A stretch of DNA of 51,115 nucleotides, taken from assembly GCA_028287975.1 (NCBI GenBank), contig JAQBOP010000186.1, positions 1 to 51,115 of the forward strand. Reading direction: 5' to 3'. This stretch comes from Mucilaginibacter sp. Its GTDB lineage: Bacteria; Bacteroidota; Bacteroidia; Sphingobacteriales; Sphingobacteriaceae. Below, in pieces: positions 1 to 51,115 of this stretch. Below the pieces are notes generated by a model. The model did not search any database, had not been told where the DNA came from, and saw only the letters and a program-made list of their open reading frames with translations. The stretch's first letter is position 1, and the number at the start of each line of letters is the position of its first letter. A program made the position numbers and the translations under genes.

Positions 1-828
1 CGTTATTTTATCGCCCTCGTTGCTGATATAAAAATTATTCTGGATATCAAAAGCTATCCCCTCGGGCTGTATAAACAGCGATGGATTGATGGAATAAACC
101 GTTTTTACTTTAAAGTTAGCATCGGTAACAACAATTATTTTGTTAACCGACGATACGATATACCACTCGTTGGTGTTTTTATTTTTAGCTATCGCTGACG
201 GGTGGAACGGTATCTTTTTTTGCCCCAATTGCGCCTCGATATCCTTTACATTAAGTGTGTATTGAGCTGCTTGTTTCACAGCACCGTTTGACGATAAATT
301 AAAGGCAAAAATTGTATTTGTCTTTGCCGTATTATCCATAGCGCAATGCTTACACATTACATAAAGCTGGTTGGCTTGCTCATCAGCATATAAACCTTCG
401 TACTCGCCTTGCGGTAAAATTTCGTTATACTTTAGTACGCTTTGAATGTTACCGCTACGCAATTCTTTAAACGGAAAAATAAACAATACGCCGTCGCTTC
501 GCAGCATAATAACCTGCTCGCCTAAAATGGCTATGTCTTCGAAATCGCCCGCCTTACCAAACTTAACATTACTTACCTTTTTATCGCCCTGCTTAAAATA
601 ATACACTTTACCCGCTTCATCCTGTTCGGCATAAATGGTATCATTTTTACCATGGTGAAAAGCGATGCCCGATATCTCGGTCAGGCTCTCGGGCATGAAA
701 TATTTGACCGGGTTATTCAGGTCATACCCCGGCGGGCTGTTAAATGGTTTTTGCTCTATACAGGAAATCCCAGCCATTATTGCCAGCGATAAAAAAAGAG
801 TTAATGTTATAATGTTTATTTTTTTCAT
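1..828 (-). CDS. SdiA-regulated-like lipoprotein, partial at window edge
   Basis: The reading frame is open from an ATG at 828 to the window edge, so 276 codons are seen and the C-terminus is missing. The N-terminus has a hydrophobic signal ending in AGISC, a lipoprotein cleavage site, so the protein should be anchored in the envelope. The body has beta-propeller-like phrases such as EISGIAFH, GDFEDIAI, EGLYAD and QPEGIAFD, typical of the SdiA-regulated family (YjiK-like six-bladed propeller). No enzymatic activity is established for that family. The start overlaps the ppk1 stop by 3 bases in an ATGA arrangement, so it is translationally coupled and is the third gene of the HD-PycTM/ppk1 operon. 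The family call is moderately sure and the role is unknown. Confidence 0.65.
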   Translation of the reverse strand, partial: MKKINIITLTLFLSLAIMAGISCIEQKPFNSPPGYDLNNPVKYFMPESLTEISGIAFHHGKNDTIYAEQDEAGKVYYFKQGDKKVSNVKFGKAGDFEDIAILGEQVIMLRSDGVLFIFPFKELRSGNIQSVLKYNEILPQGEYEGLYADEQANQLYVMCKHCAMDNTAKTNTIFAFNLSSNGAVKQAAQYTLNVKDIEAQLGQKKIPFHPSAIAKNKNTNEWYIVSSVNKIIVVTDANFKVKTVYSINPSLFIQPEGIAFDIQNNFYISNEGDKIT

Positions 829-2855
829 GCCCGGGTGCTTAAATAATTATAAACCTCGCGCTGCGATTGTATAGCAGGTTCGGTAGTTTTAACAAGTTCA
901 TTTTGCAGGCTTTCATTCAGCATAACCGCTTGTACGTTGTCTGCCAGCTGCAGGTTAATGATATGGGTGATGTCGGCTTTTAATTGTTCGTCGTAAACCG
1001 GGAAACAAACCTCAATGCGTCGGTAAATATTACGGTTCATCCAATCGGCCGAGCCAAGGTAAACTTCAGGCGCGCCATTGTTGTGGAATATAAAAGCACG
1101 ACCATGTTCCAAATACCTGTCTGCAATTCTTTTTATAGTGATGTTCTCGCTCATGCCCTTAACACCCGGTATCAGGCAGCAAATACTACGAACGATTAGC
1201 GACACTTTTACGCCGGCCTGCGACGCGTCGTAAAGCTTACTGATCAATGTATGCTCTTCCAAATTATTAAGTTTAATAATTATAGATGCAGGTAAGCCTT
1301 TTGCAGCATTACCTATCTCCCGGTCTATCATCGCTAAAAAACGATCTTGCAAATTAAACTGCGCGACCAGCAGGTGCTCAAATTTTATCAGGTTGGGCGA
1401 AGATGGTTTTTCCCGTTTGGCCAGGAAAATGAACAGCAATTCTATCTCACGTAAAAGATCTTTATTGGCTGTCATTAAAATATGATCGGTGTAGAACGCG
1501 GCGGTATTTTCATTAAAATTGCCAGTGGCCAGCAGGCCGTAATATTTTACCCGGTCATTTATCCTGCGTTTTACAAGAGCAACCTTGGCATGTACTTTTA
1601 AAGCGGTGATGCTGTAAATAATATTAACGCCGGCAGCCTTCATTCGGTTAGCCCATTTAATGTTATTGGCCTCGTCAAACCGGGCCTTTAGCTCAACCAG
1701 CACGGTTACTTTTTTCCCTGCGGATGCCGCGTTGATCAGCGCATTGGCAATGCGTGAGTCACGGGCCACACGGTATAATGTAACATACACCTCTTCGACA
1801 GTTTCGTCCAGTGCGGCGGCATTAAAAAACCGCAGGATAGTGCTATACGATTGATAAGGCGTGTTGATCAAAACATCTTTTTTCTCTATTTGATCAAAGA
1901 TAGATTCGTCCGCGCTGAGGCGATTATATATTGCCGACCACTTATCGTAACGGAGGGCCGGCAAACTAACCGGAAAGCCAAACAGGTCCTTCAAATTATG
2001 ATAGTTCCCCCCCTCTACCAGGCTTGATGATTCTATCCCCCAGTTATCGCATACCAACTGCAAGATCCGCAATGGCATGCCGGGCTGATGCAGGAAACGG
2101 GTAGCAATACCCAAATCGCGTTTTTTTAATTGATCTTCTATTTGTTCTGACAAGTCGCCGGGGTATTCGTCTTTCAAGTCAAGCTCCGCGTCGCGGGTTA
2201 TTTTAAAGGTGTAGCAACCTTTAACCGTTTCTTTCCTGAATAACTTATCCAGGTTATACCTGATGATATCATCCAGGAAAAACACATAGGTTTTATCACC
2301 TTCGTCGATCTTATAAAATCTCGGTAATTGATCTGACGGAATGTTAAGTATCACTATCCTTTCATTCCCTTCGCCATCCTCAAGCATTATCAAAAAATAC
2401 AGGTCATTATTTTGCGGAAAGAATTGCTTTTTATCTGATAGCTCAACCGGCCGCAAAAACGCCATTACCTGGCTAAAAAAGTAATCATTTATTTTTTCGG
2501 ATAGATCAACAGGTAACGACTGATTAATGAGTAAATGGATGTTATTTTGTTTTAGCAAGGGTATAATTTGCCCGGCAATTATTTTACCGAACTGCTGCTG
2601 TTGCTGCATGATTTTCTGCTGCGCAAGTGTTAGCGGGTCTTCAATGGCGCTGGTAGCAGATGTTAGCTTACCCAGCTTATCCATAGCCTGTAGTACCGGC
2701 ATGCGTACCCGGTAAAACTCATCAAGGTTTGACGAAAAGATAGACATGAAATTAATGCGTTCTATCAATGGCACATCATCCTGACCGGCAAGATCAAGTA
2801 TGCGCCCGTTAAAAGTAAGCCAGCTCAGGTCCCTGTCAAAAAATTTATACGCCAT
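825..2855 (-). CDS. ppk1: Polyphosphate kinase 1
   Basis: This protein of 676 aa matches the usual PPK1 length of about 690. It transfers the gamma phosphate of ATP to a growing polyphosphate chain, reversibly, at the inner membrane or cytoplasm. The N-terminal domain opens with DRDLSWLTFNGRIL. The two PLD-like catalytic domains follow: the phospho-accepting histidine is expected at H422 in LKVHAKVAL, and the second conserved histidine at H584 in YLEHGR, followed by GSADWMNRN. Both active-site histidines are present, so the enzyme should be active. It starts one base after the stop of the HD-PycTM gene and its stop overlaps the start of the SdiA-regulated-like gene, so the three are cotranscribed. 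No ppx exopolyphosphatase gene lies beside it. Confidence 0.97.
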   Translation of the reverse strand: MAYKFFDRDLSWLTFNGRILDLAGQDDVPLIERINFMSIFSSNLDEFYRVRMPVLQAMDKLGKLTSATSAIEDPLTLAQQKIMQQQQQFGKIIAGQIIPLLKQNNIHLLINQSLPVDLSEKINDYFFSQVMAFLRPVELSDKKQFFPQNNDLYFLIMLEDGEGNERIVILNIPSDQLPRFYKIDEGDKTYVFFLDDIIRYNLDKLFRKETVKGCYTFKITRDAELDLKDEYPGDLSEQIEDQLKKRDLGIATRFLHQPGMPLRILQLVCDNWGIESSSLVEGGNYHNLKDLFGFPVSLPALRYDKWSAIYNRLSADESIFDQIEKKDVLINTPYQSYSTILRFFNAAALDETVEEVYVTLYRVARDSRIANALINAASAGKKVTVLVELKARFDEANNIKWANRMKAAGVNIIYSITALKVHAKVALVKRRINDRVKYYGLLATGNFNENTAAFYTDHILMTANKDLLREIELLFIFLAKREKPSSPNLIKFEHLLVAQFNLQDRFLAMIDREIGNAAKGLPASIIIKLNNLEEHTLISKLYDASQAGVKVSLIVRSICCLIPGVKGMSENITIKRIADRYLEHGRAFIFHNNGAPEVYLGSADWMNRNIYRRIEVCFPVYDEQLKADITHIINLQLADNVQAVMLNESLQNELVKTTEPAIQSQREVYNYLSTRA

Positions 2856-2856
2856 A

Positions 2857-4098
2857 TTAATGTTTAGTTAAAGGCGCGTTATCATGAAAAATTGATGATA
2901 TAATAAACGCCGCTACGGCAATAATTAACCCGAACATAAAAATGTTATAGGCCACCCGCAGCAACCGGTATTTACGCCCCAGCACTACGCCTTGCGAGTA
3001 CACATCTTTTATCAGTGTGCCATATAAAAAGGCCCGGTCGTCCATTACTTTTAACATGCCGTCGGTGTATTCCTTTAGACCCATTTTATAAAAATTTCCA
3101 AAAAACAGCAGGTTCACTTTTTTATTATCGATATCGGCCGGGGTAAACGTACCTTCGGGGATTGACGGACGCGTTGCCAGGATAGAAAATATCATTGATA
3201 GCAGGCTGACGGTTAAGAGTATAAAACTGGGTATAGCCAAAAAGGTATTTTCTTCCAGCTTTCTTAAAACCAAACTAATAATGGCCGATAAAATAATAGA
3301 GTTAACCGTGATCAAAATATGCGCTTTATTATCGGCCATATCACTTAGGCGCTGATTATTGCCCGATGTTATCCTGAACATGGTTTCTATCCCTTTTTCC
3401 GGCCGGTCGTCTTTTTTCTTTTTCTCCGGTTTTTCTGCTTTCTCAGTTACAGGCTGTACCGTCGTTTCATCCGGGTTTATATCTGCAGGTTTTTCCCTTG
3501 CAGTCTCTTCCTGTTTTTCTTTGAGTTTACGCAGGTTCTTTTCTTTTTGGTCGTTAAGCAGAAGCCGCGCGTAATCGGTAAAGTAAGTATGCGATTCCAG
3601 CAACTCTATATTTTTTTGTCGCCAAAGCTGCTTGTCTATTTCGATATGTTTTACCGTTTCTATCTCTTTGCGCAGTCCTTTATTTTTCTCGCCAAAATCC
3701 TCTGTACCTAAATGAAAAAGATCAGCGTCGCATAAAATTTGTTGCAGCAGGCCGGTTGGATGTTGGGGCATTTTTGTGGCCATAATACAGCCATCAACTT
3801 TTTCTATGATGGCTGCATCAACTTTGTTTTGCTCCAAAAACCCGGCGGCTAATTTTGATCCGTTTGCTTCATGATTTGTCTTATCGGCAAAATACCCCGT
3901 ATCATGAAACCAGGCGGCGGTCATCACCACAAAAAAATCTTCGTCGCTTAACTGGTAGTGATTAGCAATGCGGGTAGCGGCTGCAACAACGCTTTTGGTA
4001 TGGTTAAGATCGTGATACAACAATTCGGGGTCATGATGCGTATCGAAATAGTTTAATACATACTGCTTTACATCTTCTAACAATTGCTGATATTCCAT
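2857..4098 (-). CDS. HD-domain phosphohydrolase fused to Pycsar-effector-type transmembrane (PycTM) domain
   Basis: This 413-aa protein has two parts. Residues 1-180 are an HD hydrolase with the metal ligands in place: H33 (LNHTKSVV), H65-D66 (WFHDTGY) and D124 (CDADLFHL). Residues 181-239 are a charged Lys/Glu/Pro-rich linker. Residues 240-405 match the PycTM membrane domain (formerly DUF5706), with the signature ISGNNQRLSDMADNKAHILI-like segment at 243-262 and membrane helices near 259-278, 287-307 and 382-404. PycTM is known as the cUMP/cCMP-responsive membrane effector of Pycsar anti-phage systems, but no uridylate or cytidylate cyclase gene is nearby. HD domains of this kind hydrolyse nucleotide phosphates or cyclic nucleotides, so a membrane-bound signalling hydrolase is likely. 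It leads the ppk1 operon. Substrate unknown. Confidence 0.85.
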   Translation of the reverse strand: MEYQQLLEDVKQYVLNYFDTHHDPELLYHDLNHTKSVVAAATRIANHYQLSDEDFFVVMTAAWFHDTGYFADKTNHEANGSKLAAGFLEQNKVDAAIIEKVDGCIMATKMPQHPTGLLQQILCDADLFHLGTEDFGEKNKGLRKEIETVKHIEIDKQLWRQKNIELLESHTYFTDYARLLLNDQKEKNLRKLKEKQEETAREKPADINPDETTVQPVTEKAEKPEKKKKDDRPEKGIETMFRITSGNNQRLSDMADNKAHILITVNSIILSAIISLVLRKLEENTFLAIPSFILLTVSLLSMIFSILATRPSIPEGTFTPADIDNKKVNLLFFGNFYKMGLKEYTDGMLKVMDDRAFLYGTLIKDVYSQGVVLGRKYRLLRVAYNIFMFGLIIAVAAFIISSIFHDNAPLTKH

Positions 4099-4124
4099 TG
4101 AACGGTGATTAGTGTAGTGTTATT

Positions 4125-4132
4125 CAAATTTA
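4125..4132 (-). promoter_or_regulatory. Possible -7 element for the HD-PycTM/ppk1 operon
   Basis: The minus strand reads TAAATTTG, which fits the Bacteroidota -7 consensus TAnnTTTG. Transcription would begin near 4118, about 20 bases before the ATG at 4098. No clear -33 TTTG box was found at the expected distance, so this is a weak call. Confidence 0.35.
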
Positions 4133-4220
4133 CTGTTAAAATCTATATGTTTTCTAACAGGCAATTCCATTTTAACAGAATTACAAATAACAGTACGCTA
4201 TCCTATCTCCTAAAACCACA

Positions 4221-4469
4221 TCATAACAGTTCTACACATAAATACCCTTTGGTATTTACAAGAGAAATAATGGCATGTTTTTCAAGTGAATAAGAAATTA
4301 TCCTTAACACACAATCTTCGTCTTCCTGGTCTATGTGCCATTCTTCAACCTCTTTACGGTTATTAAGCAGCGGCCGTATTTTTATTTTATCCTCTTCTGT
4401 GCGGATATTGGTTTTAAACAGGTGTATGTGATCAAATTTACCCATGGGATCAGTCATTATAATATACAA
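4221..4469 (-). CDS. Small protein of unknown function, HMA-like size
   Basis: The frame encodes 82 aa if it starts at a TTG at 4469, or 78 aa from the ATG at 4457 (MTDPMGKFDH), and a third start at MGKFD is also possible. The sequence is acidic and without signal peptide or membrane segment: it contains FKTNIRTEEDKIKIRPLLN, then EEWHIDQEDEDCVLRI. This alternation resembles small beta-alpha-beta folds of the heavy-metal-associated type, but the CxxC metal site is absent, so metal binding cannot be claimed. It lies 68 bases downstream of the DUF5060 gene on the same strand and may be read through from that operon. I do not recognise a function. Confidence 0.55.
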   Translation of the reverse strand: MYIIMTDPMGKFDHIHLFKTNIRTEEDKIKIRPLLNNRKEVEEWHIDQEDEDCVLRIISYSLEKHAIISLVNTKGYLCVELL

Positions 4470-4537
4470 TGACTATCATGGTTCGTCAAATTGGACAAAA
4501 ACCGGTAGATTATTTTCTCAATTGACTATGCCTTTTA

Positions 4538-6241
4538 TCATTTTCCGCCAACAATCAATATAACATCACCTTTAGCCGGCAGCGCAATATTAGTTTTCAT
4601 CTGCCCCGAAACCACCAAAGGCTCAGCTATTCTTTTAGTTACACCGCTCTCACAATCAAACATTTCGCCGTTAACGGGCTTCCCTTTAAAATCAAAAGCC
4701 AGGCTAATTTTTTGTTCTGTAGATGATGGATTATAAGCATAAACAAAAGTTTTGTTGCCGCATTTAACGCCGTAGGTTATTACGACTTCGGCTGAAGAGG
4801 TTACAGCCACCTGTTCAAAAGAGCCGTTGCCTGCCGCCAGCATCCTGTCAGATATACCGCGGATCTTTTTCAGGTATTCGTCGGTTTTACGATTATCAAA
4901 ATATTCCCACCACCAGCTCATGGGCAATATCGGGGTTGAGGTGAACAAGCCATACCATAAACCGCGTTTATAGTCGCTGTCCATTTCATCCACAAAATCA
5001 TCAAAGTTTTTAGACCAGTCCCACTCGTAGCTATATTCGCCTATTACGTAGGGTTTGTTAAAATTTTGTTCATATTGAGTGATGGCCTGCGGGATGGCGG
5101 TAGTATTTTTATAAATATGTTTCTGGTTAAAATCCATATGCGGCAACGCGTCCAGGCCTTTCAGATCGCGGTGTGAGATGCTTGTTGTGGTTAGATGATC
5201 GTAAGGGTCGATATTTTTTAAATACGTACTCATCTCATCGTGCCAGTTAACTATTGAGTCGGCATTAATTGGTTTATTTTTATTGCCGAACTGCACATTA
5301 TCCACTTCGTTGAAAAATTCCCAGGCGCCTACGCTGGTGCTGTATCCCCACCGGGCCACAAAATAACGTAACCGGTTTTTATAACGCTCCTTTGATTTAG
5401 GGTTGACAAAAAAATCAGCCGCCGAAGGCGAGAACCCACCATCATGAATGTTATAGTTACCCGCCCCAAGCGTCAGCATTACATATAAGCCCAACGAGTC
5501 GCATAAATTGAACATGCGGTCGATCTTTCTTATCGCGCTCGGGTTGTAATAAGCGTCGGACGGTTCATAGCGGTTGCTGTTAAAATCGCGGTGCCAGTCT
5601 AACGGTAAATTAAATGAGCAGATCCAGGTACGGAAAAAATTACCACCATGTGCAGCCAGCGCAGGTAGCATGTATTCGTAATCATACTTAGGTTTTTGAT
5701 GCAGCTCGCTAAAAAACTTCGAGTCGTCGCTCTTGCGCGATTCCCAACCGATATTCTCGCCGATTCCACGAAAAGGTTTACCGTTATCAAATTGAAATTC
5801 CCAGTTATTTTTTAGATGCAGGAACCCGTTTTTGCCCGATGGCTCGACAGTAAACGAACCTTCTTTTGATCGAGATGCTATGTGCCCGGCCTTGCTAAAC
5901 TCACAATTATAGGTGTACTTTCCTTTTTCACGGGGCGCAAAACGAGCTTTCCAAAGTGATTCCTTGCCGCTTTCGCCTGATTCATAATAGCAAGGCAATA
6001 CCTGCTTTTTACCTGATGGAGAATGCAGTATCATATCCAAAGCAACATCTTCCTGCAAGTATGGATTTTGCCAATCGGCAGTTAGCCCTATATCAAATTC
6101 TGTTTTGGTATAAAGCTGCGGTTTTGCAGTGATTAATTTTACGGTACTAATGTTTTGCGCATGGAGTATTTGCGCGGCAGCACACAACACTACCAACATC
6201 CCTGTTTTTTTAAAAAAATGCTTGTGGTTGTTCTTCATCAT
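4538..6241 (-). CDS. Secreted DUF5060 GH5-like glycoside hydrolase
   Basis: This 567-aa protein has a signal peptide ending near ILHAQ (residue 29). Residues 35-135 form a DUF5060 beta-sandwich, residues 140-450 a TIM barrel related to GH5-type cellulases, and the last 90 residues a small beta domain like the C-terminal domain found on putative collagen-binding hydrolases. The acid/base glutamate is expected at E312 (WEFFNEVDN) and the nucleophile at E402 (YVIGEYSYEWDW). Both are present. It probably cleaves a plant or microbial polysaccharide in the periplasm; the exact substrate cannot be read from the sequence. It starts 3 bases after the sialidase-like gene stop, so it belongs to the same transcript as the GH106 enzyme. 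Confidence 0.8.
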   Translation of the reverse strand: MMKNNHKHFFKKTGMLVVLCAAAQILHAQNISTVKLITAKPQLYTKTEFDIGLTADWQNPYLQEDVALDMILHSPSGKKQVLPCYYESGESGKESLWKARFAPREKGKYTYNCEFSKAGHIASRSKEGSFTVEPSGKNGFLHLKNNWEFQFDNGKPFRGIGENIGWESRKSDDSKFFSELHQKPKYDYEYMLPALAAHGGNFFRTWICSFNLPLDWHRDFNSNRYEPSDAYYNPSAIRKIDRMFNLCDSLGLYVMLTLGAGNYNIHDGGFSPSAADFFVNPKSKERYKNRLRYFVARWGYSTSVGAWEFFNEVDNVQFGNKNKPINADSIVNWHDEMSTYLKNIDPYDHLTTTSISHRDLKGLDALPHMDFNQKHIYKNTTAIPQAITQYEQNFNKPYVIGEYSYEWDWSKNFDDFVDEMDSDYKRGLWYGLFTSTPILPMSWWWEYFDNRKTDEYLKKIRGISDRMLAAGNGSFEQVAVTSSAEVVITYGVKCGNKTFVYAYNPSSTEQKISLAFDFKGKPVNGEMFDCESGVTKRIAEPLVVSGQMKTNIALPAKGDVILIVGGK

Positions 6242-6244
6242 TAT

Positions 6245-7321
6245 TTATAGCACCCGGTACCTGATTTGATCATCCTGCTGCCAAACCAAAAAGTTTTGCC
6301 CGTTATTTAGCGTTACTGCTTTTATAAAATCCCCTTCGCCTACAGTGGTTGCTTTTTTACCGGGTAAGGTAACCAGTTTTAAAGTGTCATTATTTCGATA
6401 TGTAACAAAAACTTTGGTGCCTGCCCCAGCGATTGCACAGGTTTTCCCTTTACCAATATATGTTTCAGGATCAGTCCCCTGTGTAAAGTACATATCGCCT
6501 TTGCGCTGCCAGGTAGTTTGAACCGTGTTTGACTGATCTATCCTAATTCCTCCTCCATCCATCGGGCAGCCTTCTAACTTCCAGGTATCTAAACCCATTT
6601 TCTGAGCATCCGAAAAAGACCTTCCGTGGTCAGCCGACCTCATCACATACATATCCCGCGAACCGTTCAGCCAGTTTCTGAACATGATGGCAACAGCGTT
6701 TCCTGATACCGCGATACTCGGACGGCAGCATTCGCAAACATGCATATCCGGCGATTTATAGATCAAATGATTAGGCGCCCATTTATTAGTTTTGGCAGAT
6801 AATGATGAGAAACATACCTGGTTCTTTCCGCCTGATCTGGTATCCAGCCATACTGCGTAAAAACCATCATTTTTATCGGCACTTACAGCTATCATACCTT
6901 CGGGTGCCGAATTTTTAAGATCATTAACATAACCCATGGGCTTCCATTTGGCAGCCCTGTTATCGAGTTTAAACCAGTAAATATTTCCGGCTTTATTTAT
7001 AGCTGTAATTATCGAGCAATTTGCCGAGCTGCTTATTTGCGGCCCTCTCGACATACCAAGGTGCATCCCATCAACCCGCGCCACCAAAACCGGTGTTGAA
7101 AATGTCTGTCCATGATCAAAAGATGTCGCACAAAATATTTTATCGTCAACACCGTAAGCAACCCTGATTGTTCCGCCATTATTAACACCAACCTGCGGCT
7201 GCTGGCCGTGGCCTATGGTGGCTACAATCTCAACCTGTTGTTTATTTTGTTGCGCGTTAACTTGTAAAAATGCCGAGCCAAAAAGCCCGGCAATCAGCAG
7301 AGATCTTTTTATAGATATCAT
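6245..7321 (-). CDS. Secreted BNR-repeat, sialidase-like beta-propeller protein
   Basis: This 358-aa protein carries a signal peptide ending in VNAQ (about residue 24). Two Asp-box motifs are visible, SFDHGQTF at 67-74 and SADHGRSF at 229-236, and the phrase GMIAVSADKNDGFYAVW marks another blade. A cysteine cluster CECC at 196-199 before RPSIAVSG is a feature of this sub-family and may bind metal or form disulfides. The fold is the sialidase/neuraminidase propeller, but the catalytic arginine triad of true sialidases could not be assigned, so the name describes the fold and not activity on sialic acid. It lies 35 bases after GH106 and 3 bases before the DUF5060 hydrolase in one operon. Confidence 0.75.
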   Translation of the reverse strand: MISIKRSLLIAGLFGSAFLQVNAQQNKQQVEIVATIGHGQQPQVGVNNGGTIRVAYGVDDKIFCATSFDHGQTFSTPVLVARVDGMHLGMSRGPQISSSANCSIITAINKAGNIYWFKLDNRAAKWKPMGYVNDLKNSAPEGMIAVSADKNDGFYAVWLDTRSGGKNQVCFSSLSAKTNKWAPNHLIYKSPDMHVCECCRPSIAVSGNAVAIMFRNWLNGSRDMYVMRSADHGRSFSDAQKMGLDTWKLEGCPMDGGGIRIDQSNTVQTTWQRKGDMYFTQGTDPETYIGKGKTCAIAGAGTKVFVTYRNNDTLKLVTLPGKKATTVGEGDFIKAVTLNNGQNFLVWQQDDQIRYRVL

Positions 7322-7356
7322 GTTAATTTTAGTTTATGCAGATTAACACAACAGCG

Positions 7357-10300
7357 TTAATATTTTATTGCCGAAATTTTTACCGGGCCCAATAACCCCG
7401 ACGATTCTAATCCTTTACCCATATTAGGCATAACTATTGCCGATACTTTTCTTTGGTCGGTAGGTAGTTTGCTGTCCCCAATTAAACGGTTAACCCAGGT
7501 GTTTACCACTTTAACTTCTATAGTATTTACGCCCGGTTTTAATGCCCGGGTTATATCTAATTGGTAAGGCGGTGTCCACGCACCGCCAACATCAACACCG
7601 TTAACTTTAACTTTTGCGATGGCGCGGGCCAAACCCAGGTCAAGTATATAATTGGTTCCTTTTGCTAAAGTAGCTATATTAAATTTATTATGGTAAAAGG
7701 CCGTGCCCGAATAGTATTTAATGCTATCATTTTTATTGAGCGACCAATCTGTCAACGTTTCAAATATCACCGGCTTTGCAGGTCCGCGCATTTTGCTGTC
7801 AAAGTTCACCGTCCATGGTTTATTTATGGCGATAGCTTTGCTTGCCTGCGGATAGTTTGAGCGGCTGGTATCTTTCTTAACGCCATCTTTCCTGAACACG
7901 ATGAAAGCGCTCTCATACGGCGCCAGTTTTAGCGGGACAGTAGTTGTGCCGTTAGCCTGGTAATAAGACGGCAGGTTGCGGATATCGCCGGTAACGGCGT
8001 TCCATAACTCAGGTTGCTTGCCATTGATCCTGAACTGAGGAGAAATATTTACCGTTTTTGTTTTTTGGTTTGATACAAAATAGATTGACCCGCCATCTGC
8101 AGCGCGATGGATAAACAGGATCGAATCGCTTTGCGTTACTTTAGCATCAGGCACCACCTTAACCAAATCAAGGGCCTGTTGCATATCCATGCCCGACAGC
8201 ACCATCCCCTTGCCGTAATGATTAACCTTAACGTTTGTTCCATCTATCTTACCCCAAAGCTCGTCTGCCAGGGATTGTACTTGTTTATCAGCCTGCGGGT
8301 AACCCTGTAAACTTGGCGACCGACTTGGTTTCGGTCCTAATATAACCGCGCCCTGTGATACCAGGTCTTTTAGTCTTTCAAGCAGTTCCGGGCGGATGGT
8401 TTCCAGTTTCGGCAATACCAATATGCTGTAGTTAATGCCGTTTGGCAAGGTTAGTTTACCATCTTTTACCGTTAGGCGCGATTTGATCACCTCGCCATTG
8501 ATGTAATCAAATGAGTAGCCCTGCGGCAAAGCCGGGTCGACAACGCCTGTCATTTTCGGGGCATCCTCACCAATAAAATAAGCTACGTCGGCCACGTAAA
8601 TACCCTGCTGCAGCATCATGTTGCACCGTTTAGAATATTTTAAAAAAATATCCATATCAAAGAACCACGTGTTGAGGCGGTTAAACTCTACGCCGAACCA
8701 AGTGTTCAAGCCGGGCAGTTTATCATCATTAGGTTGTTCAATATAAACGTGTAACAGGGTATTATTAATACCCTCGGTGAAGAAACGGTCGCCGCGTTTT
8801 TTAAACATGGCGGGGTATCTTGAAAACGCGTCGCCGGCGGCGGTAAATGACTCTGCCGACACCTTAGTTTTTCCATAGATATGAGCCGATGATGACGCGG
8901 CTTTATTTTCAATATCACCCAGGTCGCCCTCGCTCCAAAACTCGCCGCCTATCTCGTCCGACTGCCCGCCGTACTGCAGGAACTCGCCGGGATAACCCCA
9001 ATGCCCGTAGTTTTCTAACCAGGTGGTCAAACCATATTTATGACTGATATCGCGTAAGCCGCCCACATATTTGTAAGATACGTCGTCAGCAATTAAACGG
9101 CGCAGGTCCCACAGGAAACGGTCCGAGTGGTCTTCGCTGCCCACAACCTTACCCTGCATCACCGGGATAAACGGTACCGGATCGTAATGATAGGTTTCTT
9201 TAAATTCATTGATCAACTCGTCGGTCCAGTTTTGGCCGCCCGTTTCGTAGCTGTCCTCAACAGTAACCTTCCAGGTCTTCCTATCTTCGGCCGGGATACG
9301 TTTCATGATCTCGCCCAAAAACGCTTTAAAGTGTTCGGTGATGTGGGTGGTACTCATTTTATCGGTTTCTAACCCTGTACCCTCTGGTGTGGCAGGCGAG
9401 TTTTTGACGCCTGTGGGGGTCATGCCCGTGCGCTCAATGATCCAGTTTCCGGCAGGGACATCCCATTTTAAGGTACCGTCGGCGGCCATATATTTTGAGA
9501 TATCGATCACTTTGTTTGGGTCGACCACATATTTATCGTTATCAACGACAGGCTGCGGCACCCATTGGTAAGCATCCCAGAACGGGTGCGGGGTTTGCCA
9601 CATTTTAGCTTCTGTCTTTTCGATATAGTTCTCCACCATCGGCGTAGCCGATAGCTTAATTTCTGAGATCTTGCAATTGTCAGACACACGGCTGAACACC
9701 ACCCTGAAATCCGTAGCCGTAGTAGCCGGGATAGAAATAGCGGCCGGACCGTAAGGCGAAAAGCCGACGTTCAACGCCGTATTACCACGGTCGACCGAGA
9801 AATGCTTTACGGTGGTAAATTCGCCGTTCACTTTTGCCTGGAAGTCGCCCTCAAAGCTTAAACCCACCTGAGCGGGAGTGATCAGGATACTGCGGGCGGT
9901 AAACGCCTGTGCAGTGCTGATGGTTAATGCAAACGGCGCACCACGCGGGATCTTTACGTTAGTAGCCTCGTCGTTATCCATTAGGTTGTTTAATGATTCG
10001 ACCGAAGGCACGGATGATAACGTTGGTTTCAGATCGGTAATGCTTTGGCCAAAACCATCGGCTACCGGGTAGGCAATCACCTTTACATCCTGGAAAACGG
10101 GAACAGGCTTCTCCAACATTTTGTTAAAAGCCATTGGCCCTTTCACCATGGTTTGAGATGATGTCAGGTAGCGCATGGCCTGCTCCGGCTTAACCCATGG
10201 CCCGCCCGACTGGCTCCAGCCCGGGCTGTTAAACAAACCTATCTCGATGTTTAACCGGGTGGCCGTTTTTAAGGCGGTGTGGATAATATCCCACCACTCG

Positions 10301-10623
10301 GGTGTGAAGATCTTTACTTTACCAAAGGGCATATCATCGATACCGATGTTGCCGATAAAGGCACGGTTAATGCCTACCCGTTTCATGGCTTCCAGGTCTT
10401 TGATCACGCCTTCTTTTGAGATATTGTCTGACAGCCAGTACCAGTACACACTGGTTTGGATGTTGTCAGGCACGGTAATAAACCCGGTTTCGATGGATTT
10501 AAAATTGGTCATTGCCGCGTTGGGCACGGCTTTAACCTGCGCTCTGCTGCCGGTAGTAAAAACCACAGAAAACAACAGACAAACAAAAAAGAATTTAAGC
10601 AATACAGCCCTGTTTAAGCTCAT
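7357..10623 (-). CDS. GH106-like alpha-L-rhamnosidase
   Basis: This large secreted enzyme of 1088 aa has a signal peptide (hydrophobic residues 8-28, ending SRAQ). The N-terminal part begins with SVYWYWLSDNISKEGVIKDL, followed by GINRAFIGNIG and IEIGLFNSPGWSQSGGPWV, phrases characteristic of GH106 rhamnosidases. The central barrel holds acidic motifs VTVEDSYETGG and FWSEGDLGDIE that are candidates for the catalytic glutamates. The C-terminus has a beta-sandwich with VKVNGVDVGGAWTPPYQL, a galactose-binding-like module. GH106 enzymes release alpha-L-rhamnose from pectin side chains such as rhamnogalacturonan II, in the periplasm. It is the first gene of a three-gene operon and has a 719-base gene-free region upstream. 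Length is normal for the family. Confidence 0.88.
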   Translation of the reverse strand: MSLNRAVLLKFFFVCLLFSVVFTTGSRAQVKAVPNAAMTNFKSIETGFITVPDNIQTSVYWYWLSDNISKEGVIKDLEAMKRVGINRAFIGNIGIDDMPFGKVKIFTPEWWDIIHTALKTATRLNIEIGLFNSPGWSQSGGPWVKPEQAMRYLTSSQTMVKGPMAFNKMLEKPVPVFQDVKVIAYPVADGFGQSITDLKPTLSSVPSVESLNNLMDNDEATNVKIPRGAPFALTISTAQAFTARSILITPAQVGLSFEGDFQAKVNGEFTTVKHFSVDRGNTALNVGFSPYGPAAISIPATTATDFRVVFSRVSDNCKISEIKLSATPMVENYIEKTEAKMWQTPHPFWDAYQWVPQPVVDNDKYVVDPNKVIDISKYMAADGTLKWDVPAGNWIIERTGMTPTGVKNSPATPEGTGLETDKMSTTHITEHFKAFLGEIMKRIPAEDRKTWKVTVEDSYETGGQNWTDELINEFKETYHYDPVPFIPVMQGKVVGSEDHSDRFLWDLRRLIADDVSYKYVGGLRDISHKYGLTTWLENYGHWGYPGEFLQYGGQSDEIGGEFWSEGDLGDIENKAASSSAHIYGKTKVSAESFTAAGDAFSRYPAMFKKRGDRFFTEGINNTLLHVYIEQPNDDKLPGLNTWFGVEFNRLNTWFFDMDIFLKYSKRCNMMLQQGIYVADVAYFIGEDAPKMTGVVDPALPQGYSFDYINGEVIKSRLTVKDGKLTLPNGINYSILVLPKLETIRPELLERLKDLVSQGAVILGPKPSRSPSLQGYPQADKQVQSLADELWGKIDGTNVKVNHYGKGMVLSGMDMQQALDLVKVVPDAKVTQSDSILFIHRAADGGSIYFVSNQKTKTVNISPQFRINGKQPELWNAVTGDIRNLPSYYQANGTTTVPLKLAPYESAFIVFRKDGVKKDTSRSNYPQASKAIAINKPWTVNFDSKMRGPAKPVIFETLTDWSLNKNDSIKYYSGTAFYHNKFNIATLAKGTNYILDLGLARAIAKVKVNGVDVGGAWTPPYQLDITRALKPGVNTIEVKVVNTWVNRLIGDSKLPTDQRKVSAIVMPNMGKGLESSGLLGPVKISAIKY

Positions 10624-10801
10624 GAGATGATTATTTAAGTACGAATATAATTGGTTTATAATTTAACTATAATCCTGGTAAGTTATAGTTATCAAACATA
10701 ATGTTAAGCAAAATAGAATCCATCCTGTACTGTCATGACCTCACCTGAAAATATGGATTACCCGGACCAAGGGTAAACCCAAAAGCGGACAAGACTCTTG
10801 T

Positions 10802-10897
10802 TTTGTTTCACGAAAGTGTGAAACAGATGAAACAAGTGAAACAAGATTTTGAGTTAATTACCTGTAAATAAAGAATTTGCCAAAAACCGGTGAAACA
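10802..10897. repeat. TGAAACA motif array with 9-base spacing
   Basis: TGAAACA occurs at 10817, 10826 and 10835, exactly 9 bases apart, once more at 10891, and in inverted form at 10802-10808. The first inverted and direct copies form a TGTTTCAC...GTGAAACA hairpin. It could be a degenerate minisatellite or a set of protein-binding sites. Confidence 0.5.
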
Positions 10898-11043
10898 AAA
10901 TGTAACAACTTTTAAGTCAGTAAAAGTTAGGTTCAAATTATGTTAATCGGTTGATAATCAAATGGTGCACAATTTATGTTTTGCGTTGATATGAGGAACG
11001 CTCTAAAGACTCTTCTTTGCTACCTATTTGCCGTTAAGAGTGT

Positions 11044-11075
11044 GAGCACGCAACGTTCTTTTCGCCGCTGCATGC
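11044..11075 (+). repeat. Imperfect direct repeat, copy 1
   Basis: This 32-base stretch matches 11201-11232 at 24 of 32 positions without gaps, ending in the identical decamer CGCTGCATGC. It may be a decayed intergenic repeat family. Confidence 0.4.
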
Positions 11076-11110
11076 CCGCGCCGGTTGATGCAATTTGCGT
11101 CAGTTTCCGT

Positions 11111-11140
11111 CAATAAATTGCAGTAAAAAACAATTTATTG
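11111..11140. repeat. 10-bp perfect inverted repeat
   Basis: CAATAAATTG at 11111-11120 is the exact inverse of CAATTTATTG at 11131-11140, with a 10-base spacer. The stem is AT-rich and has no U-tract on either side that would make it a clear terminator. Confidence 0.5.
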
Positions 11141-11200
11141 CATTAATATGCTGTTTTTGTATTTAATGCTCATTGCTGAGATATATTTGTTGTTAGGCAC

Positions 11201-11232
11201 GAGTACGCTAACCTCATGTCGTCGCTGCATGC
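11201..11232 (+). repeat. Imperfect direct repeat, copy 2
   Basis: This is the second copy of the 32-base repeat described at 11044-11075, sharing 24 of 32 bases and the CGCTGCATGC end. Confidence 0.4.
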
Positions 11233-11330
11233 GCCAACCTTGGAGAAATCGCACAGGGCCCCAGGCCGCTAATAAAGTTTGTCTAACCTATTCTTAAAAC
11301 TGAACATTACTTTTAATAAATTAATTTCGC

Positions 11331-11338
11331 TATTTTTG
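11331..11338 (+). promoter_or_regulatory. Possible -7 element next to the antitoxin-like start
   Basis: TATTTTTG fits TAnnTTTG and lies only 4 bases before the ATG at 11343. If used, transcription would begin at or within the start codon, giving a leaderless message. It may equally be chance in AT-rich DNA. Confidence 0.25.
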
Positions 11339-11342
11339 ATAT

Positions 11343-11546
11343 ATGGTGATTGAGAAAACAAATAACGAGATCATATTTCGCTTACCTGCTGATATTGATA
11401 CTACCGGATTTGAACGGATAGTAAATTATCTTAAGTACAAGGAAGCTATCAGAAAAAGTGCAGGCACCGATGCGCAAGCCAATAAACTGGCAGACGAGTC
11501 GAAAAAACGCTGGTGGGCAGAAAATAAAGCCAGGTTTATTAAGTGA
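11343..11546 (+). CDS. Small antitoxin-like protein without toxin partner
   Basis: This 67-aa protein begins MVIEKTNNEIIFRLPADID, continues with a helical FERIVNYLKYKEAIRK and ends KKRWWAENKARFIK. This layout, a short beta strand followed by a helix and a tryptophan-rich tail, is what small Bacteroidota antitoxins that pair with PIN or RelE toxins look like; the beta strand would dimerise and bind DNA, and the tail would cap the toxin. That assignment rests on memory of the family style and not on a search. No toxin gene follows: the next 145 bases are non-coding and lead into the inverted repeat of the GIY-YIG unit. It may be an orphan or relic antitoxin, or an unrelated small protein. Confidence 0.55.
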   Translation: MVIEKTNNEIIFRLPADIDTTGFERIVNYLKYKEAIRKSAGTDAQANKLADESKKRWWAENKARFIK

Positions 11547-11599
11547 AATTGCGGACTGTGGTCGCCTCGCCACTTCCTGATCCCTACTTCTCTCCACCA

Positions 11600-11628
11600 C
11601 GTCATTGCGAGGAACGAAGCAATCTCTA
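11600..11628 (+). repeat. 29-bp inverted repeat, left end of GIY-YIG unit
   Basis: The repeat contains the core GTCATTGCGAGGAACGAAGC, itself partly palindromic (TTGC...GCAA), and matches the right end perfectly in inverted orientation. Repeats of this style are scattered in intergenic DNA of many bacteria. Confidence 0.9.
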
Positions 11629-11691
11629 CGGCGGACATTCACTCAACGTGATCTCGTCCTAAGATTATCGCACAAATCACTATTTTAGGGG

Positions 11692-11994
11692 ATGGTATTT
11701 CAGCAAGGCGGATGCGTCTACATCATGACCAACAAGCTAAACTCAGTTTTATACGTTGGCGTAAGTTCTGACTTGACAGGTCGTGTATGGGATCATAAAA
11801 ATAAAACATATCCTAAAAGTTTTACCGCTAGGTATAACTGCAATAAGCTGGTTTATTATTTTTTTTACCCACGTATTGAAGAAGCTATTAATGCCGAACA
11901 ACTATTAAAGGGAAGCAACCGAAAGCACAAACAGCAATTGGTTACTGCTTTAAATCCGGAATGGAAAGATTTATATGATTCGTTATTGGACTGA
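11692..11994 (+). CDS. GIY-YIG nuclease family protein
   Basis: This 100-aa protein consists of a single GIY-YIG domain of the short stand-alone (UvrC N-terminal/YhbQ-like) type. The VYI motif is at 9-11 and YVG at 21-23; the catalytic arginine is R31 (TGRVWDHK) with H35, and the metal-binding glutamate is E69 (AINAEQLLKGSNR). All expected catalytic residues are present, so it could nick or cut DNA. The C-terminus ends in the family's typical NPEWKDLYDSL. The chosen ATG gives the full first strand; an alternative start at IMTNK would remove it. The gene sits between perfect 29-bp inverted repeats and converges on the GH5-like gene. Its biological role is not established for this family. Confidence 0.88.
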   Translation: MVFQQGGCVYIMTNKLNSVLYVGVSSDLTGRVWDHKNKTYPKSFTARYNCNKLVYYFFYPRIEEAINAEQLLKGSNRKHKQQLVTALNPEWKDLYDSLLD

Positions 11995-12020
11995 GATTTT
12001 TCTTATTTGATTAGCTTACT

Positions 12021-12049
12021 TAGAGATTGCTTCGTTCCTCGCAATGACG
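12021..12049 (-). repeat. 29-bp inverted repeat, right end of GIY-YIG unit
   Basis: This is the exact reverse complement of 11600-11628. It begins 27 bases after the GIY-YIG stop codon. Confidence 0.9.
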
Positions 12050-12060
12050 CGCGGGAATAA

Positions 12061-12121
12061 GGTATTTCATGCACAACCCTCAATCCGCTAATAACAAAAA
12101 GAGGGCTGCGCATGAAATGCC
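12061..12121. repeat. Long imperfect hairpin between convergent genes
   Basis: Arms 12061-12081 and 12101-12121 pair at 18 of 21 positions around a 19-base loop. The hairpin lies between the convergent GIY-YIG and GH5-like genes, 11 bases after the GH5-like stop on the minus strand, and could act as a terminator for either, although a strong U-tract is missing. Confidence 0.6.
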
Positions 12122-12132
12122 GCGGATTATAT

Positions 12133-13215
12133 TTATTTCTCCGACGTCAACTTTCTAATCAGATCAGTTTCTTCAACTTTATACGGCGTACCATCCTGGC
12201 GGAAAATATCATGGAACCATAGTTTTGGTTCTTCGCCGCCCGGCATCGGGGCGTCCCAGGCATAAATGGTATTGGTTTTACCCATTACAAAGCCCCAGTT
12301 AATGGCGCCTACATGTTCGCGTTTCAGCATCGGCATTACCGTACCAAAAGTACTGTTACGCGGACGGGCCATATATTCGGTGCAGATCAGCGGTTTGCCA
12401 TGCGTTTTTAACAGTTGCACTACGCGCAGGTGTGCCGCTTCTTCGTCGTAATTATGATAGGTGATCACATCTGAATTTTGAACCTGGTAGGCGTTTAACT
12501 TCTCAAATGTCCAATCCCACAAACCTGCCGACACCGGCTGATCAGGGCGCACTTCATGTGCCCAGGCAAATACATTTTGCAGCAAAGGCAATGACGACTC
12601 TTTTTTACCGCTGTTGCCCGGCTCGTTAAACAGGTCCCACAATAAAATACGTTTGTCGTGCGCGAAGGTGGTCAATACGTCTTTTACGTAATGCTCCAAC
12701 AAAGGCATTTCTTTAGGGTCCTTAAGCGCGGGTACGCCCGGGTCCTGCATCCAGCCGGAGTTGTGTACGCCTGTTTTAACCGCGGGCTGTTTACCCGGTT
12801 TCGGGTCGGGGTTCCAGCAATCATCAAAAAACACCAGGATAGGCTGAATGTGATGCTTATCGGCAACAGCCAAAAACTCGGCAACGCGCGATTTAAAACC
12901 TTTTGGGTCCTGCGTGTAAGCTACGCTGTGTAAAAATACACGCATGGTATTAAAGCCGATGCCTTCGGCATAGCCCAACTCGCGGTCGATGGTTTTCAGG
13001 TCGAACGTATCGGCCTGCCACATTTCTAACTGGTTGATGGCGTTGCTGGGTATGAAGTTGGCCCCGGCTATCCAGGGGTGCTGGCTGTACCATTGGTTAG
13101 CTTTGGCAGCCGACCAGATCTTTTCCGTCACCACAGTTTTAGACTGCGCCTTAACAGAAAATACTGCCAATGCGCATATAGCTCCGGTTAATATTATATT
13201 TTTTATTGTTTTCAT
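12133..13215 (-). CDS. Secreted GH5-family glycoside hydrolase (cellulase/mannanase-like)
   Basis: This 360-aa protein has a signal peptide ending in VKAQ (residue 24) and then a single TIM-barrel catalytic domain. The start of the barrel shows NTMRVFLH, the acid/base glutamate is E198 in LLWDLFNEPG, the conserved HN of the active site is in VITYHNYD, and the nucleophile is E280 in LICTEYMAR. These mark clan GH-A, most like GH5. Substrate could be a beta-glucan, xylan or mannan and is not decided by the motifs. It is monocistronic on the minus strand, divergent from the secreted enzyme at 13497, and the two share a promoter region containing a hairpin repeat. Confidence 0.85.
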   Translation of the reverse strand: MKTIKNIILTGAICALAVFSVKAQSKTVVTEKIWSAAKANQWYSQHPWIAGANFIPSNAINQLEMWQADTFDLKTIDRELGYAEGIGFNTMRVFLHSVAYTQDPKGFKSRVAEFLAVADKHHIQPILVFFDDCWNPDPKPGKQPAVKTGVHNSGWMQDPGVPALKDPKEMPLLEHYVKDVLTTFAHDKRILLWDLFNEPGNSGKKESSLPLLQNVFAWAHEVRPDQPVSAGLWDWTFEKLNAYQVQNSDVITYHNYDEEAAHLRVVQLLKTHGKPLICTEYMARPRNSTFGTVMPMLKREHVGAINWGFVMGKTNTIYAWDAPMPGGEEPKLWFHDIFRQDGTPYKVEETDLIRKLTSEK

Positions 13216-13280
13216 CGTGAATTAATTGGTCTGCTAATATAGTAAAAGATTAAAATAAGAAAACCTCTTGCTCGGTATAA

Positions 13281-13373
13281 GCCCCACCTAAATCCTCCCC
13301 GGTAGGGAGGACTTAAAAAATAAACGCCTAAGAAGTTAAAGTCTCCCCTACCGGGGGAGATTTAGAGGGGGCT
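13281..13373. repeat. Intergenic inverted repeat, CACCTAAATCCTC family, copy 1
   Basis: Left arm 13281-13314 and right arm 13338-13373 are near-complementary and flank a 23-base loop. The arm beginning GCCCCACCTAAATCCTCCCC resembles the repeat at 39150-39240, so at least two copies of this family lie in the window. Such repeats are common in Sphingobacteriaceae intergenic DNA. Confidence 0.75.
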
Positions 13374-13448
13374 CTATGCGCCTGTGGCGGAAAGAGGGTG
13401 TATATATCCTTCAAGACAGTACAGGACGGCTAATCACTCTGCTTATAT

Positions 13449-13456
13449 TATGTTTG
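13449..13456 (+). promoter_or_regulatory. Possible -7 element for the secreted enzyme at 13497
   Basis: TATGTTTG fits TAnnTTTG and would place the transcript start near 13463, about 34 bases before the ATG. No clear -33 box was found. Confidence 0.35.
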
Positions 13457-13496
13457 TTTATCCAAATTATGCACTTAGCAATTCATCGCTGCACTT

Positions 13497-15179
13497 ATGA
13501 TCAAAAACATTAACAACATCAGCAAAAACCTGCTGACGGGACTACTATGCCTGGGTAGCCTTTCCGCCACGGCACAAGGCGTTAAACTGCAACAGCCCGC
13601 CCCCAAAATAGTCAACATTGTAAACTTTATCCGCCTGCTTGAACCGCGCGATGAAAAAATAACCGAAGATGTGCTGTACCAGACCGTGGTAAAGCAGGTA
13701 GAGATCATGAAGAAATATCATTTGGGCGGCACCTTCCTGTTGCAATACGATGCCCTGATGGATAAACGTTACCAAACCCTATTGGCCGGTTTACCCAAAG
13801 GCAGCTTTGAAATTGGCGCCTGGTGGGAGATCCCGCAGCCCTTGGTTGAAAATGCCGGCATGAAATGGCGCGGCCGTTACCCGTGGGACTGGCGCGCTAA
13901 CATTGGCTTTTCTACAGGCTATACGCCTGCCGAGCGCGAGAAGATCATAGACGTTTATTTCAGGGACTTTAAAAACGTATTTGGTTATTATCCTAAATCT
14001 GTCGCGTCGTGGTTTATTGACGCGTACAGTTTGAATTATATGTACCAGAAATACCATATCGTGGCATCTGCCAACTGTAAGGACCAATATGGCACCGATG
14101 GCTACACCTTATGGGGCGGCTACTGGAACCAGGCTTATTACCCAAGCAAGATCAATTCTTACATGCCGGCGCAACATGCCGATCAGCAGATCCCGGTACC
14201 TATCTTCCGGATGTTGGGCAGCGACCCGGTACGGCAGTATGATACCGGGATCAGTTCATCCCGCCAGGGGGTAATTACGCTTGAGCCGGTTTATAATTTC
14301 GGCGGTGGCGACGCGGGTTGGGTTAACTGGTTCTTTAAAGCTTTAACTGATGATAATTCGGTCAACTTTAATTATACCCAGGCCGGCCAGGAAAACTCTT
14401 TCACCTGGGATGCTATGAAAAAAGGCTTTGAGATCCAGATGCCTTTGATAGCCAAATTGCGCGACGAGCATAAGGTGAGGGTGGAAACCATGGAGCAATC
14501 GGGTACCTGGTTCAAAAAGAATTTTAAGGTAACGCCGCCTACCTCATTTACGGTAAGTAAAGACATTGAGGGCAGCGACCTGAAAACAGCCTGGTACAAC
14601 AGCCGCTTTTACCGCATCAATATCCTTTGGGAACATAATAACCTGCGCATCCGTGATATTCATTTATTTGACGAGAAGTTTCCGTCGGTTTATGAAACAC
14701 AGCCGGTAACCTCAAACGAGTGCGTGTTTTTTACCCTGCCGATTGTTGATGGCTATATTTGGAGCAAACCCAACGATTTAGCCGGTTTACGCATTAAAGC
14801 CATGATTGACGGCAAGGAAGTTTTGCTGGAAGGCGGCGACCCTAAGTTCAGCAAAACCAAAACCGGCGCATTGCACATTTCATGGCCATTAACAACCGTT
14901 AAAGGCACATTAGAAATTGACATGGCCGAAAGCCAGATCAAAATGAACCTGATAAGTAAAACCAAAACAGACTGGTATTTTGACCTGCACGCCACACCGG
15001 GCGCTAAATTACCGTTTGAAAATATAGGCTCAACAGCATTGACCTGTAAGTTTGAGGATACCAACTACGCGTTAAAGGCCATGAAAGGGAACTTCTCGAA
15101 ACCTGACAACGGTTCTATATTGAGGTTAAAGCCGCAAATGAATACCATAGTTTTAAATTTGGCTGATATAACGAATTGA
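13497..15179 (+). CDS. Secreted putative carbohydrate-active enzyme, class unassigned
   Basis: This 560-aa protein has a signal peptide ending in SATAQ (about residue 27). The N-terminal 300 residues look like a barrel: KIVNIVNFIRLLEPRD, GGTFLLQYDALMD, FEIGAWWEIPQPLVE and SVASWFIDAYSLNYM, rich in tryptophan and acidic residues as in glycoside hydrolases or NodB-like deacetylases. The C-terminal half is beta-rich and could be a carbohydrate-binding sandwich. I do not recognise a named CAZy family; the neighbours (GH5-like, DUF1080, GH32, GH2) make a role in polysaccharide breakdown likely. The start was chosen for the signal peptide and the -7 element upstream. The 181-aa unknown gene follows after 12 bases. 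Confidence 0.65.
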   Translation: MIKNINNISKNLLTGLLCLGSLSATAQGVKLQQPAPKIVNIVNFIRLLEPRDEKITEDVLYQTVVKQVEIMKKYHLGGTFLLQYDALMDKRYQTLLAGLPKGSFEIGAWWEIPQPLVENAGMKWRGRYPWDWRANIGFSTGYTPAEREKIIDVYFRDFKNVFGYYPKSVASWFIDAYSLNYMYQKYHIVASANCKDQYGTDGYTLWGGYWNQAYYPSKINSYMPAQHADQQIPVPIFRMLGSDPVRQYDTGISSSRQGVITLEPVYNFGGGDAGWVNWFFKALTDDNSVNFNYTQAGQENSFTWDAMKKGFEIQMPLIAKLRDEHKVRVETMEQSGTWFKKNFKVTPPTSFTVSKDIEGSDLKTAWYNSRFYRINILWEHNNLRIRDIHLFDEKFPSVYETQPVTSNECVFFTLPIVDGYIWSKPNDLAGLRIKAMIDGKEVLLEGGDPKFSKTKTGALHISWPLTTVKGTLEIDMAESQIKMNLISKTKTDWYFDLHATPGAKLPFENIGSTALTCKFEDTNYALKAMKGNFSKPDNGSILRLKPQMNTIVLNLADITN

Positions 15180-15191
15180 TAATATATATTT

Positions 15192-15737
15192 ATGATCGAT
15201 CAAGAACGCAGAAAAAAACTTGCTTTGCATTTACGACACTTGTCTGTTGGAGTGATAACTAATGATGATTTCGAGAGCAATGTAATGGATGATGTTACTA
15301 ATGGCTGGTCACCTGAACAATATTATCGTGCTAAAGAAGCAAAGTCAGACGATCCAATAATTACCCCAATGTTAGAGCTGTGCTGGGGCTTATACAGTGA
15401 CACGAAAAATTATCGTCTTAAGGGACGAGACCAATTATCAGACGAAACTCTTAAAGTGATAGCACGTTGCATTTTATTTCTCCATTCTGACGAAGAATAC
15501 GAATGGCCATATTTTGATTCTACCCATCCAATCTTTAAATTCTCGTTAAAGGACTTTGTTAAAGCTATTTTAACCTTGGGCCAGCATTATCGGGATAAAA
15601 AATTTGAGCGGGAGCAATCGTACATAGATTTTCAGAAAACAGGTGATTATGATTACTGGCCATTTTTAAAAAAGGCTGATTATCTTGAAGAATTAAATAA
15701 TCAACCATTTCTTGCACCAAAAAGCGCAACTATTTAA
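15192..15737 (+). CDS. Hypothetical cytoplasmic protein, 181 aa
   Basis: The protein has no signal peptide or membrane segment and is therefore unlike both neighbours, which are secreted. It begins MIDQERRKKLALHLRHLSVG and contains NGWSPEQYYRA, DEEYEWPYF and FVKAILTLGQHYRDKKFE, with many acidic and aromatic residues; a helical fold is likely. Base composition is more AT-rich than the adjoining CAZyme genes. It starts 12 bases after the preceding stop and ends 42 bases before the DUF1080 gene, so it is probably cotranscribed. I recognise no family; small acidic helical proteins of this look include immunity proteins, but nothing here proves that. Confidence 0.7.
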   Translation: MIDQERRKKLALHLRHLSVGVITNDDFESNVMDDVTNGWSPEQYYRAKEAKSDDPIITPMLELCWGLYSDTKNYRLKGRDQLSDETLKVIARCILFLHSDEEYEWPYFDSTHPIFKFSLKDFVKAILTLGQHYRDKKFEREQSYIDFQKTGDYDYWPFLKKADYLEELNNQPFLAPKSATI

Positions 15738-15779
15738 AAAACATTACTTCAACCGGTCTATGATATTAATCTCAAAATT

Positions 15780-16592
15780 ATGAAACTAAAATATGCCGCA
15801 ATGCTTTGCCTGCTTGCTGCCGCGACAACCGTATCCGCGCAGAAAAAGCCGGCAAAACCAAAGTACTATAATGATCCGTTTACACAGCCAGCGCCTTTAG
15901 ATTTTAATGACCATGAAGGCTATGTTTCTTTATTTGACGGATCGACTTTAAAGGACTGGGACGGTAACCTGAAATTTTGGCGGGTAGAGGACGGCGCGAT
16001 AGTAGGCGAGTCGAACGAAAAGAACCCGAGCGGTAATAGTTATTTGGTTTACCGGGGGATGAAAGCCAAAGACTTTACCCTGAAATTCGAGATCAAGGTT
16101 GATGGTGAAGGCGGCAGTGGTATTCAATACCGCAGTCAAACAGGCGTTCCTTGGCGTTTCCCTATTGCTGATAACGTAACGGCCAACGTTGGCCCGGTTA
16201 ATTTAAACTGGATGATGACCGGCCCGCAGGCCGATTTCTGGCCGTCGGCTAAATATTGGACAGGACAGTTTTATTCAGAAAATACGCCTATGCGGATACT
16301 GGCCTGGCGCGGGCAGGTGGTTGAAGGATTCAGCACCAAATCAAAACGCCTGATGGGTAACATTGGCGATATTATGGACCTGTCCAAATTTGTTAAAAAA
16401 GACGACTGGAACCAATACACCGTGATAGCCCGGGGTGGAGTTTGTATCCACATTATCAACGGGCAGGTTATGGCGGTAATGATAGACGACGACCCAAAAT
16501 CGTCAAATAATCAGTCCGGCTATATCGGGATAGAGATCGAATCTATCACCAAGATCCGGGTCAGAAATATGTGGATCAAAAAATTGAAATGA
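15780..16592 (+). CDS. Secreted DUF1080 (3-keto-disaccharide hydrolase) protein
   Basis: This 270-aa protein has a signal peptide ending in TVSAQ (residue 21) and one DUF1080 jelly-roll domain (about 45-268). Typical family phrases are FNDHEGYVSLFDGSTLKDWD, WRVEDGAIVGES, FEIKVDGEGGSGIQYRS and GYIGIEIES. Some members of this family hydrolyse 3-keto-disaccharides or 3-keto-glucosides after oxidation of the sugar, in the periplasm; many are uncharacterised. No 3-keto-sugar oxidoreductase of the Gfo/Idh type is seen in the window, so the source of a keto-sugar would lie elsewhere. It is the last gene of the plus-strand group starting at 13497 and converges on the GH32 gene. Confidence 0.88.
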   Translation: MKLKYAAMLCLLAAATTVSAQKKPAKPKYYNDPFTQPAPLDFNDHEGYVSLFDGSTLKDWDGNLKFWRVEDGAIVGESNEKNPSGNSYLVYRGMKAKDFTLKFEIKVDGEGGSGIQYRSQTGVPWRFPIADNVTANVGPVNLNWMMTGPQADFWPSAKYWTGQFYSENTPMRILAWRGQVVEGFSTKSKRLMGNIGDIMDLSKFVKKDDWNQYTVIARGGVCIHIINGQVMAVMIDDDPKSSNNQSGYIGIEIESITKIRVRNMWIKKLK

Positions 16593-16644
16593 CAATGCAT
16601 TAGGTTTATCAAAATATAAATTGAATGCCTTAAATAACAATTTA

Positions 16645-16731
16645 TTCTTTGCGATCTTTGTGTCTTCTTTGCGAATCTTTGCGTTTATTTTAACCACAGA
16701 GATTCGCAAAGAGAGACAGAGAAACACAGAG
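16645..16731. repeat. Intergenic inverted repeat, CTTTGCG/CGCAAAG family
   Basis: Left arm 16645-16684 with repeated CTTTGCGAATCTTTGCG-like words pairs with right arm 16692-16731 (ACCACAGAGATTCGCAAAGA...). It lies between the convergent DUF1080 and GH32 genes and may end transcription of both. Confidence 0.7.
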
Positions 16732-16763
16732 CTATTTATTTTGATATGATCTATGTTGTTGAT

Positions 16764-18293
16764 TTATTTCTGGCTAAAATCCCAAAGCTTTAAATTTTTT
16801 ATTACTGATTTACCTTCTGCAAATACCCATAACGAGGTTGCATTTGCATCAGGGTAGATCATAGTAGAGATCACTTTCTCGCCGTCATTGCCAAATACTT
16901 CAAGCGATGAATTATCAACCAATACCTGGATCTTGATAATCCCATTCTCATCTTTCATTGGGGCGGCCATGATCAGGTTTTCGCGCGATTTATTACCTGC
17001 TTCCGCATTGCCGCAATCAACATATAATTGTTTCTTATCAGAATCATAGCCTATGATGATATTTTTGGTAACGTCAGGATTTTCAACAATGTAAAAACCG
17101 GTCTTTTTAGCTTTGCTTACATCAAATTCTGCGTCAATCCAATAAGAGTTCCCGGCAAACGGTCTTTCTTTATTTAGGCTGATGCGGGTGTCTTCAATTT
17201 TCAGATTCTTTTTCAGCAGCGTTTTACCCGTCGCGTATTTTGAAAGATTTTGGGTAACTATTGACGACGGCAACTGCCTTAATCTTAAACCGTTTTCGGT
17301 AGTGCGTAATGACAGGTCATGTGGGATAGACATCTGCCCTTTCCACGGATATGTTTCTTTGCGTCCGTCCTGGATCCAGCCCAATAAGATCTTTTTGTTT
17401 TGCGGAGCGTCGCGCCAGGCTATTGCGGCGTAAAAGGCATCGCCGTAATCAACAGGAAATACTTTTTTGCCATCATTATCATCTTTAAAAGTAGTGCCGT
17501 CAAAATCGCCTACAAAGTACTGGATCAGCGGGCCATGGTCGCCACCTGATGATACAAACAGTGCCCATTTAATTTTCTTAGGATCATCATCAACACTTAA
17601 TGGCAATAACGACGGGCACTCCCAGCCATTTTTGGTATACCCGGCAGGGCCGAAGTCGCTTAGCTTTGTCCACTCTTTCAGATCCTTTGAGCCGTAGAAA
17701 CGCACCATATGCTCATTAACCATGGATACGGTCATGATCCATTGTTTGGTTAATTCGTGCCAGAACACGTTAGGGTCCCTGAAATCGTGCTTATTCAGAT
17801 CAATAACCGGGTTATGGCTGTACATTTTATAACTCATGCCATTATCATTGCTATAAGCAATAAACTGCGACTCTTTTTGCTGCTTGGGCTGGTCGGCGGT
17901 AAAAATGGCTACGATTGGTGGCTTGTCAGTTGTTCCGAAACCGCTGGTGTTATTCTTATCCACCACTGCCGATCCTGAATAGATCCAGGTAGTGGTATCC
18001 CTGGTAACTACTTCGGGGATAGCCACCGGCAGGTAGTTCCATTGGATCAGGTCCTTACTGGTGGCATGGCCCCAGCTCATGTGGCCCCATTTGTTCTCGA
18101 ACGGATTATGCTGATAATATAACTGGAACTCACCATTTAAGAACAGCAAACCGTTAGGGTCGTTCGTCCAATTTTTTTCGGGAGTAAAATGGTAGCGAGG
18201 CCTCCACTGCGGAGTGGGCACTACTTTTTTCTGGCTAAATGCAGTTATTGCCGGCAATAAAAGCAAAATAACGATCAGTTTTTTACGTAACAT
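16764..18293 (-). CDS. GH32 fructan hydrolase (levanase/inulinase/invertase type)
   Basis: This 509-aa protein has a signal peptide (hydrophobic residues 6-20). The five-bladed propeller shows the nucleophile D45 in WTNDPNG, the transition-state stabiliser D173 in FRDPNVFW and the acid/base E225 in WECPSLLPL, the full GH32 triad. A C-terminal beta-sandwich with NSSLEVFGNDGEKVIS (about 460-475) is the usual GH32C domain. It releases fructose from levan, inulin or sucrose in the periplasm. There is no lipobox, so surface attachment is not expected. The gene is separated from the GH2 gene upstream on the same strand by 201 bases including a terminator, so it likely has its own promoter. Confidence 0.95.
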   Translation of the reverse strand: MLRKKLIVILLLLPAITAFSQKKVVPTPQWRPRYHFTPEKNWTNDPNGLLFLNGEFQLYYQHNPFENKWGHMSWGHATSKDLIQWNYLPVAIPEVVTRDTTTWIYSGSAVVDKNNTSGFGTTDKPPIVAIFTADQPKQQKESQFIAYSNDNGMSYKMYSHNPVIDLNKHDFRDPNVFWHELTKQWIMTVSMVNEHMVRFYGSKDLKEWTKLSDFGPAGYTKNGWECPSLLPLSVDDDPKKIKWALFVSSGGDHGPLIQYFVGDFDGTTFKDDNDGKKVFPVDYGDAFYAAIAWRDAPQNKKILLGWIQDGRKETYPWKGQMSIPHDLSLRTTENGLRLRQLPSSIVTQNLSKYATGKTLLKKNLKIEDTRISLNKERPFAGNSYWIDAEFDVSKAKKTGFYIVENPDVTKNIIIGYDSDKKQLYVDCGNAEAGNKSRENLIMAAPMKDENGIIKIQVLVDNSSLEVFGNDGEKVISTMIYPDANATSLWVFAEGKSVIKNLKLWDFSQK

Positions 18294-18407
18294 TGTTTAA
18301 GTCAGGGTTAGTAAAATTTATAATATAATCAGGTTTGTCCGGGCGTGTGATTGCACGTTTGGTTTTTAAAGATAGTACATTGTCATATAATTACGAAGTC
18401 ATATAAA

Positions 18408-18438
18408 CAGAAAAGGATGCCAATGGCATCCTTTTCTG
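18408..18438 (-). terminator. Intrinsic terminator of the GH2 gene
   Basis: A perfect 14-bp stem (18408-18421 with 18425-18438) closes a 3-base loop. On the minus strand it follows the GH2 stop by 56 bases and is followed by TTTATATG. It separates GH2 from GH32 transcription. Confidence 0.85.
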
Positions 18439-18456
18439 TTTCAGCAAGTTGTATAT

Positions 18457-18485
18457 ACAACGTTTCAATTAAAATAAAACGTTGT
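18457..18485. repeat. Short hairpin just after the GH2 stop
   Basis: ACAACGTTT at 18457-18465 pairs with AAACGTTGT at 18477-18485. It stands 9 bases downstream of the GH2 stop, ahead of the stronger terminator, and may protect the 3' end. Confidence 0.6.
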
Positions 18486-18494
18486 AAGCAAACT

Positions 18495-21400
18495 CTATTT
18501 CTTTTTAGTCAACTCAATCTTATAACTAAAGCTTGTAGCGTTAGCATAAACCCTGTAAGGTTCTAAAGGTTTTGGGCCGCAGCCGTTTGAGCCAACACCC
18601 AATGTTTTATGGCTGATGTTTAACACCGTGCCTTTACTTTTTGGCAAGTCTATTTTATACTCCGTCTTGTCCATATCTTCATCACTGTAAGGCAATGCCT
18701 CTACCTGGAATACCGAATCAACCTGCTTAATGCTCACGCCAGTGCCTTTTGCCGATGTAAGGTTGGCCCAGCGAACATCTTCGTGGTTGCCCTGATCCAT
18801 TGGTTTTTCATAGCCGGTCATTTGTTTAACAACGCTGCTTGCATAATGGCCAATGTCAGACCCTTTCTTCCGGTCGCCATAATTTTCCATCGGCCCACGG
18901 CCAAGGTAATCAAACTGATCCAAATCTTTATTCAGGAATATGCGGACACCAATCCTGGCCATCACCAGTTTCGAGTCAGCGTTAAAGTCAACATTATTAC
19001 CCGCTTTGATCTCGCCATTGCCATTAATGGTATAAACTACTTTATGGTGTACCACGAAGCCTTCTTTACCTGTACCGGTCAAGCTTGCGTTTATTTGCAC
19101 TATGTTTTTGGCAACCTGGGTACTCTTAACCTCATCAACAGTCCAGCTTAGATCTTTCAGGCCGTATTTAACCCAGTCGCGGTATGCCCACATATCATCT
19201 ATCTGGTGCGGCGCGCGCCATAGGTGCAGCATAGGGCCACCATTTTCCTGTAGTATATTATCACCGTCTTTCTCCATTTTGGTAAATGTTCCTTTTACCT
19301 TATCAAACTCAAGGCTAAAATCAGCGCCTTTCACTTTGATGTTGCTTTTTGAATCGTCAAGGCTCAGCTTATCACCCTGCGACTGGCTTGGTATAGCCGG
19401 CACCGGGGTATGCAATTCAAATTGTTGCTCGGCAACTTCAAAGCCTTTTTTGGCCCAAAGTTTATCTGTACTTAAATCGAAAGAGATCCTTACAAAATAC
19501 TCGGCACCCGGTTTAGGGCTGATGGTATAAGGTAAGGTGATATCCTTTTCCTGCCCCGGACTGATCAGGCCAACATTTAATGGCCCTGTTGATATGGTGG
19601 TTCCGTTCTCGCTTACTTCCCATTTAGCGGTGAAGCTATTAAGGTTAATAAACTGGTAACGGTTTTTAATAGTGAATTGCTTTTTGTCCAGGTCTTTAGC
19701 CTTAATGGTGATCCATTGATAAGCATGTTTCAATTCAGGAAAATGCGGTTTAGGTGTCCTGTCAGAAAACACTACACCTTTGTGGATAAAGTAATGGTCT
19801 GTAGGGTATTCGCCAAAGCCACCGCCAAATGCCGTGATTTGGTGGTCAGGGTCGCGCTTGTTGTAGATCCCCTGATCCTGCCATTCCCAAATTGCGCCGC
19901 CTAATAAGTTTGGATATTTGTCGAATAAATCATTGTAGAGATCAACCGAGCCCATCGAGTTGAACATGGCGTGTGCGTATTCGCATAAATAATACGGTTT
20001 GGTCAGTTTATCATCTTTGGCGTGTTCTTCAACCCCGTCAATTCCGGTATACATCTGGCTGTCAATATCTGCCGGATTTTTATCGTCACCAATACCAAAA
20101 CCTTCGTAATGGGTTGGCCTGTCGTCAATCGCTTTAATGGCTTTTAACGCCGCCCGGAAGTTTGATCCGCCCCGGCCGCACTCGTTACCTAACGACCAGA
20201 TCACAACCGCCGCATGGTTTTTAAAATTCTCGACATTGGCTACGTTACGCTCTATGATAGCCGCTTTAATGGTTGGTTCTTCGTTAAATTGATTTTGCTG
20301 CGCGTGGCACTCCACGTTTGCTTCAGCTACCAAATAAATACCGTACTCGTCGCATAGCTCATACCAACGCGGATCGTCAGAGTAGTGGCAGGTACGTACG
20401 TGGTTGCTGTTGGTTTGTTTGATCAATACAATATCGCGGACCATTTGCTCCTCGGTAATGGCGTGGCCATCATCGGGCCAGTTCTCGTGGCGATTAACAC
20501 CTTTTAATTTTATAGGTGTACCGTTAACCAGGAATAATCGTCCTTTAATTTCTATCTCGCGGAAACCGGTACGTGCCGACATAGTTTCTACAGTGCTACC
20601 ACCACTATTTAAAGTAATTACCGTAGTATACAATTTAGGCGTTTCGGCAGTCCATTTTTGCGGGTTGTTTACATGGAAACTGGTTTCGACGGTTACCTCT
20701 TCACCCGGCTTTAATGCAGGCACGGCTTTTTTAACCTCGGCACCCGGTACAGCCACTGAACCATTGTATAACTTCACCAGGATCTGACGTGCCGGTACGG
20801 CTTTGCTGCCGTAGTTTTTTACTTTCGTTGATACGTTAAGATCGGCATCCTTATATTGCTTATCAAGCTTGGTTTTGATAAAGAAATCCCGGATATGTTC
20901 TTGCGGGGCGCTCCATAGGGTTACATTCCTGAAGATGCCGCTCAAACGCCACATATCCTGGTTTTCAAGGTAACTGCCCGATACAAAGCGGTAAACCTCT
21001 ACCGCCAGCATATTTTTACCGGGATGCACATATTTGGTCAGGTCGAACTCGGCAGCGTTACGGCTGTTCACGCTATAGCCTACTTTTTTGCCGTTTACCC
21101 AGATAAAGAAACCGGCATCTACGCCATCAAAGGTGATAAATATGCGACGGCCGTTCCAGTTTGCAGGCACATCAAAATCGCGGCGGTAACTGCCTACCGG
21201 GTTGCGTTCGTGAACGGTAGTATATTTTTTATTGGTAGGCTCGGTCATTACCCTTGGGTAATCGCTATCGAAGATCAGCGTAAAATTGCTGTAATCCGGC
21301 GTGCCGTAACCCTGTACCTGGAACGATGATGGTACTTTTATATCTTTCCATTTTGACACATCATAATTAGTCTTATAGAAGTTAACCGGGCGTTTTTGCG

Positions 21401-21698
21401 GCCAGTCTACCCAATTAAACTTCCACATGCCATTTAAGCTCATAGCTAAAGACGACGCATGGCGGTTAGCCTTTAACGCTTCAACCAAATTGCTGTAAGG
21501 CATTAACGTGGCGTGGTCTGCCTCTTTGTTAATGCCGATATTTTCGGGATCTTCAATTTCTTTAGGAACGGTAGCTGTATCAGTAGGCGAAAAATTACTT
21601 CCTAACGGTACCGTTTGCTGACTGAAGCTTATTTTATGACTGAAAATAAGCATCAATAACAGTGTTACAACTTCTTTCTTAAATAAGACTTTGTTCAT
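18495..21698 (-). CDS. GH2 beta-galactosidase, LacZ type
   Basis: This is a full-length LacZ-type GH2 enzyme of about 1067 aa, with sugar-binding N-terminal domain (GSYRRDFDVP, FDGVDAGFFIWVNGKKVGY), immunoglobulin-like domains, a TIM barrel (KLKGVNRHENWPDDGHAI) and a C-terminal beta-galactosidase small-chain domain. Acid/base glutamate is near E506 (SLGNECGRG) and the nucleophile near E573 (YLCEYAHAM). A signal peptide marks it as periplasmic. The ATG at 21698 is preferred; the frame also runs to a GTG at 21707, three codons earlier. It cleaves terminal beta-galactosides, or possibly a related beta-glycoside. A terminator between it and SusD upstream suggests its own promoter in the 221-base gap. 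Confidence 0.93.
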   Translation of the reverse strand: MNKVLFKKEVVTLLLMLIFSHKISFSQQTVPLGSNFSPTDTATVPKEIEDPENIGINKEADHATLMPYSNLVEALKANRHASSLAMSLNGMWKFNWVDWPQKRPVNFYKTNYDVSKWKDIKVPSSFQVQGYGTPDYSNFTLIFDSDYPRVMTEPTNKKYTTVHERNPVGSYRRDFDVPANWNGRRIFITFDGVDAGFFIWVNGKKVGYSVNSRNAAEFDLTKYVHPGKNMLAVEVYRFVSGSYLENQDMWRLSGIFRNVTLWSAPQEHIRDFFIKTKLDKQYKDADLNVSTKVKNYGSKAVPARQILVKLYNGSVAVPGAEVKKAVPALKPGEEVTVETSFHVNNPQKWTAETPKLYTTVITLNSGGSTVETMSARTGFREIEIKGRLFLVNGTPIKLKGVNRHENWPDDGHAITEEQMVRDIVLIKQTNSNHVRTCHYSDDPRWYELCDEYGIYLVAEANVECHAQQNQFNEEPTIKAAIIERNVANVENFKNHAAVVIWSLGNECGRGGSNFRAALKAIKAIDDRPTHYEGFGIGDDKNPADIDSQMYTGIDGVEEHAKDDKLTKPYYLCEYAHAMFNSMGSVDLYNDLFDKYPNLLGGAIWEWQDQGIYNKRDPDHQITAFGGGFGEYPTDHYFIHKGVVFSDRTPKPHFPELKHAYQWITIKAKDLDKKQFTIKNRYQFINLNSFTAKWEVSENGTTISTGPLNVGLISPGQEKDITLPYTISPKPGAEYFVRISFDLSTDKLWAKKGFEVAEQQFELHTPVPAIPSQSQGDKLSLDDSKSNIKVKGADFSLEFDKVKGTFTKMEKDGDNILQENGGPMLHLWRAPHQIDDMWAYRDWVKYGLKDLSWTVDEVKSTQVAKNIVQINASLTGTGKEGFVVHHKVVYTINGNGEIKAGNNVDFNADSKLVMARIGVRIFLNKDLDQFDYLGRGPMENYGDRKKGSDIGHYASSVVKQMTGYEKPMDQGNHEDVRWANLTSAKGTGVSIKQVDSVFQVEALPYSDEDMDKTEYKIDLPKSKGTVLNISHKTLGVGSNGCGPKPLEPYRVYANATSFSYKIELTKKK

Positions 21699-21875
21699 GA
21701 TTATCACTTAATAGTTAATTTGTTGGGTTATAAATGCAACTGCCGCCTTATCACGTATTTGCATTTAGCAGATTCATTTGGTATCGACGCTAAAAGTAAA
21801 TTTTTTCAATGACTTTTTGATCGATTTTTACGCAAACGTTACCGCAATTGGGTTAGCGTATTCACAATTATTAAA

Positions 21876-21905
21876 ACCAAAAAGGCGCCCCGTTAAGAGC
21901 GCCTT
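21876..21905 (-). terminator. Intrinsic terminator after susD
   Basis: The stem AAGGCGC/GCGCCTT (21882-21888 with 21899-21905) is followed on the minus strand by a T-rich run. It lies 24 bases after the SusD stop, so the SusC/SusD transcript should end before GH2. Confidence 0.75.
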
Positions 21906-21928
21906 CGTAAATTAATATAAATGTTTAA

Positions 21929-23635
21929 TTACCAACCCGGATTCTGCGGAAGCAGGGATGGATCTGTTTGTAAACTTTCTGTTGGTACCGGCCACAAATA
22001 ATGTTTTGCCGGGTTAAAGAGCCTTACTACCAGTTTAATGTAGGCCGTACTGTTAGCGGCAAATTTAGCACCACGCACTTCATTACCTACCGGGCGATTT
22101 AACACCGTTTCGGCAATTTTCCAGCGTTTGATATCGTCGTAACGTAATGACTCAAATGCCAGTTCGCTTCGCCGTTCGTTTCTAACCTGGTCACGCATGC
22201 TCATAGCAGTGTTGCCCGGATAGTTTAGCGCAAGTGAATTGGTGAACCCCGCTCTTGTACGTAAAGGTTTAATGGTAGCATCCCAAACCGCGGCAGTCAT
22301 TTGCCCCAATTCTGTCTTAGCTTCTGCCTCCATCAGCAATACTTCGGCCCAACGCGTTATGATAATGTTCTCGCCAAATTGGAACGTACCACCAACCGCG
22401 GTTGGATCATAATATTTACGCCAGAAATAGCCTGAACTGGTAAAGTTACCGGTTGAGTTGTTATACTCATTTTTAGTGATTCCACCGCTTGGAGTAGTAC
22501 CCGGTTTAATATAAATTGTTTGCGTGCCGCCCAGGTTGTTTACCCATTGATAGCCATTGTAAACTACTGTGTATCCCAATCGAGGATCGCGGTTTACATA
22601 TTGATTGTTTTCATCATAGCCTGAACCCGCATCGGTTATCGCTTTACCATCCAATGTCAAATAGCTTTCTACAAGATCCTGGGTTGGCACTAAATTGCTG
22701 TTGGTTGACGCGGTTGCATTAGGCCCGGTATAAAACGGACCAAAATCTCCCCAATCTGTCCAGACGCGATCTGGTGCAGCATATTCCAGGTCTGCTATAA
22801 CTTCTGAGTTATATTTATTATTTGCGGCAAAAATATCCGGGAATTTAGGCACCAGCGAATACGTACCGTTTGTTCCCTGGTTATTCATCAGGTCCTCACA
22901 TACAGCCGAGCATTCTGCCCAGCGACTGTTGTATAACAATACCCTTGCTTTCATAGCCAGCGCGGCACCTTTTGTTATACGGCCCCGATCATTAGCTGCC
23001 TGTGCATCCCGGGTAGGCAATACCGCGGCGCACGAATCAAGTTCATTTAATATAAAAGTAACTACATCTGCCTTAGGCGTTCTTTTAATTGATTTTGATT
23101 CATCAATACTTAGTACGTGTGTAACCAGCGGTACGTCACCATAAAAATTGGTCAGCCTGAATAAAGCTTGTGCCCTCAAGTAACGGGCTTCGGCTTTCAT
23201 CCGGGTAATGAGCGGCGCGCCTAATGAAGTATTTCTGTCGATGTTTTCTAAAAACAGGTTACATGACCTAATGTTAGCGTAGTAACTGCCCCACTCATAT
23301 TTAACACGGTTTATACCCGGGTTAAAGTTGGCATCATTACCGCTTGATATTTCTGTTGGCGTGCCCACGTTTACATCCAGCGGGCAGTACGCGTTATCAG
23401 ACAGGGCCTCATTATAAAAATAAGCCTGCGAAGCCGAACTTGAATTAGGATAGCCGCCGCTTATCTGCTGATTGTAGCAGTTGTCAAGAGCGACGTTTGC
23501 ATTGGCGCTGATTTTCCAAAACTCATCATCGGTGTACCTGTCTCTCGGAGTAAGGTCGATCTTTTTACAGCTGGCAAAAGCGGCAGCAATAAGCATGATG
23601 ATGACACTTGATCTATTTATAAAGCTTAAACGCAT
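21929..23635 (-). CDS. SusD/RagB-family nutrient-binding lipoprotein
   Basis: This 568-aa protein starts with a signal ending in FASCKK, a lipobox with outer-membrane export context (KKIDLTPRDRY). The helical TPR core is seen in MKAEARYLRAQALFRLTNFYGDVPL-like segments around residue 145, written here only in part, and the C-terminal family signature RNERRSELAFESLRYDDIKRW lies near residues 497-517. SusD proteins lid the SusC porin and bind glycans at the cell surface. The partner SusC ends 18 bases upstream on the same strand. The SusD fold is clear, but the glycan bound cannot be told from sequence; GH32 and GH2 nearby suggest fructans or galactosides. Confidence 0.96.
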   Translation of the reverse strand: MRLSFINRSSVIIMLIAAAFASCKKIDLTPRDRYTDDEFWKISANANVALDNCYNQQISGGYPNSSSASQAYFYNEALSDNAYCPLDVNVGTPTEISSGNDANFNPGINRVKYEWGSYYANIRSCNLFLENIDRNTSLGAPLITRMKAEARYLRAQALFRLTNFYGDVPLVTHVLSIDESKSIKRTPKADVVTFILNELDSCAAVLPTRDAQAANDRGRITKGAALAMKARVLLYNSRWAECSAVCEDLMNNQGTNGTYSLVPKFPDIFAANNKYNSEVIADLEYAAPDRVWTDWGDFGPFYTGPNATASTNSNLVPTQDLVESYLTLDGKAITDAGSGYDENNQYVNRDPRLGYTVVYNGYQWVNNLGGTQTIYIKPGTTPSGGITKNEYNNSTGNFTSSGYFWRKYYDPTAVGGTFQFGENIIITRWAEVLLMEAEAKTELGQMTAAVWDATIKPLRTRAGFTNSLALNYPGNTAMSMRDQVRNERRSELAFESLRYDDIKRWKIAETVLNRPVGNEVRGAKFAANSTAYIKLVVRLFNPAKHYLWPVPTESLQTDPSLLPQNPGW

Positions 23636-23653
23636 GATTTTAAATTTTAATTG

Positions 23654-26600
23654 TTAAAAAGTTAAGTCTAAACCTAAACCATAGAATTTAGCCAACGGAT
23701 ACCCTCTTGGTGTATCAGCGCCGACGGTATTATCCAGGTTATTGCCAAATTCTGTTCCCTCAGGATCAGTAAACTTTAATGGCGATATGGTTAACAGATT
23801 CTGAGCAGTGAAATAGATCCTTGCCTTTTGGATGCTTACTTTACTTAACATAGCCGTTGGGAACGTATAGCCTATTTGCACATTTTTTAACCTGCCATAA
23901 GCCGCGTTAAACAAATACATGTCTGATCCTGTACGAAAGTTGTTGTTGTTTGCAGGGGTTCCGTTTTCGGCCAGGCGTGGGTATTTGGCACCCGTATTTT
24001 GCGGGGTCCAGAAATCGCTTGAGCTATCATATACAGTACCACCATAGTTACTGAAGTGGTAAGGTTCAATTAACTCACCACGTATTAGCTCTTGTCTTTT
24101 TAACACACCTTGTATAAATATAGTAGCGTCAAAATTTTTGAAGCTGACATTATAATTTAAACCAAAAGTATAGTGAGGGAATGGGTCGCCCAGAATAAAT
24201 TTATCGCTGGCATCGATCTTACCATCACCATTTTTATCCACAAATTTCCAGTCGCCCGGGGCCAGATCCGTGGTGCTGTAATTGGCGAAGTGCGGATAAC
24301 TGTCAACCTCGGCCTGTGTTTGATATAAGCCGGCGGTTTTATAGCCCTGGTAAACGGTAATTGGATAGCCTACACGCCTGACAAACTCAAACTCTTCGCG
24401 CTGGAAAACGTTCTCGGTTTGATTAAAGCTATACGCCAGTAATTTACTGGTAGCGTTTGAGATACTAAAAGTAAGGTTATGGCTAAATAACTCGCCCCTG
24501 GTGTTATAGGTTATTTTTACCTCCCAGCCCCTGTCTTGTACCTTTGATATATTATAAGTAGGTACTATCGCTGTGAACAGGCTGTTATTATTTACAGTAT
24601 TGCCGCCATATATAGACGGGATATCCTGACGGGGCGCCAATATATCGCTGGTTATCTTATTATAGTAATCAGCATCTATCAATAATTTGCCTTTAAAAAA
24701 GCTTAAATCAGCGCCTACGTCAAAGGTCGCGGCTTTTTCCCAGGTTAAACCCGGGTTCGCAAGATATTCTGTATAACCGGCCGCAGGGTTATTATTAAAA
24801 GCATATGCAGGCGTCGAGTTAATCAGATAATTAGTGGTATATTGATAAGCTGCCACGTTTTGATTACCTAAAATACCGTAGTTGGCGTGCAACCTTAAAT
24901 CACCATAACGGTCTTTGTAATCTTTCATAAAGTCTTCCTCGGTGATGCGCCATGAAGCACCTATTGACGGGAAGAAGCCCCAGCGGCCATCTTTCGGAAA
25001 GTTAGATGACTCATCCGCTCTGAAGGTTCCATCCACATAATATTTGCTATTGTATGAATAAGAAAAACGTCCAAAAACAGAATTTAACGTGGTTTCCTGG
25101 GTATTGGAAACCGAGTTGATGGAAGCGCCTTTATCAACCAATGTGGTATTGGTTATGCCGCCTAATAACGAGTCGGTTAATGTTTTACGAATTTCGTTGC
25201 CTTCATTTATGTATGATTCATTAGCTAAACCAACCAAAACATTGATATCATGTTTACCCAGTGTTTTGGTATACTCGCCAATTAAGTTGGTATTGGTAGC
25301 CAGTGATTTTGAATCGATATTTGCAGTTGGTGAATCAGTGTTTGACTCGCCCGACGGGTAATACTGCAAATGCACCCCGCGCTGCAATTGCGAATTTGAT
25401 TTTACAGTACCACCAAACACTGCCCTGATCTGGAACGAAGGCGTAATATGATATCCGGCAGTAAAGCTACCATTTATCTCATCGTTGTTGTTGTAAACGA
25501 AACCACCGTTTCTTAACAGGTAAAGCGGGTTGCTGGTAACAAAGCCCGTTATGTACCGGCCCTGCGGATCCTGGAAACTGTCGGTTAACGGCGCACGTAA
25601 AGCGTCGCCAATAACATCGTTATATGGATTATTGGTTTGCGTTTTTGCATAGGTTAAGTTCCATGCGGTGTTAAATTTGCCCAATGTAGCAGTTTCGTTT
25701 AAACGAAAGTTAAAACGTCTAATACCATAATTACCGTTAATTAAGCTTTGCTCCAAAAAGCTGCGCTGGTCAAAATAACCAAAAGACATCAGGTAAGTAT
25801 TAGTTGCCGAGCCACCGCTGATAGATACATTTTGATTGGTTTGCGGCGCATTGTGCAAAATAGTTTCCAATCGCCAGTCGCCATTGCCTGCTGCTTTTAT
25901 AGAGTCAATTTGCCGCTGGCTATATTGTGGTGGCCTGCCCGAATTAGCTAACGACATATTTTTGTCTTCGGCATTCACCCATGCGTCAACCGGGTGAAAT
26001 TGAATTTTAGGTGTCTGTACACCATAAATACCATTATAAGTTACTCTTGGCGGAGTGTTTAATTTACCTTTTTTAGTAGTAACCAGGATAACGCCGTTTG
26101 CGGAACGTGAACCGTAAATAGCCGCCGATCCCGCATCTTTCAATACCGAAATATTGTCGATATCATTCGGGTTAAGCGTATTAATATCACCACCTATAAT
26201 ACCGTCAATAACTACTAATGGATCATTATTACCGGTGGTACCGGTACCGCGAATATTTATATTAAAGTTTCCTCCCTGGCCGGTTGGATCGTTTCCTTTT
26301 TGTTGGATGATCAGGTTAGGCGACTCGCCTTGCAAAGCCTGGGTAACACTGGTAACCGGCCGCCCCGCAACTGCTTTATCGCCGGATACGCCATCAACAG
26401 CACCTGTCAACGAGATCTTTTTGGCGGTACCGTAGCCAATAACAACAACCTCGTTCAATGCCTTGTTAGTGGCTGTCATCTTAACGTCGATAGTTGCTTT
26501 GCTTTGAATGGCGATTTCCTGCGGCTGGTATCCCAGGTATGAGAAAACAAGGGTTGCGGTTGGCTCTGCACTGATAGAGTAGTTACCGTTGGCATCGGTA

Positions 26601-26845
26601 GCAACCCCTTCGCCGCTTTCTTTAATTTTCACAGATACACCTATCAAGGTTTCGCCGGTTGTGGCATCCGTCACTTTTCCTTTTACGGTTATGGGCGCGG
26701 CATTTTTAACAACTGCTAACTTGCCTGCATTAGCATTATCATTGTGATTTTTAGCAAAGCTTAAGCTTGCAATAAATAAAAGTATAATACTACCTAAATA
26801 CCGGTGCTTAGTAAGGGGTATTTTCTTAATAAAATTCTGTTTCAT
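23654..26845 (-). CDS. SusC/RagA-family TonB-linked outer membrane transporter
   Basis: This 1063-aa protein carries a signal peptide (residues 1-31, ending LSFA), a carboxypeptidase-regulatory-like beta-sandwich (ITVKGKVTDATTGETLIGVS, about 52-125), then the TonB box region with the family hallmark NEVVVIGYGTAKK, the plug domain (PLVVIDGIIGGDINTLNPND; SAAIYGSRSANGVILVTTKKG) and a 22-strand barrel ending in a C-terminal phenylalanine (LGLDLTF). It imports oligosaccharides across the outer membrane with SusD, using TonB energy. No sigma/anti-sigma pair or hybrid two-component sensor is next to it, and it lacks the N-terminal STN extension used for transenvelope signalling, so its regulator is elsewhere. 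Confidence 0.97.
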   Translation of the reverse strand: MKQNFIKKIPLTKHRYLGSIILLFIASLSFAKNHNDNANAGKLAVVKNAAPITVKGKVTDATTGETLIGVSVKIKESGEGVATDANGNYSISAEPTATLVFSYLGYQPQEIAIQSKATIDVKMTATNKALNEVVVIGYGTAKKISLTGAVDGVSGDKAVAGRPVTSVTQALQGESPNLIIQQKGNDPTGQGGNFNINIRGTGTTGNNDPLVVIDGIIGGDINTLNPNDIDNISVLKDAGSAAIYGSRSANGVILVTTKKGKLNTPPRVTYNGIYGVQTPKIQFHPVDAWVNAEDKNMSLANSGRPPQYSQRQIDSIKAAGNGDWRLETILHNAPQTNQNVSISGGSATNTYLMSFGYFDQRSFLEQSLINGNYGIRRFNFRLNETATLGKFNTAWNLTYAKTQTNNPYNDVIGDALRAPLTDSFQDPQGRYITGFVTSNPLYLLRNGGFVYNNNDEINGSFTAGYHITPSFQIRAVFGGTVKSNSQLQRGVHLQYYPSGESNTDSPTANIDSKSLATNTNLIGEYTKTLGKHDINVLVGLANESYINEGNEIRKTLTDSLLGGITNTTLVDKGASINSVSNTQETTLNSVFGRFSYSYNSKYYVDGTFRADESSNFPKDGRWGFFPSIGASWRITEEDFMKDYKDRYGDLRLHANYGILGNQNVAAYQYTTNYLINSTPAYAFNNNPAAGYTEYLANPGLTWEKAATFDVGADLSFFKGKLLIDADYYNKITSDILAPRQDIPSIYGGNTVNNNSLFTAIVPTYNISKVQDRGWEVKITYNTRGELFSHNLTFSISNATSKLLAYSFNQTENVFQREEFEFVRRVGYPITVYQGYKTAGLYQTQAEVDSYPHFANYSTTDLAPGDWKFVDKNGDGKIDASDKFILGDPFPHYTFGLNYNVSFKNFDATIFIQGVLKRQELIRGELIEPYHFSNYGGTVYDSSSDFWTPQNTGAKYPRLAENGTPANNNNFRTGSDMYLFNAAYGRLKNVQIGYTFPTAMLSKVSIQKARIYFTAQNLLTISPLKFTDPEGTEFGNNLDNTVGADTPRGYPLAKFYGLGLDLTF

Positions 26846-27593
26846 AATTGTTCTAATTAAACATAAGTAGGATAATAACTGACTTTAACTGATATTTCAG
26901 ACTGATTTTAATTCATTGGCTAACAGGGGGTTTATTAATAATATTTATACTGGTTAAAACTAATTAGCTTATTATTATCCCAATAAATGCATAAAATGGC
27001 ATGTATCATTTTAAGCCTAAAGGGGATATTATTTACTACAAGCACATAACCCTGCCATTGATAAGGTATACCTTAAGTTATGTGTTGTAAACAACCGGAT
27101 AAAAAAGCTATAGATGCACGAAAGCCCATCAACCGGTTGGTTTAAATAGTTTAATTAATTGGGGATTAATTGATGGTACTCTGGTTTATTATTGGTCGAG
27201 CAAGTACTGCTGTTGGTTTATACAGCTAAATTTTGACAATTACACAGTTATCTCGTAGGAAATAACAACTGACATAAAAAAATATTTGCTCTACAGGTAA
27301 AATTGGCTTACCCGTGTTTGTCTAACAAATTTCTTTAATAGTGGTTTTTATTAATTTATAATAATATTTATTTTATTTATCTGTTGATAATTGAACACAT
27401 TTACGTATTGATTAATACATTGTTCAGCAGAAGCAATTTAATATATTACATATTGGCAGTTAAAACCAGGCATGGGGGGAGATACCCATCTGTAAATTGT
27501 GATTGAAAATTTTAAACTCAACGGATTGGCCTGACACCAAATATTGTGCAATTCCGGGGGATCTTCAGAAAAAATAGAAACAGGTACTATGTG
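26846..27593. other. 748-base gene-free region upstream of susC
   Basis: The region lies between the susC start and the 3' end of the AraC-type gene and has no convincing gene. It is AT-rich. A 12-bp perfect palindrome AAGGTATACCTT sits at 27063-27074 and a short TTTGT...ACAAA repeat near 27318-27330. No TAnnTTTG -7 element was found on the minus strand. It probably holds the sus promoter, a long leader or a small RNA. Confidence 0.5.
27063..27074. promoter_or_regulatory. 12-bp palindrome in susC upstream region
   Basis: AAGGTATACCTT is a perfect palindrome about 220 bases upstream of the susC start. It could be an operator half-site pair, but no regulator is assigned. Confidence 0.25.
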
Positions 27594-28574
27594 CTAATTA
27601 CCGGCGCCGTCCCTGTTATACCTATGCTTATAATCAATAGGCGACAAGCCCGTTATTTTTTTAAACACGGTTCTGAAGGTTTTAACATCTGTATAGCCAA
27701 CATCATACATTACTTCGTTAATGTTTTTGCGGGTATTCTCAAGATGCTTTTTGGCAGCTTCTATCTTTACGCGCTGGATATATTCGGCCGGGGTATTGTT
27801 TGTGGCTTTTTTAAAGCGGCGAATAAAATGGCGGCGCCCGATAGCGAAGCGAGTAGCCAGATCCTCGATGGATATTCTTTCGGCAAGGTTTTCTTCAATA
27901 AATTCCTGTGCTTTCTTAATAGGTTCGTCCTCGTGTTTTTTCTGCCCGTTAAACATAATGAACGGCGACTGGCTCTTCCGATCAATCTCGATAGCGAAAA
28001 ACTTTGATGCCCGTATAGCCATTTCACGGCCGGCATATCTTTCAATGATCCGCAGCAGCATGTTCCAGTATGAGGCCGCCCCACCGCTTGAGTTTAACCT
28101 GTCGCCTTCTGTAATGATACTGCCATCGGTCAGGATCACGTCCGGAAACATTTCCCTAAAGCTATTTGCAAAAAGCCAGTGTGTTGAACATTCCTTACCC
28201 TTAAGCAAACCTGTCTCGGCCAACAGGAAAGCGCCCAGGCATAATGACGTTATCTCTGCCCCGTTTTCATATTGTTTAATTATCCACGGCACTAATTCTT
28301 TATTGCGTTCCAAACTGGTTTTCATGTCGCCCGCTAATGCGGGGATGATCACCATGTCGGTTTTAGTAATGTCGCTGCATAGTTTATCGGTATTTACGGC
28401 AAAGGCGTTATTAACTAACTGTACCTGCTGTGCAAGGCCGACTAATTGTACATCAAAGGCCGGTTCTTTACCTGCATCAATCAAAAACTGGTTAACGGCG
28501 GTAAACATATACCGAGGGTCAACAATAGCTGCCGGAACAGCATCATAGGGCACTAATATGGATATGTGTTTCAT
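27594..28574 (-). CDS. GlxA-type AraC family transcriptional regulator with DJ-1/PfpI domain
   Basis: This 326-aa protein has an N-terminal DJ-1/PfpI (class I glutamine-amidotransferase-like) domain, residues 1-190, with the nucleophile-elbow cysteine in ITSLCLGAFLLAETGLL, and a C-terminal AraC pair of helix-turn-helix motifs (about 215-320): IEDLATRFAIGRRHFIRRF and INEVMYDVGYTDVKTFRTVF, ending GLSPIDYKHRY. Such regulators sense small molecules or stress and bind DNA. It is divergent from the DoxX/RibD-like pair at 28763, a common arrangement, so it probably controls that pair. It is not expected to be the regulator of the sus genes, which lie 748 bases away behind its 3' end. Confidence 0.92.
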   Translation of the reverse strand: MKHISILVPYDAVPAAIVDPRYMFTAVNQFLIDAGKEPAFDVQLVGLAQQVQLVNNAFAVNTDKLCSDITKTDMVIIPALAGDMKTSLERNKELVPWIIKQYENGAEITSLCLGAFLLAETGLLKGKECSTHWLFANSFREMFPDVILTDGSIITEGDRLNSSGGAASYWNMLLRIIERYAGREMAIRASKFFAIEIDRKSQSPFIMFNGQKKHEDEPIKKAQEFIEENLAERISIEDLATRFAIGRRHFIRRFKKATNNTPAEYIQRVKIEAAKKHLENTRKNINEVMYDVGYTDVKTFRTVFKKITGLSPIDYKHRYNRDGAGN

Positions 28575-28617
28575 TTATTTTATTACAGTAACCGGCTTAT
28601 CTTGAGGTACTATAATT

Positions 28618-28625
28618 CAAATCTA
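28618..28625 (-). promoter_or_regulatory. Possible -7 element for the AraC-type gene
   Basis: The minus strand reads TAGATTTG, fitting TAnnTTTG, and would start transcription near 28611, about 37 bases before the ATG at 28574. No -33 box was identified. Confidence 0.3.
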
Positions 28626-28712
28626 ATAAAAGCGAATGAAGAAAAAGCACTATGTCTCAAATCACCCCTAACAATGTCTCAACTTCACGCTACCCAACTT
28701 ATTTTGCCGCTA

Positions 28713-28720
28713 TACATTTG
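28713..28720 (+). promoter_or_regulatory. Possible -7 element for the DoxX/RibD-like operon
   Basis: TACATTTG fits TAnnTTTG; the transcript would begin near 28727, about 36 bases before the DoxX-like ATG at 28763. Confidence 0.35.
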
Positions 28721-28762
28721 TATCGTTAATCAATTAATTAAAACAACTAAACTCACAACAAC

Positions 28763-29143
28763 ATGAAAACTACAAAAATTTTATACTGGGTATTCAATAT
28801 CCTTTTTGCAATTGTAATGTTTGGCTCGGGCTTACCGGGTGTACTTGGCGCTAAAGCTACCATCCACGGTATGCATGAAGTAATGGGCTACCCGCTCTAT
28901 TTTATTCCTTTTTTGGGCGTGGCTAAAATGCTGGGGGCTATTGCTATTCTTATTCCGGGTTTCCCGAGAATAAAAGAATGGGCCTATGCCGGCTTAACTT
29001 TCGACCTGATAGCAGCAACTTACTCACTTTACTGCATACCTAACCCTGAAGGACCATGGTATGGTACATTAATTTTTGTTGCATTGGCGGCTGCAGCTTA
29101 TATCTATTATCATAAAAAACTGGCATTAACCAAACAAGCTTAG
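28763..29143 (+). CDS. DoxX-family membrane protein
   Basis: This 126-aa protein is largely hydrophobic with four predicted membrane helices: ILYWVFNILFAIVMFGSGLP, LYFIPFLGVAKMLGAIAILI, WAYAGLTFDLIAATYSLYC and TLIFVALAAAAYIYYHKK. The order and the phrase GVAKMLGAIAIL fit the DoxX/DoxD-like family, membrane proteins linked to redox and thiol stress in some bacteria but without a firm biochemical role. It is the first gene of a pair with the RibD-like gene 25 bases downstream and is divergent from the GlxA-type regulator, which likely controls both. Confidence 0.85.
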   Translation: MKTTKILYWVFNILFAIVMFGSGLPGVLGAKATIHGMHEVMGYPLYFIPFLGVAKMLGAIAILIPGFPRIKEWAYAGLTFDLIAATYSLYCIPNPEGPWYGTLIFVALAAAAYIYYHKKLALTKQA

Positions 29144-29168
29144 GTTATTATAAACAGGCGGGGGTAGT

Positions 29169-29735
29169 ATGCGGCGGATAATTATATCAATGAACATTAC
29201 TGTTGATGGCTTTATGGCAGGGCCGGATGGTGAGCTGGACTGGCACCTGCAAAACTGGACCAACGATATGAGCCAGGTACTGGCCGAACAATTAAACAAA
29301 GCCGATACCATATTATTAGGGCGGAATACTTACAGCGCCATGGCCAGCTACTGGCCTGCTGTAAGTACCGCTTTTTCACTATCGCGCGATGACCTGGCCT
29401 ATGCCGAAATGATGAACAGCTATCGTAAAGTTGTATGTTCAACAACCTTGAACGATCTGCCCTGGGCTAACTCGCAGGTCATTAAAAAAAACATCCATCG
29501 CGAAATTGTTAAACTAAAACAACAGCCCGGTAAGGATATTATAGTTTATGGCAGCTATAAACTGGTGCAATACCTTATTAAACATAATCTTGCAGACCAA
29601 TACCTGCTCTGGCTGTACCCCATTAGCATAGGCCGGGGCATAGCATTGTTTAAAAATAAGCAAACACTTAAATTGCTACAGTCTAACCCGCTATCTTCGG
29701 GGGTTATTATACTTAAATATAGTACAGAGGTTTAA
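29169..29735 (+). CDS. RibD C-terminal/dihydrofolate-reductase-family protein
   Basis: This 188-aa cytoplasmic protein opens with MRRIIISMNITVDGFMAGPD, continues with LLGRNTYSAMASYWP and KDIIVYGSYKLVQYLIKHN, and ends with YPISIGRGIALFKN, the pattern of stand-alone RibD_C reductases. The fold binds NADPH, and the substrate of these YwjB/YyaP-like proteins is unknown. It is distinct from true folate-pathway DHFR. The protein is of normal length for the group. It is cotranscribed with the DoxX-like gene. Confidence 0.9.
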   Translation: MRRIIISMNITVDGFMAGPDGELDWHLQNWTNDMSQVLAEQLNKADTILLGRNTYSAMASYWPAVSTAFSLSRDDLAYAEMMNSYRKVVCSTTLNDLPWANSQVIKKNIHREIVKLKQQPGKDIIVYGSYKLVQYLIKHNLADQYLLWLYPISIGRGIALFKNKQTLKLLQSNPLSSGVIILKYSTEV

Positions 29736-29840
29736 TTTAGCAGCGTAAACAACCGGCGTGTGCTTTTGGCCGTATTTATATTGTTTTTAACGCGGTATGA
29801 TATTTGTCGGTTTTCTGCGTTATACTGTACCCAAGAGTAA

Positions 29841-29848
29841 TATCTTTG
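29841..29848 (+). promoter_or_regulatory. -7 element for the TonB receptor at 29921
   Basis: TATCTTTG fits TAnnTTTG, with a TTTG at 29813-29816 upstream at slightly long spacing. The transcript would start near 29855, downstream of an in-frame ATG-like start at 29804, so translation must begin later, at 29921. Confidence 0.4.
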
Positions 29849-29920
29849 GGGTATCAGCACCAATTACGCCGCCTTTATTTTCATTTATTTGGAGATTTAG
29901 GACAGACGGAGAACTTATAT

Positions 29921-32251
29921 ATGCACAAACTCTTGCCCTTTATTTTGGTTCTGCTGTTGTCAGTTTTATTTATGCCGGGGGCATATGCTCAAAAACAATA
30001 CACCATTAACGGAACCATTAAAGATGCCGCTACCGGCGAAACACTAATAGGCGCTACTGTAAGGTTACAAGAATTACAACAAAACGCTGCAGCAACCAAC
30101 GCTTACGGCTTTTTCTCATTAACAGCCCCCGAAGGAGATTATACTTTGGTTATCAGCTATATTGGTTACGAGACTATTAATCAACCTATCAAACTCGATA
30201 AAAACACGCAGGTAAATATTTTACTCACCAGTAACAATACGCTTAAAGAAGTATCCATAAATAGCAATACCCGTAAAAACGAAAATGTAGAAAGCCCGCA
30301 GATGGGTTTAACCCGCCTTGACCTGCGCCAGGTAAATAATGTACCCGTAATATTTGGTGAGAAGGATGTTTTAAAAACTATACAGCTGTTGCCGGGTGTA
30401 AAATCAATCGGCGACGGCAATTCAGGCTTTTATGTGCGCGGTGGCGGGTCTGACCAAAATCTGATCCTGCTGGATGAAGCTGTTGTATATAATGCGTCGC
30501 ATTTATTTGGTTTCTTCTCTACATTCAACTCAGACGCTATAAAGGATGTAAGCCTATATAAAGGCGGGATGCCTGCGCAATATGGCGGCAGGTTATCATC
30601 AGTACTGGACATTAAGATGCTGGATGGTAACGCTAAAGATTTTACTTTGCAGGGAGGTATAGGCCTCATCTCGTCACGCATTAAGGTTGAGGGGCCCATT
30701 GTTAAAGATAAAGGTTCGTTTATGATCAGCGCACGCAGGACATATGCTGATCTTTTCTTAAAGCTATCAACCGACACGACCACCCGCGGATCCAGCCTTT
30801 ATTTTTATGATATTAATGCCAAAGCCAATTATCATATCGATGATAAAAACACCATTTACCTGTCGGGATATCTTGGTAAAGACGTATTAGGTATAAAAAA
30901 TAATTTTGGGACAAACTGGGGCAATCAGACCGCCACATTACGCCTTAACCATATTTTTAACAGCAAGCTGTTTTTAAACACATCACTTATTTACAGTGAT
31001 TATAATTTTATGGTGCAAAGCTTTGGCAGCAACAATGATTTTAAGGTAACCTCAAAAATACGCGACTTTAACCTGAAGGAAGATTTTGAGTATTTCTTTT
31101 CGGACAATACGTTGCATTTCGGCGTTAATGCAACCCATCACACCATATCGCCGGGCAACATCACCTCGTCCGCAACTTCTGAAGTAAACCCGCAAACCAT
31201 TCAAAGCCGAAACGGCATCGAATCGTCTGCCTATGTATCAGACGAATGGCAACCAGCCAACAGGCTAAAATTTTTGTATGGCGTAAGGCTTTCTGCATTT
31301 GCGCTGTTAGGCCCGGGTAATTTTAACACCTACAATGCCGACGATCAACTCATTGCATCAAAAAATTACGGATCCGGCGATGTTGTAAAAAGTTATATTA
31401 TTCCCGAGCCGCGTTTCTCTGTCAGCTATGAGTTAAGTGATCAAAATTCATTAAAGGCATCTTACAATCGTAACACACAAAACATTCATTTAATATCAAA
31501 CTCGACAGCCAGTTCGCCATCCGATCTGTATGTAATGAGCAGCAATAATATCAAACCCGGCATATCTGACCAGGTGGCGTTAGGCTATTTTAAAAACTCG
31601 GCAAATAATCAATACGAGTTCTCTTCAGAAATTTATTATAAAAGGCTGCAAAACCAGATAGACTATAAAAACGGTGCGCAGCTAATAGCTAACCAGGATG
31701 TAGAGTCGCAACTGGTTTACGGGCAGGGGCGTGCTTACGGCTTGGAATTGTTTTTTAAGAAACGTTATGGGAAATTAAATGGCTGGATAGGTTATACACT
31801 TTCAAAAACCGAAAACCAGTTCGATGCGGTAAACAACGGCAATTATTTCCCGGCTACGCAAGACAGAACGCACGACATATCAATAGTGGGGATCTATAAA
31901 TTGAGTGGCCGGTGGACACTGTCAGGCACCTTTATCTACGGCACCGGTAACGCGGTTACCTATCCGCACGGAAAATATAGTGTTGGCGGCCTAACCACGC
32001 TTTATTATAGCGAGAGGAATGGTGATCGTTTACCGCCTTATAGCCGCCTTGATTTAGGCGCTACGCTTGAAGGCAAACCACACAAGCGCTTTCACTCCAG
32101 CTGGACGTTTGGATTATATAACGTGTACAATCGTAAAAACCCTTATACCATTACTTTCCGGGATGACCCGAATGATGCGTCGCGTACGCAAGCGGTTAAA
32201 ACAAGCTTATTTGGCAGGATCCCGTCGGTTACGTATAACTTTACTTATTAA
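29921..32251 (+). CDS. TonB-dependent receptor with carboxypeptidase-regulatory-like domain
   Basis: This 776-aa protein begins at an ATG (MHKLLPFILVLLLSVLF) with a strong signal peptide ending AYAQ; the reading frame extends upstream to 29804 but that part lacks a signal and lies before the likely promoter. The N-terminal beta-sandwich (YTINGTIKDAATGETLIGAT) is followed by a plug domain (KTIQLLPGVKSIGDGNSG; FYVRGGGSDQNLILLDEAV) and a beta-barrel ending in aromatic YNFTY. It is an outer-membrane importer of the kind paired with DUF4249 lipoproteins, and that partner starts 3 bases after its stop. The ligand is not known; iron complexes or other large solutes are possible. Confidence 0.92.
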   Translation: MHKLLPFILVLLLSVLFMPGAYAQKQYTINGTIKDAATGETLIGATVRLQELQQNAAATNAYGFFSLTAPEGDYTLVISYIGYETINQPIKLDKNTQVNILLTSNNTLKEVSINSNTRKNENVESPQMGLTRLDLRQVNNVPVIFGEKDVLKTIQLLPGVKSIGDGNSGFYVRGGGSDQNLILLDEAVVYNASHLFGFFSTFNSDAIKDVSLYKGGMPAQYGGRLSSVLDIKMLDGNAKDFTLQGGIGLISSRIKVEGPIVKDKGSFMISARRTYADLFLKLSTDTTTRGSSLYFYDINAKANYHIDDKNTIYLSGYLGKDVLGIKNNFGTNWGNQTATLRLNHIFNSKLFLNTSLIYSDYNFMVQSFGSNNDFKVTSKIRDFNLKEDFEYFFSDNTLHFGVNATHHTISPGNITSSATSEVNPQTIQSRNGIESSAYVSDEWQPANRLKFLYGVRLSAFALLGPGNFNTYNADDQLIASKNYGSGDVVKSYIIPEPRFSVSYELSDQNSLKASYNRNTQNIHLISNSTASSPSDLYVMSSNNIKPGISDQVALGYFKNSANNQYEFSSEIYYKRLQNQIDYKNGAQLIANQDVESQLVYGQGRAYGLELFFKKRYGKLNGWIGYTLSKTENQFDAVNNGNYFPATQDRTHDISIVGIYKLSGRWTLSGTFIYGTGNAVTYPHGKYSVGGLTTLYYSERNGDRLPPYSRLDLGATLEGKPHKRFHSSWTFGLYNVYNRKNPYTITFRDDPNDASRTQAVKTSLFGRIPSVTYNFTY

Positions 32252-32254
32252 TGT

Positions 32255-33049
32255 ATGAAAAACAGGTATAAACTAACGGTTATAATTTTATTTTGCATAG
32301 TCATTGGTTCTTGCAAAAAGGTGATCGACCTTAATTTAAAAACCGCGTCGCCGCAATTGGTCATAGAGGGTAACCTCACGGACGAATTAGGGCGGCAATT
32401 TGTAAGTATTACCAAGTCTGTTGCTATAGATAGTACAAATAACTTCCCCCCGGTAACAGGTGCAGTAGTTAATTTAATTGATTACAATGGCACATCCTAT
32501 AAATTGACAGAACGTGCTCCGGGCAATTATTATTCGCCATCACTTTTGGGCAAACACAACCAAAAGTATACTTTGCAGGTACATCTCGATGGTAAAACTT
32601 ACACAGCAGTATCAACTATGCCGGACAAAGTTAGTATTGATTCGGTAGCATTATCAGTACAGTATTTTGGGACACAAGTAACAAAAACCGTCATTATATT
32701 TTATCAGGATCCGTTAAATGTACCTAACCAGTACCGGTTTGTGTTGACTATAAATGGAGTGCAGGTAAAACAGGTATTTGCACGAAATGATTATTTGAAT
32801 AACGGGCGCGCTGTACAACAACTGCTTTATGAAGATGACATTAAACTCAAAAGCGGTGATCAGGTAGATATTGAAATGCAATGTATTGACCCAACCATCT
32901 ATAACTATTGGTATACTTTTAGCCTGCAGCAGTCAAATGATTTTAGTTCTACAACGCCAACTAACCCAATAACTAATTTTGACGACCATAACGTGTTAGG
33001 CTATTTTAGCGCACATACCACCGAGCATAGAAGTATAATTATACCGTAA
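32255..33049 (+). CDS. DUF4249 lipoprotein, partner of the TonB receptor
   Basis: This 264-aa protein has a lipoprotein signal ending in VIGSCKK, followed by VIDLNLKTASPQLVIEGNLT, the start typical of DUF4249. The fold is beta-rich with PVTGAVVNLIDYNG and YTLQVHLDGKTYTAVS. DUF4249 proteins are outer-membrane lipoproteins coded directly after a TonB receptor in Bacteroidota; their role as accessory surface binding proteins is inferred from that context. The gene is 3 bases after the receptor stop and its own stop is 8 bases from the stop of the convergent PI-PLC-like gene. Length is at the short end for the family. Confidence 0.88.
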   Translation: MKNRYKLTVIILFCIVIGSCKKVIDLNLKTASPQLVIEGNLTDELGRQFVSITKSVAIDSTNNFPPVTGAVVNLIDYNGTSYKLTERAPGNYYSPSLLGKHNQKYTLQVHLDGKTYTAVSTMPDKVSIDSVALSVQYFGTQVTKTVIIFYQDPLNVPNQYRFVLTINGVQVKQVFARNDYLNNGRAVQQLLYEDDIKLKSGDQVDIEMQCIDPTIYNYWYTFSLQQSNDFSSTTPTNPITNFDDHNVLGYFSAHTTEHRSIIIP

Positions 33050-33057
33050 GCAGCGTT

Positions 33058-33900
33058 TTAGTTTGCAGAGGCGGTAGTTGTATTTGATCTTGAAAGCAGG
33101 AAATCTTTCAAGGCGACAAGCTTATCAGTATTGATCAGATCAACGCCGCAGCTTAAGATCTCTTTCCAAACGGCTTTGTTATCCGGCGAAGCCCACAGCC
33201 TTACCTGTTCGCCATTTTTATGTGCTATAGTTATGTAATTACATAAGCGTTTCTTTTCACGCTCGGATATATTGCCGTAGCCTTTCCACTTTAACAATTT
33301 TGAATATTTGCAACTGGCCATTTTTGACACATTGGCTATGGTGTCCCTGTCAACCTTACGCAGGTCTTCATCTATAAAAGCCAGGCGGCTTTGCTCGCTT
33401 TTTACAATATCATACGGTTTGTGACCTGATAACACGATAGTAACTGCCCGAAGCGAAACTTTACCGGTATCATAGCTTGATAGTATGGGCCTGTATTTTT
33501 CAAGAATGGTTTTTAATTCGGCATAGGTTTTTTTTGCATCGGTCTTAATATCTATCATTAAAGTAACAGGCTGCTGAAGGCCGGCATAAACATAACCGTT
33601 ATTTTTATTTACCTGCGCCTGCAAAGGTATAAGGTATAAATTTTCGAGCGTGCGCCTGCCTTTAAAATAAGGGTTGATATGTGCAACAACTAATTTATTC
33701 TTATGTAAAAAAACATCTGCCTCAATATGGGTATAACCATTGGTTTCGGCATCCATCAGCGGGCGCTTATGGCGATAATCGTTATGTGCAAATGCGTTAG
33801 GAAGCGTAATAAATTGTGCCTTTACCATAAATGGAGACACGAAAAGTAATATAACAAACAGTACTTTTTTTGAAAATAAGTTAACCAGGGGTATTAACAT
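33058..33900 (-). CDS. Secreted PI-PLC/GDPD-like phosphodiesterase, copy A
   Basis: This 280-aa protein has a signal peptide ending in VKAQ (residue 29). The catalytic-type residues of the PI-PLC/glycerophosphodiesterase barrel are visible: H39 in AFAHNDYRHKRPL, E60 and D62 in HIEADVFL, and H74 in VVAHINPYF, plus DIKTDAKKTY further on and INTDKLVAL at the end. Members of this superfamily cleave phosphodiester bonds in lipids or their head groups; this sub-family has no proven substrate. A second copy lies 208 bases upstream on the same strand. Expected location is the periplasm. Confidence 0.82.
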   Translation of the reverse strand: MLIPLVNLFSKKVLFVILLFVSPFMVKAQFITLPNAFAHNDYRHKRPLMDAETNGYTHIEADVFLHKNKLVVAHINPYFKGRRTLENLYLIPLQAQVNKNNGYVYAGLQQPVTLMIDIKTDAKKTYAELKTILEKYRPILSSYDTGKVSLRAVTIVLSGHKPYDIVKSEQSRLAFIDEDLRKVDRDTIANVSKMASCKYSKLLKWKGYGNISEREKKRLCNYITIAHKNGEQVRLWASPDNKAVWKEILSCGVDLINTDKLVALKDFLLSRSNTTTASAN

Positions 33901-34108
33901 TTAGAGCGTATTATTTTGTTACTTTTATAAATGTATGACTATACTATGACAATCAGTAACATTCTAAAAAATTTAATCTCGTTCTAATCTCGGATTAACC
34001 TGATTACAGAAAATGTTAAATATTTATTACAGCGTATGATACAGGCAATAAAAAATCTTGAGGAAAAGATCCGGATTAATTATCTTGCTGATAAAACAAC
34101 AATATCGG

Positions 34109-34963
34109 TCAGTTAGCTTTTGCATATAGTGTCCTGGTTGACAATAAAAAGTTTTTTAACATGGCCAGTTTATCTGTATTAATAAGGTCTACCCCACAAT
34201 CTAACAATTCTTGCCACACCATTAAATTCTCCGGCGATGCCCATAACCTAACCCTTTTGCCGTATTTGTGTGCAACTGTTACATAATTTAGCAGTAGCTG
34301 TTTTTCGTCGGCAGGGATAACACCTTCACCGTTCCATCTGAGCAACCTGGAGTATTTACAACTGGCCATAGTATATACATTTGTGTTGCTGGTATCCCGA
34401 TAAGTTGATCTCAAATCCTGGTCGATAAAAGCTAACCGCCTATTTTCGGCTGTGATACTCTTAAATGGCTTGTTACCCGATAACACGATAGTCACTTGCC
34501 TGGGGTAAACCTTACCATCTTCGTATCGTGTTAATATTGACTTATATTTTTCAAGTAAAGGTTTAAGTGCCCGGTAAGTTGCCTCTGCATCCGTTTTTAT
34601 GTCGACCAGTAAAGTAACCGGGCTATCGTAACCATGGTATACCTGCCCTTTATTTTTTATGATGAGCTCCATTAGCGGTTTCAGGTAAAGCAGCTCAAGC
34701 GTCCGGCCTTGCTTAAAATATGGGTTGATGTGCGCGACGACAAATTCATTATCCTTTAAAAAAATATCTGCTTCGAGGTTGGTGTACCCATTATCAAGCG
34801 CGTCAAAAAGCGGACGCTTGTGCGAGTAATCGTTATGAGCAAAAGCGTTAGGGAGTGGAGTAGACTGGCAGCTTACAATTAGGGGGTCGGAAAGCATTAA
34901 AACAAAAAGAGCTGTTTTTAGTAATTGTAGCTTAAAAATGGCAGCTTGCATTTTAAGTATCAT
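34109..34963 (-). CDS. Secreted PI-PLC/GDPD-like phosphodiesterase, copy B
   Basis: This 284-aa protein is a clear paralogue of copy A: it shares PNAFAHNDY.HKRPL, NLEADIFL, VVAHINPYF, VDIKTDAE, TIVLSGNKP, MASCKYSRLLRW and CGVDLINTDKLA in the same order. The same His/Glu/Asp set is kept, so both copies look active. The N-terminus has a hydrophobic signal (residues 8-32) ending near VSCQS; a lipobox is possible but weak. It precedes copy A by 208 AT-rich bases containing no gene, so cotranscription is uncertain. The divergence between copies suggests an old tandem duplication with different specificities. Confidence 0.82.
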   Translation of the reverse strand: MILKMQAAIFKLQLLKTALFVLMLSDPLIVSCQSTPLPNAFAHNDYSHKRPLFDALDNGYTNLEADIFLKDNEFVVAHINPYFKQGRTLELLYLKPLMELIIKNKGQVYHGYDSPVTLLVDIKTDAEATYRALKPLLEKYKSILTRYEDGKVYPRQVTIVLSGNKPFKSITAENRRLAFIDQDLRSTYRDTSNTNVYTMASCKYSRLLRWNGEGVIPADEKQLLLNYVTVAHKYGKRVRLWASPENLMVWQELLDCGVDLINTDKLAMLKNFLLSTRTLYAKAN

Positions 34964-35123
34964 TGCTAAATTTTGTTAATACAAAATTACCTGATACATA
35001 TAAGTAAAGCTTAAAATAAAGATTAAGAATTAGTTAAATTCATGCTTCTTAATGTTAACAAATTACGCTCTACAGAAAAGAGTATGACACTTTACAGGCA
35101 GTCGTACTATATTATTAATTGTT

Positions 35124-35131
35124 TAATTTTG
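35124..35131 (+). promoter_or_regulatory. Possible -7 element for map
   Basis: TAATTTTG fits TAnnTTTG. Transcription would begin near 35138, about 14 bases before the preferred ATG at 35152 and after the earlier in-frame ATG at 35119, which supports the shorter protein. Confidence 0.4.
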
Positions 35132-35151
35132 CCTCTGATAAAAACGTTAAA

Positions 35152-35916
35152 ATGTCTATAACTACCGAAGACGAAAGAATTGGAATACAGCACGCAAGTG
35201 ATGCTGTTGCCGTCACGCTTAAAAAGATGCGTGAATTTGCTAAACCGGGTATTTCAACAAAGGAGCTTGACGAATACGGCGGCGAATTGCTGGCGCAGAT
35301 GGGCGCCCGTTCTGCACCTAAGTTAACCTATGATTTTCCCGGATATACGTGTATCAGTATTAACGAGGAAGCCGCACATGGCGTACCATCGGCCGATAAA
35401 ATCTTGAAAGAAGGTGACCTGGTAAATATTGACGTATCAGCAGAGTTGAATGGCTATTGGGCTGATAATGGCGGCTCTTTTATATTAGGCGATGATATCC
35501 ACGGCCATGGCAGACTGGTAGAAGCATCGAAAGAGATCTTGAAGAAGGCGATCAGCAACATTAAAGGCGGTGTCAGGATCTCGGAGATAGGCCGGCTGAT
35601 AGAAACCGAAGCGAAAAAGGCCGGCTATACGGTAATAAAAAATCTGACCGGGCATGGTGTCGGCCGCAGCCTGCATGAAGAACCGCACGAAATAGCGAAC
35701 TACTGCGACAGGTACAACACCGACCGTTTCAAAAAAAATTCGGTAGTGGCGATAGAGACATTCATCTCAACACGGTCGACAATTGCCGAAACCCAAGCCG
35801 ATGGCTGGACATTGAGCGGCAATAAAGGCGGTTTTGTTGCACAGCACGAGCATACCATGATGGTAACCGGCGGCCAGCCGGTAATATTTACAGCGCAGAA
35901 CGGCATCTGGGAATAA
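35152..35916 (+). CDS. map: Methionine aminopeptidase, type I
   Basis: This 254-aa cytoplasmic enzyme removes the initiator methionine from new proteins. The metal ligands are present: the first aspartate in VNIDVSAEL, the second in YWADNGGSF, the histidine in GHGVGRSLHE, and the two glutamates in AIETFIS and QHEHTMMV. The substrate histidine lies in AAHGVPS. The ATG at 35152 (MSITTEDERIG) is preferred because an upstream extension to 35119 lies before the likely transcription start. The gene is alone on the plus strand, not in the usual ribosomal-protein operon, and has a different N-terminus from the copy normally found there, so a second map gene may exist elsewhere. Confidence 0.93.
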   Translation: MSITTEDERIGIQHASDAVAVTLKKMREFAKPGISTKELDEYGGELLAQMGARSAPKLTYDFPGYTCISINEEAAHGVPSADKILKEGDLVNIDVSAELNGYWADNGGSFILGDDIHGHGRLVEASKEILKKAISNIKGGVRISEIGRLIETEAKKAGYTVIKNLTGHGVGRSLHEEPHEIANYCDRYNTDRFKKNSVVAIETFISTRSTIAETQADGWTLSGNKGGFVAQHEHTMMVTGGQPVIFTAQNGIWE

Positions 35917-35963
35917 TATCACGCTATACCTGCAATACTATAATATCAAATATTGCTATCAAA

Positions 35964-35992
35964 AAAGGCCTCTCCAAAACGGAGAGGCCTTT
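35964..35992. terminator. Bidirectional terminator between map and recA
   Basis: A 12-bp stem AAAGGCCTCTCC/GGAGAGGCCTTT (35964-35975 with 35981-35992) closes a 5-base loop, with A/T runs at both sides, so it can end transcripts from both directions. Confidence 0.92.
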
Positions 35993-36017
35993 ATCATTTA
36001 TAAAAAAAACTAAATAG

Positions 36018-37031
36018 TTATTCTGTTTCAACTACCAGTTTATCACCGGTAACTTGTTGTTTAATTTTTGCTTCCAGTTCGTCCATTAGCTCGGGGTTAT
36101 CCAATATCAATTGTTTAACCGCATCGCGGCCCTGGCCAAGGCGGGTATCGCCATAGCTAAACCACGAGCCTGCTTTTTTGATGATGTTGTGTTCAACACC
36201 CAGGTCAATGATCTCACCCGCTTTTGAAATGCCCTCGCCAAACATAATGTCAAACTCGGCAATGCGGAACGGAGGCGCAACTTTATTTTTTACAATCTTA
36301 ACTTTAACGCGGTTACCTGATACTTCGTCGGAGTCTTTTATTTGTGAGATCCGGCGTACATCCAGACGTACCGAAGCATAAAATTTTAAAGCGTTACCAC
36401 CTGTAGTAGTTTCGGGGTTACCAAACATAACCCCAATTTTATCGCGCAGCTGGTTAATAAAGATACAGCAGCAACCGGTTTTACTGATGGTACCGGTTAG
36501 CTTACGTAATGCCTGCGACATTAAACGCGCATGCAGACCCATTTTCGAGTCGCCCATTTCGCCCTCTATCTCGGCCTTAGGCACCAAAGCGGCAACCGAG
36601 TCGATAACTAAGATATCAATAGCGCCCGAACGGATCAGGTTATCGGCAATCTCTAATGCCTGCTCACCATTATCCGGCTGAGATATTAAAAGGTTCTCGA
36701 CATCAACGCCCAGTTTTTTAGCATAGAAACGATCAAAGGCGTGCTCAGCGTCGATGAATGCAGCAATGCCGCCTTTCTTTTGCGCCTCGGCAATAGCATG
36801 GATAGCTAATGTAGTTTTACCTGATGATTCAGGGCCATATATTTCAATAACACGACCCTTTGGCAAACCGCCAACGCCTAAAGCGATGTCAAGCCCTAAA
36901 GATCCGGTTGATATAACCTCGGTAGGTTCAATTACAGAATCGCCCAGCTTCATGATGGTGCCTTTTCCGTATGATTTCTCCAACTTATCCAATGTAAGTT
37001 GTAATGCTTTTAGTTTATCTGCGTTGCTCAT
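36018..37031 (-). CDS. recA: Recombinase RecA
   Basis: This 337-aa protein is the DNA strand-exchange recombinase that also triggers LexA-type self-cleavage. Walker A is GPESSGKTT (about 65-73), Walker B is in [12 protein letters not shown], loop L1/L2 motifs include [20 protein letters not shown] and the [21 protein letters not shown] region, followed by [13 protein letters not shown]. The sequence is complete, without intein or frameshift, and slightly short at the C-terminus, which is acidic only at its very end (VETE). The start is supported by a -7 element at 37049-37056. nth lies upstream on the same strand but 208 bases away. Confidence 0.99.
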
Positions 37032-37048
37032 CTTAATAATATCTTTAG

Positions 37049-37056
37049 CAAATATA
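37049..37056 (-). promoter_or_regulatory. Possible -7 element for recA
   Basis: The minus strand reads TATATTTG, fitting TAnnTTTG, with transcription starting near 37042 and a leader of about 11 bases. No recognised SOS box was seen. Confidence 0.4.
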
Positions 37057-37106
37057 ATAGTTATTTTTAATAATACTAATTTTTTTAGTAATTTTTATTT
37101 CTTTAT

Positions 37107-37188
37107 TTGTCGGAATCCGAGGGGAAATCTATGCATAACAAGAACTTTGGCTGTGTATAGATTTCTCTCTGTCGTTCGAAATAACAAG
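37107..37188. repeat. Intergenic inverted repeat, GAAATCT/AGATTTC family
   Basis: Left arm 37107-37135 (…GGGGAAATCTATGCA) and right arm 37152-37188 (TGTGTATAGATTTCTC…) are imperfect complements. It lies between nth and recA and resembles the AGATTTCTC...CGAAAT repeats common in Sphingobacteriaceae. Confidence 0.6.
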
Positions 37189-37239
37189 AAGTTCAATCGG
37201 GCATGTAAACTTAATCATCCTGCCAACATCAGTCAACCA

Positions 37240-37995
37240 TCATTTATCCACACTGCGTTTCTTCAGCTCTTTGCTTATGGCGTTAAGCGCCTTTTTCTTT
37301 TTGGCTTCTTTGGCCTTTTTAGCTTTTTGCGCTTCGGCTTTTAGCAGGGCGGTTTCGGTATTGTTCCGCTCGTAGTAGCGGCAAAACCAGGTAAGCGGGC
37401 AAATCTCGCACTTGGGCGTCCGGGCCACACAAATATACCGGCCATGTAAGATCAGCCAGTGGTGCGCAATGGCAAGCGTATCGTTGGGCAGGTATTTAAC
37501 CAGTTGTTTTTCAACCGCCAATGGCGTGCGGGCATTGGTGGTAAGGCCTATCCTGTCGGCCACCCTAAAAACGTGTGTATCAACCGCGATGGCAGCCACA
37601 TCATAAACTACAGACGCGATAACATTAGCGGTTTTACGGCCCACGCCCGGCAGCTTCTGCAATTGATCGATATCAGACGGAACAACGCCATTAAACTCGC
37701 CGGTAAGCATTTTGGCCATACCTACTAAATGTTTGGCTTTATTGTTAGGATAGCTTACGCTGCGGATATAAGTGAACACTTCATCAGGTGTTGAGGCAGC
37801 TAAACTTTCTGCATCCGGGAAACGGGCAAACAGCGCCGGTGTAACCTGGTTAATACGCTTATCTGTACATTGTGCCGACAGGATCACTGCCACCAGCAGC
37901 TCATACGGGTTGGTATAATGCAACTCGGTTTCGGCCTCGGGCTGATTCTTTGAAAAATATTCAACAAAGTGTCGGTAGCGTTCTTGTCTGAGCAT
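37240..37995 (-). CDS. nth: Endonuclease III, DNA glycosylase/AP lyase
   Basis: This 251-aa enzyme removes oxidised pyrimidines and nicks abasic DNA. The helix-hairpin-helix is LPGVGRKTANV (about 124-134), the catalytic lysine is in SAQCTDKRINQ and the catalytic aspartate in VDTHVFRVADRIGL. The iron-sulfur cluster loop has the exact spacing C-X6-C-X2-C-X5-C in CVARTPKCEICPLTWFC. The protein ends with an unusual 40-residue tail rich in lysine and alanine (AQKAKKAKEAKKKKALN), which standard Nth lacks. No overlapping partner gene; the terminator or repeat region separates it from recA. Confidence 0.97.
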   Translation of the reverse strand: MLRQERYRHFVEYFSKNQPEAETELHYTNPYELLVAVILSAQCTDKRINQVTPALFARFPDAESLAASTPDEVFTYIRSVSYPNNKAKHLVGMAKMLTGEFNGVVPSDIDQLQKLPGVGRKTANVIASVVYDVAAIAVDTHVFRVADRIGLTTNARTPLAVEKQLVKYLPNDTLAIAHHWLILHGRYICVARTPKCEICPLTWFCRYYERNNTETALLKAEAQKAKKAKEAKKKKALNAISKELKKRSVDK

Positions 37996-38093
37996 GTGGT
38001 ATAGTAAGTCTTAAGTTCTTAGTATTAAGTCAAAAGTATCTTTAATATATAATCGACTTCAGACTAAATACAACAAGATCAAAAGTAAAAAAA

Positions 38094-38128
38094 AGTCCGA
38101 AGCAGAAATTGACTTTCCACTTCGGACT
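38094..38128 (-). terminator. Terminator after the 63-aa gene
   Basis: AGTCCGAAG (38094-38102) pairs with CTTCGGACT (38120-38128) around a 17-base loop. Runs of T follow on both strands, so it can serve the minus-strand small gene that ends at 38153. Confidence 0.75.
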
Positions 38129-38152
38129 ACCGTTTTTTTCTACTTAACCGAA

Positions 38153-38344
38153 CTACCGCTTGCTTTTTGAATAATCAAGAATGTAATGGATAGTTTGAAG
38201 TTTTGGCTTTTTTTGCAAAAGTTCCAGGTTAGAGCGTAATGAATGATAAAACATCAATTCGTCGCCTTCCAGGTTTTCTTTTATGCTTCCTTTTTCCACT
38301 TCGTTTTGGTTAGTGAATGCGTTTAAAGTAAAGGTTTCACCCAT
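38153..38344 (-). CDS. Hypothetical protein, 63 aa
   Basis: This small protein starts MGETFTLNAFTNQNEVEKGS and ends YILDYSKSKR, with a helix-like middle ELMFYHSLRSNLELLQKKP. It has no signal or membrane segment. The presence of a well-placed terminator 25 bases after the stop, and its isolation from other genes, support that it is a real gene. I recognise no family; it may be a small regulatory or structural protein. Confidence 0.55.
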   Translation of the reverse strand: MGETFTLNAFTNQNEVEKGSIKENLEGDELMFYHSLRSNLELLQKKPKLQTIHYILDYSKSKR

Positions 38345-38661
38345 AAGCTATTGTTTGTTGATCAGATTATACGGTATATAACGCAACACCGTTTCGTTTT
38401 ATTTTATCTAAATGAAAATTAAATGAAATTTTTCTTTTGGGTTTAATTTTCACCTGTTTATTTAACGCAAAGCGGATAATTTAATTATATAGTTAAGTAA
38501 TTATTAAGATTGATTTAATGAAGATTGGTTATTAAAGATTAAAGATTGGGTTGGTTTTGGATATTTTCCCTCAACAAGTCCGTTTTGGGTTGAGTTTCGT
38601 CAAAATTTTAAATTAATCTTGGCAGGATTTATGTATAGTTTTGCAGTAGATATATTATAAT
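38345..38661. other. 317-base gene-free divergent region
   Basis: This AT-rich region separates the 63-aa gene and the lipocalin-like lipoprotein gene, which point away from each other, so it should hold both promoters. A short TTAAAGATTAAAGATT tandem lies near 38531-38548, and a plus-strand -7 element at 38636-38643. Nothing else was recognised. Confidence 0.5.
38636..38643 (+). promoter_or_regulatory. Possible -7 element for the lipocalin-like gene
   Basis: TAGTTTTG fits TAnnTTTG; transcription would start near 38650, about 12 bases before the ATG at 38662. Confidence 0.4.
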
Positions 38662-39150
38662 ATGAAAAAGATATTCCAACTTACATTTACCGTTTTAACC
38701 CTTGCTTTTATTTTCCAAGCTTGTTCAACCGTTAAGAGTTTGCCGGCCAAGGCTACCGGTGCATCGCGTGCCCGCATTGTTGGCACCTGGACGCTAACCA
38801 ATATTAAATATGACGGTCTGTTGCCCGGCGCAGTACAAGACGTATTTAACCAGGCTCCTCCGCGCGATTTTAAGAATAGCACCTGGCAGCTAACCAATAG
38901 CGGCGATGGCATTTATACGCTGGCCAACGGTACATCGCAAACCATATTCTGGAGCTACAATACAGCTGATAAAAGCAACCCGATATTCCAGTTTAAAAAG
39001 ATCTACCAGGGTGATAAAGCTAAAAACGTTGCCGAGGGATACCAGCTTAATATTGTACAAAGCGATGGTAAAATGATGGTTTTAAAGTCGCCTATTGCTT
39101 TGGGTAATACAACTGCTTATATTATTTATACGTTTCAGAAAAATCAATAG
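38662..39150 (+). CDS. Lipocalin-like lipoprotein
   Basis: This 162-aa protein has a lipoprotein signal ending in FQACST (residues 1-21). The mature part starts ARIVGTWTLTNIKYDGLLPG, the GxW strand typical of lipocalin-like (DUF4488-type) domains, followed by STWQLTNSGDGIYTLANG and LNIVQSDGKMMVLKS. Calyx proteins of this kind bind small hydrophobic molecules or act in the envelope, but no ligand is known here. It is monocistronic and convergent to the sigma factor gene; a hairpin repeat lies between them. Confidence 0.75.
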   Translation: MKKIFQLTFTVLTLAFIFQACSTVKSLPAKATGASRARIVGTWTLTNIKYDGLLPGAVQDVFNQAPPRDFKNSTWQLTNSGDGIYTLANGTSQTIFWSYNTADKSNPIFQFKKIYQGDKAKNVAEGYQLNIVQSDGKMMVLKSPIALGNTTAYIIYTFQKNQ

Positions 39151-39240
39151 CCTCACCTAAATCCTCTCCAAAGGAGAGGACTTCAAAACAACGAATAAAA
39201 AAAAAGCCCCTCTCCCTTGGGGAGGGGTTGGGGAGAGGCT
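39150..39240. repeat. Intergenic inverted repeat, CACCTAAATCCTC family, copy 2
   Basis: Left arm 39150-39183 (GCCTCACCTAAATCCTCTCC...) and right arm 39204-39240 are near-complementary. It begins at the last base of the lipocalin-like gene and ends 22 bases before the sigma factor stop, filling the convergent gap. It is the same family as 13281-13373. Confidence 0.75.
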
Positions 39241-39262
39241 TTAAAAATCACATTGTTTAATA

Positions 39263-39847
39263 TTAATTTTTTAAACTCAGCTCTTTGGTCTGCATCATTT
39301 TGCGCAGGTTGTTTAGCGCATAGCGCATACGGCCGAGTGCTGTGTTTATGCTAACATCGGTAATGTCGGCAATTTCCTTAAAGCTCATGTCGCCGAAATG
39401 GCGCATGATCAATACTTCCTTCTGTTCTGATGGTAAAAGTTGTATGAGTGTTTTCAGGTCTTTATGGGTTTGTTCCCGTACCATGCGGTCCTCGGTGCTT
39501 TCGTCATAGTTACCAAGTACCTCAAAAATATCAAAATCATCGCCATTGCTAACCATGGGCGCTCGTTTCTCGCGCCTGAAATGGTCAATAACTAAATTGT
39601 GGGCAATACGGGTTACCCAGGGTAAAAACTTACCTTCTTCGTTATACTTGCCGGCTCTGAGTGTATTAATTACTTTTATAAAGGCATCCTGAAAAATATC
39701 TTCGGCCAGGTATTCGTCCTTAACAAGCAAGTAGATAGAAGTGTAAATTTTGGTTTGATAACGGCGGATCAATTCCACTAATCCTTTCTCGTCGCCGTTA
39801 ATGTACAGATGGATTAGATCCTGATCACTTTGCAATTGAAAATCCAT
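39263..39847 (-). CDS. RNA polymerase ECF sigma factor
   Basis: This 194-aa protein has sigma region 2 at about residues 22-88 (IRRYQTKIYTSIYLLVKDE; DIFQDAFIKVINTLRAGKY; FLPWVTRIAHNLVIDHFRRE) and region 4 at about 132-183 (LIQLLPSEQKEVLIMRHFGD; FKEIADITDVSINTALGRM). It directs RNA polymerase to specific promoters. No anti-sigma gene is next to it, and the acidic segment between the regions (NGDDFDIFEVLGNYDESTED) is a feature of a highly conserved Bacteroidota ECF group that is not linked to SusC-type systems. It is monocistronic; its trigger is unknown. Confidence 0.95.
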   Translation of the reverse strand: MDFQLQSDQDLIHLYINGDEKGLVELIRRYQTKIYTSIYLLVKDEYLAEDIFQDAFIKVINTLRAGKYNEEGKFLPWVTRIAHNLVIDHFRREKRAPMVSNGDDFDIFEVLGNYDESTEDRMVREQTHKDLKTLIQLLPSEQKEVLIMRHFGDMSFKEIADITDVSINTALGRMRYALNNLRKMMQTKELSLKN

Positions 39848-40240
39848 ATAAAGCGTTTACTTTAATTTATTTTAATTAAATTGTTAAGTATAGCTTTAAT
39901 CGATATGGATTTTCCTCAGGGGTTTAAAAAATGTTACCTCAAATAAAACAATTTCCAAGCTAAAAAGCAAATAATTTTTTTGTGTCATAATATTTGCCGC
40001 AATTGCAATGTTATTTGGATACTGCTAATTATTTTAGGATTTTTGCCCTTTCAAAAAAAGTGTTCAATTATTGGCTATATGCTGTTAGACTATCTTTCGT
40101 TTAAAAGGTTTAATCGCTAATTGCCAGTAATATAAAAAAGTCCATGGTCGATAGTCCATAGACCATGGAAAAGAGAACAATATAAAATAATGGCTATGGA
40201 CTATCGACCATCGTCTATGGACTAACACAAACAACTACAA
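39848..40240. other. 393-base gene-free divergent region
   Basis: The region separates the sigma factor and uvrA, which are divergent. The first 290 bases are AT-rich with no clear gene or motif. The last 100 hold the hairpin repeat at 40139-40223. Both promoters must lie here; none was identified with confidence. Confidence 0.5.
40139..40223. repeat. Cruciform-forming inverted repeat upstream of uvrA
   Basis: ATGGTCGATAGTCCATAG at 40144-40161 is exactly complementary to 40194-40211. Within the left arm CCATGGTC (40142-40149) also pairs with GACCATGG (40161-40168), so alternative hairpins are possible. The repeat ends 17 bases before the uvrA start codon, in what should be its leader. Confidence 0.85.
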
Positions 40241-43168
40241 ATGATCAAAGAAGCAGATAAGGATCCTAAAAAACATATCATTATAAAAGGCAGTAGGGTG
40301 CATAACCTTAAAAACCTGGATGTGGCTATACCCAAAAACAAGCTGGTTGTCGTAACCGGCATGTCGGGTTCGGGCAAATCATCCCTGGCTTTTGATACGT
40401 TATATGCCGAGGGCCAGCGCAGGTATGTAGAAAGCCTTTCATCATATGCCCGCCAGTTTTTGGGCCGCATGAATAAGCCCGATGTTGATTATATCAAGGG
40501 CATTGCCCCTGCGATAGCGATCGAGCAGAAGGTGATCACGTCAAATCCGCGGTCGACCGTAGGTACATCAACCGAGATCTATGACTATCTAAAGCTGCTT
40601 TTTTCGCGCATCGGTAAAACCATATCGCCGGTGTCGGGTGGTATCGTAAAAAAAGATTCGGTTACAGATGTGATCAATTTTATATTGTCGCTGCCCGACG
40701 AAACGCAGGCTACCATACTATGCCCGCTATACCCGCATAACAACCGCAGTTTAAAAGAAGAACTGGCCGTGCTGATGCAAAAAGGCTTTGTTCGGGTTGA
40801 GTACCAGGGCCGGATCTCGCGCATTGAGTCGTTGTTAGAAGAAGAAGGATTAGACAATACCGCCTGGGATAGTTTTGAGGCAGAAGAGGTTGAAGAGAAG
40901 GTTAAAGGTAAAAGGTTAAAGGTAAAAGGCAGTGATAGTGTAGACGCGGCCCCCGTCACTCACAACTCACTGCTCTCCACTCACCACGCCGTTCATATCG
41001 TTATAGACCGCGTAACAAAGGATACTTCGGATGAGACGGCCAGCCGTTTAGCCGACTCGGTGCAAACCGCGTTTTTTGAAGGCAAGGGCGATTGTTATGT
41101 GCGCTACCAGGAGCCTGACGCGTCCGAAGAAAAAGAACGTTTTTTTTGCGACAGGTTTGAATTGGATGGCATTAAGTTTGAAGAACCTACACCAAATTTC
41201 TTCAGCTTTAATAATCCTTATGGCGCATGTAAACGCTGCGAGGGCTACGGTAAAGTTATTGGCATTGACGAGGACCTGGTTATCCCCGACAAAAGCAAAA
41301 CCATTTACGAAGGTGCTATTGCCCCGTGGCGTGGCGAGAAAATGCGCGAGTGGAATGACGAGCTGGTAAAACATTCGTTAAAGTTTGATTTCCCTATCCA
41401 TCGCCAGTACAACCAGCTTACCGTCAAAGAGCAAAAGCTGCTGTGGACTGGCAATAAATACTTCCGCGGCCTTGATGAATTTTTCAGGGAGATGGAAGCG
41501 CAAACCTATAAAATTCAATACCGGGTAATGCTGTCGCGCTACCGCGGCAAAACTACCTGCCCCGAATGTATGGGCAGCCGCCTGCGCCATGACGCTACCT
41601 ATGTTAAGATAAACGACCACTCGATAACCGATGTGGTTTTAATGCCTTTGGATAAAGCGCTTGATTTTTTCAGGAACCTCACGCTAAATGAAACGGATGT
41701 TAAAGTAGGCAAGCGCCTGCTAACCGAGATCACCAACCGTTTAAGCTTTTTAAATGATGTGGGGTTAAGCTATTTAACACTTAACCGGTTATCAAATACG
41801 TTATCGGGCGGCGAGTCGCAACGGATTAACCTGGCGACCTCACTGGGTAGTAGCCTGGTGGGTTCTATTTATGTGTTAGATGAACCGAGCATTGGCCTGC
41901 ACCCGCGGGATACCCAACGGCTGATAACCGTGCTCAAATCGTTACGCGATGTAGGTAACACCGTATTGGTAGTAGAACATGAAGAAGAGATCATGAAAGC
42001 TGCCGACCATATCATAGACATTGGCCCGGCTGCCGGCACACATGGCGGCGAACTGATATTTAGCGGCACCTATGACGAAATTATAAAAGACGAAAAGAGC
42101 CTTACCGGCAAATACCTGAGTGGCAGGGAAGAAATAGCGATACCGGCAAGCCGCCGCAAGTGGAACGATTTTATTGAAATAAAAGGCGCGCGCGAAAACA
42201 ATTTAAAGCACGTTACCGCAAAGTTTCCACTTGGTGTGTTTACAGCAGTTACCGGTGTATCAGGCTCGGGTAAAACCAGTTTGGTAAAACGTATTTTGGC
42301 CCCTGCCCTGCAAAAAACGCTGGGCAACTATAATGGCGAGCAAACCGGCAGTTACGATGCCATTGAAGGCGATTATGGCAAAATTGAACAGGTAGAACTG
42401 GTTGACCAAAATCCGATTGGCCGCTCATCGCGTTCAAACCCGGTTACTTATGTAAAAGCCTGGGACGAGATCCGTAACTTATATGCCGCACGGCCGGCTT
42501 CCAAAGCCGCTGGGTTAAAACCATCGGCATTTTCTTTTAACGTTGAGGGCGGGCGCTGTGATGTTTGCCAGGGCGAAGGCGAGGTAAAAATAGAGATGCA
42601 GTTTATGGCCGACATCTTTTTAACCTGCGAAACCTGCGAGGGCAAACGCTTTAAGCAACATATACTGGACGTTACTTACAATGATAAAAATGTAAGCGAG
42701 GTACTGAACATGACCATTGAAGAAGCGCTTACGTTTTTCGCGTCAGAACCAAAGATCATCGCTAAAATAAAACCATTGTTTGAGGTTGGATTAGGTTATG
42801 TGCAATTGGGGCAGTCGTCAAACACGCTATCAGGCGGCGAGGCGCAGCGGATCAAGCTGGCGTCTTTCCTGGTTAAGGGTAACAATCCGCATAAAACACT
42901 CTTTATTTTTGATGAGCCGACTACAGGCCTGCATTTTGCCGACATTAAAAAACTACTTAAATCGTTTGATGCGCTGCTTGATCATGGCAATACCATCATT
43001 GTGATCGAACATAATATGGACGTAATAAAATGTGCCGATTGGGTAATAGACATTGGCCCCGAAGGTGGCGACCGCGGCGGTAAAGTGATATTTGAAGGCC
43101 TACCCGAAGATCTGATAAAAGTGAAGGATAGTTATACGGGTAAGTTTCTGAAAGAGCGTTTTAATTAA
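40241..43168 (+). CDS. uvrA: Excinuclease ABC subunit UvrA
   Basis: This 975-aa protein is the damage-recognition ATPase of nucleotide excision repair. It has two ABC modules with Walker A motifs GMSGSGKSS (40-48) and GVSGSGKTS, signature motifs [12 protein letters not shown] and [12 protein letters not shown], and zinc-binding cysteines in [18 protein letters not shown] and [19 protein letters not shown]. It is longer than usual (about 940) because residues 221-249, between the conserved parts of the UvrB-binding region, are encoded by a low-complexity insertion at 40901-40987. All catalytic motifs are intact, so the protein should work. A cruciform-forming repeat sits just before its start, and a perfect palindrome after its stop. 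Confidence 0.97.
40901..40987 (+). repeat. In-frame low-complexity insertion in uvrA
   Basis: The 14-base unit GTTAAAGGTAAAAG is present twice in perfect tandem (40901-40914 and 40915-40928) and gives [12 protein letters not shown]. It is followed at 40957-40987 by a TCACTCACAACTCACTG-type run. Both words resemble intergenic repeat sequences of Bacteroidota, here translated in frame inside UvrA. Confidence 0.6.
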
Positions 43169-43188
43169 TTGAAATATTTATTGTTAAA

Positions 43189-43220
43189 AAGTTGCAAACT
43201 AAAATTTTAGTTTGCAACTT
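43189..43220. terminator. 32-bp perfect palindrome after uvrA, probable terminator
   Basis: Bases 43189-43220 are a perfect palindrome (each half AAGTTGCAAACTAAAA), 20 bases after the uvrA stop and 18 before the next start codon. A run of T is weak, so it may act as a terminator, attenuator or repeat. Confidence 0.6.
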
Positions 43221-43238
43221 GCTGTCATAAACCACCTT

Positions 43239-45977
43239 ATGACAAACAAAATCGCAATAATTCTAATTTGCTGTTGCTGCTGCATTTTATCTGCCCGTGC
43301 CCAAAGTAATTATGCAATAAAGGGTACTGTTACAGACACCACTACAAAAACTAAGTTGGATGGCGCCACAATAACTGTGTTGAATGCCAAAGATTCTATC
43401 CTTCAAAAATTCGTTTACACCAACAAAGGCGCATTTAACATCAGCGGTATTAAGCCGGGTAAATTTTTATTATTGGTCACCTATCCCGATTATGCCGATT
43501 ACACGGCAGATTTTGAGCTTGATGCCGCTCATCCTCAAAAAAACTTTGACGATATACCCATGATCTTGCGGTCAACGCTTTTAAAGGACGTTATTATAAA
43601 AGCCAAAGCCGCGGCCATAAAAATAAAGGGCGACACCACTGAGTTTAACGCGGCATCATACGCCACCGAAAAAAATGCTAAGGTAGAAGACTTACTCAAG
43701 CAGCTGCCCGGAATGCGCATTAACCAAAGCGGTGTGATCATGTTCAATGGTGAACAGGTACAAAAGGTACTGGTAGATGGCGAAGAATTTTTTGGCGATG
43801 ACCCCACCCTGGTAACTAAAAACCTGCGTGCCGACATGGTATCGAAGATCCAGGTTTATGATGATAAAAGTGAAACAGCCAAACAAACCGGGGTTGACGA
43901 CGGGCAAAAAATTAAAACCATAAACGTAAAACTTAGAGAGGATAAAAAACGCGGCGTATTTGGCAAAGCCGATGCCGAAGTGGGTACAGACAAGCGATAC
44001 GCCGAGCAGTTGATGGCCAATAAATTTACCCCGACAGAAAAAATGGCAGTTTATGGCAACCTGGGTAATACGGGTAACGTAGGCCTGGGCGGCGGTGATA
44101 ATGATAAATACGGCGGAGGCTTTTCCAGTTACGCTTACAATGGTGTTGGGATACCGGCAGCTCGCGATGCCGGTGTGCATTATGATGGCAAATGGGACAA
44201 AGACAAACAAACGCTTAATACCAGTTACAAAGTTGGCGCGCTTGATGTAGATAAGAAAGGCAACTCACAATCACAGATCAGTTTGCCGGGGTCCTTTAAT
44301 CACAGCGATAATACCAACAACGCGCACACTCATGGTTTTAATCAAAGCCTTGACGCACGGTTTACCGCAAAATTAGATTCTAACACCAGCTTGTATTTGA
44401 GCTTAAACGGCGCTGCAGCCAACGGCCACAGCGTATCGCAAAGTAATACGGTAACCACCCGCGAAAACGATACCTTATTAAACACCAATAACAACAATAC
44501 CACAAATAACTATCAAAATAAGAACGCGCGGGCATTCATTAACATTTCAAAAAAATTTAAAAAGCCCGGCAGAAGTGTCACGTTTTATACCAGTGGTAAT
44601 GCCGATCAATCCACTTCGACCGATTATCAGCGATCTGACCTGAAATATTATAATGCAGACGGAATCATTGATGCCACCCGCAGCAAATTAATAGACCAAT
44701 ATAAACCCAACACATCTGATTCGCATTTTGGGTCGATAGGGCTTAATTATACCGAGCCGGTTTTTACTAAAGGGATGACACTGTCGGTAGGTTATAGCCT
44801 TTCTGATAGCAAAAGCAACAACAATCAGCAATCTTTTGACAAATCAGCCTCAGGGGTTTATGATGTGCCCGATCTTTTATATTCTAATAATTACAGTACC
44901 CATAATTCGTCAAACGACTACGGTTTACAACTTTATTACAGTAAAACTAAATTTTGGGGATTTATACGCGGAAATGTATCAAACGCTGTTTTAACGCAAA
45001 CCGATAGAATTGCTGACACCGTATTAACCCGGAAGTTTGTCAATCTGTATTTTTTTTCCAGGGGTAATTACCAGTTATCAAAAGCAGCGAGCATTAATTT
45101 TAGCTATAATGGTTACACACAACAACCATCTATTACTCAGATACAGCCGTTACGCCAAAACAGCGATCCGCTAAATATCCAATTGGGTAACCCTACGTTA
45201 AGGCCCGGGTATAGTAACAATATTTCTGCGGGCTATCGCCTGTACCAGACCACTTACGACAGGGGCATCAATATAAACGTATCATACAGCAATCAAATTA
45301 ACGCCATCATAAGCAACCGCACAACGGACTCCGCCGGCGTAAATACTTATCAATATTCAAACCTGGCCGGTAAGCAGCCCAACAACTGGAATGTTAATTT
45401 AGATGTATACGGCCACCCTAAAAATACCGACCTGTTAGTCGACCCCAGCTTTGGCATATCAGGAAACAGCAGCTACAACTATATTAACAGTAAATTGAGC
45501 CAAAATCATAATATCACCTATAACCCGGGCATTAATGCACATATAGGCAAAGCTACTTACTGGTACGCCTTATATCTCAGCGGCACCTTTATACAAAATC
45601 ACAATAATTTGCAGCAGGTTCCCAACAATTCCAAAGGTTACCAGATCAAATTTGAGCAGTATACAAAATTGCCTCTTAACTTCTTTTTCGGCACTAATGG
45701 CCAGTATGACTATACCGCGCCTAACCAGGTGTTTCCTACTGCCTTCAGCCGTTTTTTGTTAAAAGCCTATGTGGGTAAGAACTTCCTGAAAGAAGAAAAT
45801 CTTAAAGTGGCAATTACAGGCAACGACTTGTTGAATCAAAACAGCGGGTACTCACGCAATGGCACCTCTGATAATTTTACCGAATCGCGTAATAATGTGA
45901 TCCGTCGTTTCTTTATGTTCTCCGTAAGCTGGGATTTCAGCAAATTTGGCAAAGCAGCTCAAACCCAAAAGCAATAA
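43239..45977 (+). CDS. Outer membrane beta-barrel protein with carboxypeptidase-like N-terminal domain
   Basis: This 912-aa protein begins at MTNKIAIILICC with a signal peptide ending in SARAQ; the frame extends upstream to 43212 across the palindrome but that part carries no signal. The N-terminal sandwich (YAIKGTVTDTTTKTKLDGAT) is followed by a plug-like part (VEDLLKQLPGMRINQSG; VLVDGEEFFGDDPTLVTKNL; KTINVKLREDKKRGVFGKAD) and a large barrel (outer membrane protein beta-barrel family) ending in aromatic strands near FSVSWDFSKFG. It resembles TonB receptors but probably belongs to the group paired with GLPGLI proteins; the cargo is not known. The GLPGLI gene starts 4 bases after its stop. Confidence 0.9.
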   Translation: MTNKIAIILICCCCCILSARAQSNYAIKGTVTDTTTKTKLDGATITVLNAKDSILQKFVYTNKGAFNISGIKPGKFLLLVTYPDYADYTADFELDAAHPQKNFDDIPMILRSTLLKDVIIKAKAAAIKIKGDTTEFNAASYATEKNAKVEDLLKQLPGMRINQSGVIMFNGEQVQKVLVDGEEFFGDDPTLVTKNLRADMVSKIQVYDDKSETAKQTGVDDGQKIKTINVKLREDKKRGVFGKADAEVGTDKRYAEQLMANKFTPTEKMAVYGNLGNTGNVGLGGGDNDKYGGGFSSYAYNGVGIPAARDAGVHYDGKWDKDKQTLNTSYKVGALDVDKKGNSQSQISLPGSFNHSDNTNNAHTHGFNQSLDARFTAKLDSNTSLYLSLNGAAANGHSVSQSNTVTTRENDTLLNTNNNNTTNNYQNKNARAFINISKKFKKPGRSVTFYTSGNADQSTSTDYQRSDLKYYNADGIIDATRSKLIDQYKPNTSDSHFGSIGLNYTEPVFTKGMTLSVGYSLSDSKSNNNQQSFDKSASGVYDVPDLLYSNNYSTHNSSNDYGLQLYYSKTKFWGFIRGNVSNAVLTQTDRIADTVLTRKFVNLYFFSRGNYQLSKAASINFSYNGYTQQPSITQIQPLRQNSDPLNIQLGNPTLRPGYSNNISAGYRLYQTTYDRGININVSYSNQINAIISNRTTDSAGVNTYQYSNLAGKQPNNWNVNLDVYGHPKNTDLLVDPSFGISGNSSYNYINSKLSQNHNITYNPGINAHIGKATYWYALYLSGTFIQNHNNLQQVPNNSKGYQIKFEQYTKLPLNFFFGTNGQYDYTAPNQVFPTAFSRFLLKAYVGKNFLKEENLKVAITGNDLLNQNSGYSRNGTSDNFTESRNNVIRRFFMFSVSWDFSKFGKAAQTQKQ

Positions 45978-45981
45978 TCCT

Positions 45982-46749
45982 ATGAAAAACTTTAGTAAAA
46001 CACTCATTACCCTATTTGTGCTCCATAGCGGTTTTGTAACGGCACAAAGCAAACATTTTATCACCGGCGGTACCATCGAGTTTGAGAAAACGCAAAACAT
46101 GTTTGCCATTCTCAAAAAAAAGGTAACTCCAACACATATGGACTATCAAACCACCTATGAAAATTATCAAAAAAGCGAGCAGCAATTCATTACTTATAAA
46201 AGCACATTGATATTTAACGCAACCAGCTCCTTATTTACTCCCGAGCCGGGGAAATCCCTCCCCTGGTATTATTGGGCGCCTATAGCCGAGCAGTTAAACA
46301 CTATTTACTCAGATTTTGGCAACCAAAATACCACAGTGCAAAAAGTATTTTATGAACGCACCTATATAATAAAAGACAGTTTGCGGAAAATAAAATGGAA
46401 ACTTACCGATGAAACCCGCAAAATTGCCGGCTACAATTGCCGCCGGGCTAACGGGCTGATACTCGACTCGGTTTACGTAGTTGCTTTTTATGCCGAAGAC
46501 ATTCATGTACCCGGCGGACCTGAGTCATTTAACGGGCTGCCCGGCATGATACTGGGGGTGGTGCTGCCGCATGAAAACATTAACTGGTATGCCACAAAAG
46601 TCACACTTGATGGGGTGGATGAAAAGAAACTGGTACCGCCTAAAAAAGGCACACCGGCAACCTACAAGCAATATTACCAGGTGCTTTGGGATACCCAGAG
46701 CAGGTACGGCGACGTGGGCAGGTATTATATAATGGGGTTTTATTTTTGA
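45982..46749 (+). CDS. GLPGLI-family protein
   Basis: This 255-aa protein starts at MKNFSKTLITLFVLHSGFV with a signal peptide ending TAQ; an in-frame TTG at 45946 lies inside the preceding gene and is rejected. The family motif appears as FNGLPGMILGVVLPHENINW, with the preceding KIAGYNCRRANG typical of the family. GLPGLI proteins are periplasmic, of unknown function, and usually lie right after an outer-membrane beta-barrel gene, as here with 4 bases between. They are therefore thought to assist that barrel. Confidence 0.92.
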   Translation: MKNFSKTLITLFVLHSGFVTAQSKHFITGGTIEFEKTQNMFAILKKKVTPTHMDYQTTYENYQKSEQQFITYKSTLIFNATSSLFTPEPGKSLPWYYWAPIAEQLNTIYSDFGNQNTTVQKVFYERTYIIKDSLRKIKWKLTDETRKIAGYNCRRANGLILDSVYVVAFYAEDIHVPGGPESFNGLPGMILGVVLPHENINWYATKVTLDGVDEKKLVPPKKGTPATYKQYYQVLWDTQSRYGDVGRYYIMGFYF

Positions 46750-46826
46750 TAAAGGTTATACCATAACATTGTCAAATAGGATAGCTTTAATATTCAACAA
46801 TCGGTTTATTGAGTATTTTAGCCTTA

Positions 46827-48464
46827 ATGAATAATCGGTTAGGGTGCCTGTATATTTTATTTTTGCTATGCGCGATATTACCATCCTGCAATACAGTTGA
46901 TACCACCAATTACCAAACCGTATTTAACATAAACCTCGACGAAGGCCTTACCTCTCTTGATCCGGCTTTTTGCCGCAACCATAATACCATCTGGATGGAT
47001 AACCAGATCTATAACGGTTTGGTACAGATAGATGATAGTTTAAAAACCACGCCCTGCATTGCCAAAACCTGGGAGATTTCTGCCGATGGTCAGGTTTATA
47101 CTTTTCATTTACGCAATGATGTCAGTTTCCAGGATGACCCACATTTTAAAAACGGCGTTGGCCGCAAAGTAATTGCGGCCGACTTTGCATACAGCTTTAG
47201 TCGATTGATAGACCCTAAAGTTGCCTCGTCGGGCTCGTGGATCTTTAGCGATAAAATAACCGGTAAAGAAGCTTTCCGGGCATTGGACGACAGCACCTTT
47301 CAAATCACTTTAAAGCAACCTTTTGCCCCTTTTATCAGCATGCTTACGGCGCAGTATTGTTCGGTAGTGCCGCATGAGGTGGTCGATTTTTATGGCAAGG
47401 ATTTCCGCAGCCACCCTGTCGGCACCGGTCCGTTTAAGTTCAGGTATTGGAAAGAGGGCGAAGTATTGGTGCTGCTTAAAAACGAAAAATACTGGGAGAA
47501 GGATAATAAGGGACAGCAACTGCCCTACCTTAACGCAGTGCGCGCTACATTTATTGATGATAAGCAAACATCGTTCATGGAGTTTATCAAAAAGAACCTT
47601 GATTTCTTTAACGACATTGACGGCAGCTACCGCGACGATATCCTGACCAAATCAGGGCAGGTCACCCGAAAATACAGGGGACAATTCATCCTCAGCACCG
47701 GGCCGTATCTAAATACCACCTACCTGGGGATGTTGGTGGATACCACACTGCCGATAGTTAAACAGTCGCCCCTGCGCATCCTGAAAATAAGGCAGGCCAT
47801 CAACTACGCTATCGACAAGCAAAAGCTGATCAAATACCTGCGCAATAGTTTAGGCACACCCGGCTATCAGGGGTTTGTCCCCAAAGGCATGCCCGGTTTT
47901 AACGAGGCTGATGTTAAAGGCTATACTTATAATCCTGCCAAAAGCCGGCAGTTATTGGCCGAAGCCGGTTATCCTGATGGCAAGAATATGCCCATAATTA
48001 CCCTTACTACCACGGTAGCTTACCATAACCTGGTTGAGTACATACAGGGTGAATTGGAACGCGCCGGTATAAAAACCAAAATAGAAGTTACGCAGGGCGC
48101 CAGCCTGCGCGAACTGGTAGCCAAAAATGGCATTAACTTTTTCAACGGCACCTGGATAGCTGATTACCCCGACGGCGAAAATTACCTGTCGCTATTCTAC
48201 TCAAAAAACAAGATCCCCTTTGGCCCTAATTATACCGGGTTTAACAACCCCGCGTTTGACAAACTTTTTGAGCAGGCCTACAATGTAAAAAGCGATGAAG
48301 AGCGCTATGCCCTGTACCGCAAAATGGATAACATCATCATGGCTAACGCTCCTGTCGTGGTGCTTTATTATGACAAGCGGGTAAACCTCTACCAAAATAA
48401 TATTACCGGGTATAGTTTGAACGCACAGAATTTATTAACGTTGAAACACATTAAAAAACTGTAG
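46827..48464 (+). CDS. Peptide/oligopeptide ABC transporter substrate-binding lipoprotein
   Basis: This 545-aa protein starts at MNNRLGCLYILFLLC; an in-frame TTG lies 6 codons earlier at 46809. The signal ends in LPSCNT, a lipobox. The body is a family-5 solute-binding protein: LDEGLTSLDPAFCRNHNT, AKTWEISADGQVYTFHLRND, YSFSRLIDPK, HPVGTGPFKFRYWKEGEVLV, IRQAINYAIDKQKLI and GYSLNAQNLL. These bind peptides or other small solutes outside the inner membrane and pass them to an ABC permease. No permease or ATPase gene is in the neighbourhood, so it works with a distant transporter or serves as an orphan receptor. Preceded by 77 bases without a gene. Confidence 0.92.
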   Translation: MNNRLGCLYILFLLCAILPSCNTVDTTNYQTVFNINLDEGLTSLDPAFCRNHNTIWMDNQIYNGLVQIDDSLKTTPCIAKTWEISADGQVYTFHLRNDVSFQDDPHFKNGVGRKVIAADFAYSFSRLIDPKVASSGSWIFSDKITGKEAFRALDDSTFQITLKQPFAPFISMLTAQYCSVVPHEVVDFYGKDFRSHPVGTGPFKFRYWKEGEVLVLLKNEKYWEKDNKGQQLPYLNAVRATFIDDKQTSFMEFIKKNLDFFNDIDGSYRDDILTKSGQVTRKYRGQFILSTGPYLNTTYLGMLVDTTLPIVKQSPLRILKIRQAINYAIDKQKLIKYLRNSLGTPGYQGFVPKGMPGFNEADVKGYTYNPAKSRQLLAEAGYPDGKNMPIITLTTTVAYHNLVEYIQGELERAGIKTKIEVTQGASLRELVAKNGINFFNGTWIADYPDGENYLSLFYSKNKIPFGPNYTGFNNPAFDKLFEQAYNVKSDEERYALYRKMDNIIMANAPVVVLYYDKRVNLYQNNITGYSLNAQNLLTLKHIKKL

Positions 48465-48602
48465 AGGCACAATACTTTGTGTCTCCTCCGTCATATGCGT
48501 CAAAAAAATGCAAAATATTGCAGCAATTTACAATTTAGCCTGTCAGCCTTAAATCTTATAAATCTTAATTAACTATTCGGCATAATCCTTAATATTGCCT
48601 TA

Positions 48603-49421
48603 ATGGGCTTTTTACAAATTGCTGATCTGGGCACAGTACATTTTCATGAATATGGCGAGGGCAAAAAACCTATGCTGGCTTTTCATGGTTATGGCATGAC
48701 GGGCAGGCAGTTTCACGTACTTAAGCAATCTGTTTTACAGGAATATCACGTTTATGGCATAGACCATTTTTTTCACGGCGAAAGCCGGTTAGACAACTGG
48801 ACCGAAGCTCAGATCCTGGCCGGGATGCCCAAAGCCCAGGTGCGCCAATATGTAGAAGAATGGTTCAGGCTATACGGGCGGCAGCGCTTTTCGGTAATGG
48901 GCTATTCTATCGGCGCCAATTTAGCATTGATACTGGTTGAAGAATATGCCGACCTTATTGACGAAATGATCTTGATGGCCCCCGATGGTCTGGCGGTTTA
49001 TAAAGGCTTTGACATTTTAACCAATCGTGGCTGGGGTAAGTTCTTGTTTAATAAAGTGACCAAAAGTAAATGGCTGGCGCCAAATCTGCTCAAAAGCCTG
49101 CGCAAAGTGCATTTTATTGACGAAAGTCTGTACAAAATAGCCTATAGCGAAATGGATACCGAACAAAAACGGCTTGATGTTTATTATACCTTAAATTTAA
49201 TAAAATTGCTAAAGCCCGATGTTGTTAAAATAGCCCATTTGATCAATCAGCATAAAATTAAATGCACATTGATATTTGGCAAGCACGACCAATTGTTTCC
49301 AAAAACCGCCGCCATACCTTTTATTAATTTACTGGCAAATGCCGATGTACACGATGCGCCTTTAGGCCACTGGCTGGTAACGCCCGCGTTGGATGATTAT
49401 TTAGTAAATTTACCCGCATGA
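48603..49421 (+). CDS. Alpha/beta hydrolase
   Basis: This 272-aa cytoplasmic enzyme has the alpha/beta hydrolase triad: nucleophile S102 in GYSIGAN, aspartate D229 in FGKHDQLFP and histidine H256 in PLGHWLV, with oxyanion motif FHGYGMTGRQF (27-37). The cap is helical. Substrates could be a lipid ester or acyl thioester. It overlaps the next gene by 4 bases in an ATGA pattern, so it is coupled to the acyltransferase pair and probably acts on the same lipid. Confidence 0.9.
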   Translation: MGFLQIADLGTVHFHEYGEGKKPMLAFHGYGMTGRQFHVLKQSVLQEYHVYGIDHFFHGESRLDNWTEAQILAGMPKAQVRQYVEEWFRLYGRQRFSVMGYSIGANLALILVEEYADLIDEMILMAPDGLAVYKGFDILTNRGWGKFLFNKVTKSKWLAPNLLKSLRKVHFIDESLYKIAYSEMDTEQKRLDVYYTLNLIKLLKPDVVKIAHLINQHKIKCTLIFGKHDQLFPKTAAIPFINLLANADVHDAPLGHWLVTPALDDYLVNLPA

Positions 49422-50041
49422 TACCTGCACGCCGTGTAAAATTGTTCAGCAACTGGTTTGCCCGCTACATGCGTTTCAGGATGCGCAGCTATTTTAAACG
49501 GTTAGTAGTGATGCCGTTTAAACCTAAAGAAGGGCACTCGGTATTATTACTATGCAATCATTTTAGCTGGTGGGATGGCTTGTGGGGCAATTACCTGGCC
49601 TATTGGCACCTTGACCGAAAACTGTATATCATGATGCAGGAAGACCACCTGCGCAAACGGATGCTGCTTAACCTGTTCGGCGGTTTTTCTATCAACAGGA
49701 CATCGCGCGAGATGATCAAATCTCTGCAATATGCCGCCAATTTATTAAATGATAAAGAGAACCTGGTGGTCGTATTCCCGCAGGGGCAGTTGGTCTCAAA
49801 TCACACAACCGAGATTGTGGTTGAAAAAGGCATTGAACGCCTGATAAAAAACATCAAAGGCCCCTGCCAGATAGTTTATTCGTGCGCGCTGATAGATTAT
49901 TTTGAGAGCCTTAAGCCATCGGTGTTTTTCCACCTGTACGATTGCGGCGTAGCCGGAGAGGTATCTTTTGATGAGTTGACTGAAAGGATCAACAACTTTC
50001 ATCAGCAGGCATTAAAGGCCCAGGTAGATGTAGAACATTAA
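49418..50041 (+). CDS. LPLAT-family acyltransferase, copy 1
   Basis: This 207-aa protein belongs to the PlsC-like lysophospholipid acyltransferase group. The catalytic HX4D motif is H48-D53 in CNHFSWWDG, and FPQG (120-123) occupies the place of the usual FPEG substrate-binding motif. The family typically transfers an acyl chain from acyl-ACP or CoA to a hydroxyl group at the membrane. There is a basic N-terminus but no clear membrane helix. It is translationally coupled to the hydrolase before it, and a second copy follows after 11 bases. The acceptor is unknown; glycerolipid, carotenoid or flexirubin-like pigments are possibilities. Confidence 0.87.
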   Translation: MIPARRVKLFSNWFARYMRFRMRSYFKRLVVMPFKPKEGHSVLLLCNHFSWWDGLWGNYLAYWHLDRKLYIMMQEDHLRKRMLLNLFGGFSINRTSREMIKSLQYAANLLNDKENLVVVFPQGQLVSNHTTEIVVEKGIERLIKNIKGPCQIVYSCALIDYFESLKPSVFFHLYDCGVAGEVSFDELTERINNFHQQALKAQVDVEH

Positions 50042-50052
50042 TTGGCCGGTGC

Positions 50053-50676
50053 ATGATCTATCCTAAAAAAAATAATATCATTCGCCTGGGATTTCATTTA
50101 TATGTGCGCTTCATTGTGGCCCGTAATTTCAATGCTATTAACTTTAACACCATTGAGATAGATCCGGATAGATCAATCTTATTAATTGCCAATCATTCGG
50201 GTTTTTGGGACGGCTTTTTGCTATATTGGCTAAGGTGTAAATTGCTGAAAAAAAAGTTCCACATTATGCTGTTTGAAGAAACTTCAAAACGGATCCCGGT
50301 ACTAAAATATGGCGGCGCTTTTTCTATCCAAAAAAAATCGAGGGATGTTATCGAATCGCTTAATTATGCCGCGCGGCTTTTAAAAGACCCGGGTAATATG
50401 GTGCTGATATTTCCGCAGGGCAAACTCTACTCAAATTATGTTACAGATGTAGCATTTGAAAAAGGCGTTATGAACATCATGAAACAAGCCAACGGCGATT
50501 TCCAATTGATATTCTCGGCGACATTTATTGAGAATTTCGCGCATAAAAAGCCAACTGCGTATATGTATCTAAAATCTGCCGATCAGGATGACTTTAATTC
50601 AATCGATGATTTGCAGCAGGCTTATCAACAGCATTATAATTACGCGCATCAACAACAAACTCAAATAACCGTATAG
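50053..50676 (+). CDS. LPLAT-family acyltransferase, copy 2
   Basis: This 207-aa protein is a paralogue of the preceding gene and has exactly the same length. H48-D53 (ANHSGFWDGF) and FPQG at 120-123 lie at identical residue numbers, and the middle (SIQKKSRDVIESLNYAARLL against SINRTSREMIKSLQYAANLL) aligns without gaps. So the pair came from a tandem duplication and both copies keep the catalytic residues. Two copies suggest two acyl positions or two substrates. Its stop shares one base with the GTG start of the glycosyltransferase, which makes them one coupled unit. Confidence 0.87.
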   Translation: MIYPKKNNIIRLGFHLYVRFIVARNFNAINFNTIEIDPDRSILLIANHSGFWDGFLLYWLRCKLLKKKFHIMLFEETSKRIPVLKYGGAFSIQKKSRDVIESLNYAARLLKDPGNMVLIFPQGKLYSNYVTDVAFEKGVMNIMKQANGDFQLIFSATFIENFAHKKPTAYMYLKSADQDDFNSIDDLQQAYQQHYNYAHQQQTQITV

Positions 50677-51115
50677 TGATCATTACCATTGCCATTACTT
50701 TCTTTTTTATTATTCTGCGGTTTGTGGTGACGTTGTTCAATTTTATTTCGGACCCAAAATTACGCCGCGTAAACCGGCCCTATACAGATTTGGTTTCGGT
50801 ATTGATACCGGTGCGCAATGAAGCAGGCAATATTTTATCGCTGCTGCAATCTATTAAAGACCAGGATTATCAGAATTATGAAGTGTTGATCTTAGATGAT
50901 GAATCCACCGACGACACTTATAATAAGTGTGCTGATTTTGCAGATAAGCATACAAATTTCAGGGTAATAAAAGGTAAAAAACTACCACAAGATTGGCTGG
51001 GTAAAAACTACGCGTGCTATCAGTTAGCCGCCGAGGCAAAGGGAAACTTCCTGTTATTTATTGACGCGGATGAAAAAATAAGTCTTGGCCTCATCAACAG
51101 CTCCGTGCACCGCAT
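50676..51115 (+). CDS. GT2-family glycosyltransferase, partial at window edge
   Basis: The frame starts at GTG 50676, which overlaps the acyltransferase stop by one base, and runs off the window after 146 codons. An N-terminal membrane helix (IITIAITFFFIILRFVVTLF) is followed by the GT-A core: VSVLIPVRNEAGNI, YEVLILDDESTDDT, LPQDWLGKNYACYQL and LLFIDADEKI, where DAD is the metal-binding DxD motif. This LPxxWxGKxxAC pattern is typical of membrane GT2 enzymes of the CrtQ/hopanoid type that glycosylate lipids or carotenoids. With the hydrolase and two acyltransferases it forms a probable lipid or pigment tailoring operon that continues past the window. Confidence 0.85.
   Translation, partial: MIITIAITFFFIILRFVVTLFNFISDPKLRRVNRPYTDLVSVLIPVRNEAGNILSLLQSIKDQDYQNYEVLILDDESTDDTYNKCADFADKHTNFRVIKGKKLPQDWLGKNYACYQLAAEAKGNFLLFIDADEKISLGLINSSVHR

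Follow-up and report, generated by a model that had tools for sequence, protein, structure and literature searches.

A GIY-YIG nuclease gene between inverted CGTC-class REPs, a candidate counterpart of REP/RAYT units

The unit and its nuclease

In a 51,115-nt stretch of Mucilaginibacter sp. DNA (contig JAQBOP010000186.1; hereafter the window), a small gene for a GIY-YIG nuclease lies between two inverted repeats, which raises the question of whether gene and repeats form a unit comparable to those of REP/RAYT systems. An initial annotation, made from the letters alone, had proposed a REP/RAYT-like unit with a GIY-YIG enzyme, and this proposal is supported by the association of gene and repeats, by the co-variation of nuclease clade and repeat, by the unit boundaries and by the comparison of occupied and unoccupied sites.

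The unit extends from tag to tag (CGTC ... GACG) over positions 11600-12049 of the plus strand, limits that rest on its homology to three cassettes of the related genome G075. The left REP, CGTC-tagged and of type T1 (CGTCATTGCGAGGAACGAAGCAATCTCTA), occupies 11600-11628 on the plus strand, and the right REP lies at 12021-12049 on the minus strand with its tag outward. Arm alignment confirmed that the two 29-bp arms are identical and inverted, and the ungapped arm pair reaches 36 nt at 92% identity (11593-11628 and 12021-12056). The 392 nt between the arms hold, as originally described, one intact ORF on the plus strand (11692-11994; 100 aa, GIY-YIG domain), preceded by a left inner end (11629-11691, plus strand; ..GGACATTCA.. 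type) and followed by a right inner end (11995-12020, plus strand; ..GATTAGC.. type), both of which gene-free REP pairs in the same genome resemble.

The repeat had been called partly palindromic, which is true, but the palindrome is weak: the lone 29-mer forms a 5-bp stem that is no more stable than in shuffles (z = -0.52), its stem arms are separated by 10 nt, and it has no CCA tail. Two of its inverted pairs, by contrast, form very stable folds (z = -8.0 and -12.9). Its description as a scattered type also held up, with 23 matches to a 24-nt pattern across the 4.64-Mb genome when up to 3 mismatches are allowed, and 0 matches to the reversed control. Within the window, a 23-nt REP core (up to 3 mismatches) has 2 matches, the two arms, where chance predicts 0.00. 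Inverted pairs account for 14 of the 23 genomic copies, namely six gene-free pairs, whose starts are 70-114 bp apart, and the pair of the window unit.

Further repeats surround the unit. A second inverted repeat (12061-12121; 21 nt at 86%), possibly a terminator, follows directly, ahead of the point where the next gene ends, and the intergenic segment 10800-11206, another dispersed repeat, has complete or partial copies at 75-85% identity in contigs C391, C143 and C366 of the same genome and is partly present in G063. An upstream 67-aa ORF (11343-11546) was considered as a partner gene and not counted in the unit, because it lacks a Pfam match and its DNA (11313-11550) recurs at 81-85% identity in two relatives (L269 and L270), where the 5-kb stretches contained nothing that matched the GIY-YIG gene at the DNA level.

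The nuclease matches Pfam PF01541 (GIY-YIG; E = 7.6e-15), the only Pfam domain found, and its nearest folds are those of GIY-YIG proteins, in agreement with the earlier assignment to this class rather than to the Y1 transposases. All catalytic residues had been reported as kept; Tyr10, Tyr21, Gly23, Arg31, His35 and Glu69, which we take to be this set, are indeed invariant in a 25-protein alignment including the window protein; Arg31 is nearly invariant (90% or more) in a 47-protein alignment. Profile match and conserved residues together place the protein in the PF01541 superfamily, and its 100 residues contain no extra DNA-binding domain. Matches to homing endonucleases in NCBIfam and PHROGs are weak, the NCBIfam one (23.5 bits) lying far below its cut-off (56.05). 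Relatives of the protein find their best named matches in Mucilaginibacter. For the AlphaFold2 model (pLDDT 94.2), the nearest solved fold is the UPF0213 protein BH0048 (Foldseek E = 1e-3), and the sequence profile matches the UPF0213 structure 1zg2 (E = 3.5e-16); the protein presumably belongs to COG2827. Weaker Foldseek matches (E = 0.05-0.4) include Slx1 (E = 0.05), a structure-selective nuclease that cuts branched DNA, and the N-terminal nuclease domain of UvrC.

These folds bear on two readings other than that of a REP-spreading enzyme. The presence of UvrC among the nearest folds would suit a family of back-up DNA-repair endonucleases of the UvrC/Cho kind, found near REPs through the commonness of REPs between genes, which we regard as improbable in view of the flank comparisons below. 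Slx1, together with the very stable hairpins formed by REP pairs, would suit an enzyme that polices REPs, trimming or resolving their cruciforms without moving the repeats, the cassette itself spreading by REP-REP recombination; we judge this unlikely.

Association of the gene with inverted REPs

For each gene, the upstream flank was aligned with the downstream flank in reverse complement, a score of at least 30 counting as inverted, and the window clade was defined as ORFs with at least 70 bits against its own profile. For the relatives of the window, all but one of the small PF01541 matches listed were taken, and six ORFs lying close to contig ends were left out. Inverted flanks were found for 67 of 90 clade genes in these relatives (among the matches listed), compared to 6 of 1629 random windows and 3 of 218 ordinary genes from the same loci, counts that are not all independent since some clade genes share one site across several species. 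GIY-YIG ORFs of the other clade in the relatives had inverted flanks in 6 of 47 cases (among the matches listed), and these seem to be ordinary terminator-like hairpins.

The association extends to other phyla, where a scan of named genomes gave 80 loci, of which 78 were kept after two had been dropped, including loci from Cyanobacteria, Chloroflexi, Patescibacteria, Firmicutes and Proteobacteria: 40 of the 78 had inverted flanks, against 6 of 898 controls. In a held-out test on new paralogues in 23 genomes of other phyla, a set that excludes matches below 50 bits, edge cases, genes already seen and one listed match, inverted flanks were present in 19 of 36 genes and in 4 of 504 controls, with a dependence on match strength (18 of 27 at 95 bits or more; 1 of 9 below). 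Clade genes below the inverted-flank threshold numbered 23 of 90 in the relatives (among the matches listed), 38 of 78 in other phyla and 17 of 36 in the held-out set.

A strict motif, consisting of the tag, A[TC]NNN, a loop and the exact complement, occurred facing outward in both flanks of 38 of 90 genes in the relatives (among the matches listed; controls, 0 of 816), 39 of 78 in other phyla (0 of 678) and 6 of 36 in the held-out set, where it faced inward in 3 (0 of 504). Inward-facing copies in both flanks were seen for 14 of 90 genes in the relatives (among the matches listed) and 10 of 78 in other phyla. The motif was found in neither the other GIY-YIG clade in the relatives (0 of 47, among the matches listed) nor ordinary genes (0 of 218). 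Among the 107 genes with inverted flanks in relatives and other phyla, 86 carry [CT]GTC in the arms and 21 do not.

Enrichment of the gene beside the repeat, as the initial annotation predicted, is thus clear in the relatives, in other phyla, in the held-out set and against ordinary genes. Chance or composition as its cause is ruled out by the random windows, the real-gene controls and the sister GIY-YIG clade, and ordinary terminator-like hairpins do not account for the tagged inverted flanks. A repair role has been suggested before: a 2007 paper proposes it for three such Caulobacter genes, one of them with an SOS box (PMC1839093). This reading leaves the paired inverted REPs unexplained, as well as the lack of the strict motif in the other GIY-YIG clade and in ordinary genes; nor does it explain the clade-bound REP types, the several paralogues with different REPs and the tag-to-tag copies described below.

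The flanking repeats share the tag and the stem foot of a class that Di Nocera and others defined in 2013. According to that survey (PMC3733652), CGTC REPs carry a CGTC (or TGTC, CCTC) tag with AT at the stem foot, lie mostly in head-to-head pairs, apparently have no dedicated transposase, and occur in several bacterial phyla, including as the dRS3 of Neisseria and the Rickettsia palindromic elements; named carriers are S. meliloti, A. lipoferum, N. aromaticivorans and Neisseria (dRS3 = CGTC-1). In one record each from these four, we found the GIY-YIG gene between inverted CGTC REPs. Together with other plasmid-collection cases they make up 16 loci, chosen among the matches listed from 34 and 33 matching records. 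The gene is enclosed by inverted REPs in 13 of the 16, one of the 13 having the tag inward; the remaining three, two Rhizobium plasmids with the same protein and one Photobacterium locus, have no flanking inverted REPs.

Two observations concern gene neighbourhoods. Genes of the other GIY-YIG clade occur as tandem triplicates with a period of 350 or 369 bp (L122, 3950-4960; L126, 3968-4931; L127, 3983-4946), and two of these three arrays end near contig ends and may be longer. On a Planktothrix plasmid (L373), a REP-flanked GIY-YIG gene is bordered by an MmeI-type restriction gene on one side and by drmA, a DISARM gene, on the other.

REP types, copies and sites of the unit

Behind the tag, the palindromes fall into several types, which were assigned by regular expressions: T1 (ATTGCGAG..), T2 (ATTTCGA..), T3 (ATnCTGAG..CGAAGnAT), T4 (ATGCCGAACTTGTTTCGGCAT) and T5 (..CTGAG..TCGAAG..). 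On a tree of 84 labelled proteins, from which genes without a T1-T5 label and the tie L165 were left out and in which 'T3?' counted as T3, there are 8 changes of REP type, compared to a mean of 41.0 after shuffling, with 0 of 200 shuffles as low; one gene mislabelled as T3 in this tree (L064) counts against the coupling of clade and type. The 58 proteins from the relatives alone (among the matches listed) require 5 changes, where the minimum possible for five types is 4. A neighbouring gene is common to only 20 pairs among the 92 relatives' loci listed (flanks of 1.5 or 4 kb), and the coupling therefore does not reflect one inherited site. Furthermore, paralogues with different REPs coexist in one genome, as in G026 with its T1, T4 and T5 genes. 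The stems co-vary as well: among 127 distinct arms, picked by similarity between flanks and the YGTC tag and not by pairing, 64% hold a complement to the first five bases of their own stem, whereas the figure for the stems of other arms is 4.6%.

The boundaries of the unit emerge from its copies. In G075, three cassettes are homologous to that of the window over the tag-to-tag interval only, beginning at CGTC and ending at GACG to within 2 nt, except that one copy has six additional common bases before CGTC. With the most diverged copy, direct blastn homology to the window begins inside the unit, and the end-to-end alignment of this copy was obtained with its sisters. In all eight arms of these four cassettes, 28 REP bases are identical. 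One of the G075 copies (L259) is frame-shifted, and the three pairs of intact cassette genes show synonymous divergences of 0.7-1.9 with dN of 0.04-0.09, which suggests purifying selection on the protein.

Judged from their ends, the gene-free REP pairs look like internally shortened cassettes. In the window's own genome, the 50 nt inside such pairs score higher against the cassette than the 50 nt outside (20.6 and 15.6, n = 13, p = 0.025), with several single ends scoring no better than outside sequence, and by eye five of the six pairs consist of one left-type and one right-type end.

As the initial annotation had recommended, empty and filled sites were compared, and comparable sites with and without the unit were found. 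In Azospirillum lipoferum, the gene with its REPs lies between sufB and sufC, whereas A. ramasamyi, A. oryzae and strain B510, with flanks 95-97% identical, have a suf spacer of 87-129 nt without a REP of that kind. Sphingobium plasmids differ in their fnrL site: the cassette query is fully covered in 7 of 11 records of Tom strains; of the four others, two have a single palindrome tagged at both ends within the same outer flanks (one with changed bases), one has a different palindrome and one has none. In Sinorhizobium, S. meliloti carries the unit at the gltA-lpxB site, where strain K101 shows a comparable palindrome, tagged at both ends and with its left tag slightly altered. Gene-free records thus contain a doubly tagged palindrome at two of the three plasmid sites and none at the third (Azospirillum suf); elsewhere in all DNA gathered, perfect doubly tagged palindromes were seen at one site, against 137 singly tagged hairpins. 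Such a solo palindrome could be a deletion scar instead of a target. The occupied S. meliloti site (L361, 1081-2040) itself holds a partial GIY-YIG copy, REPs and a complete copy, that is, a tandem of units.

Among the window's relatives, two further sites differ in occupancy: G031 has no gene but retains a REP and carries REPs of another type, and G020 has neither gene nor REP. For the window unit itself, the two bordering genes are 37 bp apart in G019, with no block between them, and 3.8 kb apart in G063; an exact target within the species of the window was not obtained from these two genomes. These data bear directly on the policing enzyme considered above. Some cassettes do stay at one site across species, as that reading expects, but most loci have no neighbour in common, three copies occur in one genome and sites without the unit exist.

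The T1 24-nt pattern is present in 42 of 60 relatives, with up to 391 copies per genome, and in 36 of the 37 genomes of the genus. Across these 37 genomes, with kinship ignored, T4 repeats have a median of 43 in the 12 genomes with a T4-clade gene and of 9 in the 25 without (p = 0.0026), and T1 repeats a median of 54 in the 24 genomes with the matching gene and of 19 in the 13 without (p = 0.0135), four genes (L064, L165, L144 and L108) having been set to T1 by hand. Of the eight off-diagonal pairs of repeat type and gene, seven are not significant, the eighth being T4 repeats with a T3-clade gene (p = 0.022, kinship ignored). The refuting condition of similar repeat numbers in genomes lacking the gene is thus answered only in part: numbers of the matching type are higher with the gene, but a strict rule of repeats only with the gene fails. 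G017 lacks a clade gene yet carries 315 T1 repeats, which shows that repeats can persist in the absence of the gene; G003 is devoid of both. In addition, a REP pair of approximately 105 bp occurs at about 37 places in each of G031 and G017, at 82-96% identity, among 37 candidates scored per genome; the true numbers are probably higher.

The many repeats of G017 are what one would expect if another enzyme moved CGTC-class REPs and the GIY-YIG gene were a passenger trapped between two of them, and the 2013 survey does suggest that a broad range of transposases might be the movers, although it describes the associations of these REPs with transposase genes as few and fortuitous (PMC3733652). A passenger would not be expected to show coupling between clade and REP type, nor to recur between REPs in many phyla and among held-out paralogues, and we consider this reading very improbable compared with an enzyme that acts on its own REPs.

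Relation to known systems and a proposed mode of spread

Like the REPtrons and REPINs of REP/RAYT systems, the units described here have inverted pairs of palindromes with a tetranucleotide tag at the hairpin foot and, between inverted REPs of a dispersed family, a single small enzyme gene. They differ in the enzyme (GIY-YIG instead of an HUH Y1 transposase of the IS200/IS605 kind), in the tag (YGTC, that is CGTC or TGTC, instead of GTAG) and in that a single genome may hold several clades whose REPs differ. In REP/RAYT systems, TnpA-REP cuts single-stranded REP, aided by the GTAG tag, as stated in one study (PMC8266576). A constant tag and a variable stem are common to both systems, while the enzymes are unrelated.

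With the CGTC REPs, including dRS3 of Neisseria and RPE-6/RPE-4 of Rickettsia, the repeats share the tag, the AT at the stem foot and the head-to-head pairs, the latter being the inverted pairs of the window's own genome. A stem of 8-9 bp, a loop of 4-5 nt and a CCA-like tail were read in Alpha- and Betaproteobacterial loci such as L338, L344, L361 and L363; the window REP departs from this form, and the nuclease gene between the REPs is a further difference. The small UPF0213 proteins are alike in sequence profile and fold; their solved structures are labelled as hypothetical proteins, and we know of no link between them and REPs. Free-standing GIY-YIG homing endonuclease genes share the catalytic domain and a possible spread by break repair, and the two ends of the unit look as if joined in some of the gene-free alleles; unlike such genes, the unit has dispersed REP flanks, lacks an extra DNA-binding domain and is not located in an intron. 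Among the matches listed for the open part of PubMed Central, no literature link between GIY-YIG genes and REPs was found.

At the level of sequence, these comparisons establish a discrete tag-to-tag unit that is multicopy in one genome and present or absent at comparable sites, and whose nuclease clade tracks the REP type. We consider it likely that this unit is a mobile cassette, which we term a GIY-YIG REPtron: two outward-tagged REPs of the CGTC superfamily around a single-domain GIY-YIG nuclease, self-contained and spreading by REP cutting. The nuclease would recognise REPs of its own family through the YGTC tag and the hairpin or cruciform. Because Slx1, to which its fold is weakly similar, cuts branched DNA, the enzyme most likely cleaves such a tagged structure when it belongs to its own REP type, and a break mended from another copy would then bring the cassette into the new place. 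Gene-free pairs with similar ends (REPINs) may be copied by repair in the same way. Such a unit would operate much as REP/RAYT systems or homing endonuclease genes do, although its chemistry is unrelated.

As an association, the case for a new and chemically unrelated counterpart of REP/RAYT is strong, and the clade gene is a strong candidate for an enzyme that spreads or maintains CGTC-class repeats. A broader proposal, which we find plausible and favour with some reserve, is that the bacterial CGTC REP superfamily as a whole has its dedicated enzymes in the small GIY-YIG nucleases. They would form a second REP world of an origin independent of RAYT, in which structure-selective enzymes, coupled by clade to their own stem, spread cassettes and gene-free pairs via cutting and repair. 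For CGTC REPs, which according to the 2013 survey apparently lack a dedicated transposase, the GIY-YIG gene provides a named and testable candidate. If the proposal is true, bacteria would have a second, chemically unrelated way to keep families of short palindromes, and a role would be suggested for many genes that are annotated only as 'GIY-YIG nuclease family protein'.
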